From assembly GCA_002720865.1 (NCBI GenBank), contig PBIO01000003.1, forward strand, positions 69,914 through 107,404: a DNA stretch of 37,491 bases. The letters run 5' to 3'. The notes under the pieces were generated by a model that worked only from the letters and a program-made list of their open reading frames with translations, was not told the DNA's origin and searched no databases. The first letter of the stretch is position 1. The number at the start of each line of letters is the position of its first letter. Both the position numbers and the translations under genes were made by a program. This stretch comes from Halobacteriovorax sp. GTDB lineage: Bacteria > Bdellovibrionota > Bacteriovoracia > Bacteriovoracales > Bacteriovoracaceae. Of this stretch, positions 1 to 37,491 are shown one piece after another.

Positions 1-631
1 ATGCAGTCTTTTCTCCTTTAAAGTCTAAGGAAAAAACTGTCTCCCCATCAAATATAGCTTTTCTAATCTGAGGCAATAATACGGAGTCGGATTTACCCTT
101 TCCAGGTTGTCCTATGATTAGCTGATTGTTGCTTCCAAGAGAATTCCTTACCTTTTTTTGACCAAAGTTAGGGCCATTCTTTGTTAGTTTCAGTCCTCTA
201 CCGAGCCATTCTATTGTATTAGTTCCTTTAGAATCGGAATCAGATGTAAACCAATAATAGAACGTGAAAACTAACAGTGGGGAAAGGTAGGCTAAGACGA
301 AAAATGAAAATAATGTGCCTGATAGGTATAGCCAATAATACGAAACAGATACACCGATAGAATCAAAAAAAGCGATTCCTAAGGGGAGTACCTTGGTCCA
401 AATTTTGGTGCTTTCGAATTGCTCTAGGTAAGAAAGGTACACCAAGGCTAAACATATTAGGGTAAACCCTAAAACAAAGACAGACGGTAGTCCTAATCGC
501 CATCCTAGGAAAGCACCATGCCTTCTCCAGTAGTCCGGTAGTATTATAGTGAAAAGATCTTTTAGAGATACCGCTACACCTTCTAAAAGTTCGCTGATTT
601 CGTCATTTTCTTGTCCGTTTTTATTTTTCAT
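1..631 (-). CDS. VirD4/TraG-like type IV coupling ATPase, N-terminal part (cut by window edge)
   Basis: The first 210 codons are visible; the rest lies beyond the left edge. The N-terminus has a short polar stretch and then about three hydrophobic segments (residues about 40-68, 82-104, 105-128), followed by a P-loop GQPGKGKS (174-181) and LDFKGE (202-207). A P-loop, then a conserved leucine/proline stretch, then a D-x-KGE strand is the arrangement of VirD4/TraG/TraD coupling proteins, which are inner-membrane hexamers that bring relaxase-bound DNA to a type IV secretion channel. The ATG overlaps the stop of the upstream Replic_Relax-like gene by 11 nt, so the two are translationally coupled. 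The nucleotide-binding call is firm. The coupling-protein identity is inferred from these motifs plus the integrase context, and a FtsK/HerA-type ATPase is the main alternative. Confidence 0.7.
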   Translation of the reverse strand, partial: MKNKNGQENDEISELLEGVAVSLKDLFTIILPDYWRRHGAFLGWRLGLPSVFVLGFTLICLALVYLSYLEQFESTKIWTKVLPLGIAFFDSIGVSVSYYWLYLSGTLFSFFVLAYLSPLLVFTFYYWFTSDSDSKGTNTIEWLGRGLKLTKNGPNFGQKKVRNSLGSNNQLIIGQPGKGKSDSVLLPQIRKAIFDGETVFSLDFKGEKTA

Positions 632-1439
632 TCAGCACCTCCATGCTTCTTATTTTTAACCAGTTTTGGTCTTGAGCTATTACTTTAGACGCTCTGCTAA
701 TACGTTTTTTAATGTTTGAATTAAGACAGTAGAAGACTAGATTTAGGCATCGATTTGATTCATAGAAGTCCAAAATCTTTCTTTCATAACGAAAGACGGA
801 CTTCAAAGACGTCTCAATTTCGACAATATAGTGTCTCTTTAATTCAGGATCTGATGAAAAAACCAGATCAGGTAAGGAACCCTCGAAGTGAAAGTTTGAC
901 CTCTTTAGCATTCTTTCTGTGGCAAAAAATGGGAGTTTTTGGCCAAGCTTCTCCATCCAGAGTTCAAATGCTCTACATACTAAAAGGTCATGATCCATCT
1001 GGGAGTGAGTAAAACTTCTGGGCCCTTGGTACTCGATTTGAAGCAACTTGAGACATTTTTTGAGCTTCGCTGAGTTCTTTAAAGCATATACTTTGCGACC
1101 CCTCAGCCATACTGACTCGACGACCAATTGCTTCTCTTTGAGACTTTTTAGGACTCTTCTGAGCCTTACTTTTGCGCCAGCTATTGTTCCGTCTTTAAAA
1201 AAAATATTCCGCAAAAACTCCGCATCAACCCTTCCAAAATAATTTATATACTCTAATACTCCTACCTCTCTCTCACTTAACTTACTTACTACACTACTCT
1301 CACTCACTCTCTCTTCATCTCTTCTTCTCCCTCTCCATACCCACTGTGACCCCTTCCAAGATCGTGGAGCGGGAGGGGTCACAGTGGGTATGGAGATTTT
1401 TTCTCGAGAAGTAGCTGAATTACTTAATGAAATTTCCAT
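621..1439 (-). CDS. Replic_Relax-like winged-helix protein of a mobile element
   Basis: A 272-aa protein from the ATG at 1439, preferred over an in-frame start 36 nt upstream because AAAGGAAA lies about 8 nt before it. Residues 1-45 are Ser/Pro/Arg-rich and probably disordered. Residues 53-121 read as a winged helix (SEREVGVLEYI, RLRRVLKSLKEKQLVV, RKVYAL). Residues 145-250 form an alpha/beta domain with PD at 190-191 and VEIE at 206-209, reminiscent of a nuclease-like core. This plan fits the replication-relaxation (PF13814-type) proteins found beside coupling ATPases in integrative elements. A DNA-binding role in conjugative transfer or element replication is inferred. Codons 15-36 contain a 23-bp perfect inverted repeat and codons about 35-63 are almost pure purine on the coding strand. 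Family assignment is moderate. Confidence 0.55.
   Translation of the reverse strand: MEISLSNSATSREKISIPTVTPPAPRSWKGSQWVWRGRRRDEERVSESSVVSKLSEREVGVLEYINYFGRVDAEFLRNIFFKDGTIAGAKVRLRRVLKSLKEKQLVVESVWLRGRKVYALKNSAKLKKCLKLLQIEYQGPRSFTHSQMDHDLLVCRAFELWMEKLGQKLPFFATERMLKRSNFHFEGSLPDLVFSSDPELKRHYIVEIETSLKSVFRYERKILDFYESNRCLNLVFYCLNSNIKKRISRASKVIAQDQNWLKIRSMEVLNEK
1251..1336. repeat. Polypyrimidine (CT-rich) low-complexity tract
   Basis: The plus strand is almost entirely C and T, with scattered A, over about 85 nt, including short units such as CTCTCT and ACTTACTTACTA. It lies in the coding sequence of the Replic_Relax-like gene, where the coding strand is therefore purine-rich (many GAG, AGA and AGT codons). 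It ends where the left arm of the 1332-1396 inverted repeat begins. Confidence 0.6.
1332..1396. repeat. Long perfect inverted repeat, 23-bp arms
   Basis: Arms 1332-1354 and 1374-1396 are exact reverse complements, separated by 19 nt. Each arm contains CCCACTGTGACCCC or its complement. Three further pairs (one G-U) extend the stem inward in RNA. It lies within codons 15-36 of the Replic_Relax-like gene and would form a very stable hairpin near the 5' end of its mRNA or in single-stranded transferred DNA. Candidate roles are an origin of transfer, a regulatory hairpin or a REP-like insertion; the sequence alone does not decide. Confidence 0.85.
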
Positions 1440-1484
1440 ATTGGTGTTTCCTTTAAAAAAGGTACTTAAAAGCACCTGCTAAAA

Positions 1485-1523
1485 TGATCAAAGACGGTTT
1501 GAATAACTGATGATCTTTGATCA
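1485..1523. promoter_or_regulatory. Candidate operator: TGATCAAAGA inverted pair
   Basis: TGATCAAAGA (1485-1494) and its exact complement TCTTTGATCA (1514-1523) are separated by 19 nt. A third related half-site, TGATCAAGAT, starts at 1551. The pair lies about 45 nt upstream of the ATG at 1439, in the divergent region where an element repressor would bind. Binding is inferred from symmetry and position only. Confidence 0.4.
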
Positions 1524-1549
1524 ATGTTCAAAAGGAATAAAAGAACTTA

Positions 1550-1774
1550 ATGATCAAGATTGATGAAATCTTTTTTCAGGCTAGCAGGTCAAAGAAATTT
1601 CACAAGGGACCGACAGCGAGTATGGAAAAAGTTCACGGTCTAAGTTACAAAAAAATTTTGAGGTTAACTAAGTCTAAGTTTTTATTAAGACAGATAACTA
1701 ATTCCAACTTTGATGAGTTCTTTTTAACTTTATTGATGTTCTTAAATGAAAGCATTTTGAAAAAATTCAAGTAG
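1550..1774 (+). CDS. Small basic hypothetical protein (doubtful)
   Basis: An open frame of 74 codons, rich in Lys, Phe and Leu (about 15 Lys), with no family recognised. The best upstream purine stretch is AAAGGAATAAAAGAAC, which is further than ideal from the ATG. The C-terminal half has a hydrophobic run (FFLTLLMFL). It is not coupled to a neighbour and lies in a stretch full of dyads, so it may be chance. It could equally be a small element-encoded regulator or toxin-like peptide. Confidence 0.2.
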   Translation: MIKIDEIFFQASRSKKFHKGPTASMEKVHGLSYKKILRLTKSKFLLRQITNSNFDEFFLTLLMFLNESILKKFK

Positions 1775-1808
1775 ATAGCTTGGCAGGGGTACACAACTTA
1801 TAGTGTAA

Positions 1809-1846
1809 CGTCACATAGATGACGCAAGAAAACACAATATGTTGTG
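1809..1846. repeat. Two adjacent short dyads upstream of xis
   Basis: CGTCA-6 nt-TGACG occupies 1809-1824 and CACAA-TATG-TTGTG occupies 1833-1846. Both are about 180-210 nt upstream of the xis-like gene. They could be binding sites for the Xis-like protein or for a repressor, but each arm is only 5 bp. Confidence 0.3.
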
Positions 1847-2021
1847 GTTTCAGGATTGAGTTCAATCTGACTTCTATGCAATGGTTGCCTTAGGAATAAA
1901 AGAATTAGTTAAAAGCGTGTCACGATGAAATCAAAAACAATGTGATTAAGTGAACTTCAAGTATTGATAATTTCAGCCATACCTTAATGACACGTTTAAG
2001 TGTGGCTGTAAGGAGACCAGA

Positions 2022-2249
2022 ATGGTTGAGAACTCGTTAGACTCGGGCTATGTTAGGGACAATTCCTTAGGGGATTCGATCTTTAACAAACGAATATGGC
2101 GGATTAATGATGTCGCAATTTTTTTACAGTGCTCTGTAGGGCATGTGTACAATCTTTGCAGCAACGATGAGATACCCAAAATAAAAAAGGGTAAGTTTTT
2201 ATTTTTCATTCCTGAAGAGATCCAAGAGTGGGTCTTACAAGGAGACTGA
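2022..2249 (+). CDS. Excisionase-family (HTH_17-type) DNA-binding protein
   Basis: A 75-aa protein whose residues about 25-75 carry the MerR-like helix-turn-helix typical of small excisionases: WRINDVAIFLQCSVGHVYNL, then DEIPKIKKGKFLFF and IPEEIQEWV. Such proteins bind near the attachment site and push the integrase toward excision, or act as its regulator. The ATG follows AAGGAG at 7 nt. It ends 3 nt before the integrase ATG, the usual xis-int arrangement, so co-transcription is expected. The family call is strong. The specific excisionase role is inferred from the pairing with the integrase. Confidence 0.8.
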   Translation: MVENSLDSGYVRDNSLGDSIFNKRIWRINDVAIFLQCSVGHVYNLCSNDEIPKIKKGKFLFFIPEEIQEWVLQGD

Positions 2250-2252
2250 AAA

Positions 2253-3494
2253 ATGAGTAAAAGATTTATAGCAACCCAGTACCCTGGAATCCGAAAAGAT
2301 TCCACTACTGGTAAATTTCAAGCTAGAAAATCAATTAATGGAAAGATGTACCAAAGTATTTTTTCTAAAATATCTGAAGCGAAAAAATGGAGAAGTACAT
2401 TTAACCCGTTGGTTGAGACTCAGAAAAAAGTAGAGACAACTGATGTTCGATTGAATGGAGTGGATACTCGATTTAATTTTAAAGAAGTGTGGGATTTGTA
2501 TCAACGCATCTATCTTCCTTCTATTGAAGTACAATCAGTTCGAGATACTAAAAAAAGAGCTTCGAGTCTTTTTCCAGACTTTTATGATTTCAAAATGACT
2601 CATATCAATGCTGAGTTGATTGATGAAGTAATGATAAAGAAAGTGAAAGAAGCGAAGATTGTTGGAAGCATAAAAAGACTTAGCTTTGATAAAGAGCTTC
2701 AGACTTTGAGAGCCGTCTTAAATTGGTACAGAGAAAACTATGATTATCGTTTTGTCGTTCCAATTCTTAAGAGACACTTCCAAGCGGGAGTTGTTCGAAA
2801 GAAACTTAAGACCAAGGTTAAGAAGCTTACTTTAGAGCAAGTCATGTTGTTTCTGGATTCTTTTGAAGTAACAATTTGGCGGGATATTGCAAAGATTCAG
2901 TTCTATATGGCAGGTCGTGTTCAAGAAGCAGCAGGTCTTCAATGGAGAAATGTTGATCTTGAGAAACGCTGTTTAACTGTTTCTGACGTAGCCGTTTTCG
3001 GGGCAGAAAAGAACTTTGAGTACCTCAAGGAAATTCCCAAAAATGGTCAGGAAAGGATTGTTCCAATAACGGATGAAATGTTCCAAGTCTTAACTAGAAG
3101 GTTAAAAGAGCGAAACTCAGATGACTGTAGCTATTTCAGAGAATCTAATGGCGAAAGACTGGACTTTGTTTTTCATCTAAAAGGACAACCTCTCGGTTTT
3201 AGGCAAATACAGTACAGGTACAACAAAGCATTGAAGAATGCCGGCTTGTTTCCTGAGTTTAAGGGCACTCACATCCTCAGAAAGGCCATGGCAAATATTG
3301 TCAGGCAATCTATGGGATTGGATGCAGCTCAAGCTGTAGGGGGCTGGAAAAGCCGTGAGGTTGTTGAAAAGACCTATACGGATTCTGCACCAACGGAACT
3401 AAGTTTAAGAGCTTTGAATAAGGTTCAAGATCAGATTTCAAAAATAAAGTTGGAACGGTTGGAACAAGTTGGAACAAAGACGAAAAAGTTTTAG
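2253..3494 (+). CDS. Tyrosine recombinase / phage-type integrase
   Basis: A 413-aa site-specific recombinase. The N-terminal third (about 1-180) contains the arm-type and core-binding domains. The catalytic domain shows Arg222 in GRVQEAAGLQW, a likely beta-hairpin Lys263, His340 and Arg343 in GTHILRKAM, Trp365 in the His/Trp position, and the nucleophile Tyr375 in VVEKTYTDS. All expected catalytic residues are present, so it should be active. It lies directly downstream of the xis-like gene and points at the 3' end of tRNA-Asp 80 nt away, the classic layout of an element integrated into a tRNA gene. A terminator follows its stop. The C-terminal about 25 residues are a charged tail (KLERLEQVG). 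Confidence 0.93.
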   Translation: MSKRFIATQYPGIRKDSTTGKFQARKSINGKMYQSIFSKISEAKKWRSTFNPLVETQKKVETTDVRLNGVDTRFNFKEVWDLYQRIYLPSIEVQSVRDTKKRASSLFPDFYDFKMTHINAELIDEVMIKKVKEAKIVGSIKRLSFDKELQTLRAVLNWYRENYDYRFVVPILKRHFQAGVVRKKLKTKVKKLTLEQVMLFLDSFEVTIWRDIAKIQFYMAGRVQEAAGLQWRNVDLEKRCLTVSDVAVFGAEKNFEYLKEIPKNGQERIVPITDEMFQVLTRRLKERNSDDCSYFRESNGERLDFVFHLKGQPLGFRQIQYRYNKALKNAGLFPEFKGTHILRKAMANIVRQSMGLDAAQAVGGWKSREVVEKTYTDSAPTELSLRALNKVQDQISKIKLERLEQVGTKTKKF

Positions 3495-3501
3495 GCAAAA
3501 A

Positions 3502-3530
3502 AAAAGCAGAATGGGTTAAATTCTGCTTTT
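3502..3530 (+). terminator. Rho-independent terminator after the integrase
   Basis: An 11-bp stem, AAAAGCAGAAT (3502-3512) with ATTCTGCTTTT (3520-3530), with a 7-nt loop, begins 8 nt after the integrase stop. A-rich on one side and T-rich on the other, it could also work on the minus strand downstream of tRNA-Asp. Confidence 0.85.
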
Positions 3531-3573
3531 AGATATCTTAGAACTCCGAAGAGTAATAAAACTAGAATTTTAA

Positions 3574-3650
<77 letters not shown>

Positions 3651-3668
3651 GCGTATTAAGTTCAATGA

Positions 3669-3697
3669 ATATAAATGTGCGGGAGTATTTCAGTCAA
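3669..3697 (-). promoter_or_regulatory. Sigma70-type promoter of tRNA-Asp
   Basis: On the minus strand TTGACT, a 17-nt spacer, then TTATAT. Predicted transcription start is about 12 nt upstream of the mature tRNA. It lies just beyond the 3' end of the TauE-like gene. Confidence 0.75.
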
Positions 3698-3709
3698 GAG
3701 AAAACGAAA

Positions 3710-4522
3710 TTATCTGTAGATTGAATAAAGAATTCTTCCAGACATGACAATTAGCAGCAACACAAAAAGTCTTTGGGAGGTGGTTCTAGAAACCTTTTGA
3801 CTTAGTTTTGCCCCAAGCTTGCTAGAGAAGGATGAGCCGATAAAAATTAGGCCCGCCACGGCCAGCTGTACTGAACCGAGCTGGGTTCCACTTAGAATGC
3901 CATTTGTGATGACCTCCGGTGAGGAAATTTGAGCGTATCTGATCATACCCACAAGAGTGCCACCGATCATGGCGAGATTTGAGTAAACCGGAACATAGGG
4001 CAAAGGAAATTTATGGACTGTAAGAAGGAGAGGAACCATGACAATGCCGCCCCCGAGACCCGTCATACCAGCGATAAGCCCACCGGCCAGTCCCGTGAGG
4101 AGAATGGTGGCCGATTTAAGGAGGTTTACGTCTTTTATTTCGCCAGAGGTGCTTGAGTTTGCCTTGAAGAAAAGGGTCCTGATTCCAGTGAGAATAAGGA
4201 CTAGGGCGAAGATGAGGCGGACTGTTTTTGGGTTAATATGCTGCACTATGAATGAGGAGGAAAGGACCCCGAGCATCATTCCCAAAGCGAGGAGTGCGCC
4301 CCAATCAAATCTTGTTTTTCTTCCTAAACGTCTAAAATTATATGTGTTAACAATGGAATTGAAGAAGATAACGGAAAGAGATGTGCCAATGACGACTGAA
4401 GGTGGGACATCTGGGAATAGTCCGTATAAAACAGGGACTATTAAAACACCGCCTCCTACGCCGAAAAAAGCTGACAGAAGGCCGACAAAGAATCCCGTTA
4501 AGGATAGTATGATAAAAAGCAT
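3710..4522 (-). CDS. TauE/SafE (TSUP) family membrane exporter
   Basis: A 270-aa protein that is almost all hydrophobic, with about eight membrane segments in two homologous halves. Each half opens with the family motif: GVGGG at 21-25 followed by VLIVPVL, and GLGGG at 155-159 followed by IVMVPLLL. The TSUP family moves sulfite, sulfonates or other small organic anions across the inner membrane; the substrate here cannot be read from sequence. The start is separated by only 39 nt from the divergent permease, so their promoters must overlap or lie inside the genes. Its 3' end lies just upstream of the tRNA-Asp promoter. Confidence 0.9.
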   Translation of the reverse strand: MLFIILSLTGFFVGLLSAFFGVGGGVLIVPVLYGLFPDVPPSVVIGTSLSVIFFNSIVNTYNFRRLGRKTRFDWGALLALGMMLGVLSSSFIVQHINPKTVRLIFALVLILTGIRTLFFKANSSTSGEIKDVNLLKSATILLTGLAGGLIAGMTGLGGGIVMVPLLLTVHKFPLPYVPVYSNLAMIGGTLVGMIRYAQISSPEVITNGILSGTQLGSVQLAVAGLIFIGSSFSSKLGAKLSQKVSRTTSQRLFVLLLIVMSGRILYSIYR

Positions 4523-4561
4523 CGACCCTAAGTTTAATTGGGAAGATGGTGGAAGACAAAT

Positions 4562-5617
4562 ATGGAATTTATAAACTCGCTTTGGAAATTTATGGTGCTC
4601 TCTTCGCCGGTCTTGTTATTAGGACTTGCGGTGGCAGGGATTATTCACGCCTATATTACGGTGGATAAAATCAAATCTATTCTTGGAGGAAATTCTATTG
4701 GTGCCGTTTTTAAAGCGGCCATATTAGGGATTCCTCTTCCTCTTTGTAGTTGCGGGGTTATCCCAGCTGCTGTGACCATTAGAAAAAGCGGCGCTAGTAA
4801 TGGGGCGACTTCTAGTTTTTTAATTGCGACTCCAGAAAGTGGAGTGGATTCAATCGCCATGACTTACGCCATGATGGACATACCAATGACCATCATTCGT
4901 CCAATCGCTGCCTTTGTTTCAGCCTTTGTCGCGGGAGTGCTTCACTTCTTTTTTAATGACTTTGAGCTTGAAGAAGAGGTTGTTGAAAAAAAGAGTCCAT
5001 GTTGTGCAAAAACAAAAGCTGCTAAGGAAGCAGCCGCGAATAAGGTGAATCCTTTAGCAAGAGGATTTAAATTTGCCTTCGTTGATCTGATAAATGATAT
5101 CGCTCTATGGTTAAGCTTTGGTATTTTACTTGGGGCGGGAATTGATCTTCTTGTTCCCACGGAATGGATTCAGTCTTTAAATGGATTAGGTGGTAGGCTA
5201 ATTTTATTAGGAGTGGGAATTCCGCTTTATATTTGTGCCTCAGCGACAACACCAATTGCCGCTTCCCTCATGTTAAAGGGGTTATCTCCAGGGCTTGCCT
5301 TGATTATTCTTCTAACTGGACCGGCTACGAACCTCGCTAATATTTTAGTTCTTCAAAAATATATTGGTAAAAAAGGAATCGCGATTAATATTGCGGCCAT
5401 TGCTGTGGTGACGTTGCTCTTTAGTTTTCTTGTGGACTTTCTTTATACTTATTTTGCCTGGCCATTAAACTTTAATATCTCGTCTCACGATCATGGGCAC
5501 GGGGCTGCCTGGTGGGAAATAGGCGCCGTTGTGATTCTTTCTTTCTTATTAATTAAGGGGATCTTTCAAAAAGAAATTCTTCCTCGTTTAAAGAATGAGA
5601 AAGCAGGTTGTAGTTAA
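4562..5617 (+). CDS. SO_0444/ArsP-like permease (DUF318), probable metal efflux
   Basis: A 351-aa polytopic membrane protein. The ATG at 4562 is chosen because GGTGGAAG lies 6 nt before it; a TTG further up lacks such a site. Two symmetric halves each carry the family motif: PLCSCGVIPAA with Cys62 and Cys64, and PLYICASATTPIAA with Cys225. A cytosolic or periplasmic linker holds CC at 147-148, and the tail has HDHGHG and a final Cys350, all plausible soft-metal ligands. Relatives move copper, zinc or organoarsenicals. Efflux of a thiophilic metal is inferred; the exact substrate is unknown. The stop shares one base with the next ATG (TAATG), so the SDR gene is coupled. Confidence 0.85.
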   Translation: MEFINSLWKFMVLSSPVLLLGLAVAGIIHAYITVDKIKSILGGNSIGAVFKAAILGIPLPLCSCGVIPAAVTIRKSGASNGATSSFLIATPESGVDSIAMTYAMMDIPMTIIRPIAAFVSAFVAGVLHFFFNDFELEEEVVEKKSPCCAKTKAAKEAAANKVNPLARGFKFAFVDLINDIALWLSFGILLGAGIDLLVPTEWIQSLNGLGGRLILLGVGIPLYICASATTPIAASLMLKGLSPGLALIILLTGPATNLANILVLQKYIGKKGIAINIAAIAVVTLLFSFLVDFLYTYFAWPLNFNISSHDHGHGAAWWEIGAVVILSFLLIKGIFQKEILPRLKNEKAGCS

Positions 5618-6354
5618 TGAAAATTTTTATCACTGGCGGAACTACTGGAATCGGCTTATCACTTGCCGAGGCCTATTTAAAGGAAGGTCATAGGGTAGGC
5701 GTTTGCGGACGAGACCTTGGAAAGCTTCCAGAAGACTTCTTACAAAAATATCCCAAATCTCATGCTTATAAGGTGGATGTCACCAATAAGGATGAGCTTT
5801 TTAATGCTATTAATGAGTTCTCTTCAGGACAACTTGATTTAATGATTGCTAATGCTGGAAGAAGTGAGGGAAGTAAACCTTCTTGGCCTGACTTTGATGT
5901 TTATCACAATATTATGGATGTAAATGTTAAGGGAGTGCTTTACGCCTTTGAAGCGGCCTTAAATATTATGAAAAAGCAGGGAAGAGGTCATTTAGTTTCA
6001 ATAGCCTCGGTTGCTGGATTTGTAGGGCTTCCTGGAGCAGCAGCCTACTGCGCTTCTAAGGCGGCAGTTTTAAGATTAAGTGAAAGTATGGCCATTGATT
6101 TAGGGCCTCAGGGCTATGATGTGACGGCCATTTGTCCTGGTTTTATTGATACGCCCTTAACAAAACAAAATAAACACCCCATGCCTTTTCTCATGTCGGC
6201 GGAGGAAGGGGCCCAAAGAATTAAACAGGCCATTGCTCAGAAGAAGGTGATGTATATTTTTCCTTTTAGGATGAAAGTAATCATTACCATCTTAGATAAG
6301 ATGCCACGTTTTCTTTATCAGTTGATATGGAAAATCCCAGGGGTTAGGCCTTAA
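5617..6354 (+). CDS. Short-chain dehydrogenase/reductase (SDR), classical type
   Basis: A 245-aa Rossmann enzyme: nucleotide motif TGGTTGIG (6-13), ANAG near 78-81, catalytic Ser131 region (SIASVAG), Tyr144 and Lys148 in YCASK, and PGFIDTP after it. It is a cytosolic NAD(P)-dependent oxidoreductase of unknown substrate. The C-terminus has a hydrophobic, aromatic helix (MPRFLYQLIWKI) suggesting membrane association, seen in SDRs acting on lipids. It overlaps the permease stop by 1 nt, so it is in the same operon. Its TAA shares the tetranucleotide TTAA with the stop of the convergent PLD gene. Confidence 0.92.
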   Translation: MKIFITGGTTGIGLSLAEAYLKEGHRVGVCGRDLGKLPEDFLQKYPKSHAYKVDVTNKDELFNAINEFSSGQLDLMIANAGRSEGSKPSWPDFDVYHNIMDVNVKGVLYAFEAALNIMKKQGRGHLVSIASVAGFVGLPGAAAYCASKAAVLRLSESMAIDLGPQGYDVTAICPGFIDTPLTKQNKHPMPFLMSAEEGAQRIKQAIAQKKVMYIFPFRMKVIITILDKMPRFLYQLIWKIPGVRP

Positions 6355-8453
6355 TAACGTCTTTCGATAGAGTCTTTACTGCGCATTAAAGTTCCAGCTA
6401 AATCGTTTATGATCCCAGACCAGATGGTATCGATTAGGTTTTCACCAATCTTCATTTGATAGTCTTCAATATTCATATACTCGACTTGAGTTTTATCGTC
6501 CCAATCTTTTTTAAAGTCTATTTCAAACTTTCGAGCTTCTTTAGGGCTATAGACCACTGCTCCTAGTTCTCTAAAGCTTCCCTGAAGAGTGTCTGGATTT
6601 AGATTTGAGGAGCCCACCATGAGGATTTTCCCATCGAAGCTGCTAATCTTTCGATGATTTTCCTGATGATAAGTCTGAGTTGTTCCATTGATAAATTTCG
6701 CTATGGCCCCATGAAGTTTTCGAGATCGAATTTCTACACCCGCTTCTTTCATCTTTTTAACAAACATAGTGTTTGGAAATCCATTAAAACCAAAGTTTTC
6801 GTTATTATCCATAAGGATTTTAATCTTTATATCGGAATCAATTTTCTTTTTAAGGATAAGTGCATCGACGATATAGGGATCATATAAAAAGAGCTGCTCC
6901 ATATAAATATGAGTTTTAGCTTCTTGAATAAGTTCTATAAGTGCGTTTCTCACATTTCTAATTTTGCCGTCGACACTGGCCTCGGCTATTCTAAGGGTTG
7001 AGTCTCCCATTACCGGGTACTCTTCTCTTTTAATTTTAAAATTTTCAAGGATCTCTTCTTTGATGGGAAGGTAGGTTTTATTATCAAAACCAAGTTCTTT
7101 ATAAAAAAACCAGCTAAGCTCCTTTTTATCTTCCGTAAGGGCCGCTTCTATATCTTCAATATAAGAATCTTGAATTAGGGCAGCGGCCGGACCTTTTACC
7201 CATAAGGTATTGTCGTAATAGTAGGAACCGCTATGATCAGTCCAGTTTTTACTGCCAAAGAAAGCCTCGGGAGCATCAGTATTGGCATCGATGATTAGAA
7301 CCTTTGAATGATCTATTTTTGATTCATAGTAAGTATTTCTTTTTTCTATTTCATTAAAGACCTCTTCGGTCTTGGGAACTAGTCCTGTTAAGTTGAATGG
7401 GATACCCGGTGGATGCCTCTGTATATTAGCTTGCAGGAGATAAACCTTTTCTTTAACTTTTGGTTCAAGCTCAATACGTTTTTTTATATAGTCGAAGATC
7501 GGCATCATCTCTTCTTTCATATTGTAATTTGTGGCATAATCGTGAAGAAAAAGCAGTTTGAAGCCATCTTCTTTTTTTAGGGCCTCATCGATAGCAAATT
7601 TAGCGAAAGCTCCGCCCATGGTTCCACCGAAAAGGAAGATATCGATAAAGATGCTTTCTCTAGAGCGTTTAACCATTTCAACCATTCGTTTGAAAATTTG
7701 ATCTTTAAAGACAGGGTGATTTTCTATATTCATATAAGGCTTTGAAAAATCTAAGCTACCACCGTTAAAAATGGAACGCTCGTTGACCCAGTCGATCCTG
7801 TCGATTCCAACTTCATTATGGCTTAAAAGCTCAACTTGGTTTCCTGGGATCAAACCGTAAGGATCTAGGACATAACCTTTTATATCTTTTGAAAGAGTTT
7901 CTAGTTTAGTCACGAGAAGCTTGGTCTCAAGAATTGATCTGGTAAAAATATAGTCATCCTCAATAGAAGCTATGATCTCAGACTTTTCTTTTATATCTTG
8001 AAGAAATTCTGTGGCAATCCTTTCTGAGCTTAAGTCTAACTGCCCAGTGAGCTCTCTTAGGATTTGAAGGGTCTTGAGAGAATTGGAATTATTTGGGTTT
8101 TGAATATGATCTCTTAAAGAGATAAGTTTATGCATTTGAATATAACTTAGAACATTTTTTAGTTTCTCTTGATCTGGGTTTATATACCTCCAGTATATTA
8201 ATGGTCTTAAGACTTCAGCTGGAAAGAACTGATCAGTAGATTTTAAGAAAGTGTTGATCTTTTTACGCTTCTTTCTTTTTTGATCTAGATAAAGATTTTT
8301 GAAATCCTTTTCTAATGCAAAATCGCTTTTTCCAAAAAGGCTAGGGTAGACTTCAAGATAAAAGTCCCTAAGAATTATAGAATCTTTAATATAAATAGAT
8401 TTCGCTTGAGCAATTGAGCAGAATAAAACGGTAAGAAGGAGAAAAAGCTTCAT
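6351..8453 (-). CDS. Exported phospholipase D-family protein with two HKD motifs
   Basis: A 700-aa protein with a signal peptide (about 1-18, MKLFLLLTVLFCSIAQAKS). Residues 20-200 are a helical domain of no recognised family. The PLD part holds two catalytic motifs: His382-x-Lys384-x4-Asp389 followed by GSKNW, and His600-x-Lys602-x4-Asp607 followed by GSSN, with Glu629 behind. Both HKDs are complete, so a two-motif monomeric phosphodiesterase or transphosphatidylase is expected (PLD, cardiolipin synthase-like or nuclease). The signal peptide places it in the periplasm or outside. An unusual N-terminal extension separates it from ordinary cardiolipin synthases. Its ATG overlaps the stop of the upstream unknown gene by 4 nt. 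Confidence 0.88.
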   Translation of the reverse strand: MKLFLLLTVLFCSIAQAKSIYIKDSIILRDFYLEVYPSLFGKSDFALEKDFKNLYLDQKRKKRKKINTFLKSTDQFFPAEVLRPLIYWRYINPDQEKLKNVLSYIQMHKLISLRDHIQNPNNSNSLKTLQILRELTGQLDLSSERIATEFLQDIKEKSEIIASIEDDYIFTRSILETKLLVTKLETLSKDIKGYVLDPYGLIPGNQVELLSHNEVGIDRIDWVNERSIFNGGSLDFSKPYMNIENHPVFKDQIFKRMVEMVKRSRESIFIDIFLFGGTMGGAFAKFAIDEALKKEDGFKLLFLHDYATNYNMKEEMMPIFDYIKKRIELEPKVKEKVYLLQANIQRHPPGIPFNLTGLVPKTEEVFNEIEKRNTYYESKIDHSKVLIIDANTDAPEAFFGSKNWTDHSGSYYYDNTLWVKGPAAALIQDSYIEDIEAALTEDKKELSWFFYKELGFDNKTYLPIKEEILENFKIKREEYPVMGDSTLRIAEASVDGKIRNVRNALIELIQEAKTHIYMEQLFLYDPYIVDALILKKKIDSDIKIKILMDNNENFGFNGFPNTMFVKKMKEAGVEIRSRKLHGAIAKFINGTTQTYHQENHRKISSFDGKILMVGSSNLNPDTLQGSFRELGAVVYSPKEARKFEIDFKKDWDDKTQVEYMNIEDYQMKIGENLIDTIWSGIINDLAGTLMRSKDSIERRY

Positions 8454-9664
8454 TGTGAACCTACCTCCTTGAACATTGAATGAAATCTATATAGCTTTAA
8501 GGCCTTGATCATCTGAAGGGAGTCATCTCCAAGAAGAGAGTGCCTAACTTGGCTTTTGAATTTTCTTTTTTGTCCTAAGCTAAAGCCGGACCAATCTCCA
8601 TGAGATTTTATTTGTGAGGATTGGCTAAAACGTTTTTGATCAAAGTCAAAGACTAGTTTTTTAAGCTCAAATTCAAAATCCTTGGATTGATCTCCTCCAG
8701 TAAAGAGAAGTTTATTTGGTCTTGAGTCTTTAGAAAAAAGATTGAGATTAGCTATAGGACCTTCTCGGTAATGCTCCGGATATTTTATTCTTCCAAAATG
8801 GACTTCAATTTTCTCCGTCGCCGGTTTTAAGTTTTTGAGATTAAATGGTTTCGTTAGATCAACAGTAATTATTCTTGGTTTGTTATTTTTTAGCCATTTA
8901 CCACTTAGCTTAGTTTTTAATCCTGAAAGGGGAATACTTGGAGTCCAATTAGAATTCATTTTAAAATAGCGACGATACTTTACAAATCCCTTCACCGCGT
9001 TTTTAGGAGGGTTAGGAATCGGATTTAATGGATTCCAGTTTAGGTCGGCCACTTTGAACCAAAGAGTTATTACGCCTCCAAGGTTTTGATAATTTTTTGA
9101 AGCTGGTGCTACTCTAGCTACCAGGCTATCCTCAAAATCCTTTTCTTTTGATTTTAAATTCTTAAAAAGAGTTCCTGTCTGATTACTGTCAAAGAATTGA
9201 TTAGAACCCATAAGACTTTCAAATTTTTTAATTTGATGAGGTTCAAAATGTAGATCAACTTGAAAAGTTCCATTTACAATTTTTAGAACATATAAGGATT
9301 TTAAAAATTTCTTGCTAAAAGCCTCGATTAGATTTTCTTTGAACAGCTCCTTTGGCAGCTCCTCTCCCGTTTTTTTGAGGAGAGTTTCACTAATGGCCAT
9401 ATGAAGGGCCAATCTAGCTCTCTTTTTTATGGATTCTCCATCTTTATCGGTCCAGAACTTTATATCCATTTTATGGTTTTTGCTAAAGTAGTCGCCGTAG
9501 AGATTAGGGTCTTTACCTTCAAAGAATTCGATGCTGGCCGGATTTCTCTTTTTATATGAAGAGTTTTGATCCCATCGGTTTTCAAGTCTTGTTTGAGAAA
9601 AAACAAAAAGAGCAACTCCAAGAATTGCCAAAGAAATCTTTATCTTTTGAACATGTTTTTTCAT
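8450..9664 (-). CDS. Unknown exported or membrane-anchored protein, partner gene of the PLD
   Basis: A 404-aa protein of no recognised family. Residues about 9-25 (ISLAILGVALFVFSQ) form a signal peptide or single N-terminal anchor. The rest is soluble, basic, rich in Lys, Phe and Asn, with a helical stretch at about 75-150 and a beta-looking middle (KTKLSGKWLKNNKPRIITVD, EKIEVHFGRIKYPEHYREG). There is no lipobox and there are no cysteines I can use. The stop overlaps the PLD start as ATGA, so the pair is co-translated and probably works in the same compartment. A role as chaperone, inhibitor or targeting partner of the PLD is only a guess. Confidence 0.8.
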   Translation of the reverse strand: MKKHVQKIKISLAILGVALFVFSQTRLENRWDQNSSYKKRNPASIEFFEGKDPNLYGDYFSKNHKMDIKFWTDKDGESIKKRARLALHMAISETLLKKTGEELPKELFKENLIEAFSKKFLKSLYVLKIVNGTFQVDLHFEPHQIKKFESLMGSNQFFDSNQTGTLFKNLKSKEKDFEDSLVARVAPASKNYQNLGGVITLWFKVADLNWNPLNPIPNPPKNAVKGFVKYRRYFKMNSNWTPSIPLSGLKTKLSGKWLKNNKPRIITVDLTKPFNLKNLKPATEKIEVHFGRIKYPEHYREGPIANLNLFSKDSRPNKLLFTGGDQSKDFEFELKKLVFDFDQKRFSQSSQIKSHGDWSGFSLGQKRKFKSQVRHSLLGDDSLQMIKALKLYRFHSMFKEVGSQ

Positions 9665-9759
9665 TATCCGAGACCCAAGCTATAGCTAATAACTTTTCGG
9701 AATAATATAAATTTTATTAAGAAACAGAGTCTTCTAGTAAGGAATATAGGGGGTTGAAA

Positions 9760-10302
9760 TCATTCCTCTTCTTTGGCGTAAAACTCGACAAATTCCTCAG
9801 TATACATGAGCTGTTTACTATCTTTGATACGATCCACATAGAGGACCCCAAAAAGATGGTCTAGTTCATGCTGGAAAACTGTAGCGTCAAAATCCTCTAG
9901 GACAAGTGTCTGCTCTTCACCTTCAAGATTTTTAAAATCTACTTGAATTTTTCTTGGCCTTTCAACGTAGCCACGAAGACCTGGAACAGAAAGACAACCT
10001 TCCCAAAACCCCTGTGGAGTTTCATCTAAGAATTTTATTTTTGGATTTATTACAACGTAAAGGGGAGTTTCTTCAGCATCAGGATATCGTTCAGAATCCT
10101 CGGGGACTCCAACAAGAGCAACTTGTTTACTAATCCCGATTTGCGGGGCAGCGATTCCAATTCCATCTTCTGCGGCCATTGTATCAAGTAAGTCTTGAAC
10201 AAGTTCCTTTGTTTCTGGTGAACCAATTTCTTCGTCAGTTAATGGGGCGGCGGTTTGCCTAAGTACTGGATGTCCCATTCGAATGACTTTTTTTACTGCC
10301 AT
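9760..10302 (-). CDS. def: Peptide deformylase
   Basis: A 180-aa iron/zinc hydrolase that removes the formyl group from nascent N-terminal methionine. All three family motifs are present: GIGIAAPQIG (47-56), EGCLSVPG with metal ligand Cys103, and QHELDHL with ligands His145 and His149 and catalytic Glu146. Length is normal. GGGAG lies ahead of the ATG. It stands alone, without fmt, and is divergent from the phosphatase-greB run across an 80-nt gap that holds opposing promoters. The acidic C-terminal extension (EEFVEFYAKEEE) is a minor variation. Confidence 0.97.
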   Translation of the reverse strand: MAVKKVIRMGHPVLRQTAAPLTDEEIGSPETKELVQDLLDTMAAEDGIGIAAPQIGISKQVALVGVPEDSERYPDAEETPLYVVINPKIKFLDETPQGFWEGCLSVPGLRGYVERPRKIQVDFKNLEGEEQTLVLEDFDATVFQHELDHLFGVLYVDRIKDSKQLMYTEEFVEFYAKEEE

Positions 10303-10327
10303 GAGCTAACTCCCTTATGCTCGAACT

Positions 10328-10356
10328 TTGCCCTATTCTATCACAGTTTGTAAAAT
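10328..10356 (+). promoter_or_regulatory. Promoter of the phosphatase-greB operon
   Basis: TTGCCC (10328-10333), 17-nt spacer, TAAAAT (10351-10356); predicted start about 20 nt before the ATG at 10382. It overlaps the candidate def promoter on the other strand. Confidence 0.55.
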
Positions 10357-10363
10357 CACTTAA
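10335..10363 (-). promoter_or_regulatory. Candidate def promoter
   Basis: On the minus strand TTAAGT, 17-nt spacer, TAGAAT. The -35 is weak and the -10 is good. It interleaves with the forward promoter, so the two units may compete for polymerase. Confidence 0.4.
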
Positions 10364-10381
10364 TCGAACCAAGGTTAAGTT

Positions 10382-10846
10382 ATGAAAATATTATTCGTTT
10401 GTTTAGGAAATATTTGTAGGTCTCCCACCGCAGAGGGAGTCTTCCAAGCTTTAGTTAATAAAGCTGGGCTCTCAGAAAAAATCAAAGTGGACTCCGCTGG
10501 GACCAGTGGTTGTCATGTGGGTGAGCGAGCTGATTCTCGAATGAGAGATCATGCAATGGCACGGGGATATGAGCTTACAAGTATTTCAAGAAAATTTGAT
10601 GAGCACCGAGATTTTGAACACTACGATAAAATTGTCGTTATGGATGCTTTAAATTATCGAGATGTTCTAGAGCTAGGTCCGGAGTATAAAAACAAAATCT
10701 TTATGATGACTGACTTTTGCAAAAGTCATAATGAAGAAAAAGTTCCTGACCCTTATTATGGAGGGCCAGCAGGTTTCGAAAAAGTGCTTGATATCGTCAC
10801 TGATGCCTCTGAAGGATTACTAGAAGAGATAAAAAAAGAATTATGA
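10382..10846 (+). CDS. Low-molecular-weight protein tyrosine phosphatase
   Basis: A 154-aa cytosolic phosphatase. The P-loop CLGNICRSP supplies nucleophile Cys7 and Arg13, and the general acid is Asp123 in VPDPYYGG, all at the positions expected for the family. It hydrolyses phosphotyrosine on proteins such as BY-kinases; no kinase or capsule gene is visible here, so the partner is unknown. An arsenate reductase of this fold is less likely because the DPYY signature is phosphatase-like. The stop overlaps the greB start by 4 nt (ATGA). Confidence 0.93.
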   Translation: MKILFVCLGNICRSPTAEGVFQALVNKAGLSEKIKVDSAGTSGCHVGERADSRMRDHAMARGYELTSISRKFDEHRDFEHYDKIVVMDALNYRDVLELGPEYKNKIFMMTDFCKSHNEEKVPDPYYGGPAGFEKVLDIVTDASEGLLEEIKKEL

Positions 10847-11352
10847 TTAAGGATCAAAAAAACTATATCACTCCTATGGGGTTAAAGAGGCTTTTTGATG
10901 AACAGGACTGGCTTTTAAAAGAAGAGCGGCCTAAGGTCACAAAGGTTGTAACTTGGGCCGCAAGTCTAGGTGATAGATCTGAAAATGCAGATTATCAATA
11001 CGGAAAGAAAAGACTTCGTGAGATAGATAGAAGACTTAGATTCTTGGCTAAGAGAATAGACTCGGCTGAGGAAGTTGACCCTCTAATGATTAGCTCATCA
11101 AAGATTCAATTTGGAGCAACAGTCTTGATCGAAGACGAAGAAGAAAATAAGAAGAAATTTAGTATCGTAGGAATCGATGAGACTGATACTAAAAAAGGAT
11201 ATATCAGCTGGATATCTCCCATAGCGAAGGCCTTACTTGGCAAAGAAGAAGGGGATGATGTCGCTGTACAAACACCGCTTGGTGAAGTTGAATACAATAT
11301 AATAAAAATTGAATATATCTTGATTCCCATGGAGGAATGGCAATGCATATAG
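10843..11352 (+). CDS. greB: Transcription elongation factor GreB
   Basis: A 169-aa Gre factor that stimulates transcript cleavage in backtracked RNA polymerase. The N-terminal coiled coil carries the GreB signature GDRSENADYQYGKKRLREID (about 45-64) and basic RRLRFLAKR, which distinguishes it from GreA. The C-terminal FKBP-like domain follows (FGATVLIEDEEE, ISPIAKALLGKEEGD). Length is slightly over the usual 158. The start overlaps the phosphatase stop, and the end overlaps the DUF6165 gene start by 10 nt, giving a tight three-gene unit. Confidence 0.95.
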   Translation: MIKDQKNYITPMGLKRLFDEQDWLLKEERPKVTKVVTWAASLGDRSENADYQYGKKRLREIDRRLRFLAKRIDSAEEVDPLMISSSKIQFGATVLIEDEEENKKKFSIVGIDETDTKKGYISWISPIAKALLGKEEGDDVAVQTPLGEVEYNIIKIEYILIPMEEWQCI

Positions 11353-11720
11353 AAATACCTATAAGTCTCGGAGAGCTTTTAGATAAATTAAGTATTTTGA
11401 TGATTAAATCAGAGATGATTTCAGATAAAGAAAAACTTAAAGATGTGGCCATCGAAGAGAGGCTTCTAAAGGGAAAAGTTGAAGCTCTTGGGATCGACTC
11501 TAGTGAGCTCTTTGAGGAATTGCTGCAGATCAATAAAAAATTGTGGAAAATCGAGGATGATATTCGTGAGAAAGAGAGAAAAGATGAATTTGATAAGGAA
11601 TTTATTGAATTGGCGCGAAGCGTATACATAACAAATGATCAAAGATTTGATATTAAAAACCGTATTAATTTAAAATTCGGTTCGGCCATAAAAGAAGTTA
11701 AATCTTACGAAGAGTATTGA
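11343..11720 (+). CDS. DUF6165-family protein
   Basis: A 125-aa cytosolic, highly charged, helical protein. The pattern IPISLGELLDKLSIL, then KLWKIEDDIREKE, then ELARSVYITNDQRFDIKNRIN, and GSAIKEVKSYEEY at the end matches the DUF6165 family, whose function is unknown. The ATG at 11343 is chosen over one 6 nt upstream because GGAGG is then spaced 7 nt. It overlaps the greB 3' end. Family members often sit near glycan or transport genes, but here the neighbours are greB and a methyltransferase. Confidence 0.8.
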   Translation: MHIEIPISLGELLDKLSILMIKSEMISDKEKLKDVAIEERLLKGKVEALGIDSSELFEELLQINKKLWKIEDDIREKERKDEFDKEFIELARSVYITNDQRFDIKNRINLKFGSAIKEVKSYEEY

Positions 11721-11730
11721 GGTAGAAAAT

Positions 11731-12534
11731 ATGAGTGGTTCAAGCACTATCCCTGTTGAGTTAAAGCATAAATTATATGAAGAGTCGGTTCAGAATCATG
11801 AAGCGGACCTTGAGTTTATGGAAGAGCAATTTGAAAGATTTCGTAAAAGAAAGCCACGAACTTTAAGAGAAGACTTTGGTGGAACAGCGGCCATGGCCTG
11901 TGACTGGGTAAAAATTCATCCAGAAAATAAGGCTTGGGGAATTGATCTTGATCCTGAGCCAATGAAGTACGGGATGGAGAATCATTATGCGCGCTTAACT
12001 GATGAGCAAAGAACAAGAATGAAATATATCGAAGGAAATGTTCTGCACGATTACGATTTTAAAGCTGATATTATCGCGGCCTTTAATTTTTCATATTTTA
12101 TTTTTAAAAAGAGAGCAGATCTGCTTGAGTATTTTAAGAAGGCCTATGACGGTTTAAATGAAGATGGAATCTTTATGGTTGATATCTTCGGCGGAACAGA
12201 TTGCTATGAAGAGCAAGTAGAAGAAACCGAGCATGATGATCATAGCTATTTTTGGGATTGTGATAAGTACAACCCTCTTACAAGCGAATGTCTCTACTAT
12301 ATTCACTTTAAAACCCACCACGATGGTAAGAAATATGAAAAGGCCTTTACCTATGATTGGCGTCATTGGACTCCAATGGAGATTAAAGAGCTCATGGAAG
12401 AAGCTGGATTCTCAAAGGTCTATACTTACTGGGAAGGGGAAGACGAAGACGGCGATGGAGACGGGAATTTCTTCTTATCTGAAAATGAAGAGAACTGCGA
12501 GTCTTGGGTTATTTATATTGCCGGCCTAAAATAG
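11731..12534 (+). CDS. Class I SAM-dependent methyltransferase
   Basis: A 267-aa protein with a Rossmann methyltransferase core: motif I LREDFGGTAAM (45-55), acidic end of beta2 WGIDLDPE with Asp72, motif III-like GIFMVDIFGG near 155. Substrate unknown. Unusual features are the acidic stretch WEGEDEDGDGDGNFF near the C-terminus and several aromatic/His-rich turns (HDDHSYFWDCDKY). It follows the DUF6165 gene by 10 nt and is the last gene before a strong terminator, so it closes the phosphatase-greB operon. Confidence 0.85.
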   Translation: MSGSSTIPVELKHKLYEESVQNHEADLEFMEEQFERFRKRKPRTLREDFGGTAAMACDWVKIHPENKAWGIDLDPEPMKYGMENHYARLTDEQRTRMKYIEGNVLHDYDFKADIIAAFNFSYFIFKKRADLLEYFKKAYDGLNEDGIFMVDIFGGTDCYEEQVEETEHDDHSYFWDCDKYNPLTSECLYYIHFKTHHDGKKYEKAFTYDWRHWTPMEIKELMEEAGFSKVYTYWEGEDEDGDGDGNFFLSENEENCESWVIYIAGLK

Positions 12535-12547
12535 TCGCTTATTAAAT

Positions 12548-12585
12548 AAAGGAGGTGGAATTTTCCTCCTCCTTTGAATTTTTTT
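12548..12585 (+). terminator. Rho-independent terminator after the methyltransferase
   Basis: AAAGGAGG (12548-12555) pairs with CCTCCTTT (12568-12575); a further 3-bp inner stem (GGA/TCC) closes an ATTT loop past one T-T mismatch; GAATTTTTTT follows. The GGAGG here is part of the stem, so it should not be read as a ribosome binding site for the next gene. Confidence 0.85.
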
Positions 12586-12599
12586 CAATAATATTCCCA

Positions 12600-12608
12600 T
12601 GTTATAAT
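12600..12608 (+). promoter_or_regulatory. Extended -10 promoter placing +1 at the start codon
   Basis: TGTTATAAT is a perfect extended -10 (TGn plus TATAAT). With normal geometry transcription begins at 12615, the A of the ATG of the response regulator. The -35 region is a T run without a clear hexamer. No Shine-Dalgarno precedes the ATG. Confidence 0.5.
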
Positions 12609-12614
12609 TCACGA

Positions 12615-14006
12615 ATGAGTGAAGCAGGAAAAAAGAGAATCATCGTCGCTGATGATGAAGAAGGCATCCGCGATGTCTTTAGTATGATTATTGAATCAAG
12701 TTTTGATCATGAAATCTTATTATGTGACTGCGCTGCTTCCGCTATCGAAACCATTAAAAAAAATCCTAAAATTGATTTAATTTTTAGTGATTACAATATG
12801 GGTAAGGATACGGGCGGAGACCTTTATAAGTTTTTAAAGGATAAAAACTTAGATATTCCTTTTGCCCTTTGTTCTACTTACTCGCCTGAAGATATTGATG
12901 GCTTTGAAGAGTTTGATACGGATCACCCTCATAATGCTTACTTTCAAAAACCTTTTACCTCCGAAGAAATTGTAGGACATATTAATAAAGTTTGTGGTGA
13001 GGAAACAATTCCTACTTCAGAAATACAAACTTTTGTAAGAGTTAACCCAGAACGCTTTATGCGTCTTAATCAAATCAAAGAAACTTTTGATGTTTATATC
13101 AGATTATCTAAAAAGAAATATGTAAAAATTATTAATGAAGGTGAGTCAGAAAGTTTCGAGGTCATTGATAAATATATTAAGAAAGGTGTTGATTATATTT
13201 TTCTTGAGTGGCAAAAATACGAAATTTTTGAAAAAAAATCTATTGAGGCTCTCTTTGATAAATTTGAAGAACAGCTTGCTACAGCTAGTAACGAAGAGCT
13301 CACGGAAAATGTCCTCGATAGTATTGAGGCCATTCAAGGAATGGTTAAAAACTTGGGCGTGAATGAGAGAACGGTTGAACTAATCGATAAGGTTGTCGAT
13401 TCAACTGAGAAAATGATTTCTAAAAGTGGAAATCTGGATGAGCTTTTAAATCTCTTAAAATCGAAAGATGGGTATATTAAAGATCATGGTTATCTATGCT
13501 CTTATGTGGCCTGTTCTATCGCCGAAAGAATGAGCTGGAAAACGGAAGGAATCTGGAAAAAGATTATTACGGCCTCGCTCTTTCAAAATATATCTCTTGA
13601 AGAAAATGAACTGGCCATGATCTATGACTTAAATAGTAATGAGTACAAAGGTCTAGAGGATCGAGTTCAGACTAAAATAAAAATGCATCCTCAAGACTCT
13701 GTGAAGATCATTTCAGATGCGGAATCAAATTTCTCCGAAGATACTCGTAAAATGATTCAAAATCATCATGAGCTCCCAGATGGAAGTGGGTATCCTAGGG
13801 GCTTAAACGCAACGAATGTGGCTCCGTTGGAAGCTCTCTTTATTCTCGCTACTAACTTTGCTCACTCTTTAATTATGACTAAAGATGTTGATCAGATTAA
13901 TATCATCGCTCAGGATTATAATGAGGTATACAATAAAGGTAATTATAAAAAACCTTATCAAGGTTTTTTGAAAACTTTTATTAAATTGATTCCACCGAAA
14001 GATTAG
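12615..14006 (+). CDS. Response regulator with degenerate HD-GYP domain
   Basis: 463 aa from the ATG at 12615. Receiver domain 1-125: acidic pair Asp13/Asp14, phospho-acceptor Asp59 in IFSDYNM, Lys112 in FQKPF, all present. Residues about 135-205 form a small linker domain of unknown family and 206-285 look coiled-coil. The C-terminal domain resembles HD-GYP: His291 is kept, and HHELPDGSGYPRG (384-396) preserves the GYP signature, but the HD pair is replaced by Gln324-Asn325 (SLFQNIS) and the later Asp of DxF is Asn (ATNFAH). Metal-dependent cyclic-di-GMP hydrolysis is therefore unlikely; binding or partner signalling is more likely. It probably starts leaderless. Its stop overlaps the convergent neighbour by 3 nt. 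Confidence 0.88.
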   Translation: MSEAGKKRIIVADDEEGIRDVFSMIIESSFDHEILLCDCAASAIETIKKNPKIDLIFSDYNMGKDTGGDLYKFLKDKNLDIPFALCSTYSPEDIDGFEEFDTDHPHNAYFQKPFTSEEIVGHINKVCGEETIPTSEIQTFVRVNPERFMRLNQIKETFDVYIRLSKKKYVKIINEGESESFEVIDKYIKKGVDYIFLEWQKYEIFEKKSIEALFDKFEEQLATASNEELTENVLDSIEAIQGMVKNLGVNERTVELIDKVVDSTEKMISKSGNLDELLNLLKSKDGYIKDHGYLCSYVACSIAERMSWKTEGIWKKIITASLFQNISLEENELAMIYDLNSNEYKGLEDRVQTKIKMHPQDSVKIISDAESNFSEDTRKMIQNHHELPDGSGYPRGLNATNVAPLEALFILATNFAHSLIMTKDVDQINIIAQDYNEVYNKGNYKKPYQGFLKTFIKLIPPKD

Positions 14007-14530
14007 AACTTATTAACAATATAATTATGAAGGTTTTTTAAAGTGAAGAGCTCTTTGTTCTTTGGGCAAAAAACTTTATCCTCATTCGCCTGATTGATCT
14101 CTTCAACGAGCGAAATAAAGTCTATCTCAGTGTCCTTCACTTCTAGTGATTCATTTATGTCTTCAAAAAGATTTTCAAGTTCTTCCCCCATACCTAACTG
14201 GGCTTGGTTAAGAATTTTCAAAACCTGACTTCTGCCGCGGTAGTGGCGAAAATTTGAGCTCATCATTTCTAGATAAAATTGCCCCTCATAAGAAAAGGCT
14301 AATCCATTGGCAGAGCCGGCAAGAGTAGTTCCCGTATCGGTTGCAGTTGCTCCAGCGGTCATATTAGTGACGGTACTAACTAGGCCTCTAGTGGCGAAGT
14401 TCGTAGACATGGCCGGGGCCGTAATTGGTGATACGATAACCCTAGTTTTATAGGCCTTATAAGCGTCTTGACACGATGCTTCAGCGTCAAAGCCTATACT
14501 TACAAGAATAATTAAGATTAGTGTTTTCAT
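14003..14530 (-). CDS. Small exported hypothetical protein
   Basis: 175 aa from the ATG at 14530, preferred to an upstream TTG because the signal peptide then starts MKTLILIILVSIGFDAEAS with cleavage near residue 19. The mature part has an Ala/Thr/Gly-rich stretch (ATRGLVSTVTNMTAGATATD) and then a helical acidic region (QLGMGEELENLFEDINESLE). No family recognised. It is the last gene of the rpmF-fab-nusB run, 61 nt after the preceding unknown gene, and converges on the HD-GYP regulator with overlapping stops. Confidence 0.65.
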   Translation of the reverse strand: MKTLILIILVSIGFDAEASCQDAYKAYKTRVIVSPITAPAMSTNFATRGLVSTVTNMTAGATATDTGTTLAGSANGLAFSYEGQFYLEMMSSNFRHYRGRSQVLKILNQAQLGMGEELENLFEDINESLEVKDTEIDFISLVEEINQANEDKVFCPKNKELFTLKNLHNYIVNKF

Positions 14531-14591
14531 GCATCCCAAAGTTAAAGAATGCCTGTATTTACTTAGCTATGCGCAATAATGCAAATAGTTT

Positions 14592-14990
14592 TTAGTTTAG
14601 GTCAAAATTTTCAAAGTTAAGTTTTGGATACTTTTTTTGGAGGGCCTTGGTGACTTGTTTATTACTTTGATCAAGGACGAGAATCTTATCTGAATCGTCG
14701 ATTTGGGTCTTTACCCATGACATCAGGGATAAAAGCTCTTTATCAAGTGAGTCCTGATCTGCTTTTATATGGCCTAGGAAAAAATTTTTATCGAAGTGTT
14801 TTGTGCAATAAAGGTTTTTGCTTGGTCCCTTTTGTCCTGATTGTTCCATTTTTAGAAGGAGACCATTGAGGAAATAATTAAGGGCATAAAATGGTCTTGG
14901 GTAGGTCTCAAGACCAGTATTAGAAACCCAAACAAGGCCTCTTACATGATGATTTAATCTAGATTGAAGCTGCTCAATATCAGAAGGCAC
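14592..14990 (-). CDS. Hypothetical protein downstream of nusB
   Basis: 132 aa, cytosolic, no family recognised. A central stretch (FYALNYFLNGLLLKMEQ) is amphipathic and the C-terminal part has an alpha/beta look (DKILVLDQSNKQVTKALQKK, then YPKLNFENFDLN). The ATG lies 2 nt after the nusB stop, so it is translated with nusB. Its position suggests a housekeeping or RNA-related role, but nothing in the sequence proves this. Confidence 0.7.
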   Translation of the reverse strand: MPSDIEQLQSRLNHHVRGLVWVSNTGLETYPRPFYALNYFLNGLLLKMEQSGQKGPSKNLYCTKHFDKNFFLGHIKADQDSLDKELLSLMSWVKTQIDDSDKILVLDQSNKQVTKALQKKYPKLNFENFDLN

Positions 14991-14992
14991 TC

Positions 14993-15454
14993 TTAATCCT
15001 TTGAGAGGGCATCTAGTATTCCATTAATAAATGAAAAGGAAGTGCCTGAACCGAATTTCTTAGCCAGATTTACACCCTCATTAATGACAACAGGGCCAGG
15101 GGTCAAATTCATGATCTTCATTTCGCATGCACAAATCATAAGAATTGATAGATCAATCTTATCCATATTCTCAAGCTTCCAGCCTTTGGCCTTGGAGGCA
15201 ACCCAGTCTTCTAAGCTATCCCAATTCTCAATTGTTTTTTCAATAAGGTCTTTTGAAAAATTAAAAGAGTCATTGTCTAAAATATTGTCGGGATGTTCAC
15301 TATCTTTTTCTGCATATGAATTTTTAAAATCATTTAACTTATTCTCAAGATCTTTAGAATCGCCTAGGGAATTCTTAAGATCTGGCAATTGAAACTGATA
15401 AATAAATTTGAAAGCAAATTCGCGAGCCTTACTGCGGGGTTTGGGTTGTTGCAC
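14993..15454 (-). CDS. nusB: Transcription antitermination factor NusB
   Basis: A roughly 153-aa helical RNA-binding protein that joins NusE at boxA of rRNA operons. [14 protein letters not shown] marks helix 1, WKLENMDKIDLSILMICACE and PGPVVINEGVNLAKKF with FINGILD are the C-terminal signatures. The GTG at 15454 is chosen because AGGAG lies 6 nt upstream of it; an ATG 18 nt earlier has no ribosome binding site. The 5' end overlaps the nrdR 3' end by 26 nt (44 nt if the ATG is used). The Asp/Asn/Lys-rich middle (NSLGDSKDLENKLNDFKNSY) is longer than in E. coli. Confidence 0.92.
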   Translation of the reverse strand: MQQPKPRSKAREFAFKFIYQFQLPDLKNSLGDSKDLENKLNDFKNSYAEKDSEHPDNILDNDSFNFSKDLIEKTIENWDSLEDWVASKAKGWKLENMDKIDLSILMICACEMKIMNLTPGPVVINEGVNLAKKFGSGTSFSFINGILDALSKD

Positions 15455-15911
15455 CAATAACTCCTGTTTCATTATTTTTCAAACTGGTAACAAAACCTTC
15501 TATATCATTAAAGTCCCAATAGATAGAAGCAAATCTGATATAGGCTACAGCATCTAATTGTCTAAGCTTTTCCATGACGTATTCACCAATAAGCTTTGAG
15601 GGAACTTCCTTAGCCGGATAATCCCTAAGCATCCCTTGTAAAGACTCGACAACGTCATCTATTTCAGAAGAAGAAAGTTTAGTTTTTTGACAGGCATTTT
15701 GAAGCCCTTTTAAAACTTTTTCTTTACTAAAAGTTTCGCGTCTTCCGTCAGCTTTAACGATAGGTGGGATTTGATGAATAATTTTTTCATGAGTGGTAAA
15801 TCTGAATTCACACTTTTCACATTTTCGGCGGCGACGAACTGACTGGCCTTCAAGTTGAAGGCGCGAGTCTATAACTTTTGTGTCGCTATCATTACAGTGT
15901 GGGCAATTCAT
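15429..15911 (-). CDS. nrdR: Transcriptional repressor NrdR
   Basis: A 160-aa regulator of ribonucleotide reductase genes. Zinc ribbon at 1-34 with CPHC and CEKC around RRRRKCEKC, then the ATP-cone (about 49-139; [37 protein letters not shown]). It binds NrdR boxes when loaded with ATP/dATP. The C-terminal tail ([14 protein letters not shown]) overlaps nusB. Its ATG overlaps the glyA stop by 4 nt. The glyA-nrdR-nusB order resembles other proteobacteria, but the riboflavin genes that often lie between nrdR and nusB are absent here. Confidence 0.96.
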
Positions 15912-17167
15912 TTATAAACCGGATATTCCTTACAGAGGTCTTCAACCTCAGTCTTAATCTTGTTTAAAGCTTCCGCATTGTCTTTGTTTTTTATGGCTTC
16001 GACAATCCAGTCTGCAATCTTTCCCATATGTTCTGTATTTAGTCCACGGGTGGTTATGGCCGGAGTTCCTAAGCGAATTCCAGAGGTTACGAAGGGGGAG
16101 CGCTTATCTCCAGGAATCATATTTTTATTACACGTGATTCCAGCCTCTTCCAAAATAGCTTCGGCTTCTTTTCCTGTTACATCCAAGCTATCGGTCTTAA
16201 CTAAAATCAGGTGGTTATCAGTTCCACCAGAAACGATACCTACACCTTTACCTTGAAGGCTTTCAGCTAGGGCCTTGGCATTTTCAATAACCTTAGTTTG
16301 ATAATCCTTGTATTCTGGCTGAAGGGCTTCGAGAAAAGCTACAGCTTTTGAGCCAATCACATGTTCAAGTGGGCCACCTTGGATTCCAGGGAAAACATTG
16401 AAGTTGATCTTTTTCGCTAGTTCTTCATCATTCGTAAGGATAATTCCACCTCTAGGTCCTCGAAGAGTCTTATGAGTTGTGGAAGTTACAAAATGAGCAT
16501 GGGGCATTGGAGAAGGATGAACCCCAGCGGCCACGAGTCCTGCGATATGGGCCATGTCCACGAAAAGGTAGGCATCAACACTATCAGCGATTTCTCTAAA
16601 TCTTTTAAAATCAATTGTTCTTGGGTAAGCAGAAGCTCCCGCCACAATCATTTTAGGTTTTTCTTTTAAGGCCACTTCTTGAAGATGATCATAATCAATC
16701 ATTTCTGTTTCTTCATTTAGTCCGTAGCTAATTATTTCAAAAAGTTTTCCTGAGAAGTTAACTGGGGAACCGTGGGTCAAATGACCACCCTGGGAAAGGT
16801 CCATTCCAAGTACTTTATCTCCAGGGTTAAGAGCTGCAAAGTAAACCGCCATATTGGCCTGAGAACCAGAATGGGGCTGAACATTGGCATACTTTGAGCC
16901 AAAGAGTTTACAAACTCTATCAATGGCGATTTGCTCGATGGAATCAACGACTTCACATCCACCGTAGTATCTTTTCTTTGGAAGCCCCTCTGCATATTTA
17001 TTTGTAAGGATCGTTCCCTGTGCTTCCATAACCGCCGGAGAAGCATAATTTTCAGAGGCGATAAGTTCTAATCCCAATTCTTGTCTTGAGCGTTCTTTTT
17101 CAACAAGAGCTGCAATTTCACTGTCCATAGTGGCCATGTCTTTAGAGTTAGGATGAAACCATGTCAT
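15908..17167 (-). CDS. glyA: Serine hydroxymethyltransferase
   Basis: A 419-aa PLP enzyme converting serine and tetrahydrofolate to glycine and methylene-tetrahydrofolate. The PLP lysine is Lys233 in [27 protein letters not shown] (35-46), YYGGCEVVD (67-75) and [11 protein letters not shown] (203-213) are all conserved. Full length with no anomalies. It lies 2 nt after fabF and overlaps nrdR, so it is part of the long lipid/housekeeping transcript. I see no glycine riboswitch in the minimal gap, so regulation is probably at the operon level. Confidence 0.98.
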
Positions 17168-17169
17168 AT

Positions 17170-18426
17170 TTATTCCCCCGAATATTTTTTAACGATTAAG
17201 GTAGAATTTGTTCCACCAAAACCAAAAGAGTTGTTCAGTCCGTATTCAACTTCTGTTTTTTCGCATTTATTAGGAACATAGTTAAGATCACATTCTGGAT
17301 CTTGGTTCTCCAAGTTAATTGTTGGAGGAAGAATTCCTTCATGAACAGCCTTCGTTGTCATGATTGATTCTATCCCACCGGCCGCACCGAGTAGGTGACC
17401 GGTCATCGACTTAGTAGAACTTACTCTAAGATTAAAAGCATGATCCCCAAAAGTTTTCTTAATCGCTTTTGTTTCTGCAATATCTCCAAGTGGAGTCGAA
17501 GTTCCGTGAGCATTTATATAGCCAACTTGCTCTGGAGAAATTCCAGCGCTATCAAGGGCCATCTTCATACTGGCACAAGCTCCGTCACCGTCTGGATGTG
17601 GGGCTGTAATATGATGAGCATCTGAAGTGGCACCATGACCAACAACTTCAGCATAAATTCTTGCCCCGCGGGCTTTAGCTTTTTCATAGTTTTCAAAAAC
17701 TAAAAGTCCGGCACCTTCCCCCATAACAAAACCATCTCTTCCAGTATCAAACGGTCTAGAGGCCTTCTCTGGTTCATCATTTCTTCTTGAAAGTGCTTTC
17801 ATATTTGTAAATCCCCAAAGCGGAGTATCTACAATAACGGCTTCAGAACCACCGGTCACAACAACATCTTGTCTACCAGATTCAATATCAAAGGCAGCGG
17901 CGCTGATGGCGTGACTAGCAGAGGCGCAGGCTGAGGCGATAGTATAATTAACGCCTTTAATTCCATATAAAATACTAAGCAGACCTGTGGCCATATTAGG
18001 GATGATAGAAGGAATAAAAAATGGAGAAACTCTTCTCGGTCCTTTTTCTAGCCAGGTCTGACAAGTGTTTTGAATGATCGGGAAGCCACCCATTCCTACA
18101 CCTAGAATACATCCAACTCTATAGGGGTCATACCCTTTGAAGTCGTCAAGAAGTCCGGCATCTTTTAAAGCTTCATTACATGTTTGAACGGCGTAATGAA
18201 TAAACTTATCATAGCGAGGCTGCTCTCTTTCACTTAAGAGTTCATCTGCTAATTGAAAGTTTTTAACTTCTCCAGCGATTTTAACTGTAAGAGGCTCACT
18301 ATCAATATTTTCAATTTTACTGATTCCGGGTTTGCCTTCAATTGCGTTTGACCACACATCGTTTAGATTGTGTCCAAGGCCGCACATGGCACCCATTCCT
18401 GTAATGACTACGCGATTTTTTTTCAA
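17170..18426 (-). CDS. fabF: Beta-ketoacyl-ACP synthase II
   Basis: A 418-aa thiolase-fold condensing enzyme for fatty acid elongation. Catalytic Cys167 in [10 protein letters not shown], His in HGTSTPLGD (about 307) and His in GHLLGAAGG (about 344) form the Cys-His-His triad of the FabF/FabB class. Length is typical. It follows acpP across 63 nt containing a terminator hairpin, which may lower its expression relative to acpP. Downstream glyA begins 2 nt after the stop. Confidence 0.97.
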
Positions 18427-18450
18427 GGGTTTCTCCTTCTTTTAGTTATA

Positions 18451-18477
18451 AAAAAAAAGCCCCGTAAGGGGCTTTTT
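18451..18477 (-). terminator. Terminator/attenuator between acpP and fabF
   Basis: On the minus strand GGGGC pairs with GCCCC across a 4-nt loop, extended by A-T pairs, and is followed by eight T. It begins 13 nt after the acpP stop and would end most transcripts after acpP while letting some continue into fabF-glyA-nrdR-nusB. Confidence 0.85.
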
Positions 18478-18489
18478 AATTCTTAGCTT

Positions 18490-18714
18490 TTATTGCTTTT
18501 TTTCTAAGTAGGTAACAACATCCTGGATGTTTTTAAGTCCTTCAGCATCTTCTTCAGGAATTTCAACACCAAATTCATCTTCCATCTTCATCATTAGCTC
18601 AACGATGTCGAGTGAGTCTAAGTTGAGATCATCTACAAAACTCGTTTCTGCTTTAATCTTTGCTAGGTCAATTTTCGTTGCTTCGCTAACGAGTTTAATA
18701 ACTTTTTCTTCCAT
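18490..18714 (-). CDS. acpP: Acyl carrier protein
   Basis: A 74-aa acidic four-helix protein that carries acyl chains on phosphopantetheine. The attachment serine is Ser34 in DDLNLDSLDIVE, followed by MMKMEDEFGVEIPEED. Two consecutive ATGs exist (18717 and 18714); the second is preferred since GGAG is then 6 nt away. It is placed between fabG and fabF as in most bacteria. The terminator right after it fits the high level of ACP that cells need. Confidence 0.97.
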   Translation of the reverse strand: MEEKVIKLVSEATKIDLAKIKAETSFVDDLNLDSLDIVELMMKMEDEFGVEIPEEDAEGLKNIQDVVTYLEKKQ

Positions 18715-18755
18715 CATTATCTCCGTGTTTTTTAACTATGAATTTTTATAACTTT

Positions 18756-19520
18756 TTATATATAAATGCCACCGTCAATTTTTATGACTTCACCTGTAAT
18801 ATACGAGCTAGCCTTTGAAAGGAGGAAACTAACTAAGTTTGCTACCTCTTGGCAATCCCCAAAGCGATTCAGCGGTATTTGGGACATATAGAGCTCTTTA
18901 GCCTTGTCATTTAAAGCGTCTGTCATGTCGGTTTGGATAAAACCTGGGCATACCGCGTTACATCTAATATTTCTGCTGGCGAGCTCTTTTGCATATGACT
19001 TGGTGAATCCAATAAGCCCTGCTTTTGACGCAGAGTATGCAATTTGGCTTGGATTTCCCATTAGCCCTACAACAGATGAGATGTTCACTACACTTACGTC
19101 CTCGGCCTTAAGAAAGCTTCTTGAGAGGCTTTGAGTAAGCATAATGGCTCCCTTAAGATTAGTATCAATAGTTTGAGACACATCCTCTTCTTTCATTCTA
19201 AGAACAATCTGATCCTTAGAGATACCAGCATTATTAACAACACCAGTAATTGGTCCATTCTCAGAAACAAATTTATCAAGAGCTTCCTTCATTTGAGGAG
19301 TATTTGTAATATCAAAAAGAATTCCAGTGGCCTCGGTGGCTCCGGCAGCTTTTAATTCGTCACGAAGAGAATTTGCCGCATCTTCTTTACCCTCTCGGTA
19401 ATTAAAGATGACATGGGCTCCCTGCTCGGCCAGTGATAAGGCTAAGGCTTTTCCGATTCCACGAGTGGCTCCTGTTATTAAGATCTTTTTTGCATTTAAA
19501 TCATCATATTTTACTTTCAT
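18756..19520 (-). CDS. fabG: 3-oxoacyl-ACP reductase
   Basis: A 254-aa SDR enzyme reducing 3-ketoacyl-ACP with NADPH. Motifs: TGATRGIG (17-24), NNAG (about 97-100), catalytic Ser/Tyr/Lys in ISSVVG and YSASKAG, PGFIQTDMT after the active site and the C-terminal ITGEVIKIDGG typical of FabG. The N-terminus is about 10 residues longer than E. coli FabG. Start overlaps the fabD stop by 4 nt. Confidence 0.96.
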   Translation of the reverse strand: MKVKYDDLNAKKILITGATRGIGKALALSLAEQGAHVIFNYREGKEDAANSLRDELKAAGATEATGILFDITNTPQMKEALDKFVSENGPITGVVNNAGISKDQIVLRMKEEDVSQTIDTNLKGAIMLTQSLSRSFLKAEDVSVVNISSVVGLMGNPSQIAYSASKAGLIGFTKSYAKELASRNIRCNAVCPGFIQTDMTDALNDKAKELYMSQIPLNRFGDCQEVANLVSFLLSKASSYITGEVIKIDGGIYI

Positions 19521-20470
19521 GAGAGAACCTCACCAAGTTCGTCAAAGGCACCTTCTTTATCTAAAGAAATAACCTTAATGTTTCTATTAATTTTTCTAAG
19601 AAGTCCCATTAAAACTCTACCTGGTCCAACTTCTAAAACAACGGTGTCATCCGGAAGGGACTGTATACTTTGAGTCCAAAGAACTGAGCCGGCTACCTGA
19701 TTATAAAGATTATTTCTCATAGTATCGGCAGCTGTTCCTGCTCCGTACTCCGTAGCATCAATATTTGCTATATAAGGAAGAGTATTTTCTTTAAAAGTAA
19801 TTGAATCAAGATGAGCTTTTAACTGTTCAGCGGCAGGGTTCATTAAGCTTGAATGAAAAGGAGCTGATACATTTAACTCTATGGCCCTATGAGCTTCTTT
19901 ATAATTATCGGCAATCCATTTTACCGCTAAGTCGCAGGCACTAGCGTGACCAGAGATAACGATTTGATTTGGCTCATTAAAGTTTGCGGGCATAACTTGT
20001 TCAGATTCTGATGAGCAAGCAGCGCAGGCCTTCTCGATAACATCCTGAGGCACCTTCATAATGGCAAACATTTTCCCTGCCCCAGCTGGAACGGCTTCTT
20101 GCATATATTTTCCACGAAGATGAACGGCCTTAATCGCATCCTCAAAACTAAGAACACCTGCTGCAACCAATGCGGCATACTCACCAACACTATGACCAAG
20201 AACGCGATCAATTTTCACATTCTTTTCTTTTAAAACTTCAGACGCCTTTTCAAATAAAGCTACTGAATGAGCAAGAATGGCAGGTTGAGTATTTTTAGTA
20301 AGAGTAAGATCCTCATCAGGGCCTTCTAACATAATCTTTGAAATGGAATATCCAAGAGCATCGTTTGCTTTTCCAAGATATTCGTATGAAGAATGCCCTT
20401 CAAGTTGAGAGCCCATTCCGACATATTGTGAACCTTGTCCTGGAAAGGCGAGAGTAACTGATTTTGTCAT
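19517..20470 (-). CDS. fabD: Malonyl-CoA:ACP transacylase
   Basis: A 317-aa acyltransferase loading malonyl onto ACP. GQGSQ (11-15), nucleophile Ser94 in GHSVGE, and catalytic His in APFHSSLM near 206 are conserved, as is QPAILAHSVAL. Normal length. It is 10 nt downstream of fabH and overlaps fabG, so translation is coupled. The segment KACAACSSESEQ (about 159-170) is unusually cysteine-rich for this enzyme but away from the active site. Confidence 0.96.
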   Translation of the reverse strand: MTKSVTLAFPGQGSQYVGMGSQLEGHSSYEYLGKANDALGYSISKIMLEGPDEDLTLTKNTQPAILAHSVALFEKASEVLKEKNVKIDRVLGHSVGEYAALVAAGVLSFEDAIKAVHLRGKYMQEAVPAGAGKMFAIMKVPQDVIEKACAACSSESEQVMPANFNEPNQIVISGHASACDLAVKWIADNYKEAHRAIELNVSAPFHSSLMNPAAEQLKAHLDSITFKENTLPYIANIDATEYGAGTAADTMRNNLYNQVAGSVLWTQSIQSLPDDTVVLEVGPGRVLMGLLRKINRNIKVISLDKEGAFDELGEVLS

Positions 20471-20479
20471 AAATCTTCC

Positions 20480-21475
20480 TTAGTATCTAAGTAGCGTTGC
20501 GCCCGAAGTAAGACCGGCACCGAATGCATCAAAAAGAACTAAATCGCCCCTTTTGATTCTTCCTTCTTTTATCGCCTCATAAAACGCGATGGGAACAGTT
20601 GCTGCCGAAGTATTTCCATATTTTTCAATATTTACAATAACTTTCTCGTTTGGAATCCCAAGAAGTTTACCTGTTGTTTCAATAATTCTGATATTGGCCT
20701 GGTGAGGAACTAACCAATCAACCTCATCCATAGAGACACCGGCTTTTTCCATAACCGTTTTAGCATTATCAGCTAAGGTTCTTGTGGCAACTTTAAACAT
20801 ATCTCTTCCCTTCATTTGCATGAAGTGAGTTCTTTCTAATAAATGATGAGCTTCAATTGGTTGAACTGAGCCACCAACTGGTTGATCAAAAAATTCAGCT
20901 CCTGTTCCGTCAGCTCCAAGAACTGAAGAGAGGACTTCTGAACGATCATCTTCTTCATTGCGTCCGATAATAGCAGCGCCGCAACCGTCACCAAAAAGAA
21001 TACAAATACTTCTATCTTCCCAGTTCACCTCGCGGCTTAGCATTTCTGAGCCAACCACAAGAACATTCTTAACCATTCCTGTTTTGATCATTGAATCGGC
21101 CATATTGATTCCATAAACAAAACCAGAGCAAGCAGCAGCTATATCAAGAGCCGCACACTTATTTGTGATGCCAAGTTTTGTTTGAAGAATACAAGCAGAG
21201 TTAGGAAGTTTTGCATCTGGAGTAACAGAGGCGAATAAAATCATATCAATATCATTTGCTTCTAGGTTTGCTTCGGCTAAGCAATCTTTGGCCGCAGAGA
21301 GGGCCATGTCCGTTGGAAACTCGCCGCCTTCAGTAGAGCAGATTCTTCTCTCTCTAATTCCGGTTCTAGTGAAGATCCACTCATCATTAGTCTCTACCAT
21401 TTTTGAAAGGTCATCATTAGTCATGACTTTCTTTGGAAGGTAGATTCCTGTTCCTTTGATTTTTGACTTATACAT
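20480..21475 (-). CDS. fabH: Beta-ketoacyl-ACP synthase III
   Basis: A 331-aa initiating condensing enzyme joining acetyl-CoA (or another starter) with malonyl-ACP. The triad Cys116 (AAACSGF), His258 (VPHQANIRI) and Asn288 (EKYGNTSAA) is complete; the N-terminal GTGIYLPKKVMTN and TRTGIRERR are canonical. GGAAG lies 6 nt ahead of the ATG. It follows rpmF after 109 nt that holds a terminator. The gene plsX, usually between rpmF and fabH, is missing. Confidence 0.97.
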   Translation of the reverse strand: MYKSKIKGTGIYLPKKVMTNDDLSKMVETNDEWIFTRTGIRERRICSTEGGEFPTDMALSAAKDCLAEANLEANDIDMILFASVTPDAKLPNSACILQTKLGITNKCAALDIAAACSGFVYGINMADSMIKTGMVKNVLVVGSEMLSREVNWEDRSICILFGDGCGAAIIGRNEEDDRSEVLSSVLGADGTGAEFFDQPVGGSVQPIEAHHLLERTHFMQMKGRDMFKVATRTLADNAKTVMEKAGVSMDEVDWLVPHQANIRIIETTGKLLGIPNEKVIVNIEKYGNTSAATVPIAFYEAIKEGRIKRGDLVLFDAFGAGLTSGATLLRY

Positions 21476-21498
21476 AAGCTACTTCCAAGTTTTTAGCT

Positions 21499-21545
21499 AA
21501 AAAAAAACCCCTAATACCAATGTGTAAATCATTAGCATTAAGGGT
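21499..21545 (-). terminator. Terminator between rpmF and fabH
   Basis: On the minus strand ACCCTTAATGCTAATG pairs imperfectly with CATTGGTATTAGGGGT around a 7-nt loop, followed by a run of about eight T. It lies 40 nt after the rpmF stop and probably separates abundant rpmF mRNA from the fab genes by partial read-through. Confidence 0.8.
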
Positions 21546-21584
21546 GGATGTATTCTTTTTAATTAGAACTTATTTGGCAAGAGT

Positions 21585-21797
21585 TTATTCTTCGCCTTCG
21601 TCCTCTTCACGATCTGCTTTCGTCTCGAAGATCTTACGACCTTTATAATATCCAGAAGGCGTGATGCAATGTCTTTTGGTTAACTCACCAGACGTTGGAT
21701 CAGTGATCGAATTTACATTGTCATATAGTTTATGATGTTGCCCAGCACGTCTTAAACCTTTACGGGATACACTGGTCTTTTTCTTAGGAACTGCCAT
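21585..21797 (-). CDS. rpmF: Ribosomal protein bL32
   Basis: A 70-aa basic protein of the large subunit. AVPKKKTSVSRKGLRRAGQH at the N-terminus is diagnostic. Only one cysteine (RHCITPSGYYKGRK) remains, so this is the zinc-free form. The C-terminus adds an acidic tail (KADREEDEGEE) not seen in E. coli. GGAGTTAAGAA precedes the ATG. It heads the fab run as in many proteobacteria. Confidence 0.97.
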   Translation of the reverse strand: MAVPKKKTSVSRKGLRRAGQHHKLYDNVNSITDPTSGELTKRHCITPSGYYKGRKIFETKADREEDEGEE

Positions 21798-21833
21798 TTC
21801 TTAACTCCAACTTTCTTTAATATGAATCGAGAA

Positions 21834-21862
21834 TAATTACGTTATTGCGCACAAACTGTAAA
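21834..21862 (-). promoter_or_regulatory. Promoter of rpmF and the fab run
   Basis: On the minus strand TTTACA (21857-21862), 17-nt spacer, TAATTA (21834-21839); start site about 30 nt ahead of the rpmF ATG. The -35 ends only 3 nt from the edge of the 21866-21944 inverted repeat. Confidence 0.55.
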
Positions 21863-21865
21863 GCA

Positions 21866-21944
21866 GATAAGTGCCTGTTACCTTTTGGGACTAAATGCGT
21901 CGTAACACGACGCGCCTAGTCCCAAAAGGTAACAGGCACTTATC
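21866..21944. repeat. 79-nt inverted repeat with 28-bp perfect arms and nested hairpin
   Basis: Arms 21866-21893 and 21917-21944 are exact reverse complements; the outer part reads GATAAGTGCCTGTTACC. The 23-nt centre itself contains GCGTCGT-AAC-ACGACGC (21897-21913), a second 7-bp hairpin with a 3-nt loop, separated from the long stem by 3-by-3 unpaired bases. It fills the gap between the rpmF promoter and the aroK start, ending 7 nt before the aroK ATG. It has no T tract. A REP/MITE-like element, a cruciform or an RNA control hairpin are possible readings. Confidence 0.92.
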
Positions 21945-21951
21945 ATTAGGT

Positions 21952-22455
21952 ATGAAAATATTGCTATGCGGCTTCATGGGATCAGGAAAAACGACACTCT
22001 TTGAGAGGATTAAATCTAAGTCCCCAGAGGTTTCCTGTAAGGATCTAGATCAGCTGATTGAAGAGAAACTGGCCGAGCCTGACGAGACCCTTGGGGATGT
22101 AATTGGCAGAGTGGGTTGGGAAAAGTTTCGTGAAGTTGAGGAAAGTCTTTTATATCAAGAACTTAGTTTCGATGGAAATCTTCTTATAAGCCTTGGTGGA
22201 GGGAGTCTTACTCCTCGTTTGGTTGATGAGATTGATACTAACCCCGAAGTTAGGTTGATCTGGCTAGATACTGATTTTGAAACCTGCTGGTCTCGAGTGT
22301 CAGATGATGCTGGGCGTCCCTTGGTCGCAAAAGGCAAAGATTTTTTAAAAAACCTCTATAATGAGAGAAAACCACTTTATGAAAGGGCCAGTATTCACCT
22401 GAACCCCCATCAGCAGGGCTTAATTAGCAATTTTCAGCAACTCATCGAGAATTAG
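21952..22455 (+). CDS. aroK: Shikimate kinase
   Basis: A 167-aa P-loop kinase phosphorylating shikimate in chorismate synthesis. Walker A GFMGSGKTT (7-15), DLDQLIEE with the substrate Asp, GWEKFREVEE, SLGGGSLTP and the lid RPLVAKG followed by LYNERKPLYERAS all fit. The ATG at 21952 gives the canonical MKILLCG start; an in-frame start 57 nt upstream would translate half of the inverted repeat and is rejected. The ribosome binding site (TTAGG) is weak and close, and the hairpin directly upstream may affect initiation. Confidence 0.92.
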   Translation: MKILLCGFMGSGKTTLFERIKSKSPEVSCKDLDQLIEEKLAEPDETLGDVIGRVGWEKFREVEESLLYQELSFDGNLLISLGGGSLTPRLVDEIDTNPEVRLIWLDTDFETCWSRVSDDAGRPLVAKGKDFLKNLYNERKPLYERASIHLNPHQQGLISNFQQLIEN

Positions 22456-22516
22456 ACGATAGGTCGAAAAATAAGGCATAATTTTAGTGCGCCAGGAAGG
22501 CGTTACAGGAGTAATT

Positions 22517-24025
22517 ATGCAAAGAGCTAAGAATAGAACTGAAACGGAAACAGTCCCTCTATCCATTGCTTTAGTAATGGAAGATCTATCCGAGGCCAAA
22601 GAGCTTTCTGATATTTTAAGAAAGACCGGTGTACTTCCCCATGTTTATCAAGACTTAAAAACGTTTTGGTATGAGTCTCTAGAAAAAATTCCTTCGTTAA
22701 GTATTATCGATGTGAAGATGATGACTGATGGAGAGTTGCTACTTAAAAACCATCCCTACGTAAAGAATGATCAGTTGCCTCTCGCTTTCTTTCATAAAAA
22801 AGAAACAGAGCCGCTTCTATATTCAACGTATGAAATCTTTAATTTTGGGACAATCAATTCCTCTCAAAGCCTTAAGGGACAGATCAAGTCTCTCTTAAGA
22901 AGATTTAATACTATGAAAGAAGCCGAGGTTGAAAAACTAAATCTTTCAATTGAAAATAAAAAACTTTCTAATCAGGTGGGAAGAATTGTTGCTTCTCATG
23001 AAAAGGGTAGAGAGCAAGATTTTTACGATCAGCTTCTAAAGTCAATCGTTGGTAGGTTTGAAATTCAAAAGAAAGCAGAGGATTTTTACTCTGCCTGTGA
23101 GGTGGTTCTTTCATCAGTAAAAGAAATTAAGCAATTCTCAATATTAGAGTTAAGTCATAACGGTCAAAAATTAGTTTCACCAAAACTTTTTCATTCAAAG
23201 TTTTGCCATGTTCCTAGTCTATGGCTTGGACAAACTTCGAATAAAGGAATTGAGTTTTTTGCGCAAAATATGGCGAGTCAGGTTGTACTCGATATGATGG
23301 GCGGAGATATCATGTCTCTTAACGTTAGAGATAGAGAGGAAAACCCACGACTTATAATCTTTGCAAAAGTTGAAGACGAGGATTTTTTAGGAAATTTTGA
23401 TTGGGAATTCCTTGAACGCTATTTAAGCGGATACTTATGCCACTTCCTTTGGCGCTCAGATGTGTTCCAAGAAAAAGATGAAATGGTTTGGAACCCGTGG
23501 CAGCTTTTCTCAAAGCTTGATCAAGTTAGGTTTGGAAAAATTAATTCTGACCCTGATGTAATGGAAGTTGATAAGTGGGAAGATGAATACACTTTAATTG
23601 ATATTGATTTTTCTAACCTCATCGATTTGGCCAGAGAGAAAAAATTAGTTCGTTTTTACTGGAATCAATTTTTTCAAGAATTTTTTAGCCGCATAGTGAA
23701 TCAAAAGAAAATTGACGCAAAAATTTGTCCTATTGGAGTTCAGCATATTTCTCTTCTCGTAAGAACTGATGAACCACTAAAGATATTGAATGATATAAAA
23801 GCTTTCACATTAAGATATCCGTACTGGAGATATTTTGAAGATGTGGATATTGTGCTTTCAAGGAATATGAAGCCTGAAGTAAAAATGATTCCTCTTTCTA
23901 AAGACGCCTATATGGACTATCTGGATAGTTTAGAGATTGAAGAAGACCTTGATATGGCAGCACCTCTTCAATTAGAAAATAAGGAACCAAAAGTTTGGAG
24001 ATCCGCACCGCTACTAGATGCATAG
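22517..24025 (+). CDS. Unknown protein with N-terminal receiver-like domain
   Basis: 502 aa from the ATG at 22517, set by AGGAG at 7 nt. Residues 14-125 resemble a response-regulator receiver: ED at 22-23, Asp65 in LSIIDVKMM, Lys94/95 in LAFFHKKE. Residues about 132-165 are coiled-coil (EAEVEKLNLSIENKKLSNQV). The remaining about 330 residues, rich in Trp and Phe, belong to no family I recognise; one could suspect a GAF-like part (about 180-290) and a degenerate GGDEF- or PAS-like part at the C-terminus, but no motif proves it. No histidine kinase lies nearby. It sits between aroK and alr and is probably co-transcribed with alr, 6 nt downstream. Confidence 0.8.
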   Translation: MQRAKNRTETETVPLSIALVMEDLSEAKELSDILRKTGVLPHVYQDLKTFWYESLEKIPSLSIIDVKMMTDGELLLKNHPYVKNDQLPLAFFHKKETEPLLYSTYEIFNFGTINSSQSLKGQIKSLLRRFNTMKEAEVEKLNLSIENKKLSNQVGRIVASHEKGREQDFYDQLLKSIVGRFEIQKKAEDFYSACEVVLSSVKEIKQFSILELSHNGQKLVSPKLFHSKFCHVPSLWLGQTSNKGIEFFAQNMASQVVLDMMGGDIMSLNVRDREENPRLIIFAKVEDEDFLGNFDWEFLERYLSGYLCHFLWRSDVFQEKDEMVWNPWQLFSKLDQVRFGKINSDPDVMEVDKWEDEYTLIDIDFSNLIDLAREKKLVRFYWNQFFQEFFSRIVNQKKIDAKICPIGVQHISLLVRTDEPLKILNDIKAFTLRYPYWRYFEDVDIVLSRNMKPEVKMIPLSKDAYMDYLDSLEIEEDLDMAAPLQLENKEPKVWRSAPLLDA

Positions 24026-24031
24026 GATAAG

Positions 24032-25147
24032 ATGAGGTTTAAAACAGAACTTAATATAAACCTCTCGCTATTTGAGAAGAACGTTCAGTCCTTGCAAGGT
24101 ATAGTTAAAAATAATGAAATAATCTTTATGGTGAAAGCTAATGGCTATGGTCATGGGCTTATTGAAATGTCTCAATTCTCTGTTAGAGAAACGGGAATAA
24201 AGTCATTAGGAGTCGCTTCGCTTGGTGAAGCTATAAAACTTAGAAGTGAGCTTTCAGATGAAAAATTTGACCTCTATACTTTTTCTGAGCTTCAATTTGA
24301 TTCGGAAGATTTAAGGGAACACTACTTAAATCAAAGAATTCTTCCCGTCATTCACAGTATAAATGACTTAGAAACTTTTTTAACAGATTCAAGGTTTTCC
24401 CATTGTCCCCTTGTGTTGCACTTTAATACGGGCATGAATAGATTGGGAATAGAGCTTAGTGATACTGAGCTTGTTATAAAAAAAGTAAGAAGTTCGGGTA
24501 GAAGTTCAATCTCCCATTTAATGAGCCATTTTGGCTGTGCTTCTAATAGTATGTCGTCAAACTCACATAATAAAAGACAACTACAAAATTGGGATACTTT
24601 AAAAAAAGAAATTAAGGGAAGCGGACTCGATATAGAGCAGACTTCTATCTCTAATTCTGGTGCGCTTGAGCAAGGTGTAGGATTAGAGGAGTCCCATATT
24701 AGACCTGGACTAATGCTTTACGGTCCTAGCTCTTTGATTCCTCCTCTTAGAAAAGATTCCCTTTGGAAGGGACATAATATTTCAACTTTAAAAACTGAAG
24801 TTTTAAAAGTGTTTGAGGTGGAAAGGGGACAACCTATTGGCTACGGTGCAACCCCTTGCCCAGAGGCGGGTTATGTCGTGGTTATTGCTCTTGGATACGG
24901 CGACGGATTCTCAACCAAGTACTGCGGAGCTAATATCGGCGAGGCTAGAATTCACGGTAGAGTAAATATGGATATGGCCCAGCTTTTTTATAAAAGCGAT
25001 CCAAAATTAAAGATGGGGGATCAGTTTAAGGTTTGGGAAAATTCATTGGATTCTATTATGAATTTTTCAGACGAAACTAAAACTATACCTTATGAACTCT
25101 TTTGCTCTTTAACTCAAAGAGTTCCAAGAACTTATAATAATTTATAA
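24032..25147 (+). CDS. alr: Alanine racemase
   Basis: A 371-aa PLP enzyme that makes D-alanine for peptidoglycan. PLP Lys35 lies in FMVKANGYGHG, FNTGMNRLGI (131-140) and SNSGAL (208-212) follow, RPGLMLYGP is the dimer motif, catalytic Tyr271 is in GYGAT, and ALGYGDGF with GRVNMDMAQ ends the barrel-beta domain. The segment CASNSMSSNSHNKRQ is less conserved. Starts 6 nt after the preceding stop and ends 2 nt before mlaE. Confidence 0.95.
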   Translation: MRFKTELNINLSLFEKNVQSLQGIVKNNEIIFMVKANGYGHGLIEMSQFSVRETGIKSLGVASLGEAIKLRSELSDEKFDLYTFSELQFDSEDLREHYLNQRILPVIHSINDLETFLTDSRFSHCPLVLHFNTGMNRLGIELSDTELVIKKVRSSGRSSISHLMSHFGCASNSMSSNSHNKRQLQNWDTLKKEIKGSGLDIEQTSISNSGALEQGVGLEESHIRPGLMLYGPSSLIPPLRKDSLWKGHNISTLKTEVLKVFEVERGQPIGYGATPCPEAGYVVVIALGYGDGFSTKYCGANIGEARIHGRVNMDMAQLFYKSDPKLKMGDQFKVWENSLDSIMNFSDETKTIPYELFCSLTQRVPRTYNNL

Positions 25148-25149
25148 AT

Positions 25150-25956
25150 ATGGAAAACGTTAAAAAAAGAAATTTTTTGCTGGCCAGAATCGAGAGGTTA
25201 GGCGCTTCGATAATCGAGGCCGTCGAGGGACTTGGCAGAATTTCTCATTTTGCAGGGAGAGTTTTCTATTGGATGTTTAAAAGACCCTATAGAACTAAGC
25301 TATTAATTAATCAGCTTTATTTTGTCGGCAATAAAAGTATTTTTATCTGTTGTCTAGCTGGCTCATTTACCGGCATGGTCATGGCCTATCAAACTTATTT
25401 TGGTTTTAAGATTATCAATGTGGATTCTTTAGTTGGACCTGTTGTCGCCTTGACTCTAGCTAAGGAGCTTGCTCCAGTGCTGGCAGGTTTAATCGTTGCC
25501 GGCAGGGCGGGAGCAGCCATGGCGGCACAAATAGGAACAATGAAAGTGACTGAGCAAGTTGATGCCCTAGAGGTTATGGGGATTAGCTCCATTCAATACT
25601 TGGCCGTTCCAAGGGTCATTGCAACGACCATCGCACTTCCAATGTTAACCGGGCTATATCTCTTCGTTGGAAATGCTGGTTCAGTGTTGGTTGGAACTAA
25701 GGCATTAATGATTGATGAGGCTATTTATTTAAATAAGCTGGGCGAGTTCATGTTTATGGCAGATATTTGGCAAGGCTTAATAAAAGCAACGGTCTTTGGT
25801 TTTGTTATCTCCTTAGTGGCTACATATTTTGGTTTCCAAGTTCGCTCTGGTGCCGAGGGAGTAGGGAAAGGAACTAACTTAGCTGTGGTATGGGGAATGA
25901 TTTCCGTATTAGTTTTAGATTATTTTTTAACGAGTTTTTTGGTGCATATATTATAA
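25150..25956 (+). CDS. mlaE: MlaE-like ABC transporter permease
   Basis: A 268-aa inner-membrane permease of phospholipid transport. The N-terminal amphipathic helix (about 1-50) precedes five to six hydrophobic helices. The family motif region LTLAKELAPVLAGLIVAGRAG (about 105-125) with GTMKVTEQVDALEVMG following is diagnostic of MlaE/YrbE. Translation continues directly into the ATPase. It pairs with MlaF and MlaD to move phospholipids between the inner membrane and the MCE tunnel; the direction is not readable from sequence. Confidence 0.95.
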   Translation: MENVKKRNFLLARIERLGASIIEAVEGLGRISHFAGRVFYWMFKRPYRTKLLINQLYFVGNKSIFICCLAGSFTGMVMAYQTYFGFKIINVDSLVGPVVALTLAKELAPVLAGLIVAGRAGAAMAAQIGTMKVTEQVDALEVMGISSIQYLAVPRVIATTIALPMLTGLYLFVGNAGSVLVGTKALMIDEAIYLNKLGEFMFMADIWQGLIKATVFGFVISLVATYFGFQVRSGAEGVGKGTNLAVVWGMISVLVLDYFLTSFLVHIL

Positions 25957-25957
25957 G

Positions 25958-26710
25958 ATGTTAAGTTTTGATAAACCTGCCATTAATATGAAAGATCTCT
26001 CTAAAAGTTTTGGAGAGCATTCTATTTTAAAAAATCTAAATTTTGAAATTCCCAAAAATAAAATTGTTACGATCTTAGGTTTTTCAGGAGCGGGAAAATC
26101 CACATTGCTAAAACATATGCTAGGTCTATTGACCCCAACCTCGGGATCAATTTCCGTCTTAGGTCAAAATTTAGAAGAGCTTGAAGAAGATGAACTTAGA
26201 CATTTTAGACAAAACTTTGGAATGCTATTTCAATATGCTGCCTTGTTTGACTCACTATCAACTTACGAGAATGTTGCCTTTCCACTCCGAGAATTTACAA
26301 AGCTAACTGAAGAAGAAATTTTTCTAAGAGTTCAAGATCTCTTGACTTCGGTTGGCCTTGAAGAGAGCTCTTACTACAAACTTCCCTCAGAGCTTTCAGG
26401 TGGAATGAGAAAGAGAGTGGGACTGGCTAGGGCCTTAGCATTAAACCCAAGAATTATGTTATATGACGAGCCTACAACTGGACTCGACCCAATTACGACG
26501 AAGATGGTTAATGATCTAATAGTTTCTATGGCAGAAAAGAATAAAGACCGAGGGATGACATCTGTTATTATCTCTCATGATGTGAAAGCTTCATTAAGTA
26601 TTTCCGACTTTATTGCTTTTCTCGACCGTGGTAGCATTGTTGAGTACTTACCAGCTTCAGAATTCGCCAAATCTGAGAATGAATTGGTGAAAAGATTTAT
26701 TAATTTATAA
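25958..26710 (+). CDS. mlaF: MlaF-like ABC transporter ATPase
   Basis: A 250-aa cytoplasmic ATPase. Walker A GFSGAGKST (about 44-52), Q-loop MLFQYAALFDSLSTYENVAF with the MlaF-type LFDSL, signature LSGGMRKRVGLARAL, Walker B IMLYDEPTTGLDP and switch His in VIISHD are intact. It begins 1 nt after the mlaE stop, indicating tight coupling, and precedes mlaD by 24 nt. Confidence 0.96.
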   Translation: MLSFDKPAINMKDLSKSFGEHSILKNLNFEIPKNKIVTILGFSGAGKSTLLKHMLGLLTPTSGSISVLGQNLEELEEDELRHFRQNFGMLFQYAALFDSLSTYENVAFPLREFTKLTEEEIFLRVQDLLTSVGLEESSYYKLPSELSGGMRKRVGLARALALNPRIMLYDEPTTGLDPITTKMVNDLIVSMAEKNKDRGMTSVIISHDVKASLSISDFIAFLDRGSIVEYLPASEFAKSENELVKRFINL

Positions 26711-26734
26711 CTAAAGCAAGGACGCTTTTCATCA

Positions 26735-28117
26735 ATGAATGAACTCAAAGTTGGTCTAATGGCAATCGCGACCATGATTGCAGTAGGCTATATGTCATTC
26801 AAAGTTACATCCAACCAGTCGGGCTTCGGAGAGTACGTTACCTATAGAACCATTATAAGTGATGCCTCAGGCATTTTTCCTAAAACACCCATAAAGGTAG
26901 CGGGGATTAGTGCAGGTCGTATTAAATCAATCGAACTACAAGGAAATCACGCTCTAATTACTTTTGAAGTCTTGGAGAAGATTTTAATATCAAGTGACTC
27001 TAAGCTTGTCGTGAAAACAGTGGGATTTTTAGGAGACAAATATTTAGAGATTCAAATAGGTTCAACTGAAGTTCGGTTGCCAGAAAATGATTTTATTTCC
27101 TCTGAGACAGGGGGGGGAATGGAAAATTTAATGAAGGATGCCTCTGTCGTAATGAGAGATGTAAAAAAAATTGTTCAAGAAATTAAGGACTCACTTGCAC
27201 CGGAAGGACAAAAAGGTCCAATTAAAAAAATCTTGGATGATGTTCAGGCCCTTACTGAAAATGTGAAGGAAGTAACAGCTACTTTAAAAAAGACGATCAC
27301 TGGTAATGAAGAAAGAATTAATAATATCGTTAAGAACTTTGAAAACTTTTCGAAAAACTTAAGCGCTGAAACTGATAAAGGTCTTGAGGGCTCTTCGGTC
27401 GCAAAAATTCAAGAAATTCTAGACAGCACTAAAAGTATGACAGGTGATTTAGAATCGCTTATTGCAGATATAAAAGCTGGTAAAGGAACAGTAGGAAAAC
27501 TACTTGTTGAAGAAGAAATTGCTGATGAAGTTAGGGAAACATTAGCTGGGGTTAAAAAGATTGTTGGAAAAGTAGAAAATATCCGAACTGAATTGGCGGT
27601 CTTTACTGGAGCGAGTACCAATGGTCAGGCAGAAACTGATGCTGCGCTTAAAATATTTCCAGCACCGGAAAGGTTTTATGTTTTAGGAATCACCACAAGT
27701 GAGTTTGGTCCAGAAACCGAAAAAATCACAACCACTAGTGTGAATGGTGGAGCAGCTTCCTCTGTTGTTACCAAGGAAAAAGATAAGGACTCCTACCGTT
27801 TTAACGTACAATTAGGTCGTAAAATACAAAATTGGCATTTTAGAGGCGGTTTAATCGAATCCTCAGGGGGGCTTGGTTTAGACTACGATTTCACTAGAAT
27901 TGGCTCCAGATTTTCCATGGAAGTTTTTGACTATGATGAAGATCTTGGTCCTACGCTTAGGATAAGTAGTCAGCTACAAATGTGGAATGTATTTTACGGT
28001 AAGGTTTCTGTTGATTCGGTTAGCAAAAATTTCGCTGACAATGTAAACTCTACTATAAGCGCAGGCTTAAGATTTAATGATGAAGACTTAAAGGGCCTAA
28101 TAGGGTTCTTCTTTTAA
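26735..28117 (+). CDS. mlaD: MlaD-like MCE protein with a beta-rich C-terminal domain
   Basis: 460 aa. Residues 1-24 are the membrane anchor (LMAIATMIAVGYMSFKV). Residues about 35-120 are the MCE domain (SDASGIFPKTPIKVAGISAG, KTVGFLGDKYLEI). Residues 125-290 are helical with coiled-coil character and the GKGTVGKLLVEEE motif of MCE proteins. Residues 310-460 are alternating beta strands (FRGGLIESSGGLGLDYDF, ISAGLRFNDEDLKG) ending in Phe, as in outer-membrane barrels. E. coli MlaD (183 aa) lacks such a domain. A G8 run at 27110-27117 (codons 126-128) is a possible slippage point. Confidence 0.92.
   Translation: MNELKVGLMAIATMIAVGYMSFKVTSNQSGFGEYVTYRTIISDASGIFPKTPIKVAGISAGRIKSIELQGNHALITFEVLEKILISSDSKLVVKTVGFLGDKYLEIQIGSTEVRLPENDFISSETGGGMENLMKDASVVMRDVKKIVQEIKDSLAPEGQKGPIKKILDDVQALTENVKEVTATLKKTITGNEERINNIVKNFENFSKNLSAETDKGLEGSSVAKIQEILDSTKSMTGDLESLIADIKAGKGTVGKLLVEEEIADEVRETLAGVKKIVGKVENIRTELAVFTGASTNGQAETDAALKIFPAPERFYVLGITTSEFGPETEKITTTSVNGGAASSVVTKEKDKDSYRFNVQLGRKIQNWHFRGGLIESSGGLGLDYDFTRIGSRFSMEVFDYDEDLGPTLRISSQLQMWNVFYGKVSVDSVSKNFADNVNSTISAGLRFNDEDLKGLIGFFF
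27110..27117 (+). repeat. G8 homopolymer tract in mlaD
   Basis: Eight G in a row inside coding sequence of an AT-rich genome (ACA-GGG-GGG-GGA-ATG). One base more or less would truncate MlaD after the MCE domain. Such tracts are typical of phase-variable genes, though a single genome cannot show variation. Confidence 0.6.
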
Positions 28118-28119
28118 TT

Positions 28120-29184
28120 ATGGTTAAAGAAAAAAATTGGCTTATTCGTACGACAAACTATCAGATCTTGGGACCTGTTTCTAAAGAAAAGATAATTGAG
28201 TTTGTTAATAAAGGCTCCTTAAAAGGAGAGGATGAAGTTTCGTCAGGAAATGGTTATTGGTTTTTAATCAAAGAAAAAGATCTCCTTGAAAAATATATCT
28301 TTGGAGATATTCCCCAAACATTTAATCCAATAACTGAAGCTCCTAATATCTTGACTGCCAATCATTCGGCTGACCAAACAGGGACTCATAATAAAATCAC
28401 TCGACCAGTCGCGGCTCCAAAAGTTGACCCCAGTGGAGATGGAGCATTACCGGATGACGGAGACTTAGAATACCCCGATATGAATTTACCTGCTTCTGAT
28501 GATTTGGAATATCCCGACATGGCAGCACCTTCAGGTGAAATGAATATTGATAATATTCAAACGAGTCCGGCGCCATCAGTAAGCCCTGGAATGGCCAAAC
28601 CCACAGCAACCCCTTTGGCTGAGGATGAAATTGAAGGTCTGCTTCCTGACGAGCAAGACTTGGAATATCCGGATTTGTCGGAATTTGGATTAAGTGACCC
28701 TGAAGAAGATATTATTTTAGATGAATTTGAGGAAGGAACTTCCCCAACAAATCCTGCAATAAGTGAATTTGACGAGGAAACTGATCCGGGAATAGCACCA
28801 CCTGATCCTACCCAAGAAATTGAAATCCCAGAGGAAGTTATATCAGCAGCACCTGCCAGACCAGCACCAAAGGCCGCTCGAATTACTCCAACTGCCAAAG
28901 CGAATCCAGCGCCTGCACCAAAGAGAAAAACTGTTCAACGAAAAAAGGCTACAGGGGCGAAGCCAAAGCAAAGAAATGATAAACTTTTATTTCTTTTAAC
29001 TTCAATATTTTTTGTTACATTTTTATTCGCTGCCGTAATCTTTTACTATAAGAAAGTTCTTAATAAGCCATTACCCTTTATTGGTCAGACGATAATCAAT
29101 ACAGTCCTTCCCACTGCATCGGCTCAAGTAGGACAATCTGAAAGTCTCGTTAAAAAAAAAGTCTTTTTAATTTTGAAGAAATAA
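28120..29184 (+). CDS. 5' frame of a frameshift-split gene: GYF_2-like membrane protein
   Basis: 354 codons in the zero frame. Residues about 7-60 resemble a GYF_2-type domain (YQILGPVSKEKIIEFVNKG, GNGYWFLIKEKDL). Residues 90-250 are an acidic Pro/Ala/Asp linker with three copies of DLEYPD(M/L), 251-285 are basic (KAARITPTAKANPAPAPKRK), and 289-311 form one transmembrane helix. The frame ends 13 codons after a run of nine A (29152-29160), while the -1 frame opens exactly there and stays open for 423 codons. The ORF starts 2 nt after mlaD, in the same operon. The full product (768 aa) would need a -1 shift or an extra A. The short form would be a protein of 354 aa. Confidence 0.75.
   Translation: MVKEKNWLIRTTNYQILGPVSKEKIIEFVNKGSLKGEDEVSSGNGYWFLIKEKDLLEKYIFGDIPQTFNPITEAPNILTANHSADQTGTHNKITRPVAAPKVDPSGDGALPDDGDLEYPDMNLPASDDLEYPDMAAPSGEMNIDNIQTSPAPSVSPGMAKPTATPLAEDEIEGLLPDEQDLEYPDLSEFGLSDPEEDIILDEFEEGTSPTNPAISEFDEETDPGIAPPDPTQEIEIPEEVISAAPARPAPKAARITPTAKANPAPAPKRKTVQRKKATGAKPKQRNDKLLFLLTSIFFVTFLFAAVIFYYKKVLNKPLPFIGQTIINTVLPTASAQVGQSESLVKKKVFLILKK
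29152..29160 (+). other. A9 slippery tract at the frame junction
   Basis: Nine consecutive A, read as AAA-AAA-AAA (codons 345-347) in the zero frame. The -1 frame has a TAA at 29151-29153 and is open from 29154 onward. The tract fits both ribosomal -1 slippage (A-AAA-AAA) and polymerase slippage. A sequencing error or true mutation is the alternative. Confidence 0.7.
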
Positions 29185-30425
29185 AAGATGGAGACCTCGT
29201 TTTTACTCCAGAGTTAAGTCTCAAAGGTTTTAATCTTCTCGTTACATCAAATGCAAATTTAAAAGAATGTGAGCAGATAAAAAAGTTTTTCGTTCAATTA
29301 AATATTTTGCTTTCTAAATATCAAGATAAATTAGATATGTATGACGAGTTTATCAATAAATGTTTTCTCGAAATGGATAAAGATTTCCTAACTTTGTTAA
29401 ATATAAGTCCAGAAGAGTTAGAAACCGAAGAAACATTTAAAAAGTATTTGATTGAGGCAGGGACTAATAGGAGTACGAGGGAGTACGCTCTTAGTATCTT
29501 TAAAAAGAAGAGAATTCACCCTAATCAAGAAAAGATTATCTCCAAATTTGTTGAAGTCTCCACTTTAGAAGTACCAAAAACAATGACACCGGAAAAATAT
29601 AAGAAACTATACTCCTACCTAAAAGAGGTGGAAGACTTAGATGAAAATCATCCTCTTAAACATTTCATTGACCTGTCTGTTGCTTTAAGGACGGACAATA
29701 AGGAGTGGATTAAAAGAGTATCGTTAAAAATCATCAATACCTCTTCTCTGCAATATGCAATTTTTATAGATCCTAAAAAAATATCTAAAAAGATATATAT
29801 CCAATTGGTAGAAGCTATTTTTGATACGTTAAAGTTAACAAAGTCTAAATCAGAAGACCCTATGATTACAAAAATGCTAGTAACGAGGTTGACCTTCTTC
29901 TTACCAAATAAATATAAGAATAGGTTTAGGTCAGAATTCAATGGGAACTGGTCTTTAAATGAGCTTAGAGAAGCAGTCTCTAATAGAAAGTATGGTCAAT
30001 CGGCGATAGGGCTTTGGTTCAATGTTTTGGAAAATCGTACTACTGAAGCAGAGGTCAACCGCTTTTTGGATAAAATCCTTAGAGTTAAAACATTGAAAAA
30101 ACTTCCAGTTGAGGAGTTTTGGATTTTAAAACATTTTTATCCCGGCGGAGAGAGAAGAGAAGTTTTAGAAAATAGGCTAGCTTCTTTTAGTAAGTCTCGA
30201 AATAGTGTCCATGACGAGCTAATTTTAAATGAAATTTTAAGTAAAGAAGCTATTAAGAAAAAACTAGAAGCTATTGATCCTATTTTTAAAAAGCCTTTAT
30301 TTAAAGTAAGGAGAGATATTTTTCAATCAGTACTGCAAAGTGGATATCCGTCCCAATTTGCCCTATACAATCTTTTTCTTTTAGGCGAAAAAGACCCTAA
30401 ATTGTTTTGGTGGTTTATTTTATGA
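29154..30425 (+). CDS. 3' frame of the split gene: helical C-terminal region
   Basis: About 423 codons open from the A9 tract to the TGA at 30425. The first 51 codons (29154-29306) have no ATG, and the first possible start is a TTG at 29307 without a good ribosome binding site, so translation most likely enters by frameshift from the upstream frame. The protein is Lys/Leu/Glu-rich and mainly helical (TPEKYKKLYSYLKEVEDLDE, KMLVTRLTFFLPNKYK), with no family recognised. If fused, it follows the single membrane helix of the 5' part. The stop overlaps the next ATG (ATGA), so expression of the tsaC-like gene is tied to this frame. Confidence 0.65.
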   Translation, partial: KKSLFNFEEIKDGDLVFTPELSLKGFNLLVTSNANLKECEQIKKFFVQLNILLSKYQDKLDMYDEFINKCFLEMDKDFLTLLNISPEELETEETFKKYLIEAGTNRSTREYALSIFKKKRIHPNQEKIISKFVEVSTLEVPKTMTPEKYKKLYSYLKEVEDLDENHPLKHFIDLSVALRTDNKEWIKRVSLKIINTSSLQYAIFIDPKKISKKIYIQLVEAIFDTLKLTKSKSEDPMITKMLVTRLTFFLPNKYKNRFRSEFNGNWSLNELREAVSNRKYGQSAIGLWFNVLENRTTEAEVNRFLDKILRVKTLKKLPVEEFWILKHFYPGGERREVLENRLASFSKSRNSVHDELILNEILSKEAIKKKLEAIDPIFKKPLFKVRRDIFQSVLQSGYPSQFALYNLFLLGEKDPKLFWWFIL

Positions 30426-31009
30426 AAGAAGATGTATTTATTTATCCTACAGATACCGTATGGGGAATTGGTGGAAATATTCATGTAGATGGTATGGCCA
30501 CAAAAGTAAATAAGATTAAAGGCTACGATGAAGTTAAACCTCTATCGATACTTTTTTGTAATCTCGATATGCTTTCTGACTATTTTCAATTGGAACTCTT
30601 TGATAAGGATTGGCTTGAGGGACTTTTTGAAAAACAGGCGACTTTAGGCCTACCTGTAGACTCTTTGAAAATGAACATTCCTAGTGAGGCTTACGGAGGT
30701 TCTACATTTGTATGTGTAAGAGTTCTCTCTACCCCTTTGATTTCTGAGTTAATCGAAAAGGCTGGAGGGCCAGTTTTTACAACAAGCTTTAATGAAAAAG
30801 GAGAAGACCCAATCTTAGAAAGCTCCGCAGCGATTAAGTTAAAGAATAAAGTTTGTCCTAATGCTCAAATTATTGGGGAAGGCATAGAAAACTTAAGTGG
30901 TCATTCCTCAACCATTATTGTCTATAAGGGTAATAATCAGTTCGAGGTTTTAAGGCCTGGTAAAAAGATAGAAGAAATTGAAAAACATATCGCACTACTC
31001 ACAACCTGA
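30422..31009 (+). CDS. TsaC/Sua5/YrdC-domain protein (threonylcarbamoyl-AMP synthase)
   Basis: 195 aa from the ATG at 30422, which overlaps the preceding stop as ATGA. The YrdC fold is shown by IYPTDTVWGIGG near the N-terminus, KGYDEVKPLSILF, FVCVRVLSTPLISELIEK, GGPVFTTSFNEKGEDP and STIIVYK with VLRPGK at the end. The family makes threonylcarbamoyl-AMP for t6A modification of tRNAs reading ANN codons. The usual KxR in the lysine loop is replaced by KIKGYDEVKPL, so activity is likely but not certain. The end overlaps the next frame by 32 nt. Confidence 0.85.
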   Translation: MKEDVFIYPTDTVWGIGGNIHVDGMATKVNKIKGYDEVKPLSILFCNLDMLSDYFQLELFDKDWLEGLFEKQATLGLPVDSLKMNIPSEAYGGSTFVCVRVLSTPLISELIEKAGGPVFTTSFNEKGEDPILESSAAIKLKNKVCPNAQIIGEGIENLSGHSSTIIVYKGNNQFEVLRPGKKIEEIEKHIALLTT

Positions 31010-31568
31010 CTTTTATAGCTTTACAAGCGACTCTTTAAAGCTTGTCGAGCTGGCTTGCTCGCTCCCGATGTTAAATAACTCTAAGCTTAATATACTAGAT
31101 TTATGCTGCGGTAGCGGAGTTCTTGGGATTGAAGCTGCCTTAAAATTAAGAGAGATTGATCAAATAGAGTTTTTAGAGCTACAGGAAGAATTTCTTATTC
31201 ACTTAAAGGAAAACCTATTTAATTCTGAACTCGATTCCATTAGTCATGTAACGATAGGCTCAGTAGGTGATGCAAATTATGGCTCTAAGAGGTTTGATTA
31301 TATCTTTTGTAATCCGCCATATTTCAATAAAGGTGAAGGGCGTATTTCCCCGAACGACAAAAGACAAAAATGTCGAACTTTCGAAGTAGATGACTTTGAC
31401 ATTCTTATTAGTAAAGCGAGCCTTTGGTTAAAAAATACAGGATACCTCTGTCTTTTGACGAGAGACGAACTGGCACTGGAAAAATATTTGGATAAATTCG
31501 AAATTACAAAGAAAGAAAAGTTTTCAGAAACCTTTTTATTCTGTTTGTCTCGATTGAATATAGATTGA
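30978..31568 (+). CDS. TrmN6-like N6-adenine methyltransferase
   Basis: About 196 aa if read from the TTG at 30978. SAM motif I is DLCCGSGVLG (41-50) and the catalytic NPPY is at 112-115 (YIFCNPPYFNKGEGR). This, with the N-terminal FYSFTSDSLKL resembling the FSxDS of YfiC, points to methylation of A37 in tRNA1-Val. The TTG is kept because the first ATG (31068) would remove the conserved N-terminal part. The start overlaps the tsaC-like gene by 32 nt. Two genes for tRNA anticodon-loop modification are thus adjacent. The 3' end overlaps the convergent DUF721 gene by 33 nt. Confidence 0.8.
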   Translation: MKNISHYSQPDFYSFTSDSLKLVELACSLPMLNNSKLNILDLCCGSGVLGIEAALKLREIDQIEFLELQEEFLIHLKENLFNSELDSISHVTIGSVGDANYGSKRFDYIFCNPPYFNKGEGRISPNDKRQKCRTFEVDDFDILISKASLWLKNTGYLCLLTRDELALEKYLDKFEITKKEKFSETFLFCLSRLNID

Positions 31569-32132
31569 AGTTAATCTGTCACGGACTTCATCTGATTCAA
31601 TATCTTTGAACTCTTCATCAGCTTCTAGTTTTAGTTTGCGGTACTCTGGAGAGTACTTATGAAAAGCTTTTTCTATTTTCTCTTCTTGAACTTTATCGAT
31701 TCCGGCTCTTTGCTCCGCAATCAGTTTTTGCTTTTGAAAAAAAGTTGAATCTGTTTTGAAGTATAATGTTCTTAATGAGTTTCTTAGGCTTGGAAATTTA
31801 GTTTTTATCTTTTCAAGAAGCTGAATTTCCATAAACTTAAGTTGTTCTGAGTAGGCTGGATGATCCGTCAAAATGGTCAAAGAGCGCTTTGTATTCTTTA
31901 AGGGAATACAATGTTTTGAGAGTCTTGGACCAATAATATCAGGCCAAGATTGAATCAGACTTAGAAAGTCAAAAGCTTCGTTAGCACCAGGCTTTCCTCT
32001 TTTTTTGGGTCTATAGGTAAACTCCTGATCAGTTGAGATCTCTGTTGAAGATAATCCCTCCTTAAGTAGCTTTCCTAACTGTTTGAAACTGTTTTTTTTA
32101 GCCAATTTTTCTCTCACATAATGGCCAACCAT
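31536..32132 (-). CDS. DUF721/DciA-like protein
   Basis: A 198-aa protein. Residues about 52-130 fit the DUF721 domain (LIQSWPDIIGPRLSKHCIPL, RSLTILTDHPAYSEQLKFME, LRTLYFK). DciA of this family loads the DnaB helicase. A helical, charged C-terminal tail of about 60 residues follows. The annotated ATG overlaps the lptE ATG head to head (CATG) and has no ribosome binding site; a TTG at codon 10 preceded by GAGAG is a possible true start. It is adjacent to holA, another replication gene, though on the other strand. The family call is fairly firm; helicase loading is inferred. Confidence 0.75.
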   Translation of the reverse strand: MVGHYVREKLAKKNSFKQLGKLLKEGLSSTEISTDQEFTYRPKKRGKPGANEAFDFLSLIQSWPDIIGPRLSKHCIPLKNTKRSLTILTDHPAYSEQLKFMEIQLLEKIKTKFPSLRNSLRTLYFKTDSTFFQKQKLIAEQRAGIDKVQEEKIEKAFHKYSPEYRKLKLEADEEFKDIESDEVRDRLTSIYIQSRQTE

Positions 32133-32856
32133 GGCTCTGGAAAGTTATAGTTGCTTTGTGAAGCAAACTTTTCAAGCATTATTTATTATATCTAAAGGAT
32201 TCGGGCTAGTTACGCTCTTAATACTTTCTAGTTGTTCGGGATACCGCATTAAGAATACTGGTAACCCATTTGAATCTTATAAGATCAGAACTTTGACCGT
32301 TCCCATGTTTGTTAATCACTCTACTGTGGCAAAGGCCTCAGTTCCTTTTACTAAAGAGTTTGTGCGACTGCTTTCGAGGTACCCGAATTTGAAAGTTTAT
32401 TCTGGCGAGGATACTGCCGGAATGGATGCCATTCTGATCGGAATCGTTACAAGTAAGAAATACCTCCATCAAACTTTTGTAACTAAAAATGAGAAGTTTA
32501 CGGAAGGAAAGTTAAAAAACTCTATTGGAGATAGAAGAGAGTTTTTTGTACCAACTGCTACAGGATATGAAGTTAGCTTAAGGGTTGTTCTCATAAAGAA
32601 CCCAAGAAAAGCAGAGGTTGAATTGGCCAAGTCGGAATTAGCGGCCTACCTGCAATCGAATCCTTCAAAGATTATTTTTAACCATGTTATGGATGTTACA
32701 GGTTCCTTTAACCGTGAGGCCGGTGACACCGTTAATCCTGATTCACCTGGGACGGTAAACTTCTCTAAAAACAAAGGTAATTTTGAGAGTAGCCTAAGCA
32801 GCACTGCAAAGTCAGCAGCTACTCAATTTAAGGAGACTGTTCTCGATGTCTTCTAA
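32131..32856 (+). CDS. lptE: LptE-like outer-membrane LPS assembly lipoprotein
   Basis: A 241-aa protein with lipoprotein signal: hydrophobic GLVTLLILSSC, lipidation at Cys35, then SGYRIKNTGNPF. The early pattern of YKIRTLTVPMFVNHST followed by FTKEFVRLLSRYPNLKV matches the LptE (RlpB) fold that plugs LptD. The gene order lptE-holA is a common proteobacterial synteny, which supports the call. The end overlaps holA by 11 nt. No ribosome binding site precedes the ATG, but CATAAT lies at 32117-32122, leaving a leader of only about 2 nt; a GTG at codon 10 is an alternative start. Confidence 0.8.
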   Translation: MALESYSCFVKQTFQALFIISKGFGLVTLLILSSCSGYRIKNTGNPFESYKIRTLTVPMFVNHSTVAKASVPFTKEFVRLLSRYPNLKVYSGEDTAGMDAILIGIVTSKKYLHQTFVTKNEKFTEGKLKNSIGDRREFFVPTATGYEVSLRVVLIKNPRKAEVELAKSELAAYLQSNPSKIIFNHVMDVTGSFNREAGDTVNPDSPGTVNFSKNKGNFESSLSSTAKSAATQFKETVLDVF

Positions 32857-33799
32857 ATGGCGCCCTTGGGACTTTCTTAAACATCATCCTACTGTCATTA
32901 ATAAAGATGAAAAAAAATTAACTGTTGTCTATTGTACGGATCCCTTTGTAGAAAGAATCCTAAGAAATAAAATTGATTTTGAGACTTGGGAAGGTCAATC
33001 AGCTCTTGTCATGAGCGGAAGTGATCTTTCTGTAGACTGGATAGAGGAAAACTTACAAACCTTATCCCTCTTTGGAGGTGATCAACCTGTTTGTGTTTTA
33101 CAAGGTACGGCCTTCTCTACAGCTGTTAAAAAACATTTGGTCGAAAATAGTATTTCCGATGGAAGCCGGCATATAGTCTTTTTCCTTAATAAAGATAAAA
33201 AGTTCTTTAATGAATGGGAAAAAAAGAACAAAGAAGCAGTTTTTCTCGAAGTTGAAGAGCCTAAGTTTTGGGAATATGGAAAGCTTTTGACATACTTTGC
33301 AGATGAAATGTCCATGCGCTTACCAATGGATGTTCATAATTACTTAAGTGAGGCTGTACCTCAGAAGTCCGGGGAAATGATTAATACCTTAAAAACTCTT
33401 AGGTTAAGCTTTGGTACAGGTCCATATAAATTAAGTGATGTTAAGGCCGTCGTTCCTGCCACAAGACTAGATCAATTTAAGCTAGCAAGCCTTTTGGGAC
33501 AAAAGAGAATGGTTGAGTTTTATAAAGAGTTAGAGAAATTAAACTTAGACCAGGATGAGCAAATTAGCTTTTATAATTTCCTTCAAAGCCACCTCTTTAA
33601 ATTGATGGACCCGTCATATATTGCAAAAAAGCCAAGGCCTTCTAAGTACGATAAAGAGATTGATTCTCATTCGAAGTTATGGAAAAGAGATGAGCTACAT
33701 AAAGCGATTCGAAATTTTGGAAGGCTAGAAATTGAGGCTAAAAAGAAAAGTCCTTTTATAAAAGAAAAAATCCGAGAACTCCTACTTCAGGAATTATAA
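32846..33799 (+). CDS. holA: DNA polymerase III delta subunit-like protein
   Basis: A 317-aa divergent clamp-loader subunit. ENLQTLSLFGGDQPVCVLQG (about 70-89) is the HolA region where LFGxxRVV is expected, DEMSMRLPMDVHNYLSE (150-166) and INTLKTLRLSFG fit domain II and FKLASLLGQKRMVEFYKELE the collar helices. No Walker A, as expected for delta. Recognition depends on these and on the lptE-holA-rpsT order. The N-terminus is about 20 residues shorter than in E. coli (343 aa). Confidence 0.82.
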   Translation: MSSKWRPWDFLKHHPTVINKDEKKLTVVYCTDPFVERILRNKIDFETWEGQSALVMSGSDLSVDWIEENLQTLSLFGGDQPVCVLQGTAFSTAVKKHLVENSISDGSRHIVFFLNKDKKFFNEWEKKNKEAVFLEVEEPKFWEYGKLLTYFADEMSMRLPMDVHNYLSEAVPQKSGEMINTLKTLRLSFGTGPYKLSDVKAVVPATRLDQFKLASLLGQKRMVEFYKELEKLNLDQDEQISFYNFLQSHLFKLMDPSYIAKKPRPSKYDKEIDSHSKLWKRDELHKAIRNFGRLEIEAKKKSPFIKEKIRELLLQEL

Positions 33800-33816
33800 C
33801 TTCCTATCAGTGTAAG

Positions 33817-33845
33817 AAAATAAAAAGGCCCGCATTAAGCGAGCC
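33817..33845 (-). terminator. Terminator of rpsT
   Basis: On the minus strand GGCTCGC pairs with GCGGGCC (one mismatch) around TTAAT, followed by TTTTTATTTT. It sits 26 nt after the rpsT stop and may also shield holA from convergent transcripts. Confidence 0.75.
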
Positions 33846-33870
33846 CAATATTTAAAAATTTTATTTGAAA

Positions 33871-34131
33871 TTAAAGGCTATTGATTTGAGAAGCAAGGCG
33901 ACCAGTTCTACGAGCTGCAGAATTTGGCTTAATGATTCCCTTTTTAGACATAACATCTAGTTGTCTTTGAACAGATCCTAGAAGTGCTGTTGCAGCTTCT
34001 TTATTTTTCTCAGAGATAGCAGCGCGAATCTTCTTGATGACAGTTCTAGTCTCAGAAGTAATAACTCTATTTCTCTTAGTTCTAGTAATTGTTTGTCTTG
34101 CTCTTTTAGCAGCTGATTTGTGATTGGCCAC
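33871..34131 (-). CDS. rpsT: Ribosomal protein bS20
   Basis: An 86-aa small-subunit protein, Lys/Arg/Ala-rich: ANHKSAAKRARQTITRTKRN at the N-terminus and GIIKPNSAARRTGRLASQIN at the C-terminus are diagnostic. It starts with GTG, preceded by AAGGA at 8 nt. E. coli rpsT also uses a weak start (TTG), which is part of its autoregulation, so this non-ATG may have the same role. Confidence 0.97.
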   Translation of the reverse strand: MANHKSAAKRARQTITRTKRNRVITSETRTVIKKIRAAISEKNKEAATALLGSVQRQLDVMSKKGIIKPNSAARRTGRLASQINSL

Positions 34132-34290
34132 AATAATATCCTTTTCTCTTTTTCCGCGTGATACAGCGTCAACTTATTAAATTAAGGACCATTTTTAATC
34201 CAGTAGGCGCAAGATGACAACTGGCCCAATGAATTAATTTAAGAAAAAATAGAATGCGATGCGCAATATCTTCTGAATACCCTATCTAAC

Positions 34291-34319
34291 TTGTTTATCT
34301 TACTAAGAAACGCTACTAT
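34291..34319 (+). promoter_or_regulatory. Promoter of the beta-oxidation operon
   Basis: TTGTTT (34291-34296), 17-nt spacer, TACTAT (34314-34319); start about 31 nt ahead of the ATG at 34357, which has AGAGG. No clear operator (for example FadR-like) is seen. Confidence 0.65.
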
Positions 34320-34356
34320 GCCGTGATTTTTTAATCCCCCCTATAAAGAGGTAAAT

Positions 34357-35208
34357 ATGACGACAATTGCTACAATCGGTGTCGTTGGAGCAGGACAAAT
34401 GGGCCGAGGTATAGCTCAGGTAGCCGCCATGTCCGGATTTCAAACTATGGTTTGTGACGCCAACCCTGAGGCCTTAGATGCAGGTATGGCCTTTATTGAA
34501 AAGCAGCTTAAAAGAGGCCTTGAGAAAGGCAAGTGGGATGAAGCTAAAGTATCTGAGACTCAAGCAAAGCTAGAAAAGGTTAATTCCGTTGAAGGTCTTA
34601 ATACTTGTGATTTAATTATTGAAGCGGCAACTGAAAATAAGCCCATTAAATTTGAAATTTTTAAATCCCTCGATAAAATTGCCAAAGAAGGCGCTATCTT
34701 GGCCACCAATACATCCTCAATTTCAATTACGGAAATTGCAGCTGTGACTAGTAGGCCAGAGCTTGTTGCGGGTATGCACTTTATGAATCCCGTTCCTGTT
34801 ATGAAATTAGTTGAAGGAATCCGCGGACTCGAAACAAGTGAAGAAACTTTTAAGGCCGTAGAAGATGTCTCCGTTAAAATGGGAAAGGTTTTTATTAAGG
34901 CCAATGACGTTGCTGGTTTTGCTGTTAATAGAATTTTAATGCCCATGATTAACGAAGCCGTCTACACTCTCTATGAAGGTGTTGCAGGAGTTGAAGATAT
35001 TGATCAGGCCATGAAGCTAGGCTGTAATCAACCAATGGGTCCACTAGAGCTAGCGGATTTTATTGGTCTTGATACTTGTTTAGCCATTATGGAAGTTCTT
35101 CACGATGGACTAGGAGATACCAAGTATCGCCCATGTCCATTGCTTAAGAAATATGTATTAGCAGGCCGCTTTGGAAGAAAGTCAGGTCGCGGCTTTTATA
35201 AATACTAG
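34357..35208 (+). CDS. 3-hydroxyacyl-CoA (3-hydroxybutyryl-CoA) dehydrogenase
   Basis: A 283-aa NAD enzyme. The Rossmann motif [20 protein letters not shown] (8-27) is followed by [27 protein letters not shown] with the catalytic His in GMHFMNP, and the C-terminal domain [27 protein letters not shown]. It oxidises L-3-hydroxyacyl-CoA, a short-chain (Hbd/PaaH-like) type by length. First gene of a three-gene operon with a hydratase and an acyl-CoA dehydrogenase, so a fatty acid or butyryl-CoA cycle is likely. Confidence 0.95.
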
Positions 35209-35216
35209 GAAAAAAT

Positions 35217-36023
35217 ATGTTTAGTGCCCATAATTACGAAACAATTCTATTTGATATCAATAATGGTGTTGGAACAATTACCGTTAATAGAGAGAAAAAG
35301 CTTAATGCTTTAAACTCCCAGGTGTTAAAAGAAATCAAAGATCTTCTTGAAACTATTCATGAGCAAGATAAAACGTTTTCCTTAAAAGGATTAATTCTTA
35401 CCGGTGCTGGTGACAAAGCCTTTATTGCCGGTGCTGATATTAGTGAAATGAATGGAATGACAACTGACGAAGCCCAGGCCTTCGGGAAACTTGGGCAAGA
35501 TGTTTCGCTTCTTTTTGAAAAGCTTCATATTCCTGTAATCGCAGCGGTCAATGGTTTTGCTTTGGGCGGTGGCTGCGAAATGGCCATGAGCTGTGATTTT
35601 ATCTATGCCACTGAATCAGCTGTTTTTGGACAACCTGAAGTAAAGCTAGGTTTGATTCCTGGCTACGGGGGAACTCAAAGACTTGCTAGACTTATAGGTA
35701 GAAATCGCGCCAAGGAAATAATTTATTCCGGAAGAAATGTTAAAGCAGAAGAAGCTTTAACGCTTGGGTTAGCAGTTAAACTTTTTCCAAATAAAGAAGC
35801 CATGATGGAAGGAGTTGAAGATACTTTTAGTAAGATCTTAAGAAATTCACCACTGGCCGTTGGTGCATCTAAAAAAGTAATGAACTTGGGAAATGACCTG
35901 ACCGTTGAGCAGGGGTTAGGATGCGAGCTACAACAGTTCGCTGAAATATTTTCATCAAATGATATGAAAGAGGGGACGGCAGCCTTTATGGAAAAGCGAG
36001 CTCCAGAATTTACAGGAAAATAA
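35217..36023 (+). CDS. Enoyl-CoA hydratase (crotonase family)
   Basis: A 268-aa crotonase-fold enzyme. Oxyanion-hole motifs FIAGADISEM (69-78) and ALGGGCEMA (115-123), and the two catalytic glutamates Glu121 and Glu141 (QPEVKLGLIPGYGGTQRL) mark a true hydratase rather than a relaxed family member. It starts 8 nt after the dehydrogenase gene and ends 1 nt before the acyl-CoA dehydrogenase gene. Confidence 0.94.
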   Translation: MFSAHNYETILFDINNGVGTITVNREKKLNALNSQVLKEIKDLLETIHEQDKTFSLKGLILTGAGDKAFIAGADISEMNGMTTDEAQAFGKLGQDVSLLFEKLHIPVIAAVNGFALGGGCEMAMSCDFIYATESAVFGQPEVKLGLIPGYGGTQRLARLIGRNRAKEIIYSGRNVKAEEALTLGLAVKLFPNKEAMMEGVEDTFSKILRNSPLAVGASKKVMNLGNDLTVEQGLGCELQQFAEIFSSNDMKEGTAAFMEKRAPEFTGK

Positions 36024-36024
36024 A

Positions 36025-37167
36025 ATGAGTATTGAAAACGATTACAAAGAAGTAAGAGACATGGTTGCCAAATTCAGTGACGCAGAAGTTGCTCCACTGG
36101 CCGCCTCGATTGATCATGAAGGAAAAATTCCTGAAGCTTTAGTAAAAAAGCTTTCAGAGAATGGTTTTATGGGAAGTTATATTCCTGAGGAGTACGGCGG
36201 AGCAGGTATGGACTACGTCTCCTATGCTATTATCGTAGAAGAGATAAGTCGTAACTGCGCCTCGACGGGTGTTCTCATTTCAGCTCATACTTCACTTTGT
36301 TCTTGGCCAATTCTTGAATATGGAAATGAAGAGCAAAAGAAAAAATACCTCCCACAGCTTGCTAGTGGTGAAAAAATTGGTTGTTTTTGTTTAAGTGAAC
36401 CAAACGCAGGATCTGATGCTGGCTCACTTACAACTTTTGCTGAAGATAAAGGTGACTATTACGAACTTACGGGAACTAAGAACTGGATCACTAACGGAAA
36501 AGAAGCCAAGATTGCAGTTGTTTTTGCTAAAACGACAAAAACAGATAATCACAAAGGGATCTCAGCCTTTATCGTCGATTGCGATTCAGAGGGTTGGAAC
36601 ATTATGAAAGAAGAGGACAAGCTTGGAATTAAAGGCTCCTCGACAACTCAGATTATTTTAGAAAAAGTTAAAGTACCAAAAGAGAACTTACTTGGACCCC
36701 TTGAAAAAGGATTCCGAGTTGCCCTTTCGACACTTGATGGAGGAAGAATTGGGATTGCAGCTCAGGCCCTTGGAATTTCCTGTGGAGCTTTCCAGTATGC
36801 ACTTAAGTATTCAACGGAAAGAGTTCAGTTTGGAAAACCTCTTTCAAATCTTCAGGCCATCCAATTTATGCTTGCTGATATGAGCACTAAAATCGACGCA
36901 TCACGTCTCTTAATTATGGATGCCAGTGAGAAAAAAGATCAAAAAGAAGACTATAGTAAACGGTCGGCTCAAGCGAAGCTCTTTGCTGCAGAAGCAGCTA
37001 TGTGGATTACCACTAAGGCAATTCAGATCTGTGGTGGAAATGGATATACCAAGGAATACCCAGTAGAGCGCTTCTTTAGAGACGCAAAGATTACTGAAAT
37101 ATATGAGGGAACATCTGAGGTGCAACGTATTGTTATCGCCTCTCATGAGCTTAAAACAGTTAACTAG
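36025..37167 (+). CDS. Acyl-CoA dehydrogenase (short-chain type)
   Basis: A 380-aa flavoenzyme. FCLSEPNAGSDAGS (about 126-139), NWITNG (152-157) and the FAD region QFGKPLSNLQAIQFMLADM are typical; ICGGNGYTKEYPVER and the catalytic base Glu361 in EIYEGTSEVQR complete it. It oxidises acyl-CoA to enoyl-CoA and passes electrons to ETF; the ETF genes are not in the window. It closes the operon; 119 nt of non-coding sequence follow. Confidence 0.96.
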   Translation: MSIENDYKEVRDMVAKFSDAEVAPLAASIDHEGKIPEALVKKLSENGFMGSYIPEEYGGAGMDYVSYAIIVEEISRNCASTGVLISAHTSLCSWPILEYGNEEQKKKYLPQLASGEKIGCFCLSEPNAGSDAGSLTTFAEDKGDYYELTGTKNWITNGKEAKIAVVFAKTTKTDNHKGISAFIVDCDSEGWNIMKEEDKLGIKGSSTTQIILEKVKVPKENLLGPLEKGFRVALSTLDGGRIGIAAQALGISCGAFQYALKYSTERVQFGKPLSNLQAIQFMLADMSTKIDASRLLIMDASEKKDQKEDYSKRSAQAKLFAAEAAMWITTKAIQICGGNGYTKEYPVERFFRDAKITEIYEGTSEVQRIVIASHELKTVN

Positions 37168-37237
37168 TATTTGCCAAGAAATGGCGCAGAGGGTACCAAT
37201 AATCTCTGCTATCGTAGTTTAACAAAAGTTAATGCGT

Positions 37238-37261
37238 AGCATGCCGGAGGTTCGCCGTGCT
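37238..37261 (+). other. Short hairpin upstream of the histone-like gene
   Basis: AGCATGCC (37238-37245) pairs with GCCGTGCT (37254-37261), with one wobble and one mismatch, around GGAGGTTC. No T run follows, so it is not a convincing terminator; it may be a leader structure of the next gene. The rest of the gap 37168-37286 shows nothing else definite. Confidence 0.3.
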
Positions 37262-37286
37262 TAATAAAATTTTGGAGAAAGTAAAA

Positions 37287-37491
37287 ATGGCCAAAAAGAA
37301 AGCAGCTAAGAAAAAAGTAGCTAAGAAGAAAGTAGCGAAAAAGAAAGTAGCTAAGAAAAAAGTAGCTAAGAAAAAAGTAGCGAAAAAGAAAGTAGCGAAA
37401 AAGAAAGTAGCGAAAAAAGCGGCGAAGAAAAAAGTAGCGAAAAAGAAAGTAGCTAAGAAAAAAGTAGCTAAAAAGAAAGTAGCTAAAAAAG
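37287..37491 (+). CDS. Histone H1-like Lys/Ala/Val pentad-repeat protein (cut by window edge)
   Basis: The frame opens with ATG at 37287 (GGAGAAAG 8 nt upstream) and encodes MAKKKAAKKKVAKKKVAKKK and onward in the same pentad KKKVA for 68 codons, to the edge. Only A, K and V occur after Met, with one variation (KKAAKKK). This resembles bacterial histone H1-like/AlgP-type tails that bind and compact DNA. There is no globular domain within view. The DNA repeats as 15-nt units with alternating AAA/AAG and GCT/GCG codons, so copy number may vary between strains. Confidence 0.85.
   Translation, partial: MAKKKAAKKKVAKKKVAKKKVAKKKVAKKKVAKKKVAKKKVAKKAAKKKVAKKKVAKKKVAKKKVAKK

Follow-up and report, generated by a model that had tools for sequence, protein, structure and literature searches.

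The window analysed here, a stretch of 37,491 nucleotides from Halobacteriovorax sp., contains a long hairpin between the divergent genes rpmF and aroK, and the question raised by this locus is whether the hairpin serves its neighbours or is a copy of something that moves. Our answer is that it is very likely a non-autonomous miniature mobile element, that is, a REPIN or a dimer of terminal inverted repeats (TIRs), linked to a REP-associated transposase (RAYT).

The hairpin and the rpmF-aroK gap

The complete REPIN-like element occupies 79 nt (21866-21944, with no strand assigned). Its left arm (21866-21893, + strand) carries the REP unit GTGCCTGTTACCTTTTGGGACT, and its right arm (21917-21944, - strand) carries the same unit inverted. 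Between the arms, an internal loop, AAT/GCC, encloses a nested hairpin (21897-21913, also strandless), in which GCGTCGT and ACGACGC form 7 bp around the loop AAC; this is where the subterminal GCG motif of REP units sits. The 28 exact pairs, the 3-by-3 internal loop and the inner hairpin described in the earlier note were thus confirmed in the window. A 28-bp stem is expected by chance about 1e-10 times in the window, and the RNA fold of 21840-21960 reaches -65.7 kcal/mol (z -12.6), a value that none of 200 shuffles matched. Searching Rfam gave five matches on both strands, all of them to microRNA-precursor models and far under the gathering scores, and these were rejected as hairpin artefacts.

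Of 16 inverted repeats listed in the window, the hairpin ranks first, as had been claimed; a further strong dyad, with 26-nt arms, lies at 1332-1396, which corrects the description of the hairpin as standing far ahead of all others. The arms of this second hairpin are 96% complementary, with a loop of 13 nt and with TTTTTT following on the + strand. It overlaps the N-terminal part of the ORF 621-1475 (- strand), has a sequence unlike that of the aroK element, and looks like a terminator or another kind of palindromic repeat.

The left neighbour of the element is rpmF (ribosomal protein L32; 21585-21797, - strand), and the right neighbour is aroK (shikimate kinase; 21952-22455, + strand). The element ends 7 nt (ATTAGGT) ahead of the aroK ATG at 21952, in agreement with the earlier note; however, it does not fill the whole divergent control region, as was stated there, because the starts of rpmF and aroK are separated by 154 nt, of which it covers 79. 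The same note was right that the site is without a T tract, there being no terminator-like T run, and that no transposase is nearby, in that a search for Y1 transposases found none in the window. A promoter-like site for rpmF, TTTACA-18-AATTAT (21833-21862, - strand), belongs to a stretch conserved in G007, a genome of the same genus, and its -35-like box is 3 nt away from the element. The first 67 nt of the gap on the rpmF side align with G007 up to the left edge of the element (score 72, against a maximum of 34 in 200 shuffles); against the G007 gap, in which no long stem was found, the element itself does not outscore shuffled sequence. The element has probably been tolerated as a passenger, sparing the promoter-like site of rpmF and now making up the leader of aroK or a spacer upstream of it. 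In any aroK transcript starting upstream of the element, a strong leader hairpin would form, as the predicted fold suggests, and an effect on aroK is possible.

Copies and transposase genes in the same genome

When the element was searched against its own genome, 19 matches were obtained at 11 places. Eight full copies could be aligned, with arms of the form (A/G)GTGCC(A/T)GTTACCTTTTGGGAC, a variable centre that usually includes the inner GCG hairpin, and a core length of 69-72 nt. All eight are intergenic, and their overlap with neighbouring genes, for which ORFs were taken mechanically, is limited to stop codons, which the copies often abut. Besides rpmF-aroK, the copies lie at seven other gene pairs, which include divergent, tandem and convergent ones. 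At two loci (L005, 1501-1577, and L007, 1499-1579), both genes of a convergent pair have stop codons that overlap the TAG/CTA at the outer edges of the element. At the foot of the REP, where a GTAG-type tetranucleotide was looked for, the outer bases of the eight copies vary around TAGGT/TAAGT. By simple comparison, the inner stem has 5-8 bp in seven copies and 4 in the remaining one (C14). However, stem halves taken from different copies also pair (3-9, mean 4.8), in some cases as well as the true stems, and covariation of the inner stem across these sequences is therefore only suggestive.

A looser scaffold, GGTNCCNNNNNCCTTTTGGG, with one mismatch allowed, has 36 sites in the genome, against 1 in the reversed control. 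Sorted by eye, these comprise 10 head-to-head pairs, 2 sites that flank the C9 RAYT gene, and 14 singlets, certain of which are palindromic by themselves (e.g., AAAAGGTGCCAGGCACCTTTTGGGAC). The element is thus not a single copy conserved only as spacer; the genome-wide count that the earlier note had proposed gives a multi-copy family of eight full copies plus related pairs and singlets. Two features by which REPINs are recognised were seen, namely two inverted REPs able to fold as one hairpin and a repeated family in extragenic space. The exact arm core had no match in a wider contig collection, from which this genome and its near relatives may be absent.

RAYT-like genes, for which a search had likewise been proposed, are present elsewhere in the genome. 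There are four Y1_Tnp genes (181-210 aa), whose best NCBIfam model is REP_Tyr_transpos at 61-72 bits, under the 80-bit cut-off. Inverted repeats flank three of the four. In an alignment of 11 RAYT-like proteins, the NHYH and the Y120, N124 and P125 columns (HUH motif; catalytic Tyr in Y---NP) are invariant in all. The ends of the C9 RAYT, AAAGGTTCCATGTACCTTTTGGG and AAAGGTTCCATGCTCCTTTTGGG, have the scaffold in common with the hairpin arms; 18 of 21 bases are equal and 3 differ. This is the nearest case, no RAYT of the genome having the exact GTGCC(A/T)GTTACC arm. The hairpins at C19 and C5 have C9-type arms whose left and right sides differ much as the two ends of the C9 gene do, and this resemblance suggests an origin by internal deletion.

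RAYT ends and hairpin sites in relatives

A profile search found RAYT-like matches in 66 of 95 genomes of the family, with the 80-bit REP_Tyr_transpos cut-off exceeded in 3. Flanking repeats were assessed in two tests that have some loci in common. The first covered 33 RAYT loci, including the four of the window's own genome, and among the 29 scorable loci a score of 26 was reached at 19, against 1 in the reversed control. In the second, 78 of 80 named loci were scorable; TIRs flank 27 of 37 Y1 loci in the Bdellovibrionota set (L165-L201, three records of which bear just the title 'bacterium'; control 2) and 36 of the 41 other loci (control 0). GGTRC occurs in 18 of the 27 TIRs of the clade, mostly with TA or AA in front, and the motif GGGGWSAS was not seen among the clade TIRs printed; GGGGTCAG occurs in many of the outgroup loci encoding proteins of ~310 aa. 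In a tree, 41 proteins (the Bdellovibrionota set and the four of this genome) are split from this outgroup by a 100/100 branch; the tree was midpoint-rooted for drawing only, and the clade was compared with the ~310-aa relatives alone and not with the published TnpAY1 subclasses. Judged by this protein comparison, the RAYTs considered here make up a Bdellovibrionota clade distinct from the ~310-aa TIRYTs.

The REP shared with RAYT flanks has only a near match in the window's own genome (C9, 18/21) but is exact in three relatives. In G034, the 22-nt ends of a RAYT are letter-identical to the arms of five hairpins, plus two singlets (control 0). In G106, an identical 21-mer lies on both sides of a RAYT and recurs in other repeats of that genome. 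In G085, a RAYT at C178:784-1365 lies between sites at 734 and 1443, and the 21-mer on its flanks is likewise present in repeats elsewhere in G085. At one RAYT gene of G106 (L278, C95:34402-35193), the left end is a head-to-head REP pair and the right end a single REP. The pattern GTRCSWNNNNNCTTTTGGGAC has 117 sites in 15 of 129 family genomes and none in the control; when the rows were read by eye, 27 head-to-head pairs within 60 nt were counted among these sites. Two results count against the RAYT link: in G016 and G019, repeats are present and the RAYT profile is unmatched, and in G061, G040, G063 and G039, no RAYT flank fits the strict scaffold.

Searching the 94 family relatives with the element yielded a match in G034 only, a partial one at an element of another type. 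The rpmF-aroK gap was also compared in relatives, as the earlier note had suggested: among 29 loci, 3 had no rpmF nearby, and the longest perfect stem in the 26 gaps measured is 6-10 bp.

A closer comparison is offered by G053, a genome of the same genus in which one orthologous stretch is 95% identical over 533 residues. It gave neither an element match nor a RAYT match in an assembly that is 81% complete, and its one scaffold site, a singlet, has a counterpart in the same position of the window's genome. The joined flanks of 12 loci were used as queries and produced 9 matches, with both flanks found at 7 loci at 74-87% identity. The aroK locus, which was not found in the assembly, and the C11a and C9-RAYT loci were unmatched, and C31b and the C19 RAYT matched by one flank only. 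Hairpins of the aroK-element kind are absent from all 7 testable loci, five of the aroK family (C14, C31a, C31c, C17, C11b) and two of C9 type (C19, C5). These are not clean empty sites: in the element's place they hold 9-64 nt of other sequence that is missing from the window's genome. Therefore, either the hairpins arrived with, or preceded, a loss of local sequence, or these sites change rapidly. The G053 sites (L305-L311) give the impression that resident DNA was replaced by the element; at C5, read by eye, the element's position is taken by a terminator-like hairpin and a T run.

Origin of the hairpin and relation to known systems

The short distance from the hairpin to the ATG and the very stable leader predicted for aroK would suit a cis-acting regulatory RNA, i.e., a leader or attenuator selected for function at this gene. 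Against this reading, the same sequence recurs at the seven other gene pairs in every orientation, the only match among 94 relatives is partial and of a different type, and the stems in the relatives' gaps are short. These multi-copy and presence/absence data largely refute it, and we consider it very improbable. Equally little credence is given to an intrinsic bidirectional terminator family: two full copies do lie between convergent genes, and G053 has its hairpin and T run in place of the C5 copy, but the aroK site has no T run and received no terminator-like call, and several copies stand ahead of start codons, some in divergent gaps that need no terminator. Both readings were rejected as primary explanations.

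A mobile-element copy may instead have been co-opted later, for example by providing a new start context for aroK or masking its ribosome site. The hairpin contains an in-frame ATG at 21895, from which an ORF (21895-22455) is open across the right arm; a start there would lengthen AroK by 19 residues, with the right half of the element as their coding sequence, and just ATTAGGT lies between the hairpin and the ordinary ATG. However, the AroK match with G007 begins at query residue 1, the ordinary ATG, and co-option is rather improbable.

We favour a REPIN/TIR-type element because the family is multi-copy and intergenic, its arms have the RAYT end scaffold, ends and arms are identical in relatives, and the hairpins are absent from the orthologous sites of G053. 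Together with the RAYT-like genes of this genome, these results support the idea in the earlier note of a palindrome linked to REP-associated transposases. The element would consist of two REP units of ~22-36 nt placed head to head, as if both ends of a RAYT-type Y1 (HUH) transposon had been joined. By analogy with REPINs and TIRtrons, a RAYT would recognise the folded single strand and nick it, and the hairpin copy would then enter intergenic DNA through RAYT action. The mobiliser may be the C9 RAYT or a sister of that gene that has been lost or was not sampled; it is named by inference, because none of the RAYTs found in this genome has the exact arm sequence. The hairpin would be one copy of a small parasitic repeat that has spread through the intergenic spaces of this Bacteriovorax-like bacterium, very probably aided by single-strand transposases encoded by genes with matching ends. 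A wider proposal is tentative and, as a whole, unlikely: that a Bdellovibrionota-specific RAYT lineage uses the end scaffold GTRCSW-N5-CTTTTGGGAC followed by GCG, with a genome-specific short segment that changes together in transposase ends and hairpin arms as a natural recognition code, and also that the elements replace some 10-60 nt of resident intergenic DNA rather than simply inserting.

The kind of element is known already. IS200/IS605 elements and their MITE derivatives have a HUH transposase, hairpin ends and non-autonomous derivatives, all of which are found again here; the difference is that single diverged RAYT genes are seen here, whereas those insertion sequences are multi-copy and near-identical.

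In the account of Bertels and Rainey (2011, PMC3116915), as far as it is used here, REPINs are RAYT-linked, intergenic pairs of conserved REPs in inverted orientation, separated by a variable spacer whose length and pairing are kept. The present family agrees in its inverted REP pair, its variable centre of steady length, which usually pairs, its intergenic location and its probable RAYT link. It differs in having 8 full copies of the aroK arm family rather than hundreds, arms of 22-28 perfect pairs, and a TA(G/A)GT-like outer motif with no clear GTAG tag. TIRtrons or TIRYTs, in the portions of Di Nocera (2013, PMC3733652) and Quentin (2018, PMC6006769) drawn upon, are Y1 transposase genes between inverted repeats that can form moderately abundant families, single or dimeric. 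Here, too, Y1 genes (three of the four in this genome) lie between inverted repeats of a kind that also occurs singly or as dimers; in contrast to the common published motif GGGGWSAS, the ends are GGTRC...CTTTTGGGAC-like, and the proteins, of ~200 aa, form a clade of their own against the ~310-aa ones. The portions of the literature searched contain no relevant account of short Bdellovibrionota RAYTs with such ends, and this RAYT lineage and repeat scaffold appear to be undescribed there.

The finding widens the range of REPIN-like elements, and of RAYTs bearing TIRs, to a lineage related to predatory bacteria. G053, a near relative without RAYT matches or copies, offers a before/after comparison, and the exact pairing of transposase ends with hairpin arms in three relatives provides a compact set for studying how RAYTs choose their DNA.

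Follow-up and report, generated by a model that had tools for sequence, protein, structure and literature searches.

The closest precedent for the gene described here is tssM1 of Citrobacter rodentium, together with the tssM gene of a Yersinia T6SS (PMC4256274). Mass spectrometry of cDNA products demonstrated transcriptional slippage at a run of 11 A in tssM1, and both TssM1 forms and the ratio between them are needed (PMC4256274). Slippage has also been proven for dnaX of Thermus thermophilus, at a run of nine A (PMC5009743), and split dnaX genes are given for 12 genera in PMC3711429. In Blochmannia and Buchnera, frames are likewise joined by polymerase slippage at A tracts (PMC5009743).

The window, which is the whole stretch of 37,491 nucleotides of Halobacteriovorax sp. 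DNA analysed here (contig PBIO01000003.1), contains a membrane-protein gene split at a run of nine A. As in tssM1, the product would be an inner-membrane protein, the A tract is located just before the stop, and added A's would give a long form with a periplasmic C-terminal domain (C domain). Unlike tssM1, which is described from two species, the gene encodes an unrelated protein, its tract is found in 30 genera in any register, and its slippage is predicted from sequence. It shares with the dnaX of T. thermophilus a tract of 9–10 A, two products from one gene, and in-frame and out-of-frame versions across species, whereas the dnaX product is a cytoplasmic clamp-loader subunit. In layout, and leaving homology aside, the protein is also comparable to Bd0075 of Bdellovibrio, a GYF, membrane and TPR protein essential for predation (PMC12034629): both show a cytoplasmic GYF-like domain and an extracytoplasmic helical domain, but no frameshift is reported for Bd0075, and the sampled genomes of the phylum yielded no sequence relative of the present C-terminal part beyond the bacterial family of the window genome. 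A search of the accessible literature found no report of the split gene, and the main text of PMC3711429 names neither Bacteriovorax nor Bdellovibrio.

Layout and predicted products of the split gene

The split gene extends from 28120 to 30425 on the plus strand, and the A9 tract (29152–29160, +; site 2), read AAA AAA AAA GTC in the zero frame, is exactly where the original prediction had placed the break. The zero-frame ORF (28120–29184, +) encodes 354 aa and ends seven sense codons past the tract (VFLILKK*), not 13 as had been counted. The -1 frame (29154–30425, +) contains 423 codons, opens directly behind a TAA at 29151–29153 and ends with a TGA at 30423–30425; it has no good start of its own, as was first noticed, and its earliest ATG, GTG or TTG is the TTG at 29307. 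The next gene (30422–31009, +; Pfam Sua5_yciO_yrdC, E=4e-23), of the Sua5/YciO/YrdC type, is coupled to the -1 frame by the proposed ATGA, its ATG overlapping the stop at 30422–30425. One A inserted at the A9 tract leads to a product of 768 aa, and the two expected lengths, 354 and 768 aa, are those of the frames. Two genomes of the same genus (G001 and G002) show an A9 tract and a -1 relation identical to those of the window gene. The minimal overlap of the two frames, which had been taken as the mark of a recoding site, is not general, since overlaps range from 10 to 232 nt among relatives.

The 354-aa frame shows, in this order, a GYF_2-like domain, an acidic and proline-rich linker, a Lys/Arg-rich stretch, a membrane helix, an AxAQ motif, KKK and the stop. 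The N-terminal domain (28129–28368, +; W-L-I-R-T...I-L-G-P...G-N-G-x-W), recognised by alignment and a sub-threshold Pfam GYF_2 match, is the best conserved part, with a mean identity of 67% in an alignment of 29 rows (A3). Pfam GYF_2 is weakly matched by 24 of the 29 members (best E 5.7e-5), and the window protein scores 16.5 bits against a curated cut-off of 25.8 bits (PF14237); by this cut-off the domain is GYF_2-like and not a PF14237 member. The predicted membrane helix (LLFLLTSIFFVTFLFAAVIFYY) is at 28984–29049 (+), and the Lys/Arg-rich stretch on its N-terminal side suggests, by the positive-inside rule, an N-in, C-out topology. The window gene has a signal-peptidase-like AxAQ motif (ASAQ; 29116–29127, +); of the 75 genomes tabulated below, 67 show AQ and 45 the complete AxAQ at a distance of 3–9 codons before the A run.

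The C domain, encoded in the -1 frame, is poorly conserved (about 20% identity among relatives), but two Cys are invariant or nearly so in 42 relatives. AlphaFold2 gave an all-helical model of low confidence (pLDDT 42) from a two-sequence input. Pfam and NCBIfam searches returned nothing significant for the C domain and, for the whole protein, nothing beyond the sub-threshold GYF_2 match; PDB profile searches with the N-terminal part and with the C domain gave no match. The short form is predicted to consist of a cytoplasmic GYF_2-like domain, an acidic linker and a membrane helix, and the long form of these parts plus a periplasmic helical domain. The two halves are separate genes in G028, G109, G075, G108 and G012, where the C-domain gene has a start of its own and a signal peptide ending in AQ or SQ, from which we infer that the domain belongs in the periplasm and that AxAQ is the export or cleavage site of the joined forms, where signal peptidase may release the C domain.

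Gene and tract among relatives

A profile of the C domain was run over 129 genomes of the order of the window genome, and a sample of 291 genomes was used for the phylum. The domain is present in 94 of the 129 genomes of the order, belonging to 40 of 48 genera; in the phylum sample 76 genomes are positive, all of them of the same family as the window genome, and no sampled genome of the other families contains it. Weak profile matches in G082, G083 and G086 were rejected, as they correspond to LapB/YciM-like TPR proteins, named from sequence, without A tracts.

The loci were oriented and read, and then the site behind AxAQ was tabulated. It contains a run of 9–14 A in 75 genomes of 30 genera, and never 7 or 8: 54 genomes show A10, 11 show A9, six show A11, three show A12 and one shows A14. 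The second half of the gene is at -1 in 63 genomes (26 genera), in frame in 11 (six genera) and at +1 in a single one, G120, whose A11 is possibly a miscalled tract. The 19 genomes outside the 75 include five with a break in the linker (G034, G110, G010 and G129 at -1, and G148 at +1), one with a break within the C domain, the five with separate genes, four that are fused and have no tract at the site, and four that are truncated or not assessable. Relatives with one continuous frame and no tract, which the original prediction had regarded as the sign of a plain mutation, do exist, but only as these four (G018, G150, G024 and G027); the other 11 one-frame genomes carry the tract.

The split gene is real. 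Long-read assemblies do miscall long homopolymers, and the odd registers of G120, G148, G081, G122 and G141 could be such errors; the equal relation is, however, found in dozens of independent genomes, including the complete or few-contig G004, G093 and G011, and both halves and the operon are conserved, which leaves assembly error, sequencing error or gene decay a practically negligible chance. At the window gene itself, an assembly error is refuted by the relatives.

On the tree, which is deep (median end branch of 0.48 changes per column), 15 of the 86 rows are fused, and the fused and split forms are interleaved, requiring at least 10 changes, eight of them forced by starred branches. The frame is thus easily joined and yet the split form persists, which argues that the tract is probably used and not merely tolerated.

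Runs of this length are scarce elsewhere. The sense strand shows about two A9 in 237 kb of coding sequence of the window genome, in which just one of 34 Lys-Lys-Lys sites other than this one reaches A9; for relatives the figure is 2 of 35, counted in the flanking regions and the C domains. Taken together, three of 69 such sites reach A9 or more and none A10, against 75 of 75 at the site behind AxAQ. The window genome (4.9 Mb) contains about eight distinct tracts of at least 10 A, and a genome has about ten exact A10 tracts when both strands are counted, of which one or two often lie in the split gene. At the 2/35 rate, the binomial probability of 75 in 80 is about 1e-86, a value overstated by the relatedness of the genomes, but their tree is a deep one. 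Since Lys codons elsewhere seldom form A9 and the run is kept in the in-frame genomes, the tract is conserved more strictly than the protein alone would demand. In the window genome, an in-frame A10 within a 657-aa ORF (L145) may be another slippage site.

Proposed polymerase slippage and the alternative readings

Programmed transcriptional slippage at the A9 tract is the best explanation of these data, and we consider it likely. The cell very probably relies on slippage at the A run to produce both a short and a long protein, and the slippage is most likely that of RNA polymerase. The polymerase would realign at the A9 tract, and a share of the mRNA would gain one A (or lose two). Faithful mRNA would be translated into the 354-aa form, with a short tail behind the membrane helix, and mRNA with one additional A into the 768-aa form, the rate of slipping setting the ratio of short to long form, as for TssM1 of C. 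rodentium. In relatives with both halves in frame the tract would work in reverse, slippage giving the short form: the 11 in-frame genomes keep A9–A10, and a slip in either direction there leads to a stop within 1–12 codons, so that both forms are predicted under either arrangement. The earlier alternative of a programmed -1 frameshift or polymerase slippage is in this sense supported, as a run of 9–14 A is kept in 75 genomes (30 genera), the second half needing -1 in 63.

The length of the run points to the polymerase. A homopolymer of at least 9 A stands at the frame junction of the window gene and of the 75 genomes, and this length is kept in all three codon phases, which indicates that the total run length is what is maintained. 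The RNA-DNA hybrid measures 9–10 bp and slippage in vivo at 9 A has been described (PMC5009743); the floor of 9 A matches both and favours polymerase slippage. The main rival is programmed -1 ribosomal frameshifting on A_AAA_AAA or A_AAA_AAG, in which the mRNA would be faithful and a fraction of the ribosomes would shift. For it an A7 is enough to give a -1 heptamer at codon position 3, yet runs starting there always have at least 9 A (10–14 in the -1 class). An X_XXY_YYZ heptamer is contained in every tract of A9 or more, as a ribosomal shift would need and as must be counted against slippage, but no other slippery heptamer ever replaces the A run in the 63 genomes. Stimulators are likewise lacking: downstream RNA structure was not found, the folding energy being at the random level (mean z -0.07, one of 63 below -2), and no consistent SD-like element is present upstream of the tract, although SD-like 4-mers are found 5–18 nt upstream in 16 of 75 genomes, against 6 of 75 in the downstream control.

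The direction of the shift speaks for the ribosome. At site 2 it is -1 in 63 genomes, 0 in 11 and +1 in one, so 63 of the 64 out-of-frame genomes need -1, and a single direction among orthologues is a sign of ribosomal frameshifting according to Antonov et al. (PMC3711429). In dnaX slippage, however, longer additions occur in diminishing proportion (PMC5009743), and slippage adding mostly single A's would also yield a near-uniform -1 direction. At the linker tract described below the shift goes both ways, in few genomes and with some tracts perhaps miscalled; the +1 linker tracts of G148, G081, G122 and G141 are impossible by -1 ribosomal frameshifting. A ribosomal shift could truncate the protein in the in-frame genomes too, and to that extent their kept tract fits it, while being listed against it here. 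On balance transcriptional slippage is better supported, and ribosomal frameshifting appears unlikely, with some real chance of being correct.

The dnaX of the window genome itself is split at an A11 (G000:C14:174251-174261, minus strand; locus L147), with a gamma frame of 367 aa and the tau part in the +1/-2 frame, that is, in the direction opposite to that of the A9 gene. Together with the dnaX slippage of Thermus, this supports polymerase slippage at the A9 gene. Of the 30 relatives whose dnaX was read, about 20 have A9–A11 at codon 355–415, mostly in frame; the dnaX genes read from genus g24 lack such a run.

Changes of tract length at replication could instead make the C domain switch between on and off within the population, as phase variation. 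Long homopolymers do mutate, and both in-frame and out-of-frame registers occur; but A9, A10, A11, A12 and A14 are all found at -1 and A10 in both registers, so that length does not set the register, and +1 is found in one of 75 genomes where a third would be expected at random. We regard this as very unlikely. The halves could also be two separate genes, the second expressed by re-initiation. Separate genes, the second with its own start and signal peptide, are the arrangement in the five genomes named above, and these, like the four fused genomes without tract, count against programmed slippage. In the window, the earliest start, TTG 29307, is located downstream of the conserved Gly and of the first Cys, and a protein begun there would have no signal peptide. 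The -1 frame lacks ATG in its first 40 codons in 56 of the 63 split genomes, which makes separate initiation improbable, and lacks ATG, GTG and TTG in its first 20 codons in 55 of them; as a general account, two genes are highly unlikely.

A last possibility shares the mechanism with programmed slippage and not its purpose: indels in the A tract would be tolerated because polymerase slippage rescues the frame, as in Blochmannia and Buchnera, and the short form would be waste. Cases in Blochmannia and Buchnera are scattered and come from decaying endosymbiont genomes, and are not known to include an order-wide conserved site. Neutral rescue would account for the frame-breaking tracts outside site 2, namely those of the linker (G034, G110, G010, G129 and G148) and of the C domain (G105), for the fused share of the tree rows, and for the register of dnaX, which is variable too. 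Against it, a homopolymer of 10 A reverts easily and yet out-of-frame registers last in 26 genera, the tract is kept where the frame is whole and the run could only harm, its position relative to AxAQ is tight, and the genomes of the relatives (1.6–5.6 Mb) are not those of strongly reduced endosymbionts. We think it quite unlikely as the whole explanation.

Used by the cell in this way, the gene would be a natural example of slippage-dependent expression of unusual depth and breadth, covering 30 genera with a protein of about 20% identity and a register that flips repeatedly. It lends itself well to testing whether selection acts on slippage as such, and gene-finding programs will annotate this conserved protein as broken or as two genes.

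The linker tract and the operon

A second tract, of A9–A13, is present in the linker in 37 of 68 genomes. It breaks the frame in five loci (L009, L059, L095, L090 and L125; A9–A11), within a Lys-rich linker before the membrane helix, and the short form would there be soluble. Three genomes (G141, G081 and G122) combine a linker tract that needs +1 with a main tract that needs -1. In G105 (L108) the usual site is fused, and the frame breaks at an A9 (-1) that lies about 80 codons into the C domain. The register of the linker tract varies both ways, which leaves room for a neutral share in the history of the gene. A more speculative idea, which we hold to be possible but doubtful, is that polymerase slippage across the order sets envelope composition in the manner of a fixed dial: the gene's one or two tracts of about A10 would give as many as three products (the GYF part in soluble form, the same part anchored in the membrane, and the complete protein with an exported, perhaps cleaved C domain), and selection would act on the slip rate of the tract whatever frame is encoded.

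Upstream of the split gene, the same operon contains genes encoding the MlaE permease (25150–25956, +; Pfam MlaE, E=2e-70), an MlaF-type ABC ATPase (25958–26710, +; Pfam ABC_tran) and, directly adjacent, a 460-aa MlaD with an MCE domain (26735–28117, +; Pfam MlaD, E=3e-14). MlaD ends in GLIGFFF, and at least 51 of the 82 loci show this C-terminal motif, and an MCE-type neighbour, upstream of the split gene. This operon position suggests that the split-gene protein works with the neighbouring MlaEFD lipid transporter, and the protein would be an unstudied further member of the MlaEFD operon in predatory-type bacteria (Bacteriovorax relatives). The minimal MlaEFD of Veillonella likewise shows mlaE, mlaF and a long mlaD, and the excerpted text of PMC10665443 mentions no GYF protein there. 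The 460-aa MlaD of the window resembles the elongated MlaD of Veillonella (PMC10665443); it combines the MCE domain with a long helical region, and its C terminus (RFNDEDLKGLIGFFF) is like an outer-membrane barrel strand. The end of the window (37209–37490) is of low complexity, with minus-strand repeats that translate to FLATFFLATFF-like sequence.
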